Positions 1 through 64,000 of a DNA stretch of 64,000 nucleotides are shown here, one piece after another (the first letter of the stretch is position 1; every line of letters begins with the position of its first letter). Both the position numbers and the translations under genes were made by a program. Source of the DNA: Tubulanus polymorphus (taxonomy: Eukaryota; Nemertea; Palaeonemertea; Tubulaniformes; Tubulanidae); the NCBI RefSeq assembly GCF_964204645.1, contig NC_134025.1, positions 27,124,001 through 27,188,000 on the forward strand. Reading direction: 5' to 3'. Below the pieces are notes generated by a model. It was not told where the DNA came from, searched no databases, and saw nothing but the letters and a program-made list of their open reading frames with translations.

Positions 1-3000
1 GAAATGACCACATATGGGAGCAATTATTGTGGCATGATGCTTTTACATTTTTGAGTGAAAATGTTTCATAGAATTTGTTTTTTCAAACAGACGACCTGGC
101 TCATATTCCAAAAATTTTGTTGACGCTTTAGAATCGATCCATAAATTTAAGCGACGTTATGAATCGTTATCTACATTTTCATCATATTTTTGGTCTTTTA
201 AACTATTCATCAAACTCTTGATAGAATATTCACTTTTTATCATTGTGCATATTAGTTATTTCATGATTTACAACTTCATTTTGAATTCCATCTACACTCG
301 TAGTTACTACCACATTCATCGCAGCGCATTTCAATGATGGCGGAAAAAAAACGGTTTGAACCTAATAATGAAGCCATTAAATCCACCTGCGGATACTAAA
401 TAAGTAGGCTGATGGGAATTAGAAAATTTGTGAAGTGTCAAATTTATGTCTTCATAGTAAACACACCGTGACCAACACAGCGATAAAACCACATCTTTAA
501 TGAGTATTTTTGATAGCGTTAGGTTTAGAGCAATGATGATTACGTTCACATTGAAATTACAAACACGTTCCATATTTGTCTGAATGGACGACAACGACCG
601 CGACTAGTCACCGTTTTATCAAACAACACGAGAACACGCAAGAAATTATTGAAGAAAATGCTCTCGAAGGGCGTTCCGAAAAGTGTAAAGGTTAGGTTCG
701 CTTTTCCATGTTTCCGTAAAGAAAGACATTAATTCAGCAAAGACTGGTTTTACACTTCGTCATTTGATGCGTCATTAAGCTCATTGGCTCATTTATCTAC
801 GTTATTTGTTTCCGGCACACTATTCTCATTCTACATGACCCACCGTAAGCACGTATGATGATTTGCTGGCGACCGAAAAAACGCCGCCGTTGACAGGTTC
901 GTGAAATATACGATCACCGGTCATACTATCACAAACGTGTTCATCTAATCTTCACATAATTCATCGATTCCAATTTTGATCACGCAATCGTTGCAATTGT
1001 TGCGGATTCCTTTTTTTAAACATGTTTAATGTAGGACATTTTGTGTGAGAAAACATATTCTTTCGATGATGAATGGATGGTGGAAACTCCTGTCATCTGT
1101 TACCACGAATAAATACATAATAAAACAGTTGAAATTGTAGACAATTACTGACGTTGTTGTTTACAGATGTTCGTGTTGTTGGGAGCTTGTTAACACATCA
1201 CTGAAATGATTGTTGAGCATGAAGATGTAGAAGACACTGTTGGTGGTAGTATAACCTCAGAATTCCTCAGATGTGATTGAAGTGAAACATGATTTAATAC
1301 ATCTGCTATCAGAAAATCCATCGTTTCTCGAAACATGATTTGTGATTAATTTGAACAACGGCAGTGGTTGATTTCTCAAGGGTTCATCGTCTATAGTACC
1401 GATTAATTACTCGCTGCTTCATTGACTAGGCCAACATATCATCAGCAACACCACCAGCAGCAGCAGCAGTGCTGCATCTTTATCTACTATATGGAAAATC
1501 AAGTTATTTTTGTGAATGGGTGTTTTATGAAGGCTTGTGAATTTTTTTCACTGTACAGTTAAGCGCAGACACTATTGTTCGTGCGAATGCACTGGAGACT
1601 GAACTAGTCAAAGAGTCTGGTGAATCCATCATTACGATCTGATCGGATGAAGTCGCTCCTGATGAAGGGGCTCCAGTGCTTTCAGAAATACAAAACTTTA
1701 TCGCAATTACTATCTGTTGACGGCCAAAGCATTCATTTGTTAGCACAACTTCGTATTTTACAATACTTTTATCGACACTTGCACTTATTCCTGATGAGGT
1801 CATTCAGAGTCTTCCCGCCGTTTGTGAAATGTGATGAAATTCCCTGAGAGCGTGTGTGCATTTCGCTCATTAATTAAATGCAGATTTTGTCGCTATTCAT
1901 GAACGCGCACTTTCAATTTCGAGCTACTTTCGTGCAAGTTTTCATTAACTGATGATTTATTGAGTCTGGTGCCACCGACCCCTTATAAAACATATATAAA
2001 ACAACATGCTATAAAATAATGGCACGTAGTGTTTATCAATCTTGTGCAATTCAATTTGTTATTCATCACTTATGAGTTTAGGTTTTAGGTGCTGTATATT
2101 TCCTAATAAAAGTAATATTTCAGGCAGAAAACCGGGTTACTTAGTATATTACAAGCACATGGCCCATCAATCCCACCCTCATTGCCTTTCTCTATGACTC
2201 CAGTACGATGAACCAAGTTTTATTTTGAAATACCGTCCTGAATTGCTGCTCAATCTCTGTTTTAGACGTGCGTCAGATCCAGGCAATTAAAACACATTTT
2301 AATTGTTCCCTAACGATCAAAAGTAATCGAACCGTTTCAATGATGGGAAATGTGAATTTAAAGATGTTTAAATACAGATCAATACGGCTTTGATTACTCA
2401 ATGATAAATGCTATTTCGTACACTTCTGGAAGTACGTACAGCCTGATTTTGTCAATGACTTTATCTTACTATTATGCTGAACCTCATCTTGCGAGGCCCA
2501 ATTCTCAATTTCTTAAGGATAGTGAAATTTTATCAGCAACTGGTTTTATTTCTTCATCAAATTGACCGTGTCGACTTTGAGTTGCCAGAAATTGCCAAGT
2601 TTATCAAACCGACATTGAATTGTAGAAAAAATCTCTAGTTTTACCTCTCAGTTCGGCCCGGTGATAACCTCCACTTTCCTTCATCTGTTCCAACTTCTCC
2701 TAAAATTAGTTTGAACTTGTTTCAGTTCCCGACATGTGAAGTCGAGATGTAAGATTTCTTGCACACGTGAGTGTGGTTACATTGAAGGGGATCATTAAAT
2801 TCATTTGGGCGTTGAGGATGCGTGATTTCCCTCACTACTCGTCAGCGATGACATTCACTTTTAACAAAAGTAACTAATTAGTCAGTATCGCATATAGTCA
2901 GGGAAATCGTAGTGATAAATATCAAGAGGCAACACTGATTGGATAGATTACTATCAGCCCGAAGCAGTAGCTAGAAAACAAGATGGGAATAATGAAGTTT

Positions 3001-4510
3001 CCGCTGTGGATAATGCCTACAGTTAGGTGTTTAGGGTTTGCTTGTGAAGTGTACGCAGAAGAATGATAAAAAATGCTGTCATCAAATGACACGAAACATC
3101 TATTTTCACCATCAAAGATAAGCGGAATCTAATGTTTTCATTCTGCACTGCAAACTATGATATTTCGTTCTGGTATCTAGATCTCATTCAAAAATGAGAA
3201 ACGAATGCCTCCGACATCGCGGCTGCTACAAGATCTTCGGTTGTAATAACATCAGTGACTCTTACTTCATCATATATTTCACAGGTTTTTTTTTTATTTT
3301 TTCGTAATTGATCATGTAATGTTATGATTAATATAATGCTGGGTATGGTATTTCTCGAAAACTAGCGCTGGAACAGATGTTTTTTCTTGTATTGCTAGTG
3401 TCATGTTAGATTGAGTACTCTTATAACATGATCTTCCTGTTTGAGCTGTGAATATACGCGGCGTGGTGGAAATTTTCTACCCAACAAAAAACACCTGGCT
3501 AGTGTTCGGTATGAAATAAGCTAGTTATCTCGATCCCCGCTAAGCCAGTGGTTGAAACCTTTTTGTTCCGAATCAGTTTGAAGACATGCGCGTAGGGTTT
3601 CTTTCCATTCCCCAGTTACAAACCTCTACACAAACTCGGCTTAGAGGTTTCAATGTTATAAAGTATTCCGATAGTTTTGTATGAAAGTAACGGATATCAT
3701 TAATCAAGGCTGTTATCAAAGTAATAAAGCGTTCATTAACAATTAAACCTCAGCGATCAGTCATTTCAGTATGTTTTTTTATCACGCTCGTTTGACCATG
3801 ATTTTCTAAGCCTGTGGAATACTCCAGTTGTTACAATTACGCCCGTATTAGAAGATTGATGTTACAAGAACTAGGTGATTTCCGCTGTTCTGGCTATTTT
3901 CTTGCTAGTCATCGCTTCTATTGCATAATTCATCAGCAAAATACATAAATTGTCCTTTTCTACTGCAAAATAATGAAAATAGATTCCGATTCAGATGTTT
4001 CATTGTCATACATTATTCAACCGTATGGGACTATATTTTTTTCCGCGTTCAGATTCGAGGTCCAACTCGACGCATCAGTAGTCTCAACTATTGCGATATG
4101 TATCCCATTAAAAGATGAATAATTTACGTGATAATTCTCGGGAGAAATATTATATACAGATAATTATGTTGTCCTTTCCCCGGGCATCGTGAATAGACAC
4201 TCGTTAAATTTACTACACCTGCATCGATTCAACAAGCAATAATATGCTGAAAGGTGCTGTTAAACCCATCACAATTTATGACATCAATTATCAATTCAAC
4301 TAATCATTTTGTGTCATTTACACCTTTTAATACATACAGTTGTTGTATAACCGTCCTTATTTGTCTATTTTCAGGTAAGTCGAAAGTTCTGGAAGTATAT
4401 ATCTGTTACGTCCTGAAGGTTTTCTTCACAGCCCTTCTTTTGAGAAAGGATATTATATAGGTATTGTTTTTACTGATACAGGCTAAATATTTACAGTGGT
4501 CACACAAAGA

Positions 4511-4711
4511 TTTCAGTACATTACTAGGCATTTACATGGTTAGATTATTCATGGCTTATTCAGTACTGAAATACCGGGCTCGGAAAGTTATTCCGCACCA
4601 GAAAGCTGATTTAAGTACGGTACTGAGATGGCCGCATATTTTCTGTATCATGAATGCAGATTCGTTGCTTAGCAAGCTGCATATTGTAGTGCAACCAGAC
4701 ATGGGCCCATT
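4511..4711 (+). repeat. Diverged copy of a dispersed repeat (also at ~17.05-17.26 kb)
   Basis: The stretch aligns in order with 17059-17260: shared landmarks are gatttcagtac, ggcttattcagt, ccgtactgaaata/cagtactgaaata, attccgc-cca, agtacggtactgag or agtacagcactgag, tggccgc-tatttt, and gaacgcagattcg/gaatgcagattcg followed by gcttagc. This copy is more decayed. Confidence 0.65.
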
Positions 4712-4974
4712 TGGCACTCATGTGAACAGTTGTTTCGGGCCAAAAATGCAGCTGACATAATCTTAAAAAATCTGTTGTTTTGTTTGTCGCTTGTTTTTAA
4801 AGTACAAACCTGTCAGATACCTAATCAGTGATGCAGTGGATCGGCTTAGATATTTCAAGGACTACTGTAAATAGGTATATTTTGTACTCCCTGTTGACTC
4901 TATTATGACCTACGCAGATGATGAATTCAATCTAAATTGAATCGAAACATCTGCAGTTGTATTTGATTTAAACT

Positions 4975-4996
4975 CTTCTCTCCCTCTCTCTCTTCC
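4975..4996 (+). repeat. CT-rich simple repeat
   Basis: Short run of ctctctccctctctctct type sequence in non-coding DNA. Confidence 0.7.
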
Positions 4997-5458
4997 CCGA
5001 TAGCAGTAATTCACAACTCCGATGCTGCCGATGAAGTTAAACTGAATATCCTGTGTCAGCGATACCAGAGATCTGGTGAAATGAAATATCCTTAACAGAT
5101 AGAGATATCAAATCCAGTGCTACCCTTAACAGTTAGTGATCGGCATTTCATCATCTTAAAATCAACTTTTGACATTCAAAATATCGATGTACGTCATGTT
5201 ATCAGTAATTAGATTCAAAGTGACGTGTTTATTGAGTTTGATAAATTAGGTTTTGATCGGTGAAATGATGTTTACAAGAATCAATGCTGGCAGCGTTAAT
5301 CTAAACATCGCCGGATGGGTCTATTTCCAAACGTTGCCAATCACGATGATCAAATGACGTCGCGCTATGTTTTGCGAATATCTATCGGGTTGATAAGATG
5401 TGATATTTATTTCTCCTTGATTCAGAATAATACAAAAGATAATTCTGATACAAATCTC

Positions 5459-5520
5459 GGAGGGCACCACAGAGCAGCCTTTAATCTATGGAGGGCACCA
5501 CAGAGCAGCCTGTAATCTAT
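5459..5520 (+). repeat. Two-copy 31-bp tandem duplication
   Basis: Copies at 5459-5489 and 5490-5520 differ at one position (…gcctttaat versus …gcctgtaat). Each starts ggagggcaccacagagcagc. The near-identity suggests a recent duplication. Confidence 0.9.
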
Positions 5521-8500
5521 GAGACCCTGTGGGCCGTGTGGTTTCTGTATTGGTTTCTATACCCTGATCACATAAATCTATAATTGTCAGCGCATTGTCG
5601 CGAGTATGTTGAGGAGCTAGGAAAAAGAACTGAGTTATTTGGTGAGTGAAATGTGAGGGTTATTATCTGCGTAAGAGTAGATGTTGCGACTAATAGGGTC
5701 TATGAATAAGATCGAACGCTCGAGGTTCTGATGGAATCTTCACATTATCTGTTTTACATATTCATATATGTATAAAAGGATAAAGAGGATAAATCTTCCC
5801 CTGTTACTGAGTCTAAATTTCAGCAAGCGATGATAATTTGAATGTTTATGTTAATGATTCGATCTTGATTACATTCGCGTCACTTGAAAAAAGTGAAATT
5901 CAATTTGAATATCATCCAAATTTCCCTCGTCAGTTATAAGTGCTATACCTGAGTCTGGCTTTTCCATTATTAAATATTCAATACCTGGTGTCATTTTCAA
6001 TATTGGAATGAGAATTTTCCAATTTCAACGCGATACGCTTTCATCGACAGGCTCACAATACATATAGCACCTCAGCTTGTTCTGATGCACTTCGTTTTGT
6101 TGAATATGTTCATTCAATTGATTCATCTCTCAACCGTAAACTTAATAGTTCTGATCATCGACGTAACAATTTTTTTTGTAATTTGAATAATTTAGTACAT
6201 CTGTTTACATCACACAACAGCTAGTTTTCCAATCAAGTCAATGATGCTGATGATGTGTGTGTCAGCCTTCATACATTAAGGTGACAGGTTCGTGATAAAA
6301 ATGAAATTGGTCATAATAACGATGCCTGGATTGAAATGTTAAACTCTATATGAACCTGAGTGATTTTCCAGGAGCGAAAATTGATATCGATTACGATCAA
6401 AAACACAAATATGTTGATCGGTTGGGGCCTTTTTGCTTATTTTTAATGAACCGCTGCAGGGTTGCCACATTAGTTTAAAGGATGAATACAGTTACCCTTA
6501 CGAGCTTGTTTTGTTACTGAGATCTAATATAATGGAAACACATGACACTTTTGGTGACAGCTTGTGTTTTCCATGTCATGCTGCAAGTTATGCGGATTTT
6601 TGGATATTTAACCAATTTGATGAAAGCGCATACATTAAGTAGAACAGAACAGCCTTGTTCTAATGTTTTTCTAAACCATAAAAACGCAATCAAGCTAACA
6701 TTAACAAGAGCAACTTGATTTGATTATTGAAGTATGAAAAAGCGTCGATATCAGACTTAAAGAGGAGCAGCGGCCGGTGGTTAAGATTAGGCTCAGTGAT
6801 GATTGCGTTTTATAATGAGCTGCTGTAATTTTGGATACAGTGAAAATGAAAATACCTCAATATCTCGAGTGATGCTTGAAAACGTCGCGACCGAAATTCT
6901 AGATGCTGTCAAAATTAGGTTGATTGCAATAGGGGATCGAAAAAATCCACTTGAATCACGAAAGTTCGCGATTGAAGGCGAAATATGATGAAAATGAACT
7001 TGAAAAACTGGTAGAATCAGTCTTACCTTAGTATACCTCATTTATCTATCCGCGCACAAGTTTTTACAGGTTGTTTACTTTTAATCTACAGCTGGTTTTT
7101 ACGTCAAAACCTTCACGCGCTCGCGCGGATCAATTTATAATCAATCGATATATATGTATATATATATTCCATATACTATTTCTTTATTGCTTCGATGTCG
7201 TTAGAAGAAATCGCGGTTATAAAACTAATTCACATTATCGGAACGTAGTTGTTGTTGCCCGTGCACGCGCTGTGAGAACTACGATGTTGTAGAATGAGTG
7301 GCAGATTTTCGTTTTGTTGATGACGTAGCTCCTGTTGCACAGTCGCTACTAAAGCCGCTTCACTTGACACGTTAACTCACTGGAAATTGATCCGTTAGAT
7401 CGCTATGAAACTTCAAGTTGATTTATGACTGTCCGATACAATTAATACGCGAGTTTTTGAGTGACGGTGACACTGTGACTACGACAACGACAACGTTTGA
7501 ACTTGAAATGTAAGAAATAGAAACTGAAATGTCTATTTGGAAGGAAGACATGGTAGGATTCATCCTTTCCACAAAATCTACTATACAAATTTGTGCCCTA
7601 TCCATTTAGCTGCTATTATTACTCTTCTAAGCTTGTCTTTATTCATTTCATCTGTCATTTTATTTTCTGGATCACCGTCATAAGAGTGAAGACAGTGTCA
7701 TAAAATGACGTAGACTTTTCTATTCATAGTGTGTGGATGGGCCTGAAGCGGGGAAAGACTGAAAAGGGAAATCGTCGCTCGTCTGTTCAAGAATAGGGAG
7801 AGGAAATCATCCCTTGTCCTTTCAGGAATAAGCCTCTCTCTGACTTAATCTGAATTGTTAATCTGCGAATCCCTGCGGTTATGATTAAACATGTTTTTTC
7901 CTGAAATCGAATTTACATTGAAATGCCGGAAATGCATCGTTCCATAGAAAAACCGGAGGTATAATTTCGTTGTCGGTTTTCATTCCTGACAGAGGAAGCA
8001 CGTTTCATACGGTGTCTCTGGGAGTTGATTTGTTAATCGATAGCTACTGGCTGTGACTCCATAAGCTTTCACCTGTAAACAGTAAAATGATCAATGATCT
8101 ACGCGTAATTTTCAATTAACGATTTAGACTGGTAACCTCTACTGATAGGCAGTGATGCGTTTGAGATAATACTGCATTGCAGAGAGCATCAATAACACAA
8201 TTTTGTTTTCAGGCACTCGGATCCTCAACTTCATTCGCCAGAAAACACCTATATTCAATTATCTTACTCTCCTTATATACCCGATTACCTTTATCAGATC
8301 ATGGGAAGAGAGATTTACATTGAGAAATGGTTTCTCATCACAAGAAATCTACTTGCATCTCTTTGAAAGCGGCGACGTTCACCCAAATTACTGTTCATTT
8401 ATCATCAAACGATTTCAAATTGTAATGTGGCGAGGTCCACGTTCGAAGGCGTTATAATTCTATTCCGATTTGTTACTGATGTTGCACTATTCCCGACATC

Positions 8501-10334
8501 TCTCGTATAGATTGTCGCATTATTTTGAACGAGAAAAAAACTGTATAATCTCTTTCAGAGAACGCATGCTATTCTATCATCTCGGCTGAATTATGATTCC
8601 GTATAAATCACTAACAAGGATTTGCATGCATATTGTAGTTCTTCAATTCCCTGCAGAAACAATTTCAGCTGCATAATTCTTTTTGGATTGAATAGTGAAA
8701 TGTCCTACACTCGACCTTATTCGTGCCGTGTACAGACCCTGCTGGGGGTGATGATGGTTATTTACTGGCTGTAATTGTGATTGTAGGAAACAATTTGACG
8801 ATGTTCTCCTCGACACAATTTTTCTAGCGAAGTCAACGCCTAAGATGTTGCTGCTGACCGAGTCAACACTCATTAGTTTCAACATGTCGCGATCACCATT
8901 TTTACGAAGACAACTAAATTACCCGATAATGTAGCTTCACAAATTCATCGCTCTTGTCTGATAGCTGACTGCCTTCGTCATTAAAAGCTGCGATTTAAGT
9001 GCATATGTATATGCAAGTAACATAAAGATGATGGTCGTCTTGCGTGGTTCGTTCTCATTTGTGTCATACATCCGAGAGGGAAAGTATCGTTGTTTCAAAT
9101 ACTATATCGTGTGAACAGTTTGTGGGATGATTGATTGATCGCTTCTAATCTCGTTAGCCTTCATTTCCATCGATTTAACGTCACAGCTGCCATTTTCAGC
9201 ATTGTTCTATTCACCTTAGAAACAGTTTTCTTCAGTCGAGTTTCAATTGAACATTGCTATTCGGATTATGCTTATGTTTTGCGGATACTTGTTGACATCA
9301 TTGCTGTCGCATGATTGAGCGACAATCTGATAGCTGATATTAGCCGCGATCACACGGAGACGATTTGGCCCAGGTCAAATTGGTACGGATCATGCCTGAG
9401 TCGAATTCGGTTCATGTCTAATGACAGAGTGTATTCAGGTATAAACCATTCACTTGATACTAAAAGATGCCGTGACAAAGCAAGGGAGTCACTTGTGGAA
9501 CCAGTTACAATAATTTGACCCATGCTAAAATTTGGCTTGTGCCTGGTGCGTCATTTTTGGGGATACTCAATTTGGCCCATGTCAAACAAGCACCAAAAAT
9601 GCTTGTATGATCTTGGCTATTGACTTTCACATTTTCCGAAACTAAGTTCATCCCAGTCGTAAACAGCATACATCAGTATCCTGTCCTGTGGATTAAACAA
9701 TGTGGCGTTAGCAAATATCTCTTGGGTGCCATTTTCGTTGTTGATGGATGTCTCGACGATACCATTATGTTTTTGTCTCAGGGGTGACGTTGTTGATTGT
9801 TTATCATTATTCGCCACGACGGAATGACCGCACTAATCAGCCTGATTACTTCAATAATCTCTTTCTTAATCATGCAAATTTCCATTTGCTCGCGGTTATA
9901 CGGAAACAGCGTCTGAAATTACATGAGAAAATGTCTTTACTTCAGATCCAACTACCCGGTACTTGTCTTTTATCGCACCTAAAGCAGTGTTTTTAATATC
10001 CTTCATACTTCTTTACATACTGTCTTCATTCAAATGTCAAACGTTGAACTTCTGTTCACAATTAGCGGAGAACAGAAAGAAAAGATATGAAGAATGTCTT
10101 CAAAGGAATTTTGCCTCACGACTCAGGGCAAGACATGCTTCTTATCATCGTATGGATTAAAACTTTTTGTGATTTATACGAACTAATAACAACTGCTGAG
10201 GGGCTGATCAGTACAACTTATTTCTGACGTTAGTTCTTTCTCTAAATATGATATGTTTAGAAACGGATGCCATGATAGAAAATCGAGTTGTGATCTCTTC
10301 CACGTATGCCAGTCCATTAAGTAACTGTCCAATT

Positions 10335-10699
10335 TTAGTAGCCAGATTTCACGAAGCAAATGTCAACAGCCACCCCAAGGTTAACAGTATTATCAAGCTC
10401 CTGATTGAATAGCTTGTAATTCGCATCAACTTTAAGCCTTCTTGCACCGCAATAGCAGTTCAGTCGTCCCAGTTGAGTCATTGCTATTAGATTGTTTACA
10501 GCTGTATAGATGAACACCCCGCAGTTGTGTCACCAACAGTTGTGTGGTATACATAGAAAAATGAAGACACTTCCATCGCCAACTTTGGTCCAGTGTCATG
10601 AAGAACCGTACCATTGTACCGTTTTGTTAAGCAAATCTCTGGATGACGCGTGAATTTCTCCCAGAGACTGTTTTGTTCTTGCCCATCGATATGTGACAT
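10335..10699 (-). pseudogene. Coding-like disrupted segment, minus strand
   Basis: Three overlapping frames on the minus strand read as one protein-like text if frames are changed: one piece contains KRYNGTVLHDTGPKLAMEVS and FYVYHTTVGDTTAG, another continues with FIYTAVNNLIAMTQLGRLN. This is the pattern of a frameshifted, decaying coding sequence, but I cannot name the family and it may be chance. Confidence 0.2.
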
Positions 10700-10830
10700 A
10701 AAAATATCTTGTCTCTGATGAGTGAAATAACAAGATTATTTGTGCGTGAAATTCATCGGACGGTATTCGAGATGGTTAAGCTCTACGCAAAAGCTTTCAT
10801 AAGCAGGAGATCTAAATAGCCTTAGCGGAA

Positions 10831-10863
10831 ATAATCAATATCAGCTATAAGCTGATTGATTAT
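10831..10863. repeat. AT-rich imperfect palindrome
   Basis: ataatcaatatcagct is followed by agctgattgattat, which is its reverse complement apart from a 2-nt bulge. Function unknown. Confidence 0.55.
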
Positions 10864-13145
10864 TTTAGAAGCGAATGTGTGGTAGGACGCAGTGGTAGTC
10901 GCAGTGGTCAGTCGTGTTTTCAATTAGAACTAATACGACTGGATCCCGTGTTGAGCTCATTAGAACTAGGAAATTAGTTTGACGCTAATCATTGCTGATT
11001 TTGGTATCGCTTTGACATTGTAAACTACGACTGCTGATTATTGAACTTCGAAACTTCTTATGCTATTGAAAAAAGTTGTTACGTATTCTGTTGTTATCTG
11101 CAAAAACAATGAGCGCAAACGTGGAATACGTGACGGTTGTGGTGATGGTGTTGTTGTGTTTTGTAAACAATGAGAAATCCGAGAAAAAGGCTACGTTGTT
11201 TTGATCTATCTGTTGATGGCGTGTGCCGAGAATTTCTCTCATTATTGAACATCAAAAGACAATTATTAACGCAGTAACATGTAAGAAGCAGCGTATCTTG
11301 CATGCTATTTCTAGCTTCTGATTAACGTTATGATTGTCCAACTGCTCGACTTGATGATGAACTTCTAACTTTTCGAAGAAGACACTTGGCACTGTGATGA
11401 AAAAGTCATTAAGAAATAATTCTTGCTCCAGCTGGTGAAATCTCGTATAAAACCTGTTTATGGGTCTTTGATGTACGTCATCATCATCGTGACTTTTCTT
11501 AAAACCACATTGACGTAAGCCACTGCTGCCTTCAGTGTGCTGTTTATTTACCTATGAATTGATGGTAAAAGTTAATAGACACCTGTCATCGATATTCGCT
11601 CCATAATTTCGGCCATAATTTTTGCGGGCGAAAGGAAATTGTTTTCTTCCGTCTGAAAGATCTCTGAAACGCCAATCATGACTCTATTCAAATATGCTAC
11701 CGTATACTATCGTGACATGTATGAAGTATTTCGTTAATGCGTCGTTCGCGGTTGTAGAAACAGATCCATCAGGCGTACATTAACGTAACTTCAATCGTTA
11801 AAGCAACGTTAAAGTGGAAATTACTTCTTAAAAAAAGAAGAATAATCACCGAATAAAAGAAGTCATTAGGGTCTAATTCTTGGCTAATTTCAGTTTCAGG
11901 GGAACTTCTATATAATTGTTCATCATGATGATCTAAACGAGAAACTCCGAATAGAACCAAACTGAATGAAAAAAAATAACTACCGTATTCTTAAATTTCC
12001 ATGGTTTGAATAATTAGTATTTCAATAATTATGGAAATATCTGATGAGCCAGGACTATGTGAAATTTTGCTTGGCAATTTCTGAATATATATCGGATTAA
12101 AACCATTGGATTTGATTTGATAAATCAATATTACAATGCTGATTATTAATCAGCCATGACTATGGTTTAAAAATCATGTTGCATCAGCTGAATGGTCTGC
12201 TGGTCAGGACGTAATGTGCATGCGTTCCCTTTTACTTTGGATCAAAACCAGGGCCAGCTATGTATAAAAAGATATTGCTCTGAAGATTTCACAGTTTAAG
12301 ATTTATCTGATGTAATCCAGCTGTTAGCTCGAAAGATTTTTCAGCATTCATTAAAACTTGCTCAATAAGATGAAAATCAGAGTTGTGATTTGAAAGCGTT
12401 TCAAATCACATTGAAGATGTGTTGAAAATGTAATTTGATTTGATTTCTAAGAAGTTTTGTCAGCTGCCTGTGGTTATTATTTCAAGGCGCTATTTCTTCA
12501 AGGTTATTTCGGTGAAAAACATTCAAAGGCCGATTGGATTTTACCATCCTGTCTTGTGTTGTCACGGCTTAAGGGGGTTTACAAATTGACGATATGTTTC
12601 GTCGTAATATTCGTCATTCGGCATATTCATCCGTTGTCTCTAGAAAATATTCAATTCATATCGACAAGGAAAGAATTCTGTTGATATGAGACATGCCTCA
12701 GTTATTTGCGATGGCACTTTTTGTCTGGCCTCCATCGCTTGGGCTGTAGAGCGTAATTGATACTCGAGAAGATTTTTACACCCCATACTTAGTACTTTAT
12801 TTACAATGTTGTCTTTAGTTAGATTTATAGCTGCAATGAAACAGTCTCGTGAGCTCCTTGTTAATTCAATCTCCAATGGAAAATAAGCCTTAACTAAACT
12901 ACTACCCAGGAGGCAAATGATTTCAACAAATTACAGTGGCTTACCGTATGGAGGGTACTTGTACCGAAGCCTTGACGAAATGTAACTTTTTCGAGTGCTC
13001 TAGAGAGACTGTGCATTAGATACATGAGACTGTTCAGTAACTGCGATACTGATACCGAAGTCTTGATCATCTACCAGAAAAATAGCTGTTCGGATGATGC
13101 TGCATTGGCTACTGATTGTCCAGGGGGTTAGTCCCAGTTTAGAGT

Positions 13146-13180
13146 AATCATTCTGTCAGGATGATTACCCTAAATTCCCG
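13146..13180. repeat. Imperfect palindrome
   Basis: tttagagtaatcat pairs with atgattaccctaaa across a short loop (ctgtcagg). Isolated hairpin in non-coding DNA; function unknown. Confidence 0.55.
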
Positions 13181-13478
13181 GTGGTATGTTTTCTTTATTC
13201 AGTGTGCGTTAAGTATTGTCAGAATGAATGACGGTTATGGACTCCTTCCTCGTTCGAGACTAGGTATAAAAAAAACATTTTTGTGACTTAGTATTTTCTG
13301 AGTGTACGAGGCGTTCGCGGTTGACATTGAAAGCTCTCCATCATTTTTTCCAACGTTTAAGAACAGAATTAAACAAAAACAATAATCATAACGATATCGC
13401 GGTACTTATTCCTTCACAATACCTGATATCAAACCCTCTTTATGTATTTTTGCCGATATATGAAATGATGACATTCGT

Positions 13479-13502
13479 ATTATTATTATTATTATTATTA
13501 TT
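13479..13502 (+). repeat. (TAT)n microsatellite
   Basis: Eight consecutive tat/tta triplets. They create the poly-Leu run of a spurious open frame in this non-coding stretch. Confidence 0.9.
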
Positions 13503-16500
13503 GGTACGCTTTCATTCTGCGAAGTCCCGCGAGCAATCTTACAAATAACACTCATTACTATCTATTACTGTGGCTATCCGTGTTTTATTTCATCTAAAAC
13601 AGTACCAGCAGACAGCGAACTATCCCCCTGGATATGAAACACATAAATTGCTCCACCACATATCTATGTGCATGATATTCTTAATCTTTATGGATCACGA
13701 AGTAATTTTGGAGTCTTTGAACGCTGTGGATTATGATTACTGAAATTATATTTTCTTAGAACTATCAATTTTTTATGCTGCGCTGAAGTTTCGTAGATGC
13801 ATGCTTTTAGAATGCATGCACTTCATTCAGATTCTGAGAAATGGCAATATTTTCGGAAACAAATATCGCGCTTGCCGCTAACATTTTCCGTGAAGATTAA
13901 TATGTAATATTGATTGGTCATGTACTGATGATAATATACATCTTTTTTCGCACGTAATTGGTAAATATCACCCGATGGGTACACATCTTATCATAAATCT
14001 TTGATCTCCGCGCATCTTGTTAAAAGGTCCCCAGAGCAAATATGTCGTACAAGAATCAGTGGCAGTTTCTCGAGCAGAATGACAATAGCCTTCAACTGCA
14101 TAACATACACAGTAAATACGCGATCATATGATATCGGGCAACTTATTTTATCATAGGAACCTAATTGACATAAGTAACGTCAGATTCAAGTAGTTTTCAA
14201 CGAATTGGCTTGAATCATGTTCCGCTAATTTCACCAAAGTTTTCTTGTGAAATTATACGCTGTGTTTCTAGGAAATTAAGGATTTTGGATGACTTTTCTC
14301 CCTGCTTCATTCCTCTCATCAATATATCAGAGGCAGAGGCAGAGATCAAATATTATGGACTCGACATTCAATGAAGCCCATCTCATTATTTCAAAAATTG
14401 GCTAATTTTTAAAACCTTGGCCAGTATCAGTGGAATCAATGACCTCTTATTTTTTAGTTTTGCCTCACTATAGTTTTTCTTATATATCGTGATGTCTGAG
14501 ATGTGCCTTCATTTTGTCTGTGGTGTTTGCTGATATATGAGGGGTGCTGTTAGCCTGCCAAAAAGTCACTATCCGACATTCACTAATTACTTATTTAGTT
14601 GATAGAATTGCTGTGAAAGGCATTAGTAGTTTTTTCAGACGTATAATTGTGGAGTAATTACTGGTGCTGAGGTTCTGATGCCTGAAAGTGTCATGATTGG
14701 TTATTGTAGACACTTAGTACACGTTCTTACCAAGCCTGACTGATCTTGACATGTGCTAGACGTTAAGATTGCTGTGGTACATGTAGAAAATATACCACAC
14801 AGGCTAGTTGAAGAGCTGGGTAACTTTGTGGTATGGTAGAGAAGAGGTTCATGCTTAAAATAACTAACCAGGACCCTGTGCAACAGTTGCAGTTGTGAGA
14901 TCCACAGTAGGTGAGCCATATCTAACCCACAAACATCCGTCAAGTGATTTCCATACATTTGCAGCTATTGACTATCACAAAATTAGAAGATGATGTATCA
15001 AATTTGACAGATACAACAGTAAGATAAATTGTTTAAGAGCTCGTTGTGGACTGGCGATTTATTGGTCATCGTAACAACTTTTGCCACTTTCTATAACTGG
15101 CGTTGTGCATATTATCCGAGATCAATCATTTTGCAGATGGATGTCTTGTCGAAAAGGTCAAGGTCGTTAAGATATTGGCGACAACTATTCATAGCAGAAA
15201 TTCCTATCTATTACCGGCCTAATATAGGATGAGACTAACCCGGTTATTTAATAAGGGATTGGTTCGTTGTTCCTTTAGCGGAATCAAAACGCTATTGATG
15301 AATTATACATATATATTGCTAAGGCAGGAAGGTTCTCCCACACTCGCGTATCAATATTACCCTTATCCACCGTTGTTCTTTTTCTGGCATTTAATAGTTT
15401 ATTTATTTTTCAAACACAGGTAAAATCACTGTCCCCAGTATGAACTGGATATATTGTCTGCAATCATGTTTAATCAGTTTCAATCCGATTTGCTCTTGGT
15501 CCTGTCGCTTGATTGCAGAAATGGTTAATTACATGCAATTACGTGAGGGTCAGAATGATTAGATCTTGCATTTTCTGATCACCACAACATGTGGGTTGAA
15601 TGATTTGTTGGACCATGCTTGGGCCGAAGAGGGATAGATATTTAGTGAAATGATGCGTTGTAATTGATGTGACATGACTGTCTGATGGATTAGCACTTTC
15701 TCAGCCGATCAACAGACAATTCCTCAAGTTGCGAAATGTCATCGACCGAGGTTCCAAATTGCTTCTACTGTCTTTTTCAACCATCTTAAATCAGTAATGA
15801 TGCTCTGGACAGAGAACTGAGCTCCAGACTCGTGAAGCTCTACCAGTGCCCCTGGATGCTTCCGAATTTAAATCATTTCGAAGGATGCTTCGAATCTTCA
15901 GTGACAGAAGGTTCCACAATTTCATTCAGTGATTATACATGAAAGATGTAGATCAAAAATAGATTTGCGAAAAATTCAACAACGCATTATAGACAACTGA
16001 TTTCAGGAAATCACGAACTTGTCCATGGGGAAATCAAAAGTCTGGAAGTCAAATAAAGCTTGTCACAAAAGTACTAGGTAAGCGAGCTGTGAAGTCATTA
16101 ATTTTCACGCATTTCCCATGACAAGACAAGCGTATGAACTATCGCACACATTTACCACTCACCTAGTCGGGTTGCCATAGGCTACAGATGTCCACGTCTG
16201 AGGATAATTCTATCATTTAGTCAACGAAGATGGTAATTTGTTTGAGCACAGACGCATTAGAGCAATCACAATGTCTGGTATATAAACATTAATAATGCTT
16301 CAAAAGAGGACAGCAGTAATATGCACATATGGTACACTTCTGGTCAGCAAACTTGTGGACGGTAAATTGCTTGTAATCAACATAATTTCTAGATTGGGTG
16401 CCTAAAAAAGAAGCAACGTGTGAATCAAAACTTTTTTACCATGACTTAATAATAATGAATAATGAGGCTTATGCAGCGCTAAATCCAGAAAAACTGCTCA

Positions 16501-17044
16501 GAGCGCTTTACAGATGATGAAATGCTTCTTTTAAGACAGGAACATTTCAGATGACATAATTTTCTCGGTCTGATAATTCTCACCTGTTCGAATATAAAAG
16601 ATAATCTAATGATAAGCCGTTTGATGGTATTTATTGCGTTTTGTTGTTTGGAATTAACTTACATCGCGGCATGCAATCAACAGGTTTCAGCATTTATTTT
16701 ACTGTAAATGTGCGTGCTGTATCACGTTGTGTTGAGACAGTGGTCGCCGGCAGTCGCTTTGATTGCTTTAACCATTAACGAGAAATAACCTTAGTTACAC
16801 GTTTCGTAGTTCAGTCTTATTGTTGACGAAGGGAACTTTGTTAATGGTATTTTCTGTGAATCTACTCAATTTGTCCCTAATATCGAAATGTACATTACTA
16901 GTTCTGAATGCGAAACTCTCAAGATCTCGGTTAAAGAGAGCGTGGTCAAGAATTCATTAACGAATAACGCAGGTTTTCTATCGGCTTTGAAGTTTCGTTC
17001 GATCAATTTCCTAATGTCACGAATGGTCTTCGTAAATATAAGCT

Positions 17045-17450
17045 GCGTTCACACTAGGATTTCAGTACGGTACTGAGCGTTCACACTAGGAAATTATTCG
17101 AGGCCTATTCGCGGCTTATTCAGTTCCGTACTGAAATACGTGGCTTATTAAGCACGGAATGCGATTCCGCGCCAAAAACCCGATCTCAGTACAGCACTGA
17201 GCTGGCCGCGTATTTTATGTAGTGTGAACGCAGATTCGGCGCTTAGCTAGCCGCGTATTAAGATCCTTGTAGTACAAAACACTAAACACTAATTACACTC
17301 CCCTCTATTGGCACACTGGGTGACTGCTTTACTAAGTGCTGAATTGCCGACTCGTAGTGTGAACGTAACTGGCTGTGTAAGCGCCGTATTTTGGTGAATT
17401 CGGTACCAGCGAAGTACGGTACTTCGTAAGCGCCGAATCTAGTGTGAACA
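17045..17450. repeat. Cluster of MITE-like repeat with gcgttcacactag motifs in both orientations
   Basis: The motif gcgttcacactagg occurs at ~17045 and ~17077; its reverse form agtgtgaacg occurs at ~17221, ~17356 and ctagtgtgaaca at ~17439. Between them are repeated CG-rich blocks such as gcgcttag and cagtac/gtactg pairs. This looks like nested or tandem copies of a short non-autonomous element. No transposase is encoded. It sits in the DNA just 5' of the first MED14 exon found. Confidence 0.65.
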
Positions 17451-17774
17451 CGGCTATTCACGCGGTACAGCAAAGATTTCACCAGTTTATGACAACAAAA
17501 ATCCCTCATCATTTTGCCACTGAAATGGCCACATTTTTGTTGCAGATTATCATCCGTTGTCAAATTGGGTCTTAGGGCGTTGTTGGCGGCAGGTGAAGAT
17601 TATCGCGTCGCAACAAGCCCGACTAATGCCTGGCTTGATACCCAATTTTAACTGATGCTCAAAGCTACATAACAGACATAAACTGTATTCTTTGTTTTTT
17701 TATCTATTTTCAGTTCATAGATCCAATCCCGCACTGTGAGATTTTCGCTTATAGATGTTTCATGCTTTTTTCAG

Positions 17775-20016
17775 ATTGCAAAACCAACCTACACAGTCTG
17801 ATTGAGGTGAAAACCTACTCGTTCAAAAGACTTGTAATCGCATACGGACCAGGAAAAAACCATAATGTGAGATCACTTTCATATCTATATATAATCTTTA
17901 TATCCAATTCTAGTTTTTATTATCCATGATGAATGAACGATTTTTTACTTATCTTAGAAGTAGAGTTTTTAAGCACATTGAAACGTTTTATTTCATCCAT
18001 TATCTATGAATGTAGGATACGTTTTTTTTCAGAATCAGCTTTCTAAATTAACTCTCAATTTAGTTCGACTTGTATTTTGGTCTGTAATTGTCATTGCTGG
18101 TTGCGTTTTTGTTGACGAGTGTAATACACTAACTCCTCAGTCTTTCTCGAAAAAAAAGTCAGCCTAATGGAGTGCAAATTAATTCCTGCCTATTTGTCAG
18201 TAGTTGTTAATTTCTGGAGTCAGATTTAATTAACGCCGTCGGGAAAAGAACGAAGAGACTTTTACGGCGATTGCTTTAATCGTGTCCTCTCTCGACATCG
18301 AGAAATCGATATTCTAACGCAGATTTCGAACCGCCGCCCAAACGTTTGTTACTAAGCAATTAGTAAAATTTTCTCTTCGCCAAACCAAATCATGATCTTA
18401 TCTTCTAATACCCCTTGATTTCGCGTGAAGAGATTAAATTGTATTGGATTCAAATTTTTTTCTGATCGATTTGAATCGTCATTCGCTTTCATCGACTGCG
18501 GTTTTATTTTGTTATTCGCAAATTCTACAAAATGTTTTCGTACTATGACCTTAAATCAAGCATACTCTAGCTACCTATAACTAGGTATACTTGATTTCAC
18601 AATTTTGGTTAAGAAATTCAGGCAATAATCAATTTCTCAATTTGTCGCGCTCTACTGCTTTTATATCGATGCCTGCTGGCAATGGCGAAACAATCTTTTT
18701 ATTCCATGTTTTCGTGTGGACAGGAATCTGCGTCACGCCGTTCATTAATATAGCCATGAAACGACAATATCCGCACCACATGCGACAAAAATAATCGCGT
18801 ATATTACCAGAAATAGTCGACGCGAATTTCTTTTTCCCTTCGTGTAATAAATAGATGCTTCTGGTTACTGAAAATTGCAATTACGATGCCATATATACGC
18901 ACCTTATAAAGCATCACTTGTATTTATGTGCGCGCAATTATCGTTTTAGTCGTAACATATCCTATGTTTTATGAAGTAATTGCTGACGATATTCACGACG
19001 ATTAATTTTCTAATTAGTGCCAAAAATGCTGAAAAACATCACTCTCTACAATCAATTAGATTAGTGAGCTCGGCTCGGTGCTAATTGATATGCCACTAAC
19101 TTTGTATCGAATTACACATATATAATAAACCACTGTCAGTATTTTTTGTAGTATTTACATTATCGTTTTTTTGTTTGCGGTTCAATATGTCAATGCTTTT
19201 TTTCTTGAGTTCAGGTATCGATTCAGTGGAAGTCTCCGCCTAATGAAGGATTTTCGCTATCATTCGGTACCCACGGCCCGACGTCGACGAGCTGTAATCC
19301 GCACGCCCTCGTCGCGGCTCAGCTACAGAAAGAATTCAACATACACAAGTCTGTGACGCAGCTCGTTCAGGTATTGAACGATACTGTCCTCCCATTGACC
19401 GCTATCTCGCGTCTCAACACGACTCCAATACTAGGACTACAAAGCGTAAGTACAGCCGGTGACTGGACATTAATCATCGAGTACTTATCAGTGCACTATC
19501 AAACATTTATCATCCACTCTTATATATTCACGACAAAAATTCCATGCTGGACAAATGCAGCATTTCTAAACGTCACTGGCGAATGAAATGATACAGTGCA
19601 CAAAAAATCCCACAATAATAGAACGACACAAAGTTTATTAGAATATAGAAATATTTCGGGTGGTTCCTACCACCCATCTGCAGTCTAAAAACTGATTGAA
19701 GTATCTGACAAAATACTTCTAGTATTCTAAGTAAACTTTTTTGTCTTTCAACAATTGTGAGATTTTACATTTATTGTGCCATCATGGATATGGTGATCTA
19801 CTGATTTACTGATTTATGATACAATGCACAGTTTTTCTCTACAGTTAGGTGGCAACAATTATGGACTTAATCTTTGATAACCGTAATAATGTTTATTAAT
19901 AATAATGAATAATGGACATACTCTGGCATATAAGCAAAGACTATAAGTGGGTTAAGAACTGATAATTATTGAGAAGGCTTATGAAGCCTGCAACACTGAT
20001 ACATCTTCAACAACGC

Positions 20017-20054
<38 letters not shown>

Positions 20055-23000
20055 ACTGCTGTCCTACCGCTGCCATTACTGCTGCCCTACCGCTGCCACT
20101 ACCACTACCACAAGTACTCTACCCTTGTTGTTGTCTACTATTCAATTTATTTCTAGTGGTCTTGGCTTATATGCCAGTATGCAGTGTTGCTAATGTTTAT
20201 ATCCCTTACCTGATATGGCTAAACTGAAGTCAGCGAAAACGATAGTGATTATTGTAAATAAACTTTATTAATCAAATATGAATTTTCTAATCATTGCCCT
20301 CTTACTGTGGTCCTAGGAATCGTTTGACTCTTTACTGAAAGTTTTCTCATGTATACTAGATATTTCATATATATTTTCAGAGAATGAATCAACCAGTGCC
20401 TAGTTTTATGGTAATTCCGCAGTCACCGGTTCACTACCGTATCGCATTTAGAAATGTGTATCCTTTACCAGCTACATATACCACCATCAGTCTGAAATGA
20501 TTAGTCTCTGTCTTACCGTTGGCTCTGGGACATGTTACATCTTTGATTTCCTTTTGTAGTGGAAACCTGTGAAACAGTGTGATCCTAGCCTTTCAATTGT
20601 GTAGATGTCTTGACATTTCAAAGGCTTTTGTAAATGTGAGGATAAATATGGAGTAAATTCGTGTACCCCCGGCAGACCCCAGCAGAACTGTAGCTCTCTG
20701 ACACATTATATCCTGTTATTACGGTTTTCAGAAGTCGAAGTTAAGCAAAGGTTATGATTGCTGCTTTCATTTCCTGACTCGGCGTTTGAGGCCAGAAATT
20801 ACGAGTCCTTGATCATAAATATTTATGAAGTACTGGTATATGCGTTAGTAATTGTCTAAAACGTTTTTCCTTGAGTAGTGTGAATTTAGATACTGCATTG
20901 ATGTTCACTGTCGAGATTGTAAGCTATTAGCAATAAGAGATGGTGCATATAGTTTGTTCGATACTAGTAAGGCCGTTGATGGATTCAATCCTATTCCGGG
21001 CTTGAAGGTATGGTTTAATTATTTCTGTCAAATCTGTCAGATTTTCTTCTTACAACGGAACCTAACGACGTGTTCTATTATTGTAATCTATTTCGCAGGC
21101 ATTCTTGAATATATATGTAGATGAAACGGTGACAGCCGCATTATCAAGACGTCGTTCAGTCACTGAAGATGACAACCCACCGTCGCCAGTCGGTATGGAT
21201 ATGGACTCGTTCATGGTACAGCCGCAGTCACATACCGGTTCCCCTCGTCAGAAACAGGATGGGCTACGATTCCATAGTCCGATGACTCCTCCGTCAAATC
21301 CGCACACCCCTGCATCTCCTACTGCAAACCAGAGAATGCAGGTATTCTATGCAAAACCGATACAACAATTTTTTTTTCTTGAAAAGCAGACCCAGATTTA
21401 TTATCATCTTTTAATCTTTATGCTCATACTTATGCTTATAACTAAGACGTACGACCTATTGAGTATATATCCCTTTAGCGATCGTATTGATTTTGTGACA
21501 TCAATATACGATTCCAATCTGTATATTTCAACCAGAAGTCATATTTTCTGTTTATTGCTCATTTGCTGGCAGATCTAATGTCCTTCAGCAGCTAATGGCT
21601 GTTTCCTGAAATGTTTCATCGATGAATCAATCGATGTGTTTAATCAACTACCGGCGCACGTTACTAGTCTCAACTGTCAAATCGCGTGAATCGCCATGAA
21701 ATATCACCTCACATCGACTTACTTCTTGCTAAATTTTCTATTAATAACAAAAGTGTTTGTCCATTTCTTGCAAACATAGCAGCAATGTAAATGCGGAAGA
21801 TTTGTCACAAGAAGAGGGAGTTTTAATTCAGAAAATCAATGACATGCGCTTTCAATATTTATTTCTTGCTTATTCAATTTCAGATGAGTTATTCGCCAGC
21901 TGCTGCATTTCCACTGGCATCTCCACCATCGTTACACGCTCCAACTCCTTCTCCGATGATGGGTACTCCATCACCGGGGAATATCCTCACATCCGGATCT
22001 CCGGGTACTGCCAATCTGCATGTGCCATCACCGAGCTCATTTGTACCCACTCCCTCGCCGCAGATGGTTCCCAGTCATATGATGCCATCACCTGCAAATC
22101 CATTCTTGAATCCACAGTCACATGGTATGTATTATAAGATATTTAGGTTAAGAACTAAATATTCATGAGAAAATATTTTGATCTTTGGTGATGGTGTGTT
22201 TTCAGGTTCTGTTGGCTTACCAGAAGTTGGTTCTCCGTACCCAAATCCGAGCTCTCAGAATATAAGTATGCCTAGTCCAGGAGGAAGATGGCCAGCCTCT
22301 CCATCTATGCCTGGTCCATCTCCAGTTTCCAGACACAGTAACGTCATGTCGCCTGGAAATCCTGCATTGCATAGTCCACAAAATCAAAATAAACTACCAG
22401 GTAGGCCTATTACAAAAACCAGTCTATTCTTAATAACCTGAAAATGATAGATATTTCAACAACTGTAAGACATATCACAGAGTAACTGTATGCCTCTTTA
22501 TTTCTCATCAGTGAGTTCTCATCCATCAAGAACGTTACCGCAGAGATCGTGGGCGGCATCTATACCTACAGTTCTGTCTCATGAAGCATTGAATAAGCTT
22601 CTCATGCCCGCTCCTACACCTCAGGGACAACAGGGAACTGGTTTCCTGAACTATTGTCCACTGGAGAAGTTCCTCGGATGTGTGTTCATGAGACGACACC
22701 TTCAGAGACTAGTTCAGGCCGAAGAAGGGGTAAGCTTCTCCTAAACCTCATGATTATTTTTGCCACCCTATTATCTTTTACTTTTGAAATCTTTCATATT
22801 TCATTTTTAGTTACATCCGCTACCATGCACTGAGCCTGGTGTTATACTTTTCAAAGGAGAAAGTCTCCAATTCCGTGCTAATCTCAACATGAACACATTC
22901 CAAATGTTACACCTAAAATCAAGTCCATTACCCGGTAAGCATAAGGTCAATCTGTAATGGGTAAGAATTTGATTCAGTAGAATTTATAATTGTTAATGCC

Positions 23001-24069
23001 GTTTTCCAGAATTTAAAGAGAAATGGACGAGTGAAGAGCTACAAATCATTGAGAAGTTTTTCGAAATAAGAGTAAGTGTAAGCCACAGACTTAATTCATA
23101 ACTCACAGACATGTATCTTGTATAAATGAATGTGTATATATTTCAGGTTGCCGGTCCTCCATACAAACCGAATTCATTAACAGCATTTGGACGATTACTC
23201 GGTGCACCCTTCAGGATATTGAAAGATTGTGTCCAGTTACTGAGACTTGAATTGGTAAGCAATCTGCCACTTGTTCACTTGTTGCTACAAAATGATTGAC
23301 AATTTAATGACAATCTGCTCCTCAATTATAGGTGTCTGATCACAGTTTGAAATGGTCTCTTCAGTGGTGTTTAACAATCTCACCGGCAACTCCGATTACA
23401 GCCATGGCCGGTACTTCAGCAATAATTATCAAATCAAACAAAATACTTATAATGGTATGTAGAATAAACATGTTTCATTGGAAGAAATTTCTAGGGCCAG
23501 AATATTTTAGTTCATCTTCCAATTTAAATCTCTCACTAATTTTATATGTCAGACAAGAATTTTATCCCAAAAAGTCTAAAAGAAAAGAAATTATGTTTGC
23601 TAGGGTTACCTGGTTTTCCCCCTGGAAGGTAATCTTCGGAAGCTAAGCATCCTTCAGTCAAAGTTAGTCCAATTTGGAGTCAAACATATTCAGTAAATTT
23701 CCTTAATAAATCCAACTTATTCTAATTTTCCAAGATAAAGGCAAGTTTTACGGTTCTTGTATATTAAAGGATGAAAATGTTTTAACAGGCGCATTTTATT
23801 CATTTCAGTTACAATTAACGCGAATGGGAGGTCCTCCAGTGACGCAATCAGGAGATGCTCAGACTGTTATAGTTCCCTTACTCTACGATACAAACACAAA
23901 TATTACTTCACTGGCTGAACAGAGAAACCCACAAGCACCGGCACCACCTGCCAATATTGCTATTAGCAATATGCTGAAAAGATTTGCTGAATTCAATCCA
24001 AAAATGAACGAATGCTCTTTGTATCCGGCAGTCAGAGAATTGCTAGCTAATCTGGTTATACCGATGTAA
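17775..24069 (+). CDS. MED14: Mediator complex subunit 14, C-terminal exons (5' partial)
   Basis: MED14 is the scaffold subunit joining the head, middle and tail of Mediator, the nuclear coactivator that links transcription factors to RNA polymerase II. Exons read here: 17775-17866, 19215-19445, 20381-20457, 20890-21007, 21099-21341, 21884-22124, 22206-22400, 22512-22729, 22811-22934, 23010-23071, 23147-23254, 23332-23454, 23809-24069. All junctions are GT-AG and phases agree throughout, giving ~697 residues that align with the C-terminal half of animal MED14. Recognisable blocks are [24 protein letters not shown], a long Pro/Ser-rich disordered stretch, [31 protein letters not shown] and KRFAEFNP near the C terminus. 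The first exon (…[11 protein letters not shown]) matches the human block before ISIQW. The N-terminal half was not found, so the true start is unknown. A polyadenylation signal lies ~410 nt after the stop. Confidence 0.95.
18553..18597. repeat. Inverted repeat in MED14 intron
   Basis: Arms 18553-18565 (aaatcaagcatac) and 18585-18597 (gtatacttgattt) pair with one mismatch across a ~19-nt loop that contains a further ctag/ctag pairing. Confidence 0.7.
19595..19779. mobile_element. Foldback (MITE-like) element in a MED14 intron
   Basis: The left arm (~19595-19656) and the right arm (~19713-19779) are long imperfect inverted repeats: matching blocks include gcacaa, aaaatc-cacaat, gaa-gaca, aaagttta, ttagaata, agaa-tattt. 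The ~56-nt centre holds a small hairpin gggtgg-ttccta-ccaccc (19658-19675). No ORF is present. Structure fits a non-autonomous foldback DNA element inserted in the intron between the second and third MED14 exons found. Confidence 0.7.
20017..20110 (+). repeat. (CTG)n microsatellite with interrupted flank
   Basis: About eleven uninterrupted ctg units start at ~20020, followed by degenerate ctg/cca-type triplets to about 20110. It lies inside a MED14 intron, so the Leu-rich open frame across it is not a gene. Confidence 0.9.
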
Positions 24070-25094
24070 CTGTGTAGCTTTTGAAATGAAATTATGTGAA
24101 ATTGAATGAATATCTATGTTTTCTTTGTGAATAATGTGAACAAAAGTTTGATGTAAATCAGTAGATTTCTAAGTAGTAATTCCTATTACTAAGTGTAACT
24201 TAGTTTCCTTTCTTTCATTGATTATTGTGACCAGCATTTTCCAGAGGGATCATTCAGGATCTGCCCATCTTTTAAATTAACGTGTAGACTGGTTCAAGTA
24301 TTAATCTATGACAACCATTTTTTTCAAAATTTCATTGATAACAATAGTTTTGATACCAACTGCTATTTTACATATTTGACCATAAATGTATTAATTACTC
24401 AATCATAATTGAATTTAAGGATGAAAAGCAGGCATAATTGATGTATGTGACATTTTCTGAATTGCAGATTTTATGAATAAACAATGGATTTAACATTTTG
24501 CAATCCTTGCCTGCTACTAGGAATTTTGGATCAATCATTAAATTTAGTCTATATTCTTGATTTATTGAATGCTACTTGATGAATTTACTCATCATCATTG
24601 CAAATGTGTTGCCGTGGGAGGCATTCAACCCCTGTTAAGGGCAAGACTGTTCAAAATGCATAAATAAAGTTAGATCAATCAAAATTATTTATGTTGGAAT
24701 ATTTTCTTTGGTCAGGGTGAAGCTTGGAATTTAAAAACAGTGATTGTTTATTTTGACTGTGTATGCCGGTAGCCTAGAAATTATCAGAACTATTTTAAAT
24801 TTCGCGGGCAACCGCTCGATTTGGTGCTAGCACCATACGGTACCCTTGTGGGATTTCTGTGAACTAAGCCAAGGAGCCTTATACTGACTGAGCCATTTCA
24901 TTCGAAAAAGTCAAACGCGCCGTTGTCCCTAATAATCCGAATCCGGGTTTTAGCCGATTGTCCAAATCCATAATTTACCCGTGACGGACAGACACGACGA
25001 TACCGCGCGCTCAAGGACGTTGAGAGCTACAGTGCTGTTCTCTACCGGAGATTTACAGGGTTACTAAAATTACCCCAGCTTTTACATCGTTAAA
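24070..25094. other. MED14 3' UTR and intergenic spacer
   Basis: About 1 kb separates the MED14 stop from the mannosidase start codon on the same strand. The left half carries the MED14 3' UTR with two AATAAA signals. The right half must hold the promoter and 5' UTR of the mannosidase gene; no TATA box is obvious and the sequence becomes more CpG-rich just before the ATG. Confidence 0.5.
24477..24482 (+). promoter_or_regulatory. Candidate MED14 polyadenylation signal
   Basis: AATAAA lies about 410 nt after the MED14 stop codon. A second AATAAA occurs at about 24662. Either could end the transcript; both precede the mannosidase start by 430-620 nt. The choice between them is inference. Confidence 0.5.
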
Positions 25095-29971
<4,877 letters not shown>

Positions 29972-32900
29972 TGAGAATTGATGTTTGTATATAGATAGAA
30001 ATTTGTAAAGCAAAAATTGTTTGATTATTAGACATATGATCATCATAATTTAAGTAAACTTATTCTGATTCTTTACTAGTCGTTAATCTCAGATCTGTAC
30101 GCTGCGTTTACTCTTGTTGAGTTCTTTTCTGAAAAGGTAACGAAATGCGCTGGTTTTAGTGTGTCATATGACTCAAATGCGTTTACAATACAAGATCGGC
30201 ATTTGTTTGGTTTTCTAAACAGCCAGCAGCTAGTACCAGTATTACATGCAATTGTAAAAATAGGTTACATGCATTTCATACAAATCACTGATTTTTGGTA
30301 AGCTATCTTTCATACATGTGTAATTGTTCACTTATCTGTCATAATGATACTATTATCGGGTAGTCTATCTTATATCTACTGAGGCATTTGGCAACGTGTA
30401 GTTTTCTGAAGATATGCAGAAGATCAATCGGTGGTTGTGCGAACATCTCCAGAAAATGGAACAAATTTTAACTGATGGTCTTTTTAGGAAATAACTTGTG
30501 TAATTTATTATTTCTGCTATTCACGTATTAGTGATGGTGCTATTATTATGTTTTATTTATTTATTTCCTATAAATGCTTTTATAAATCTATGTTGAGTTA
30601 ATGATCTATGTTATGATATGTCTGTTATGAAGCGTTGCTCGCTTCATCTTAAATATGTAGTTAGCATTCACTAAACTAAGGTACATATGGTAACCAAAAG
30701 GTACAGCTATGTAACTAGATGTGGATATACTATAGGTTTGATTAACTTAGTTATTTTTTCTCCGTAAAGGCGTCTATACAGTGTCCTTTTTGATAAGGGG
30801 CAATCAATATGTATAGATTAAGCAGCCAGCATTATAGGGCGTTCCAATACAGGGGAATCCAATTACAGCAGATATTAAAGCATCAATTATTGTATCACGG
30901 AATTAATTACTTTTTCTCTTATTTGAATCCCCAACTTGATATTCAGTTTGTGACATCATTAGTTGACTATAAATGCTTTATCCAACTGTAGTTCCATTTC
31001 AATTCTTACATCACTCAAATTGAACCAAAAATATATAGTTAACTTCGAATGTTTTTGATTATGCCACATATCACCTGCTGTACGTACATACATAACTGTG
31101 GTATCATACTGGTCGAAGATTTGTATTCTATGTGACCATTTTATGGTCTGTCCGTATTTATGTTAGCATGAGGGTTTAATTAAGCTGTCAGTTGTACAAC
31201 ATCGTACGTGAATGCATTCCTTTTATGTTGTAAAATGATGAATTGATGATTTTTGTTCGCTGATTTTTCATATCATTTTGTATTTTTAATGCATTGTGAG
31301 TGAAAGCAAAAATTCATATGAATTTTTGGTGAAAGGCATTGATATCGTTTCTCGCAAATACGGATAAAGAAACCTTTGCGTTGGCTTACTACTCGATGTA
31401 TAATGTATGTATGTTTCATTGGATTGGGATCAAGGGGTCGGTTGAAACATGATGGTTAAGCATATTGACTTCCTATGCATTTGCATACTTTTTTTGCGTA
31501 TTGATTGTGAGTTCAAAAAATGCCTGCGTTAATATACCGTAACACTACTGGAATTTAAATCCATCTGCTAACTATTTTTACATGCCTTGTGTATATTGTT
31601 CGCGTTTGAAAGAGAAAAGTCTGCCCCAATATTTTCCTAACGAAAGAGAAACTTCAATTTTAAACTGTTTGATAAACGTGTAGATCGGTGAATGTTTTTA
31701 GATTTTATAACCAGTTGTCGAATTTTACATCTATATGAGCATCACCTTGGACAGCAACACCATTTTATATTCATGTTGTTGTAAAATTGATGTTGTGTAG
31801 AAAATACTATTCATAAGACTTAAATTTGTCGGAAGTAATGACACCAAAATGAATAGACTGTTACAAGCATACATTATATACTTCTTATGACGTACAATGT
31901 CAGCTATAACTTGTAAGATAAACTATTCTTTAAATTGACGTGAACAATGATAGTTTTAATCTTGATATTTTCGTGCTTGATAATCTCATATTTTTATTTA
32001 GGTTGAATTCTACTTCTTTATATCTATACATCGAGCGCATTAGGACAAAACATTGAGTCTACATAGGTTCATTCAGAATAATCTGATTTCTTAATCATTT
32101 CAACGACGGTTTCCCGATTATTACCATACAACATAAACGTTAACTAAAACCAAGAATTGCTGGTTTGAATATTTCAAAAACATATCTGATGTAAAAATTT
32201 GCTGATTAGTGATTATTCCCGAGTGATTGTGTTTTGTCTTCTCGCTCTGTTTGTTCAATTGCCTGATTATATTTTTTTTCTATTTAACTTGTGTTTTGGG
32301 ATTATGTGATATTGTCTTGAATAAATAAGATTATTTCTTTATATGCCCCGAGTTTTAATTCGTCATTTCTACGCCTGCCTCAGAAACGACTGTGAGACAA
32401 GTTAGTGTTACGCATCTTAATTGACGCGAACCCGCATACATCACCCGGAAAAATGATTTCAAAGTAAATTCTGATCCTCGTAAACGATGACTCACCACTT
32501 AATTACTGCGATTTTCGCTTTGAACTGGTTATCAATCGGTACTAAATGAATCGTTGCCAATTAAATATGGATTTTTCATGCTGAATTTGGCACTTCAACA
32601 TATCGTGCACATTTAATGAACCAATATTTTCGGTCTTTGATGTCAAAGTGATAAGACGATCATATACACTGATAAGCCGACATCTATTCGATATAGATAT
32701 ATAGATATAATACGGAAATTCAAGACGTTGGATTCTCGGTTCTATCGATCGGGTGGTTCGTCTGCATTTCCTAGATTGTCAGATAAGGTTATTAGTGAAA
32801 ATGGATCATTGTTGAAAGATGAAATCTGAGATCTAATAACGGGTAGGTAGGATTTAGATTCTATTTTATGTTCGAGGAAAAAGATCATTTCAAATTATTT

Positions 32901-34504
32901 TGAAAACCTCGAATGGTTTGGTTGTCTCCTAAACCCCCACGATACCATGTAGCAATTGCCTAGTACTGGTCGGATCCATAGGCTCTTCCAGAAAATATGA
33001 CTTCCAAAAAATATAGCTTTTAGAAGGTCCAATCGCAGTAAGCCATTTCAGAGTGGGTTTTGGGTGCAGACATCTTTTGTGGAATACGTACCATGTAATG
33101 CAGTTGATTTATGAATGATAAAGCATGCATCTGATGACGTACTTTCTCAAAGGAATATGAAGCGAGGTCTTAGGAGATCATGTTATTTGTTGAATTGATG
33201 TAATCTATCATTATCAGGGTTAATATCAGTATGCCACAATACATACGTAGATATCTGCTGGTGTACACTACCAGACTGTCCTGTCGGGCAAAAAACAATT
33301 TAATTTAGCTTAATTGATTGAATTAATGGACGAGTAATGCCTGCGGAGAATTTACAGTATAGAGTTGAGAATATCCATGGGGTAAACTGAAAAAAATGTG
33401 TATTTGTGAAATTGCTGAAACCCTTCTTAAATGCTACAGTCATCCCGAATTCATCATTAGTGCGTATGCGCCGTTGGTACTGTAGGAATTAATTAAAGAC
33501 GTGAATGAAATTGCCCTGACGGGGAATAAACATAGCTAACCCATCATTAACATTTGCACGAAGATAACGAGAAGGAATTGTAGCAAATAATAATATCGCA
33601 CGCTCGGTTTAGCGACAATGTATGATTGCATGCACGCGGCCGAGAAAACGCTGCCTCCAGATAAGCTAAAAATTCCACTCGACTCAGTTTGGTTTACGCG
33701 TATGTACCATATTTGCAAAATGCCTAAGTATATTGACAGTGTCACTGGACGATGTGTATTTTCTGGACCTAGGATAAATACGATATGTTGTAAAAGTCAA
33801 CGCGAAGTGAATAATTGACATATAGGATACAGAACCGTTTCCGATGAAAAACTTGGGAGTATATCGAGACATTTAACTATGCTTAGCTATATCAAGTGGG
33901 TAAAAACGGAGATTTCAGATAACGTAAATCTGCAGAGTTTCAAGATGCCGCGACAGAATTTCTAATGTTTGTTTAACGGTAAGACAATATTGAGTTTAAT
34001 CTCGACTAAGAAAACCTTGCGTATTTTCAAGTGGATCTTGGGAATCTGATACGTTGTTTACTCGGGAAGCGAGGCTAATTTACTGACGCTTTTGAAAGTC
34101 ATCATGTTTTATGACTTTTATCAAAATTATCTCTGTTGACATTTTTTTTAAATCAGAACGTTACTGTAGTTGTATCACGGTTTGCGTAGTTTATTTTCCT
34201 TGTGCAAAAAAGACAAATTTCCATGTATTTCAACGTCAAAACATATACTATAGCGACAGCAACATATTTCATATCAACGAAAAGAGAATATTCATTAATC
34301 AGTTTGATGAATGGTGACATTCTTGGCATCGCGGAATTCTCTAGTAGTATGATTTATCGCTCTCTTTAAGTCAAGATCCGTATGTTTGATTGTAAAACGA
34401 GTTTATATCTCAATTCTAATAAATTGCTTCTCATACCGATGGATGCTGGTGCCATCTTCATTTCGTTTCGTTTATGTTTTAGTGAAGTAAGATTACACGT
34501 CAAT
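29972..34504. other. Long mannosidase 3' UTR followed by unassigned intergenic DNA
   Basis: No coding segment is supported. The first good polyadenylation signal cluster after the mannosidase stop is AATAAATAAG near 32320, which would give a ~2.35-kb 3' UTR. The part from about 32.35 to 34.5 kb lacks recognisable features and should contain the promoter and any 5' UTR exon of the downstream Roco gene. Confidence 0.5.
32320..32325 (+). promoter_or_regulatory. Candidate mannosidase polyadenylation signal
   Basis: AATAAA, directly followed by a second overlapping ATAAG variant and a T-rich stretch, is the best downstream signal for the mannosidase transcript. It implies an unusually long 3' UTR. 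Shorter variants may exist. Confidence 0.4.
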
Positions 34505-37500
34505 ATGGATATCCTCACAGCCACTTATACCGGTAACATTGAAAACCTGGTCATATTACTCTCAAGTGACCGTGGGGTCAGTCAAATAGATACTCGGGAT
34601 CCAGTAAGGAAGTTTCCATCGAATCATCCGGCTAAATATTTCATATATATTTCGAACAATTTCAGAAGTAATGTTTTGTTGTTGTTATCTTATTATTCAA
34701 GGCCGGGCGCACAGCATTACACCTCGCGTGTAGAAAAGGACATAGGGACATCGGAGCGCTTCTTTTGCACAATGGGGCCAATACAGATGCGAGGGATTTG
34801 GTAGGCTTCTGCGTTACACGGAATAAGATATATGGCAGCAATGCATTTCTTAAGCCATAAATAATACGAGTTATGTTGTCTTCGCAAACAGTTTGGATTA
34901 CAAATAAGCACACACAAATATAATTGAAGATTTAGTCGCAGTTACATCTCGTTTCATCTGCAGTCTCGTTTGTGCCCCAGTCTTTTTAATTATACCCAGA
35001 ATAATGACACTCACGTATGTCTATTTTTCCTTCTGCGTATAGTTTGGTATCACACCACTACAAGAGGCAGTTAAAGCAAGCAATAAAACCATGGTAAAAA
35101 TGTTAATACGAGCTGGAGCAACTGTTCTCGAAAATAAAAAGGTTAGTTTATCGTAGAATGCGAGATGAACGTACGGGGAAAATCTCTGAAAAGATGATTC
35201 TTTCGGAAAAATCATTACTAGAACGTTGAAGATATTTGGCGTTACGATATGATGTTAAGAAATGAACACGTAGCGATGAAATACCACGCTTTTGGGTGGA
35301 GGCGTTAATCTAAAGCTTTATTTTATCATAGCCAGCCATGAATAAATGTAATATTCATTTCAAATTTATTCAATAATATGCGCTTCACTTTTGAAAAACC
35401 GACTCGTCTGATCATTTTTCTTTTTGATGTTCTAAGATTGCGTAACAATTCAAACGAAAGCAATGTCGTGTGCGATCTTATTTCTGCTTTCAGAACGTCA
35501 GAACTGTATTACACGACGCGTCTGAGAAAGGCGATACATCTATTTTAAGATATATTCTATCCGCCGGAATAAGCACGGATGTCCAAGATGAGGTAGTTTC
35601 CCAATCTATAACTGGCTGAATTAACTAGCTATGCGCTATTCACATGAACATAATGGTACTGAAGATACAGGAAACGTAAAGATAATGATTATAGTTTCAT
35701 TAATCATATATACATAGTGCCCTCTTTCTAGCCATATACATGCTATATCGAGCTAGGAGCTAAGGTTCAGACATTTCGGCCAACAAGTCCGTAGACGTGG
35801 GCTTTGCATATCGGAGTGATACAGTATTTCCCACAATCTTATTTCCGATGTACTTCCTCTGACGTGAATCTAATTTCATAAAGCGTTAATAGGATGCAAT
35901 TAGGATTTCCTCCGAGAATTTCACTGAATTTTCGTTATTTCAGAATAACAGAGGTCCTATTCACGAAGCGACTTTGCAGTCACATGGGCGTGTTATTAAA
36001 GTTTTATTGCAAAACAACGCGGACGTAAACCTAAAAGATACGGTATTTAATCTAGACACTTAAAGATAACCAAAACAACCTGATCTGCTATGACAGAGAA
36101 CATTTAAAGATTACTTCTTACATATTCAGTATAGAACCAATTACTTGAACTAAACACTTACGGGGTATGATATCTTATATGCAGTGAAATGAATATTGTT
36201 TTTCAGGAAGGAAACACGGCCATGCATTTAGCTGCGATGGAAGATTCTGATGCGATCGTTAAACTGTTGCTGCTGTTCAAAGCCGATATTAATTCACAGA
36301 ACAAAGTATAAATTCTATATCAAGCAATCACTTTGCTAAATATCAGAATTGCTCAGACATTATTCTGCTTTCACACATGAAACATATATAGTTCTGTGTT
36401 GTATTTACACCGGCCTGAGGGTAATATGAATATTTGCCACGCCTTGTTATCCTGGAAATATCAGGAAGCGAGGCTTAATTAGTATTGTTTGTTTCCAAGA
36501 TTCTCGTGAATAATCAACTGCTTGGATCATCTTTCTTAGGATGGAGACTGTCCGCTTCATTTATCGACTGCAAAAAGCCACTTTCTCACTACGGAGGTTC
36601 TACTTACTAATCACGGAGCAGTCGATATTAAAAATAAGGTATGCGATCCCTTCCTCTCCGCATTGCTTTGATGCAACCGACACCAAAGCAATTATTCTCA
36701 ATAGCCACAGAAGATGGTTCCAAGTGGTACAAGCACGCTAGCAGAAAACGAATACGGGGCGAAATTAACATCTCTCTTAAAAACATCGCATTCAAGCCAT
36801 CAGGCGTTCGTCATTGCCGTTTATTGAGAATTTTAAGTGCCATCTCTGCTGATCATTTATGTCTCAGATTTCATGTCTCATATGACCTAAAATGCGCTAA
36901 AAAATTCATGTCCGCAGGTTGGCGAAAGTGCATTCGACATCGCTGTTGGAACTGGGAAATTGAATATGGTTAAACTATATTTGAATATTCGTGCAGATAT
37001 CAGACTACAAAACCAGGTAGAATTTCAATAAAAATTGCCGAAATCAACTCTGCTCATTTGGCCCATGTTCCAGACATGAACCCATTAATAATTCATGTAC
37101 TATTTCGTGATAGGAATATGAGTCAGTTTTGTGTCGAGCTGCTATCAACGGACATCTTGATCTTCTTTCCCAGTTGCTGAAACATGGGGCGAATATTGAT
37201 GGTCGAGACTCGGTAAGGACTTACATGATTCCAACTTCTTAAATCTTGATTTCATTTTCGACGGACAATGAGCAAATTTTTCGGGAATACCTGTTGATAA
37301 AAATGCTGGCGTGGTTCGAAAATAATCATTATTTTCATCCGTGCGACACGAAAAACACATTTTCTATTCCCGTCGACAGTTTTGCGGAGTATTCCATCGC
37401 TTTCGTAAGTCAATTATATTTCTTCAATAACAGACTGGAGAGACTATTCTACACAAAGTAACTCGCAACGGAAACATCGATCAGTTGAAAATGCTGCTCA

Positions 37501-40500
37501 ATCACGGAATTAATGTCGACATGGCGAATTACGTAAGCTAATTTCAAATTTCGGAGAGTAGAGGTATCCCTTCATCCTATCTGGCTCTCCGATCGCCGGA
37601 AACGGCTGCTTACTAAAACGTAATCTATCAATTTATCCAATTCTATTCGTCTGGATCAAGTCGTGCTAAACCACGTAGGTGGGAAGTGAAGAAATACAAG
37701 GACGTATAGTTATTAGCCATATTATAACCCTTCAACACACATCATGTTTGAAATTTATTTTTACAGGATGGTAAAACTGCTTTAATGGTTGCGGCGCGAC
37801 AAAACAGCATCGATTCGGCTGAGATTTTACTGAGTCATGGGGCGAATTCTTCCGTTCAAGATACAGTAAGCAGAATTTGATATCGGAATATTTAGATTCG
37901 AAGCATCATGCACTTTCTTTAAAACTAAACCCACGTGTAATATTTGAAAACCGTTCGCTTTGTAGACTGGCGAGACGGTTTGGCACATTGCCGTAAAATG
38001 GAGACATTTCAAATTTGTTGACTTGTTGGTGGATAAAATGCAAGATGTAACTGTAACAGATAAGGTGAGTCGGTGTAGAAGGTAATCTAGTTTTCATGCT
38101 TGGTATAACTTTTTGTATTACGCTGGAAATGAAATGCATTTTAGGAAGGCCGAACTGCTCTACATATGATGGCATACCTCGGATACGAGAAATGTTTGAA
38201 TTCGGTGCTGCATGGACGAATCGACATAGAACTGAAGGATCATGTGAGAATTCAGATTTCGAATATTTCATTAATCAAGAACATGTACCATATGAACTTG
38301 AATACCTCATTGCATTAGTTAAATCGTTTCAGGCCGGTTTGTCAGTTCTTGCGACGGCCGCGACAAAAGGCCACGTAGATACTTGTAAACTACTAATTAG
38401 ATACGGCGCGAATATCAACTCTCAAGACAAGGTATTTACTGAAGTTAAATATATGAGCCTATTCTATCTAATTTCGAATTTAAAATTTGGTTTGAATATT
38501 CTAGGATGGCAGCACTCCTCTCAAAATTGCTGGCTGTGGCGGCTACACGGATGTTGTCGATTTGTTGCTTCAATGCGGAGCCGATGCTAATATCGTTGAT
38601 GAGGTGGATTTCTTTTGAATTGTTATATGTAAGAATCAATCATTGATGTCTAGCTATTCTTCTCTATGTTTCAGGAATCCTACGCGCCGCTGCATTACGC
38701 AACACTTAAAGGTTACTCTGATATAGTGAAATTGTTGGTAGAATATGGAGCTGACATCCACGTCACTGATAAAGTTGGTATTCCCAACTAAAATTTCTCT
38801 TTCAGGCGCTAAGTTCATGATAGGTTTTTATTACCATCATTATAATTGTTTATCTAAAAGGAAGGTAAAACGGCTCTCCGATTTGCCACAATTGAAGGGA
38901 GAACTTCACAAGCGGCTCTTCTGCTAGACCATAATGCCGATGTTAATGCGGTAGACAAGGTAGCGCATGATAATCAATGTCACTTCAAAAAGAAATGAAT
39001 TACTGATAAAAATAGTCTCCACGATGTCTTTGATGAACCTCCAATGATCAGTTAGTTGTTTGATCGTCGTTACAGGATGGAAGAACAGCCTTGCACGAAG
39101 CAGCCAAGGACAATTTGCACGATCTACTCCGTTTTCTGTTAAAGAAAGGATCTGAAATCAACGCCTCTGATAATGTAAGTGTAATAGCTTACTAATCTAT
39201 ATCAAAATATTTTAACCTTATTTTATATATCCTCCGCATATGTTTGCAGGAAGGAAGAACGAGTTTACACGAGGCGACTCTAAATAGCTCCTACGAGTGT
39301 TTGCAAATACTGTTGAATAATGGAGCTACTGTAAATGCCTTGGATCTTGTAAGTTATATAACATCTGAAATGCTTTAGATTTAGAAATGGCTTCTCAATT
39401 AATAATTTCTGTTTGAAGTGTGGCCGAAGTGCATTACACGAAGCAAGTCGACGTAATAGAGAAATTGCCGTACAAATGCTTATTAACCACGATGCGACTG
39501 TAAATGTAAAAGACAAGGTATTTACATAGATACAGATCTTCCAACTCCAACAACATGTTTTTAATGCAAATATTTCATCTTGATATTTTTCACCTTTTAA
39601 GAACGGCTTGACGCCGCTCCACGAGGCGTCGATATCCTGTAAGGGCAGTTTAGACGTGATTGATGCTCTTCTATCAGCCGGGGCAAAACCAAATACCAAA
39701 GACAACGTAAATTAGAAAAAAATAATATCCAAAATACGAGATAACTGTAGTGTGGATTGAATTCATATCAATTACTAATTATTTGTATTTCAGGTAGGAC
39801 GAACGGCACTGATGGACGCTGCTTCGAGTAATAGTAAAAATAATGTGGTAATTCAAATGATGATCAAAGCCGGAGCGGATGTAAATCTGACAGATCAGGT
39901 AATGTATTCCAATGTCTAAGTTAGCTTCTAAGTTACACTATAACCTCTTACCAGTTTGGTTAGTATGACGCGTGTGTTTTTAGAACGGAAGGACGGCCTT
40001 GATGGACGCCTGCTCTAAAAGATTTTATGAGATTGCTCAAATTCTGCTAACCTTCGATTGCAAAATCAATATGACTGATTTGGTGAGTCCTGAGTGAACA
40101 TCGATATCATTTTCTCAACGAATAAATTTCCAATTTCATGGCAATCTAATCCACTTTCAGAATGGCAGAACGACGTTGCACGAGGCCGCGCGTAATGGTG
40201 ATTTACACCTTGTAGAATTATTGATACAACAAGGCGCTGATATGAATATACAAGATAAGGTTAATTTAAGAACTTTGCTTACGATTCTTTTTTTAGAGGT
40301 CACACGTAGATTATTCGGATATGTATCATTCCTCTGTATTATCTCTTAGTCAAATCAGACGGTTTTACACAAAGTCATCAAATCCCAGGACCTCGAAGCG
40401 ATAGTATGCGTGCTTAAAGCATGTCCCGATATCAACGTACAAGATGAGGTAGACTTTAATACGTACGGTAGCATCAGAATGATTTTGACAATTTAGTATT

Positions 40501-43500
40501 GTTGTTGGTTTCTATTTGATGTTAATAGGATGGACGGACAGCATTAAGTTTAGCTATATTTCAAGGAGATCGAGAAGCAGTGGAACTACTGTTAGGAATT
40601 CCCGAAATTGATGTCAATATCCAGAATAAGAGTGGACACACGGCCTTACACGAGGCAGCGAGACGTGAACAAGGCGTGATAAATCTGATAGATTTATTAC
40701 TGAGAACAAACATTGATGTTAATGCATACGATAAGGTATATGATAGAAATATTACGATAAAGAATATTGAGAAATAATATTCGCATCAAACATTTTACTT
40801 CGTTTTAGTTTGGCAAAACCGCACTCAACTTTGCCACAGCGAGGGGCCATAAGAATGCCGTTTTACTTTTGGTACAAGGAGGGGCTCAAATTGTACCAGA
40901 AGACCTCAAATTTATCAAGGTATGAATACCTGTTCATGCTACCGAATAGTGTTTCTGAGGTTTATATTATGTTTTACATTGAAGGATGGTTTGGACGATG
41001 TGTGTGCAGTTGCTAGATTCTGTGACGTTGAAGATGAAATATGGACAATAAATACAGCGTCTTGTGAAGAACTCTACCGTGAATTACGAAGCTCGAAATG
41101 CGTTGAAATTGACCGTCTAACCATACAATCAGACGAATCTGAAGATTTAACTTTATTAATGGAAAATCTAGCTGCGAATGGAATTCACGCACATCAAATA
41201 TGCCTGGTAAACATACAAGGCTTTGTAAATGGTAGTCAACTCGCAAGATGTCAACCGCTTGTTGAAAGGTTAACATTAGTGAACTCAAGTATACGGCATC
41301 CGGAAGCTTTGCGACACTTGGAATCTTTGTCAACTCTACGAATCATCGATTGTGGACTCCTAAAAATGATTGAAACAATTGAAATGCGCAGTCTTGAAGT
41401 TCTTGATATTAGCCATAACCGCGTACAAGTGTTGCCGAGGTCACTGTCCCAATCGAAGATGTTGAAAGTGCTAAGATGTAACCACAACTCTTTATTACAC
41501 CTCCCCATGGATATTGGTCACTTGGCAGAGAGTTTGATCGAACTTCGGGTGCATACAAACAAGCTATCATCTCTTCCAGCTTCAATAGCAATGCTTTCAA
41601 AATTGGAATCATTTACATATCACAACAACAGGCTGCATAACATTCCCAGCGATTTACAAAATGCACCGTTTTCTGAAATCAAGAAGTACCTGAAAGCGTT
41701 ATTAACCGATCCGGTTCCGAACACTACTGTTAAAATGCTGTTAGTTGGACAAGAAGGCGTCGGAAAAACAACCATGGTAAAAGCTTTAAAACGGCAGTCG
41801 TGGTTTTATGATGATCCAATGGAAGTTGGTAAAACAGATGGCATCGATATAAGCAGTTTCAAAATTGGAGATGTTACTTTACGATGTTTCGATTGTGGCG
41901 GCGATGCCGATTTCAATGAAACTCATAATTTCTTCATGACTTCCCAAACTATTTACCTAGCGTGTTTTAATCTGAGTGAATACTCGCTGACAACATTCGA
42001 AAGAAATAATCACATGCTCGGAAGACTTCAGTTATGGTTGCAGTATATATTCAGTAAAGCTCCCGAGAGTCGGGTGATAGTGGTTGGAACCCACGCCGAT
42101 CATCCATCGTTGAATCCAATTCTTCTTAACAAAATCTGGGAGCAAGTGCAGCATTTGTTAAATAGTTCACGTTCCGAGCACAACCGTATCTTCCGACGAA
42201 ACGCTTGCCTTTCGGAATGTTTGATTTGCCAACCACCAAAACTCCTCAGTAGACAAGCAAAGAATTCTAGAACTGCTGGATTTGTTACACTGACAAACCC
42301 ACCTCCGATCGATACAGATGATGATGATGACGAGGAAGAGGTAGTTGATGATGACGTATTTCTGCAGTCGGAAAGTGAAGATTCTGAATATGAAGCAGAG
42401 ACTATGTCCCGGCACGGTATATCAACATTTCCTCATGTTGTCGGTTACGTCGAAGTGAGCAGTATGAGAAAAGTTGGCAACCGTTTTTATAATTTCACCA
42501 CCAATGAAAGCATGGAAAACCTGAAACAGATTATAGAGCGACATGCTAGTGCGATCATCGAAGAAAATCCCACCATTCCAAAGCTATGGTTTACTATTAA
42601 GAATATCTTACACCGTGAAATAGGACAAGTGAACAGGGAACAATGTTACGTCAGTGTTGACAGGGTACGAGATGTTTATAGACAGTTCAACGGTCTGGAT
42701 GATGAGGATTTCAAGAATATGCTTCTTTTCTTCAAAAGCCAAGGAGATATCCTTTACTTTCCCAAAATTGAAGAAATAGCCAATTTGATAATTCTTGATC
42801 CGATGTGGCTGGCAAAGAGGTTCTGTTCATTGGTTTCGTTCAAAGATACCGGATTAGAAGATGGATTTCTGGATCGTGAAAAACTCAATGAAACTTGGCC
42901 TGATATGATTCCTAAAGACCGAGATAAACTGCTTATATTGTTTCGTCAATTCGGTGTTTGTATTCCAATTGAAGGCTCAAATACTGAGATGTTTCCTTGT
43001 AAGTTACCACTTGGTGAACCGGACGATAGTCTGTGGCCACAAATTCCTAGTCCGGTAAGACTTCAGCTAACCTACGTGTTTCGTTTGGCGTTTGTACCGC
43101 CATCATTTTTCAGCACTTTGATTTACATGAACTTTAAAACCCGACACGCTTTTCCCGACTCTAATCCTCACACTTTTTCGCGATATCTATCGAATCACAT
43201 CGTTGATATACTGTCCCTTACCGATGTTGGGTGTCAAGACTGCGAACATATGACCAAAGAAAATTGTGAAGAGGGACAAATTCATCGTGTCCACTACGAA
43301 ATCCTGCCTCATCGCCGAGAATTTCACATAAGCGTAAGAGGACCACGACCATGTTGTATGATGAGAAACGTGAATGAAACTATAAACAAAGCCATATCTT
43401 GGTTTGAAGGGATGCAACCAGTTACGCTTGACGACTTAGCTTGCCCCATGTGTATATTTCAACATCGAGACGATATGCACATATTCTCAGCGCGTCAGCT

Positions 43501-44203
43501 GCGAGAGAATTCACCACACGTGGCTATTTGCTGTAACGGGCACGAGCTGTCTTCCGCCGCGGGTCTATTAACCGGAAAAATCCTCGACAGTTACCTTCCC
43601 CGGTTAGATCTTACTAAACATATGGAAGCGATGGATGATCGAGAATGTCCAAAACTATTCGTCGTTCTTCCCGTAAATCGCGATGGACTCTCGCTTGGAG
43701 AGAAAATCAAACTTTGGGCGTCTTCGTTACTGTTCGATGGATTTGCCGTCCATCTACTCTGTGAATTTCCCGGTGGCTTTCACTTCACGAAATCTCCGGG
43801 ATATCGTCTGAATAGAGCGGGCGAATTCATGCAGTTCTACGGTAACCACGTGGTTTCTATACTGTACATGATTGGTTTATTCGCGAGAGCTTCGGGAAAC
43901 TACACGACAATTGTCGAAGACGCTACTGAAATGTCGGATACTATTGATGAACTTATCGAAGATTATCGTATACGATTCCCAACTGATGTGAATACTACAG
44001 ATATAACCGATCCTGATATTGCTATGCGTATCGTTAATGAAAACGCACGTAGTTTCAGCAGGTCGAGACTGCGCCATTTTCTGAATGTTATTGATAAACC
44101 TGGTTCGTTCGGCTCCCTATGGAGACTTCCTTACAAAAACCAAATCCTTTGGCTGTGTCCTGAACATTACAAAAGACTTAAGAAAGTGGTGATTAAAAGG
44201 TAG
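34505..44203 (+). CDS. Multi-ankyrin, LRR, Roc-COR (Roco family) protein without kinase
   Basis: A 28-exon gene encoding 2007 residues. Exons 1-20 are each exactly 99 nt, starting at 34505, 34702, 35043, 35494, 35944, 36207, 36540, 36918, 37114, 37434, 37767, 37966, 38145, 38333, 38505, 38675, 38861, 39076, 39250, 39419. Then come 39602-39706, 39794-39898, 39984-40082, 40161-40259, 40350-40448, 40529-40735, 40809-40919 and 40985-44203. Each small exon is one ankyrin repeat of the form xGxTALHxA…LLLxxGAxxNxxDx; exon 26 holds two. All introns are phase 0. The last exon has LRRs (~1035-1165), a Roc GTPase with Walker A GQEGVGKTT (~1190), switch DCGG (~1238) and THAD (~1304), then COR and a Cys/His region (~1755-1788). 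LRRK1/2-like order, but no kinase or WD40. Role is unknown; Roco proteins are intracellular GTPase scaffolds. The ATG at 34505 opens repeat 1 and lies 23 nt after a plausible acceptor, so a non-coding leader exon is likely. Confidence 0.92.
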
Positions 44204-44448
44204 AAATGGTCACAACACGTGATGAGACATATATGAGAATGTGATAAGTTAATGAATATAATACCTATATATTTTAATTTTTTCTGCCGACTTTAGTTTA
44301 GTCTTTAGAATGAGCCTTTAACTCAAGTGTTTCTTAGAGGAACAACGTTTGTACACACAGAAGTAATATAAATAACTTATTCAAATATATAAAAAACCTA
44401 TCGAAGTTTATTCTTCATAAGATACAACATAAAGATAAAGATTCGCAA
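44204..44448. other. Convergent 3' intergenic spacer between Roco and CNB genes
   Basis: Only 245 bp separate the Roco stop codon on the plus strand from the CNB-protein stop codon on the minus strand. The minus-strand gene has AATAAA (plus-strand tttatt, 44407-44412) about 36 nt after its stop. The Roco side shows only variant signals such as AATATA and ATAAAT, so its transcript may run into the other gene. Confidence 0.7.
44407..44412 (-). promoter_or_regulatory. Polyadenylation signal of the CNB-domain gene
   Basis: AATAAA on the minus strand, roughly 36 nt beyond the stop codon of the cyclic-nucleotide-binding protein, giving a very short 3' UTR. Confidence 0.65.
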
Positions 44449-47400
44449 TCAGGTCGCAAATGCAGATTTTGGACGGATAGTGGCGGATACTTTACGAGAT
44501 CTTTGACCGGCAGGTAAAGACCGCGTCGATTTAGCGCTACGAGCACGTTCTCTTTCTTCTGCTATTGCCGAAATCGCGTTCTTTGGTAGCATGAAATGTC
44601 GAACATGTTTGTGACTGTCTTCACTGAGAACAGATCCTCTTGGATATCGACATTGTTTTTGTCTGACGAACACTGTCCCACCAGCAATTGGCACATCCAT
44701 AGCAGACTAAAAAATAATTTCAAATTCATCTGATCAATCTAGAATATTTAATCCTTTTGTCATCGAATTTTATTTCTTACCTTCAACTCAAAACGGCGCA
44801 TTTCCTGCACTGGAACATTATCGCTTTTATTACCGATCGGAGTAACTGATTTTGCCAGAAACCGTTTAACCTTTCCTTCGAGCTGGCGAAGAGCTATGTC
44901 ACTCGTTTCCCTATCGAAATAGTCATCAATGTCTACTTCATCGCTAGCATAACTGCTTACACTACCGAGTCGGCCACGAAGTCCCACAGGAGCCGACCGT
45001 GGCCGAGTCAACTTCCACATCTCTTCGTGTTGAGAAAGCTTATCTTTATCCAATAACCCCGATACTATCTTCATCCTAGAGTCCATTTGGTCTTGCTGGT
45101 GATTGCCCATCTCGTTCAAAACATTGATCAGAGATTCCCGTGTAATGAGTCCATCAGGATTTTGGATTCCGAGTTTTTTGAGTTGATAATCGTCCTCTTG
45201 TTGCTTAGCAACTGCATTCAACTCTTCTAGCATTTCGTCGATGAGGTGATCATCAGCCGGAAGTGAACAAGCTATACTCGGACGTCGTTCGTGAAGGAAG
45301 TTTGATTTGCTTGTCGACAGATTTTGACCGAAACTGTACGGAGACTTTGTAGCTAGATTTTCTAATTCTCGTCGACTACGTGGCCGTCGCTCCTTCGTCG
45401 TTTGATAGAAAAATCGCCATCCCTTCGAGCGTCCAGTTGCCATTTTCTCCATGGCGTTAATGCGCGCTTGTTCTTTTTTAAAGGACATTGTTTTGTAATA
45501 CAGAGACCCGGGAACGCACGAATCGACTAATGCGGTTATTTTATCGTTTAAGTAAAGTTTAACTAAATCCTGTATCTCGTTGTCCTTAGTCTTGTAATTT
45601 TTCGTTTTCGCTGCTGGCGGTATTTCTGTTGGTTTGGCAATTTCATTAAGCATTCTCAGTAAATTGTTTAAAAGCGGTATTTTCCTTCCGTAAACTGTTT
45701 GACTTCGGCATCGTAGTTTCTCCTTGGCCTTTTCATTCAGTTGTTCTACAGTCGTGTGATAACGCTTAACGAGCCGATCGTAGTTCTTCAGATCAAGGAT
45801 GTACACTTCTGTATTGGCAGTGCAAATTATTGTTTGTATGTAAGTATCCAATCTAAGAATTGTCTCGATGTCACCTTGAACAGAACGAAACAAAATATGA
45901 ACCGTTAAGAGCTCCTTTTTAAATTGCTAAGCAACTATTGTCCCTATCTAAAGGCACTTACCAAAGATTTCATTTTCTCCGATTGAACAAATATCTAAAG
46001 CATTACGTTGATAGTTTTGTTCGGCTGCTACATATCCTTCTTTACGACGTATTCTTATATTCTCTTGCGTCAGACCTCTCTTTTTATGTTCCATCTCCCT
46101 TACAATGTTTGGCCTGTAGTATAAAAACGTTTTCTTGCAATTGTACCTGGCGATGATTTTTTTAAACACGTAAATGATCTGGAAAGAACGGAAATAAATC
46201 CTTACTTAACTCGTCGTATTTTGTCGGCCTCCGACTGGCTGTCCTGAATATTCATCAAATTCTGAAACTGTTTTTTGTGATTCGCCGGTTCGATGGTAAC
46301 TTTAGCCTGACCTCTGTAACAGATTGATTAACAGATTGATGTCGAAACCGTCCACACGTAACTGAATGAATTACCTCGATAAAATTATCTTACTTGATGA
46401 TGAAATGAAGACCAATAACAGGAGTTCCTTGTTTAACGATTGTGGACTCGAACGAATAACATTCTTTTCGTAGACTCATTTCAAGAAGTCTTTGGAATTT
46501 CGGATGCCACTGACCAAACAGCGGTGATTCTTTGATAAACCGCTTTCTTTCTTCGTATTCCTGAATCTGTTTGGCCTGGAATATATTTTCAAAGCACACA
46601 TTATAGTACTTAGCTCATTTAGATGTAACGTGATTTTAATCTCTATGGCAAAAATGAATGAAATTTGGTTTAACATCAACACAACTTTATTCACCGAAAA
46701 ACCGATTAAAGGATAAATAATTAGTAATATTACATGAACTACTTACCTTTAAAGAACGGTTGAATAACTCCCTGCTGACTGACATCAAATCAGTTTCTTC
46801 ATCAGCAATAATTGACGCATTTCGCACATTATCGGGACTCATCAACGCTATCTCGCCAAAACTTTTACCAGGTTCTAAAAATATCAACGACATGTATTCT
46901 AAGGCAATTTGTGATATACATATATACTATCGCTGAGTTAAATTGCTCGTTATGACAACCCCAGTGAAATTTCACCCATAACAAAACACCAATTTCGAGG
47001 TTCGCATCTTATTTTCATATCCAATAACTGACCATCTAATTTTCTAGCAACGGCTTTCCATAATAATCCAGCATATGCGACGTCGTCCGGGTCCATATCG
47101 AATTCGTTCTTCGCAACGATTCTATTAAACATTTTGTTTATTGTTGTTCCTGATTCGTTCAACTATCGATTCCCACGGGCGTCATCAACGATAAATAATT
47201 CAGAATTTTTCGGGGTCGTACACTTTATATATATATATATATGTATGGTATTGTCGACAGGCGACATTCAGGCGTGATAGTAACAAATATAGTAGATTCA
47301 TGTATGATAATTCCCAACAAATCACATTGAAATCCTAGCAAATTCCTTTATCAAATATCCTTTTTATCAGATTTAGTTTTATCCAATCCAAAAAACACAA

Positions 47401-50284
47401 AATTAGTAACTTCCATAGTATCGAAAATTATCACAGATTGAAGCTAGTGATTTTCATAAGCCCGACTACAGTGTCAACACAACACGAACCCGAAATGTGT
47501 TTGTGCTCACAGCGCGCCGTCGTTACTTATTAATTCGAGGGCAGAACCAATTTCTTTACCGACGACTTTCTATAGAAAGTTATTTTCGACTATAAGTCGT
47601 AGAAATGACAAGTGAATTAAGCGATTGTATACGTATGATATCGATTGCTTCGTTTCGAAATGCGCATGAAAGAATATGCTATTAAACACTAGTGAAATGA
47701 ATAATTACATTTCATCGTGAACTCTTTTGTGCTATTTAACTGCCAAACACTCGTGAAAATTCTCCATTTATTTTAATCTGTTTATTTAACAAACCTTCGT
47801 GCGTCGAGTAAAATGTAATTCTCTTGTTATGTGTACGTTGGCCATAAGGGGATTAGAGAAATGTGAAACGAGTCGAAATTTATGACTATTATCATTTCCA
47901 TCTTGAAAAATACGTTATTATTCGATTATGAATGGCACGAAATTAAAAGAAATGAAAAAATACCCGCGGCTTTAGACCGCATAATCAATAGGGTTAATGG
48001 ATAGACTTTCCATTGACGCGAGAATTCTAAATTACTGCCGTAAGAATGTTACAATTGAACTGAATTAGTTTATTTCCATACGAATGTACTGATTGAATTC
48101 AACGGAACGGTTTTAACGGTGACATTTTCAATCCAATTAAAGATTTTACGCGTGAGTTAGGTAATTGTACTTCTTTATAGGCATTCTTTCAAAATCTATA
48201 AGGTCGAATGCGAAAACGTTCGAAAAAATGGATTCCAAATCAGCGGACTACTTTATTTCATATATAAGTAATGAGGTATTCGAATGTAATGACTACTACA
48301 CTTGTTGCACGGAATTCAAATGTTAGCGACAGAATAGACCACTAAAAGCCGAATGAAAACTTGCGTGAATAAATGCCGTTAAGAATAAAGTCTTGTTGTT
48401 AATAAGTAATAATATGAAAAGCGTTTTGAAAAGATTGCAGATATAAAAAAAACTGGACGACCTGAATTTTCACTTGTCACACTGGCATAATCAAACCAAA
48501 CTACTTCGAGTGAACTAATCGTGCTTGAATTCAATACGAAAATTAAGAACCTTTTATTTAATCCATAGCCGTCAGGGGCCTAATAATGACCGCCATTACC
48601 CAAAATCCAAGTCATTAAGCATCGCAGATGAAAGATATATATCATTTGGGTTATCTGGATAAGTTTGACCTTACCGTAGCACAAAATGAATTTTCCAAAT
48701 TTATCCCGGTCCAGTTGGTTAGTTTTGTCGATTTCTTTGATTAATTCCGAAGCATCAGGTGTCAAACTGCTCGACCGCGACCAGCCAGTTATCAAGCGGT
48801 CGAGGACAACTGTTTCTGTCGCTAAAACCGGTTCGTCTGTCGCTGATGCATCCGATATTTCCCCATTTGCCGGTGCCGAATCGCCATCCGATTTTACGGT
48901 GTCGATATATACCGAGGTCCGCCCGCTCAACATAATGTAGAACCTGAAACGTCAAATGAATCAGTAACCGAGTTGAGAATGTGTTCGTGAGAATGACGCA
49001 GTCGGCAGAGTGTGATAAACACTGATTTCAGAAAGCTTCATTTCCACGGTAACCGCACCAGACGAAAACAACAAGTAAAAAACCCCGTCATACGATGCCT
49101 ATTCATAATCACGATGTCTTTTCATCTATGACATCGTTTTTACATTTTACCGATGGTAAAACGATGAGAACCGGGTATTACAAACAAAGCGGTTCGTACA
49201 ATCATGCATTAGATCCGACACTGCGTGTTTCGATGATAAGTGATTAATGTTGGTGGAAACGCACGGCGTTACGAACCTACATCATCGTGTAACCGGTAAA
49301 TCAACCGCGAATATACGAATATTTTATTGTCTCATAAATTTCGCATCGTACGATAATGAAGAATACAGAACATGTTACACTACAATACGTGGGATAGCTG
49401 GGATACATTTACGTTAAAGGTGTAATAAAGCGTTTGTAGATTATAACGTTACACTAAACACTAATACGTCGGACCTTCACACCGTATACATAACCGAATA
49501 ACTAAACATTTTCGGAGACTCAAGTTTCATGGTAATTGAAGTTTTTCTGGATATACAAGTATCAAATGATCCATAAACAAAGATTTTGGACAAGACAATT
49601 GGGATTTGTTTTTCATGAGTGTTGTGAGAAATTTATGATTTTATTTGGTCAGAGATTGACGAAGTTTCGCTTCCCATACCGGTATACATTTCATTTGCTC
49701 ACGGAAAACCTAGGGATAATGACCGATTTTACCCTGGTCCAAGTCGTATAATATCATGCTTATCACAACTACGGAGCGATCACAAATTGGATTTTAGTCC
49801 GAGAAATCACCTTTATACAGCGCCCAGTTACAATAGTTATAATATTAGTGATATTTACCTGTCCCCTTGTTCGCCTTGTTTAATGATAACATCATCTTTC
49901 CTACAGCGAACCAACTCGCAATATCGAACTATATCAATAAGCACATCTGAAATAATGAAGATTCCGAGTTCTTAGAAACGACTGTACACGTAACACAAAG
50001 TAAAATGCCTTTATCTCTGCTTTATTCAATCCCGCTGAGCAGTAAATTACTCTTTTTTGTAGAAAAAAACTATTATATGTACAGAATTCAGTAATTGTCA
50101 CGCAATTTAAAGTATTTCTAATTGATCTCGATGTTAATGATAACTTACAGTTTTCGAGATTTTTGAGGACGTCGCTGGTTTTCTGAAGCCAAATCAGAAC
50201 TCGTTCAATAGTGCGAGTATCACGATCTTCCGGTTTCCGCGATATCAGATCAATTAGAATCTTCTTAGCCGAAGTCTCAGCCAT
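44449..50284 (-). CDS. Protein with two cyclic-nucleotide-binding folds (CNBD2-like)
   Basis: Nine exons on the minus strand: 50284-50149, 49946-49859, 48943-48675, 46874-46747, 46575-46394, 46313-46211, 46178-45962, 45874-44781, 44706-44449. They total 2475 nt and 824 residues with consistent phases. The first CNB fold runs from ~46 to ~205: VRCRKDDVIIKQGEQGDRFY, a ~60-residue acidic/Ser-rich insert after SVYIDT, then the phosphate-binding cassette GKSFGEIALMSPDNVRNAS, with the Glu and Arg used for cNMP contact. The second fold (~215-400) has KQGTPVIGLHFIIKGQAKV and an altered cassette IFGDIETILRLDTYIQT lacking that Arg. The C-terminal ~425 residues are charged and low in recognisable domains. 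The family resembles vertebrate CNBD2, a cAMP-binding protein linked to sperm, but this one is longer. Exon 6 uses a weaker GTTAAG donor. The start at 50284 lies 11 nt after a possible acceptor; an in-frame upstream ATG at 50386 exists. Confidence 0.85.
46976..47149 (-). other. Candidate cassette exon (58 codons) in the CNB-domain gene
   Basis: Between the third and fourth main exons, a minus-strand open segment is flanked by AG at its 5' side (…gaatcag) and a GTGAAA donor. Its phase is 1 at both ends, so it can be spliced in without breaking the frame. It would insert a segment containing DMDPDDVAYAGLLWKAVARK just before the first phosphate-binding cassette. The direct splice without it gives the family-typical spacing, so this would be an alternative exon, or an alternative first exon using the internal ATG at 47132. 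Confidence 0.35.
47225..47242. repeat. (TA)n microsatellite
   Basis: About nine ta units inside the large third intron of the minus-strand CNB-domain gene. Confidence 0.85.
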
Positions 50285-51436
50285 TGTGACGCATACTTTG
50301 AAAAAAGAAATGGAAAATTGTTTGATTGAGCTTTGCAAGCAAACCTTTTTACCTGATTTCACTTGTTTTAAATGAATTTTCGTCATGCTATAGTTTATTA
50401 TCGGAAGGCTGTATTTAAATGCCGCTTACCGCTACGTGATAATCCGAATAAAGCCTAACGCATTGTTTGTATCTTTAGTAGCTGTTTATTTTCCAGCGAA
50501 TGCCAAGATTACAAAAATCACCAGTGGTAAAACAAGCGAGATATCTATATCTCTAAGTCTGTGTTTCCATTTGAGATGTAGCTGTGATACCGAACAGTAC
50601 CACCGACAACGCAAAGTAAATATGAACAATATTTGCCAATATTTTCAAACATTTCCGACTGAAGTACCGTTATAGGAATAATAAAAGGCTTGTTGACACA
50701 GGCTTCTGTCATTTACCGGGGCTGCTAATGGTTTACCGTGTATTACAAAACTATTATTTGTCTTCATATTCATTCGAATCTCAGATATTTTTATATACGC
50801 AAGCGTAATTACAACGAAGACATTCTGTCATTGGAACGTGCTTTGAAGTTCGTTACGAATCCATCTTAGTATATCAGTCGTATTTCGAAATGATTGATCG
50901 GCGCAATAAAAAGCACTAGATTCATTCGAAAATACTGAGAAAGTATCGCAGCTGGAAATATCTTTCTCCGGGCGGTAGTGGGTTGAATATCTTGGAAATA
51001 GATCATCCAAAAATAAGTTGTATGTTATTGGCAGTAACTTACCACGTAATAAACCTTTAAAAATTCCTCTTTTGAATAATAAATGTCTATTAATCCTAGT
51101 TATAGTATATAACGACTATCGGGCACAGTCTTCGTGAAACAAAATGGACGAGTTTTGACAGGATATAATAAAATATTGTCGACGAGTTGCGTGATGATTC
51201 GTTCTGTCGATCAGAGACTGAATTGAATCGATAAATTGAAAGGAAATTGATTAGTTGATTCCGATAAGCGAGCTGATTGCTTCCGTCACGTGATCGCGAT
51301 TTAAAACTATCAATTGGCAGAAACAGCGGGAGTTTCACAGTGGAATTAGTGAATGGGAAAAGGGGTTAATTAGGAGGAAGAAGAATCTTTTTTGTAAATT
51401 TTGTAAAACTGTTCTCATTTCTTATCATTTGTTGAT

Positions 51437-51880
51437 TTGTTTTTCTACAAATTAGTTAGGTTATGTTACCTAGCCTACCTAGCGCAGCATAATCGCTATC
51501 GTGCATTTTTTAACGTTTTTTTTCGAAGGCAAGCTTTGCATAAAATGGCAGTTTTTGTTTGTCGTGCAATTTTCTACTGTCATCTATGTGCACCTGGTGC
51601 AAAAATTGGCTTTAAAGAGCACTCGTCTGACGCGAGTAACCTTATCTTCGGTAATCCGTTTCGTGTGGCGCGTATACTGAAAACTGATACTACATACTGC
51701 ATGCTTTTGATGATGCATCGCATGAATTTTTTCGAAAGTTTTCTTAAAATCGACGCACAAAAACGACACGAGATCTTCCCCCAGTTATCCTTTAAAATAG
51801 TTTTGAATTTCACGTGCATCACGTCAATGACTTTACTATTTCTTATAGACTGTACCGCGCCACATGCGGATGTCGTATAG
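51437..51880 (+). CDS. Unrecognised 147-codon open frame
   Basis: The longest open frame in the right-hand non-coding third. It begins at a non-ATG codon; the first ATG is within it (KMAVFVCRAIF, ~51545). It encodes a hydrophobic, Phe- and Cys-rich sequence with no motif I recognise. A 129-codon frame is open on the opposite strand over most of the same stretch, which argues that both may reflect low stop density rather than a gene. No clear splice sites define it. It may be part of an old mobile element. Confidence 0.15.
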   Translation: MFFYKLVRLCYLAYLAQHNRYRAFFNVFFRRQALHKMAVFVCRAIFYCHLCAPGAKIGFKEHSSDASNLIFGNPFRVARILKTDTTYCMLLMMHRMNFFESFLKIDAQKRHEIFPQLSFKIVLNFTCITSMTLLFLIDCTAPHADVV

Positions 51881-52516
51881 ATCAAGGAGAACAAAAAGAG
51901 ATATCTTAATGATTTTACGTCGTCTTGTGAATAACACGTATAAGCCGTGAACTGGCAAGTCATTATCACTGACCGACTTCGCTTGTCTCCCGAGTTTAGA
52001 CTGAGTCACAACCTCGGTATTAATTACCCGTCATTTAGTGAGTCTCAATAAACACAACGTACTCAGAAAACAAGAAGTGCTCGATCATCAACGTCTTCAC
52101 GTCATTGAATCACCATCCAGGCAGGAGCGTCCGTAAAAACATGTACACATCAGCCGAACCAATATCACACACAACGTGAGAAAATAAGAACCAATGCACA
52201 CACGGCGCGCGTGACCAAGTCACAGAAAGGGATTTAATTCGAATGGAAAAATGAATATCCAGAAATCATATTTTGGAAGTTTCGATAAGATTATCTACGA
52301 CGAGATCTGTACGTAAAAGTAGATATTCATGACGATTGAAGGTTTCGCTCTTAACAAAAATGTCGTTTTCTGTCGCCATTTTATCGTCATGAAAATCCAT
52401 TCATTTCCAGAGGATTAATCAAGTGGATTATCTGAAAACTTTGATGTGAGGAAATTAGTCGCGGGTTCAAGTATCTGTCCGTACATGATTTAAACGAGTT
52501 GTACATCGTATGTGCG

Positions 52517-52524
52517 TATAAATA
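52517..52524 (+). promoter_or_regulatory. Candidate TATA box
   Basis: TATAAATA lies 36 nt before an ATG that opens a 42-codon frame. The spacing would put a transcription start near 52545-52550, just before that ATG. Seen as sequence only; promoter activity is inference. Confidence 0.3.
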
Positions 52525-52559
52525 GTGTGTGATTCGGGAGATATTAAAGACGACACGCC

Positions 52560-52688
52560 ATGAAGTCCCGCTGGTTCAATTCATCATCATCCGTAGATCC
52601 AGAGTTTTACTTCAGACGAACGTCGCTTGCTAGTCTTATAGAGATCATTCATTTGCAACCGGATAAGTTCTTGAAATGCAACGCTTGA
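52560..52688 (+). CDS. Small ORF (42 codons) downstream of a TATA box
   Basis: Begins MKSRWFNSSSS and ends LKCNA. It has no signal peptide and no family I know. Its only support is the position of the TATAAATA box 36 nt upstream. A good donor (ctaag|gtatgt) sits ~95 nt after the stop, so this could instead be the 5' UTR of a spliced transcript. Confidence 0.15.
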   Translation: MKSRWFNSSSSVDPEFYFRRTSLASLIEIIHLQPDKFLKCNA

Positions 52689-55600
52689 TTTTTAGAAGAT
52701 TTGGCACGAGTAAGACTTTTCTTTTCGCTTAAGGATTTGGCTAGATATAAAAATCGACGATGCGCGTGATTGCAGCTGTTTTCTAAGGTATGTAGTAACA
52801 TTTGAACAGTTTATTGATACTATATAACAATGATACACGAACAGTGATTTATCAAAGGACTTTGTCCAAATGAAGTGCTCAATCCTTTTCGTTAACAGAC
52901 TGACGACGATGATTACTTTTTAGAGTTAGTTCCGTCAGGTGTAATTTCCATTGATGTAAATTGATGTTATGCCTATAAAAATGGTATTGCACAACGGTTC
53001 TATTCGGAAACTGAAAAACAGACTTTTCGTCTACTGTTGGATCTGTGTAAAATACCGACGTGCCTATCTTAACGAGACAGACCACTTCGTAATAAATTTC
53101 ATGCATTTATTCCTCTGTATTTTGGTTGATCCACTCAGCTACGCGGTGTATTTGCCTTCGACAAATGTCATTCAATCCTTTTTACCCCAAGTAAGCTTGC
53201 ATCTTAGTTAAGCCTCTTCAAAGCAATGCATGTTCATCGGATTTCAAATTTGACAGGACTAATATTGCATCGGCAGCAGCATCGATCGATCAAGTGAAAA
53301 AGAGGGCGATGGACAAAGAGCTGCATTCACCACGTCGCTATCTATAAAAAATACCAAGTTAGTTTGAAAACTGCAGATTTATATCAGACTTCATTCACTC
53401 TATTGATTGATCGATATAGCATTTACCGGATTCTTTTCATTGTCAGCCGTGACGTCATACCGATAAGCCCACCTATCGCAAATTAACGTAACTACTATTT
53501 CTCAAGCGCACCATAGCTCGTCTCAAGCGCACCCTAGCTCCAAGCATTACTGCGTTTGCTAGTTTCGATGAACGAGGTCACATTTATATCACATCGTATG
53601 CATCGGATAGCTGGGAGACATCAAATTCACGTCATTTCCTGTTAGCATTATTTTCCAGCTCCGCAGCGCATGCGCATTTGTTCTTGTCGTTAGAATCAAA
53701 AATTGGTGTGATATGCATTAGCAACATAAAGCTTATCGGGGACTTAGTGAACGAGCTTTCAGACATGCATTAATCAGTTAACAAACATTTTAGAAACTTT
53801 TGATAGATGTGCTTTACGTCGGTTCTCCATTTTCTGTTTTGATAGAAATATTTGGAATTTTCTTGATCTCCGCAAATAGATCACATCGAAAAAGTGCAGC
53901 AAGCGATAGGTTTGATCAAGAAACAAATACCCGTAACGATCTTTTCGAAACAACGTTTACACGCCTCATTTTCAACGTTTCTTTATAAACACCTGTTAGA
54001 GAAAGCATCACTGGCAGTACATGTTGGCCACCCCAGATACCCCATAGATTCCTGTTCGACTCCATCCACAATTTACTGTTTGTAGAATTATTCGTGTGTT
54101 TGTACCGCTGGGGGATAGAGAGTGCGGTATGTAAGAGATTCTGAGTGCGGGACTTGTATTCTATATCTGCCGAGCACGTTACAGGTGAGTTTCCGATTTT
54201 TCTATGGGTCCTAAATCTATTCCAGCCATATATCACTAAACTGTTGTATAGCTAGAGTTTAGCTGTATCGCTCTAAATCGTGTACATCTAATTGATGGCC
54301 TTGTCGTTATTGTAAAAGAACAACTTGATTGAGGTTATTTACTATTTGATAAGCGCATGTCAAAATACAAGTATTCGAATCGGAATACGAGCTTCTACCG
54401 TTCGTGATAATTCCAGTTTTGAATTCACATTCTGGCGACAGGTCTTCGCGCGCTGCTATATTCCACGGGTAATGATAGGTTAATTACTTTCCTGCCAACA
54501 GCTGAGACCTGTGAAATTAGTGTGTTGACTTTCCAAAACCTGACATTAATCAAATCTGATGTCGCAAATAAACATAATCGACGAATTGATGACACGGTAG
54601 GTATACATGTATATCACGGCGGTGATTCAGTAGCGCGACTATGGCGGTAGACGATTAACTAGTGTTTAATTGATATACTCCGCAATCGCTCGATTTCTTT
54701 GCGCAAATGCGTCAAGATGGCGCAACTGTGATTTTGGAGAAGTCGGAGGAAGAGAAAGCGAGGAATATTTGTTCAAAATCATCATGCGTTTACAGAAAAA
54801 ATAGAGGAACTTAAACGCCCACGCTCATGAGGTGAAAAATGCGTACTCAAAGTGCGCCGCATCAAATTCGCCCTCGTGTGCGGGTGATTTTTGCTGTTCG
54901 TCAGGTGTGCATAGGTGTGCGATAGACTCAATTTCGGGTTAAATGCGTACGGACTTACCCTTAGGGCCAAAGGGTTGGCATAAATAAAAAGGATTAATCA
55001 ATTCTTATCGAGGAAACATCCTGATTTAATGAGAGAAAAAAATTAAAAACTCCAAAGTAAAATCGGCGAAATCCTCTGCCACCTGACCTAACTTTATAAA
55101 CCGAAGACTCTAACCTGCAGATTTCTTATCTGTAGATTTACGATCAAACATAACGACATAATGTGACCAGTTACTCGTGAAGTCACACCGGATCGAGTGA
55201 ATGGTGGGAAGCAAGGAAATGTACATTGACCAGAGACACACAACTTTCTTGATGTATCTTAGATTCTACATATTTTTGAGACGGACAAATTGTGTTTATA
55301 ATCATTTTACATAATGATGTACACACACGCTTCCAATTTTCGGTCCTTCGGTGGACGTACCAGTAACTATTTCTTTACAAGTTTCAGTTCATCCTCGTCG
55401 GGGTGTAGTTGTTTTGCGAAAATCGAGTATTTTCGTGTAGTCATTTTTAATATTAATATACACGACCGAATGATACGTGTTATTCCGTCGGTTAAGCAGG
55501 TTTTTAGCCGCGGAACGTTGGCGCTGTACCTGTTCACCCCGAGCGTTTTAATTCACTACAGGTGGAATAAAAATTCTTTTGAAGATGATCGTATTACTAG

Positions 55601-56309
55601 ATTTACTTCTGATGGTAAAAAGATAACAATGATTATTGTCTAAATACAGCTGCGAAACATCATTGTGGAGTACGCTTCTGCACTAGACAACATCAACAGC
55701 ATTTATCCGTCTAGATTTATCGTAAAACGAGTTGGGTATTAATTCATTCAGTTAGGAATTTTGTTTAGCAAATGAGTTTTTCCGCTTCGAATGTAGTGAA
55801 AGTAGTCTAGTAGGTTTACACGAATAGTTTGAATAATATATCTTCATTCTTTAGGTATATGATCCACTTTATCTAAGGAGCCATCCACATGACATTTCCT
55901 CGTATTATTTCCACTTTATCTTTCGAAAATAATTCTTCATCATTCTATATACATTCATTTTTTTCTTTTCCATTTGAATGAATATCATTTCTTTCATCAT
56001 TGATATATTGATCATCAATATCTAAAGAATAGTTTTCAAAATTACTTGCCGACCAATGATATTCGTCCATTGATATCGTATGCATTTTTATTTTCTATAT
56101 CATTATTTGAGTTGTGTGATTTGCAGCAAATGAAGCCATTAACACGTAATTGAGACTTGCATTAATCTCAATTTCTATTCTAATAACGCGACAAATATTA
56201 AGTGTTAATCAGTTCGTTCATTAAGTACTTGGTATACATTCGTCGCTTTTGTTCTTGTATTTAAACACGAAGCTACTTTTTATTGACTCGGACTCAAGTC
56301 AAATATAAC

Positions 56310-56500
56310 TCATCGTCTTATTTCATATGAATTCCATCGATTTTTCGAGTATTTCGGCTGTATTCTAATTGAAATGAAATTGAACGTTCCGGATGCTTTG
56401 CGACATATTTTCTTGGTCGTTTCTTCGTGAATTTGCCCAATAGCGTCTAGATTGTTTCGGTCGACATCCCTGTGTATCGCCGAAGAACGTTCTAGGACTG
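56310..56500 (-). CDS. Candidate terminal exon, minus strand, unrecognised
   Basis: On the minus strand a good acceptor (ttctttaattgtcag) is followed by an open frame of ~63 codons containing SSAIHRDVDRNNLDAIGQIH and ending SYEIRR before a stop. Composition is like a real soluble protein (charged, no homopolymers). No family is recognised and no upstream exon could be phased to it. Confidence 0.25.
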
Positions 56501-57536
56501 ACAATTAAAGAAACTCGGAAACTTTGCTCACTACAACAGATACATTGCCAAAAATGATTTATGAAAATACGCTTAAAATCTCATAATTCAGATGCTGCTA
56601 CTAAAATGCATTCGATCAAAAGCTTGCGTATATGAAGTTTCATCATCGCGCTGGCTGAAAGAACAAAGTAAACATTTTGGCATTGTGAAATGTACTTGAT
56701 AAAAAGCGGAGCAGAGCGCGTCAAATAATCCAACTACGGTTGAATTCAGAGCAGTCGATAATATCATAATTATTACAAAAGCTCGATTTTTATCGGAGAA
56801 AGAAGTCGGCTGATAGAAAATGCTATGATTCAGTAGCGTCTCGTGTGTCGACTCGAGGGGATCTGTATTAAATGTGGTCGATGTATATTAGCCTTTATTC
56901 GTTAATTCGGTTACAGTAAAATCGGAGCTGTCAGATGCACACGAGAGACTCGTATCGTATAGTAGTAGATTGCAGACCACGCGAATCATTTATTCATTCG
57001 CATCTACTACTGTCAACTTTTAAAAAGTAATCCGTTGTTCCTCTCGTCTGAAAATATTTCCGGTTTTTGTCGTCACTTTTGGATATTTATGTACTTTAAA
57101 GCGAATTCTGAGAAGTAAAACGATCTTTGCAACAGACTGCAAAACCCCATTCTAGACCAAACAGCGTTTTGTACGTGTTAGACTTAAGCGCCTTTGTTCG
57201 TTTCGGCGTTTCATTGTGAAAAGGAGAATGTGTCCTTCTTTAAGGATAAACGTGAAACGTAACGGACGAAAAGAAAGCGGAATAACGTATTTGCATTAAT
57301 TCATAAATAACAGCGCAATCGGAATCTACTTGCAGGTTGGTTTGGTTCATGGACTGTAGGATGTTACTCGAGATGTGAGTATCGTGACGTCACGGGAGAC
57401 GATGGACGAATGAATCAAGCAACCACGCGTGTAATCATACTCTTCCGCCACGCTCATATAGTTCCAAACAGCAAGCATCTGGTTTTCTATATACTCCTAC
57501 TGCGACCCCTGAGTCATTGTGACTATTTTTAATTGT

Positions 57537-57648
57537 TTAAATGTTTTTCTGCTTCTCCGCGTAATCAACATGTGGGGAACTCGCATCTAGCGTCAAGTAG
57601 CGGTCGGAGATTTTTATGATACGCGATCCGGGAATTATTTCGAATCTG
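57537..57648 (-). CDS. Candidate terminal exon, minus strand, unrecognised
   Basis: A strong acceptor (tttttgtttcag) is followed on the minus strand by about 36 codons that include IIPGSRIIKISDRYLTLDA and end EKQKNI before a stop. The open frame extends further upstream through the acceptor, to a possible GTAAGC donor near 57750, but the phases of the two pieces do not agree. Product unknown. Confidence 0.25.
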
Positions 57649-60600
57649 AAACAAAAACTAGCAGTTGGAATAGATGATGTACGAATAACTAAACCAAACA
57701 GAACCGTAAGTATTTGAATAGGCTGAAATTCAAACTGCGTGAAATGCTTACAATTCTCAAGAATAAGATAGTACATCGATATTTATTGCTGTTACAACTA
57801 AATTTCTAGATTCTACTGAATGAACAGTTTTAAATTCTTAATGCATGTTTCAAAGAATGCGCGACTAATATAAGCATTTGAACGAACGAAAATGCAATAT
57901 CAAAGATACTTCGTTTCATAGACACTTCAAACATTTTTGGACTAATTCTAAAAACATTATCTTAATCGATTAGGATATATTTCAGTATTAATCTGTGGAA
58001 ACTTTTCTCTGTTGAATTCGACTACAAAGCTGAACAAAATATTCAGGTGTTCATATGGTTTTTAGTAACAGGCCTGTTTTTTTTTATGTCGAGCTTGCAG
58101 GGAGCGAACAAAAGGAATTACTACCTATATTTTGTAATAATAACAGCTGTCTTTCCGTCGTTCGTCAATTCCGTGAAATAGATTTACAACCAATTAGCCG
58201 AATAAACACACAAATAAATATGGGTGAAGAATTTCATTAGCTCTATATAGTAAATAGGTTGGTAACTTGAGCTAATCAAATGAAAGTCATTATAACTGAC
58301 GTATAATACAAAGATTGGTTCATTATGGCAGCGCAATATGTAATTTAGTAAGGTTATTTAATGAGTGTAATTTTGTTCCGGGTTCTACGAAGAATTGGCC
58401 AATTATGCACGATATTTGGCACCGTGTAGGGTAACATTGAAAGTGGCACAAGGCGTCTTAAAAATAATTACTGTATTTTATCATATATATATAAAGGATA
58501 CCTAATACGGTGAAATTGGAGTCTGACATAAGATGCCCTACAGCAACAGGGTTCTGAAGCATTTCATCTCCAGTCTAAAAACCATAAGCTCTATTTTACG
58601 ATACCCGTTTCGTAAGTTTTTTTTTAATGAATTATTTCATAATATTCAGGTAAAAGTTCTATTTTGAAACGCAAATTTCTGAGCTTTGTACTTTGCTGAT
58701 ATTTCATGCCTCGGTTGATCTACTCTTAGGCAGCGAGAAACCTCAAAAGATCTCAACAACTCGTGCGCTTCATTTCCCTCCCGTTTTCTGAAAATGTACT
58801 CTTTTTCTCAAATCCCAATTTAGTTCCGATTGAAACTCGTCGTCAGCCGTTTTTGCCTCGAACAAACACTCCATTTATATCCAATTTGAAATATAATGCA
58901 CTTGAAACAAAATGGTACTTAAAATGTGAGACAGTTAATGCGTTGCGGAAGATATGCCGCTATTACGTATGTGAACGCGGCAATTAAAATTTGGCCAATA
59001 AGTTGCTAAAAAGCCCTTTCATTATTGCCATTCATGCATCAGAGGAATATTGCACCAGTATCTCACCAACTCCTTGATTTGATGCTGTGTGAATATGGTC
59101 CATTTTAAAGCGAAAATGCATCAAACGTCCCTGTTTGGTGGTGTTACATTTTTTTCGGTACTCGGATCGCCTTAAATTGCACACTTTCTATAAACACGGA
59201 ATGATGTAAAAGTGTTGCACGATCTAAATGAAGCCAGAGAAGTAACTTCAATCTTCACTTTCGGTTAGGTCGAAAAATATGCACACACATTCTTGCTGGT
59301 GTTGGGATTGGATACTTGATCTGTTAAATGGAATTAAACCTTTCGTTTTGTGCGAAATAATCAGATACTATCTCAGTACAACAAAACTGTGATTCATCGC
59401 TTTAATTTGAATCTGAATTGCTTTTCTAGCCAGTTACCGTTTGTCTTAACTTATCGACGCAAGATTGCTTTCGTTGCATTGATTTCAATTCGAGTACGAG
59501 TGTCGAGTGAAGCTCGGTTTGATACTGGCACAGATCTGGCTGCATTCGTCGAGCGATTTTCGGCTTGTTCGACTAAAGAAAGTCTTTGGCACAAAATTAG
59601 TCCGCGTATCTAAACGATTCATCTACTTCGTGATAGGAAAAGACTTCCTTTGGCGTTGCCTTTCTTTGGCATCATCGATCAGCTAATCAAACTCAAATTG
59701 TCTTTCTTATTTCTTTCTGTTTCTCGTCACGGTGGAGGTTCTTTGGAAAAAAAAAGTTGGAGATCTTTCTTAGGTTTCCTTGCAGTGATATATATTTATT
59801 GTACAATCTCGACATGAGAAGCCATGTGTACCTCGGTAATAATTCTCACAGAAATAGACTCAGAAGCCTAGATGTTTCAGAGATAATGAAGATGAACACG
59901 GATATTGGGAGATGTGGGATGTTCCTTCGTTTCATTTTTATCTCTAACATCCAGCTCAGCTTGTTTATGGACACTTGCTCTAGAAGCTGATAAATCTCGA
60001 TTCTGCCGGAGAACTCAACCTCGTCTTCTTGCCGCAAATATCTTCATTCGGAAACAGACATACATACATAAATATATAGTGTTTCTGTTATTTATTTTCA
60101 AGTAGGCTTCAAGTAGGACTATACGTTAGTCCGATGTTTATACATTAAGTGATTGATTGTATAAACCAACAATTGATTAACGTATCATTCATATTTGTAG
60201 TATTGAGGTACCTTGATGCGGTAGTTTCTTTGAGAGTTTATTTGCCGAAAATTGTAAGCATATTATTTTGCTGAGTTGAAAAAAGTTTCGTTTCCTAAGA
60301 GTTTCAAAAATCTTCGAGAAGAGGTAACGTGTGTTTGACTCATTTCTAGTAGATAGGAATCCTCTGATTCTGCAATATAGTGGTGGTTAAAACGTGAAGG
60401 AATGATCGGTCAACGGCTTGACCAGTGGAGTGAACGTTGCAGTTGGTCAGCTGACAGGAGCTGCTAATTACTGATGTAATTAATCGGTATCACCTGTGTT
60501 TGTACTTCTTACTCACAACATTAAAACAAACATTTTCTTCAAGTCTTGACTCATCAATAACCCCCACCCGGTCATTAAAGGATGTACCATTTCTAGAGGC

Positions 60601-63600
60601 TACTCACAGATTGGCCATTGGAATATATATGTTTACAGAGAATACAGAGAATATAAGAAGGTTACTAAAATCTTGATAGAAAATATAAATTCCCAATTAA
60701 AAAAAAAGTTCCTAGCGTGCAACATTCAGGGAAACGGCCGAACGTTGCTTTCAGAGAGCGAGCAGATGTGCAACCACGAAACACAATCCCATACAATCGT
60801 CTAATAGGTGCACCTTGTGTATTTTACACGATTTCTGCCCGATACACCTGCGAAACATTTTACGATCCAACTTACGAATGTTTGCTTAGCGTTAATTTGA
60901 GGGTGATATCGGCGGAATTCTGCGAGAAACCACTGCGAAAATCTCTGGTGCATTCTGGCGAATTCGTTCCAGGTGAACACTGCATACGAATTCCATACCA
61001 ATCTGTCCTCGCTATGTAAATCGTATAGAGACCACGGGGACTCTTGAATCACGTAGCAGACATGCAAAAATGAAAAAGCCGTGTACATAATTATGAAAGG
61101 CGATAAAGAACGAAGCAATTTGGGAATCACCTTCAACAGATGCATCTGAAAAACGACTGGGTAATTTCTAATTTCCGGTCAGAAGATGATCCGAGCTGAG
61201 CCCGAATTAAAGGTTTCGTGCGTCGACGTGTTAGAGACAATTTTTTGCTTGCCAATCAAACGATTAGCAACCTGTACGATACATGTTTATTTCGGTGAAC
61301 TCTCGTATAATGAAAGAGCGCTCGACCGTGCAGTGAGTCAGCGTTTTCCTGCGCGTATACGGCAACTTTGGAAAGCAGCACGGCGTCTGATGCGCGAGTT
61401 TTGGATAGAAAAAATGATCGATTACTCATAATAAATCTAAATCAATTGCCCTAATCAAACCTGGAGGGACTTATAGAAAACCCACCACAGCGTACACACA
61501 TTTTGTTTGAATCAGCATCATTCTGCGCTTACAAGTCGTATCTGATGGGTCTTTAGCTCCTATTTGATACGAGAAGTGGATACGTCTCAACAGCAGGACC
61601 ATCCCTCGGGATATGATGCATGTTTTACACAGTAATGGATGAAACGCTACGACACGTAGGCCTATTAGTTTCGCGGATAATTCCGTTGCAATTTTGGTCA
61701 TTGAAATGAATCGAAAATCATATCACGAACATCCGAAGTGACTGTATGCTCGCCAGATCAAAGCATCGGTCTTGATAGATAGATTCTCAGTCAGGGCCTC
61801 AAGTTTAACTATTTATTTCTCGTTTCCTTCTTACCCGAGGTTTACACCATATTAGGAAGCTATAATCGTATACACATGTAATTAATGTCTTCGGCAAATT
61901 TTTAGGTGCATTAATTACAATCATAAATCATGTTTCTGGTTTCCATCGAACGCAGATATAGATTTGGGTGACTAATGGTTGGATTTACGTTTAAGGTTTG
62001 CTTGTCGAAGGTAGCGGACTGCGGTGACTTGTTCATCTCACCAGGGATTAGTTCGGCAAAAGATGGATGAACTTGGAGATGGAAGCAACAGTCTGAGCGG
62101 TTTCTGAGGATGGTGATTTGTCACGCTTTTCTGACATATTGATACCAGGTCGACTTCTCCGAATAGAAATTCAGGGTCTCGCAATTCTAAAAACTTCAAA
62201 TGATAATCTCGTAGAAAACGATACTGTTCTGACAGAATTATTTCTTAGCTATGAACAGCCTTGTATTCGGTAGTACCAGAATATTCCAAAACTGGAGATG
62301 CTACGAATAGTCGATAGTTGTAATCAATTTCCAGGAAGTGAGTTTTCGATCTCAAATGGCGCAAATCGGCAGAATTAATCGAAATTGATTAGCTGTGTTA
62401 AAACTCATGTAACCCGTGTTGGTTCGTCGCATTTAGCCCAACAGTCAACGATCTTTACTTTACAAAGCTGACTCAAAGCTCTGAAAACATGCACGTGAAT
62501 CCGTCCAATCCATCATACTCACAGCTTATTCCCACTGCCAACTACGGCTGCTACACAAGTATTCTTACAACTGTGTGAGAAAGCGGAATAATTTGGATCA
62601 GGTTGTTGTTCAGAAAACATTTATCTCAAGTATTTCTACATGTATTTCACTCGCTTATTTTTAGAATGTATACGCAATATCCAAATATTCGTAGAAGACT
62701 TTAGCAGTCTGAACTAAGAACAGTACTAAAAGTTGTCACATTTTCGAAAATTTCCAAGATATTTGATTCAATTATGAGATAGTAAACTGCCTCGTTCTTC
62801 AATGGATATCTCATTTATTGAATCCCCAATATAGACCGAATCGATTAGAATGCACAAGAATCGGTGCCAATATTGTCCGCTTGGTGTGAATTCATGCATT
62901 TGTTGTTTAAACTCACGCGATTTCATTCGTCGCGATGATTTATATGTTCGTGTTGCACGTTTTTGATAAATAACCAGTTTGTGAATATTTTAGCTGAATG
63001 CAAATTGGTAAAAAGAGAAATTAGTTTTTTGTGGTTTTTGTTCAGCAAATTCCATATAGTCCTTTTTACGCATGACCCGTCTTAAGGATGTGGTGTGAGC
63101 TTTAAAAGCGCATGTCACGCAGACTTTCAGACTTCTCGACTTCCCCCATCCATTATACAAAAATGGTATGGCCGTCACAAACAGGCTGACACGACAATAC
63201 TACAGATCCCCGAGGCCAGAAATTTCACCGATCCTTTGGCAAAAAGACAGCTCAGATCAACTACATCTTGGTCGTCGCGAGATCTTTACGGGAGATGGTT
63301 CCTTTGTTAGTGCTCTTACCAAACACAAGTAATCAACATAATCACCATTAATGACAATTTGTCCGTTTTCTGCTACATGGCCATCTCATTTTCAACATCT
63401 AACGTCAAAAGTGATGAATCCTTTTGGTGCTCCTCGATGGTAAACCTCGGCTTACAGCAATGACGTGCGGAGAAGACGCGTTTTGTCTTTTTCTGTCGAT
63501 CAGCAGTCATAGGGGGAAAATAGCAAATTACTAGTATACGGTATAAAGACCTTCACTGGAACTACGAATAGCCTATATGTGTTGAAATTCTTGATTTACA

Positions 63601-64000
63601 GTCCCTTTAAGAAGCCTGAGTCTGACTCAGGTAAGGTTTTGACGTGAATGCCAGCTGGATTTCTTGATGGGTTGCGTTTATAGAATACCCACCTTTGCTC
63701 CGCTTTCTTCACTATCCGGTATACAATTGTTTTGTAAACAGTAGATTATTTTACTGAGATTCTTGTAGCACGTCTTTATCTCAGTCGGGAGGCCGTTCCA
63801 GACGATCCGAGAATACCGAATCTCACTGGGATACCGACTACTACAGGTCCGTTTATCCGTGATCAGACGATCAGTTGCAAAAAAATTTCACGCTCCAGTA
63901 AAGTTTTGATATTTTCATGCCTTTCATGTATAGTAGCTGTTGCGCCCCATTTGTTCTGTGGCGTTATTGGTTTACCGTTTACCTTTTACCTTGGTCATCT

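Follow-up and report, generated by a model that had tools for sequence, protein, structure and literature searches.

A gene on the forward strand of the window (the whole stretch of 64,000 nt of Tubulanus polymorphus DNA that was analysed) carries a long array of ankyrin (ANK) repeats, most of whose exons are exactly one 33-residue repeat bounded by phase-0 introns. Taken as a whole, the evidence makes it probable that this is an ancient array of exon modules in a kinase-less ROCO GTPase, which now serves as a fixed scaffold and is constitutively spliced.

Organization of the Gene and Its ANK Exons

From position 34505, 27 ANK coding exons lead into a single exon of 3.2 kb (40985–44203), which ends with the stop codon at 44201–44203; the spliced product has 2007 residues, and the frame is open across all 2007 codons. 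About 28 ANK repeats are encoded, one of which, at the N terminus, is degenerate, while two others share one exon. The degenerate repeat forms the coding part of exon 1 (34505–34603), which measures 99 nt only if 34505 is the translation start: the start codon is inferred, and in-frame ATGs lie upstream at 34382 and 34439 with no intervening stop. Then come 19 exons of 99 nt each, that is, exons 2 (34702–34800), 3 (35043–35141), 4 (35494–35592), 5 (35944–36042), 6 (36207–36305), 7 (36540–36638), 8 (36918–37016), 9 (37114–37212), 10 (37434–37532), 11 (37767–37865), 12 (37966–38064), 13 (38145–38243), 14 (38333–38431), 15 (38505–38603), 16 (38675–38773), 17 (38861–38959), 18 (39076–39174), 19 (39250–39348) and 20 (39419–39517). 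Exons 21 (39602–39706) and 22 (39794–39898), both 105 nt, hold a repeat and 2 additional residues, and the 99-nt length returns in exons 23 (39984–40082), 24 (40161–40259) and 25 (40350–40448). Exon 26 (40529–40735, 207 nt) contains two repeats without an intervening intron, and exon 27 (40809–40919, 111 nt) contains the final repeat and a linker. All 27 introns, 26 separating ANK exons and one ahead of the last exon, have GT-AG borders and lie in phase 0, as the earlier note had said of the phase.

That note had also counted 23 of 27 ANK exons as exactly 99 nt, and the count is reproduced junction by junction for the coding parts; because the start of exon 1 is inferred, the firm figure is 22 of the 26 internal ANK exons. 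Of the other four, three consist of one repeat with additional residues (105, 105 and 111 nt) and one of two repeats, and in 26/26 the exon borders are repeat borders, in register 0 and phase 0. The exons do end at the same repeat position throughout, as had been claimed, but the D-x-x motif given for that end has to be corrected: they end in D-x or N-x, position 32 of the repeat being D in 17 of the 22 internal 99-nt exons and N in 4. In a mechanical count at the true register, 22 of 27 repeats have AG immediately before and GT immediately after the 99 nt, while the 98 other registers gave a mean of 0.05 and a maximum of 1, so that chance is excluded for the 99-nt pattern. A script that chains exons found all 26 internal ANK exons again, each in register 0 and 22 with a length of 99 nt; since it was trained on the repeats and splice sites of this very gene, this is a consistency check.

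Domains of the Encoded Protein

Judged from its predicted domains, the gene product is a kinase-less ROCO protein with ANK, LRR, Roc and COR. In the last exon the LRR models of Pfam exceed their cut-offs, Roc scores 48.8 bits (cut-off 27) and COR-A, C-terminal to Roc in the same exon, scores 58.5 bits (cut-off 35.3), which gives the succession of Roc GTPase domain and COR that defines ROCO proteins; COR-B, at 22.7 bits, stays under its cut-off of 27. No kinase follows COR in the Pfam scan of the last exon, and the C-terminal 243 residues match no kinase or other Pfam family up to E 5. Compared with the PDB, the last 343 residues gave just two matches (E 0.22 and 1.2), and the best relatives spanning Roc, among the 60 matches listed, were LRRK1 and LRRK2. 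The likeness to these two lies in LRR followed by Roc, and the difference in the kinase after COR, which was not found in the last exon here. LRRK proteins have far fewer ANK repeats than the window gene. In LRRK2, according to abstracts, ANK precedes LRR. ZU5, which follows the ANK array in classical ankyrins, is absent from the Pfam matches obtained for the last exon (E 0.001), and the six ZU5 matches in the genome all lie outside this gene. An Rfam scan of the whole window at gathering scores gave no match.

Frame Neutrality and Splicing

The frame would be kept if any internal ANK exon were skipped or duplicated, all of them being phase 0 in one register; on this point the earlier note was right. 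Skipping of ANK exons is therefore possible as far as the reading frame goes, and cells might skip varied sets of them to give proteins that differ in repeat number and binding surface. In the 3′ half of the array, however, the introns have a median length of 79 nt, and introns so short usually accompany intron definition and constitutive splicing. Frame neutrality is itself no evidence of use, because it is a consequence of the exon module. What lends the idea some weight is the analogy with the LRR-ROCO genes of brown algae, where, as far as PMC11378527 describes them, one LRR occupies each 72-nt phase-2 exon, the genes are many, their exons are shuffled and under diversifying selection, and there are multiple splice variants (Zambounis et al. 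2012 is cited there). On that description this family is the nearest analogue in which repeat exons are truly shuffled and variably spliced, and it shares with the window gene the ROCO GTPase, one repeat per exon and a constant phase. On balance, such variable skipping is considered unlikely, and constitutive splicing of the ANK exons is the probable state.

Comparison with Other ANK Genes

Strict agreement between exon and repeat over so many units had been called something that ankyrin genes seldom keep. No other array examined in the genome matches this number of units; "seldom" is nevertheless too strong, because 11 of 29 other sets have introns at this boundary too, shorter arrays are equally strict, and exons that are multiples of a repeat have already been described. 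The comparison set consisted of 30 ANK regions picked by hand from listed matches, favouring clusters with short open frames, and the source searches had scored 150/642 and 150/772 candidates. L010 and L027 were dropped (fewer than 3 matches on either strand), L034, a ROCO flank, was added, and L001 and L002, parts of one array, were counted as two sets; L009, which stops no more than 0.6 kb short of either edge of its stretch, may be longer, and L024, which overran an edge, was extended. With profile and splice matrices trained on the window gene, and thus biased in its favour, 11 of the 29 other region-strand sets, with 42 of their 284 repeats, showed this boundary with phase-0 introns (other registers: mean 0.87, maximum 7). 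Next by number is L007, with 8 of 24 repeats at the boundary, while an array at C1:23288554-23294316, with 6 of 7, is equally strict but shorter in the stretch examined.

The presumed classical ankyrin gene, whose ANK repeats lie in L001-L002 with ZU5 about 20 kb downstream on the same strand (C4:7724632), likewise has phase-0 introns that divide its repeats at this point, and 10/10 of its chained exons start in phase 0. It differs in having ZU5 in place of Roc-COR and, in the part examined, mostly 2–4 repeats per exon, 8 of the 10 chained exons being 99, 198, 297 or 396 nt long. None of the titles and abstract beginnings searched describes ankyrin genes elsewhere as having 99-nt exons. As reported in PMC4585158, a class of repeat-protein genes credited to Street, Rose and Barrick (2006) has exons in multiples of the repeat unit and is attributed to duplication of an intron/exon module. 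Going by that account, the window gene resembles the class in its exon borders on repeat borders and in its single phase; no array examined in the genome has a longer run of this kind, and the gene differs in having 3 of 26 internal exons with additional residues and the one 207-nt two-repeat exon.

The same boundary could also have arisen if introns had been inserted singly and later, at a favoured site, into an intron-less repeat array. Of the 22 internal 99-nt exons, eight end in AAG or CAG and 13 have G as their first base, resembling proto-splice sites, and the repeats share little sequence, as this history would allow. All ANK exons, however, start at one and the same of 99 possible positions, including at poor proto-splice junctions (exons ending in TAC, ACA, CAT, CTT or AAT), and other ANK genes of the genome, the presumed classical ankyrin gene among them, share the boundary. 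We give later insertion only a small chance.

Age of the Repeats

The array looks old, because its 99-nt exons are at most 56% identical in nucleotides, synonymous sites show no excess of identity, the introns share almost no similarity and no close second copy was found. Over the 253 pairs of the 23 units of 99 nt, mean identity is 25.6% (amino acids) and 41.0% (nucleotides), and the best pairs reach 45.5% and 55.6%. Where residues are shared (231 pairs of the 22 internal units), four-fold sites are equal in 256 of 959 cases against 269.2 expected, and this ratio of 0.95 compares with 0.94 to 1.68 in 15 other arrays. Among the introns of the array the similarity is limited to a single 17-bp match (E 0.002). 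Five exon pairs share stretches of 21–28 nt at 79–86% (E 0.008), as is expected because the ANK motif is shared. No lag along the array has an excess of similarity after correction (lag 2, one of 11 lags, P 0.015), and no leftover repeat of at least 8 bits lies outside the exons in 33001–45000.

A search for a second gene copy, with 43 of 58 candidates scored, gave five matches, one of which is the gene itself; the other four are weak and limited to LRR or LRR-Roc, so that no close paralogue was found among the candidates scored. A ROCO paralogue with the same ANK array was not found in the flanks examined either: among the five other COR-A loci, four have 0, 0, 1 and 5 ANK matches in their upstream 10 kb, and the fifth (L035) was covered to about 0.6 kb upstream. 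In contrast to the algal family, with its recently duplicated and shuffled exons and its many genes, the window gene has ANK repeats in 99-nt phase-0 exons, saturated in their divergence, and no such set of relatives among the candidates scored.

Recent exon duplication was rejected on the synonymous sites, the intron comparison, the lag analysis and the lack of leftover intronic repeats, and the rapid duplication proposed earlier is not borne out; no compared array held near-identical repeats as a positive control (maximum nucleotide identity 0.72, L013), so the power of this test is a matter of reasoning. Together with the lack of a close paralogue among the candidates scored, these findings make it highly improbable that the locus is a hot spot where exons are duplicated and lost and whose repeat number differs between individuals or species, even though the exon pattern permits unequal crossing-over in introns without a frameshift.

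In the preferred account, the array most likely arose long ago through repeated duplication of an intron/exon module, namely one 33-residue repeat in a 99-nt exon that phase-0 introns flank where repeats meet, and the repeats would since have diverged to saturation. Against a size-matched pool of outside repeats, the nearest neighbour of a repeat lay inside its own array in 0.62 of cases, outside repeats having been kept at 20 bits or more only and all 22 internal 99-nt repeats of the window having been kept. Because repeats within the array are hardly closer to one another than to those of other genes, it is wholly from the exon structure that internal duplication is argued. Exon 26 would reflect the probable loss of one intron, and the few small in-frame insertions were probably gained after duplication. 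The long ANK superhelix probably acts as a fixed scaffold that binds proteins and so regulates the Roc-COR switch.

Significance

The window gene is a tidy case of an already published gene class. There is a slim chance that it is to animals what the LRR-ROCO system is to brown algae, a gene in which combinatorial splicing of more than two dozen frame-neutral ANK exons would yield ROCO receptors with varied recognition surfaces, the variety coming from splicing and not from new exon duplication; combinatorial skipping, if true, would mean that the ROCO receptors of algae have a parallel in an animal. The exon pattern is real and unusually long, and the repeats look ancient, frozen rather than a device for quick change of repeat number. 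The array is thus a clean, long agreement between exon and repeat that has outlasted nearly all sequence similarity between the repeats, and because the agreement has outlived that similarity here, its presence alone does not show that repeats are still being turned over.

Exon Structure of the Ankyrin Array

The junctions of the ANK-LRR-Roc-COR gene were obtained by listing open AG...GT segments and assembling them into one joined frame, which gives 27 ankyrin (ANK) coding exons on the + strand from 34505 and then a final 3.2-kb exon, with 2007 codons open up to the stop at 44201-44203. The coding length is 99 nt in 23 of the 27 ANK exons (22/26 without exon 1, which measures 99 nt only with ATG 34505 as the start and has two in-frame ATGs upstream), and the others are 105, 105, 207 and 111 nt. 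Every one of the 27 introns has GT-AG ends and lies in phase 0. The assembly thus agrees with the earlier note on both points, the start of exon 1 being inferred. The internal ANK exons all begin at one repeat position, directly ahead of xG-x-T, and exon 26 holds two repeats, the intron between them being missing. The introns (34603-40985) are long in the 5′ half (first 13, median 221 nt) and short in the 3′ half (other 14, median 79 nt).

The 27 detected repeats (at least 8 bits) were tested for a 99-nt stretch immediately preceded by AG and immediately followed by GT. At the true register, i.e., the repeat position at which these exons begin, 22 of 27 passed, against a mean of 0.05 over the 98 other registers. 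An exon-chaining script recovered the identical 26 internal ANK exons; since its matrices were derived from this gene, the agreement is a consistency check. A genome-wide pattern for exons of the form D/E-G-x-T, bordered by CAG and GTAAG and of free length (84-114 nt), gave 21 matches, equal to the 21 of the backwards control; four were 99 nt (three in this gene, one in the ANK region L007).

The Last Exon

The LRR-Roc-COR part lies in one intron-less exon (40985-44203), unlike the 27 small ANK exons, and contains LRRs, a Roc GTPase domain, COR-A and a sub-threshold COR-B. The Roc region includes GQEGVGKTT, a P-loop by its motif, and THAD, which resembles the fourth of the G motifs found in Roc domains. 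Among the best 60 of 280 PDB matches, LRRK1 and LRRK2 are the best that span Roc, and those ranked higher cover the LRR only; Pfam scans of the last exon gave no kinase domain. No Pfam family matched the last 243 residues (43472-44200), which may form a nameless domain, and PDB gave no convincing relative for the last 343. An acidic run, DTDDDDDEEEVVDDD, lies between Roc and COR-A at about 42310-42360.

About 0.5 kb past the stop there is a convergent stop-to-stop frame of 388 codons (44760-45926, - strand), without a Pfam match at E 0.001. Upstream are an open frame (25068-25778, + strand), which appears to resemble the N-terminal part of a Golgi alpha-mannosidase, and an imperfect 23/46-bp tandem repeat (26149-26358).

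Other Arrays and ROCO Loci in the Genome

The flank test was also applied to the 284 repeats of 29 further region-strand sets. Of these repeats, 42 had exact 99-nt flanks at the true register, whereas the other registers averaged 0.87 and never exceeded 7; at least one such repeat was present in 11 of the 29 sets. By number, L007 (8/24) comes next after the window gene, followed by L009 (G000:C5:8029001-8039000; 7/9, in an array that nearly reaches both edges of its stretch, so that its real length may exceed the count) and L024 with L037 (G000:C1:23286001-23299000; 5/6, and 6/7 after a 5-kb extension); there is also the three-repeat set L021 (3/3). L009 and L024/L037 are ANK genes with near-strict one repeat per exon and fewer repeats than the window gene. 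Because the fraction in L024 and L021 equals or exceeds 22/27, strictness as such is not unique to the window gene. Its array is nevertheless the longest strict run among the arrays examined in this genome, so the remark that such agreement is seldom kept over so many units stands for length and not for strictness. Downstream of the array L001-L002, presumed to be a classical ankyrin gene, a same-strand ZU5 match lies at a distance of about 20 kb. The 10 chained exons of this array are all phase 0, 8 of them being 99, 198, 297 or 396 nt. In many other sets the chained exons, in rough chains, fall at scattered registers and phases.

Besides itself, the last exon found four weak LRR or LRR-Roc matches in the genome (29-35% identity; 43 of 58 candidates scored). 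Further ROCO genes do exist, with COR-A matches at five other loci, two above the cut-off. The repeat scan gave 0, 0, 1 and 5 ANK hits in the 10 kb upstream of four of them; the fifth, L035, has a single open frame (371-3412, - strand, 1013 codons) with a Roc match and a sub-threshold COR-A match. Another region, L036, has a single open frame (3-2948, + strand, 1001 codons) with a strong Roc match, resembling the window gene over LRR-Roc. In both of these ROCO-like loci, as in the window gene's last exon, the frame is long and unbroken.

Age of the Array

Rapid exon duplication, as proposed in the earlier note, predicts alike repeats or alike introns, a prediction that the comparisons do not support. 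Over the 253 pairs of the 23 99-nt units, mean identity is 25.6% (amino-acid) and 41.0% (DNA), and the top values are 45.5% and 55.6%. Intron-intron comparison gave one 17-bp match (E 0.002); five exon pairs have stretches of 21-28 nt with 79-86% identity (E 0.008), which the common repeat motif would be expected to produce. At four-fold degenerate sites of codons common to the repeats (231 pairs of 22 internal units), 256 of 959 bases are equal against 269.2 expected from codon usage, and this ratio, 0.95, is the second lowest among 16 arrays (0.94 to 1.68). Along the array, similarity showed a lone nominal excess at lag 2 (P 0.015, 11 lags), which is gone after correction, and no repeats of at least 8 bits were found outside exons in 33001-45000. 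The repeats are only slightly closer to each other than to those of other genes: the share whose closest repeat lies inside its own array, against a size-matched outside pool, is 0.62, like L007 (0.58) and L009 (0.52) and unlike L002 (0.96), L014 (0.92) and L006 (0.86).

Origin and Role

In passages of PMC4585158, citing Street et al. 2006, repeat genes are divided into a random-exon class and a class whose exons are multiples of the repeat, the latter ascribed to duplicated intron/exon modules; both occur in the Tubulanus polymorphus genome. Parts of PMC3995336 describe human protein tandem repeats as mostly conserved, with rapid change rare, and 26% of the changed repeats as having at most one unit per exon, while parts of PMC1553488 report linkers enriched for exon junctions in some families and ANK repeats expanding mainly in groups. 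The nearest working analogue is the brown-algal ROCO genes, in which, according to passages of PMC11378527, each 72-nt exon encodes one LRR, exons are shuffled and splice variants occur; however, shuffling, their hallmark in that account, fails in the window gene.

By construction of the predicted exons, skipping of ANK exons without a frameshift would be possible. It is most likely that a module of one repeat and a phase-0 intron was duplicated long ago, the two-repeat exon 26 being consistent with one intron loss, and that the array has most likely since been retained as a long ANK scaffold preceding the Roc-COR switch.
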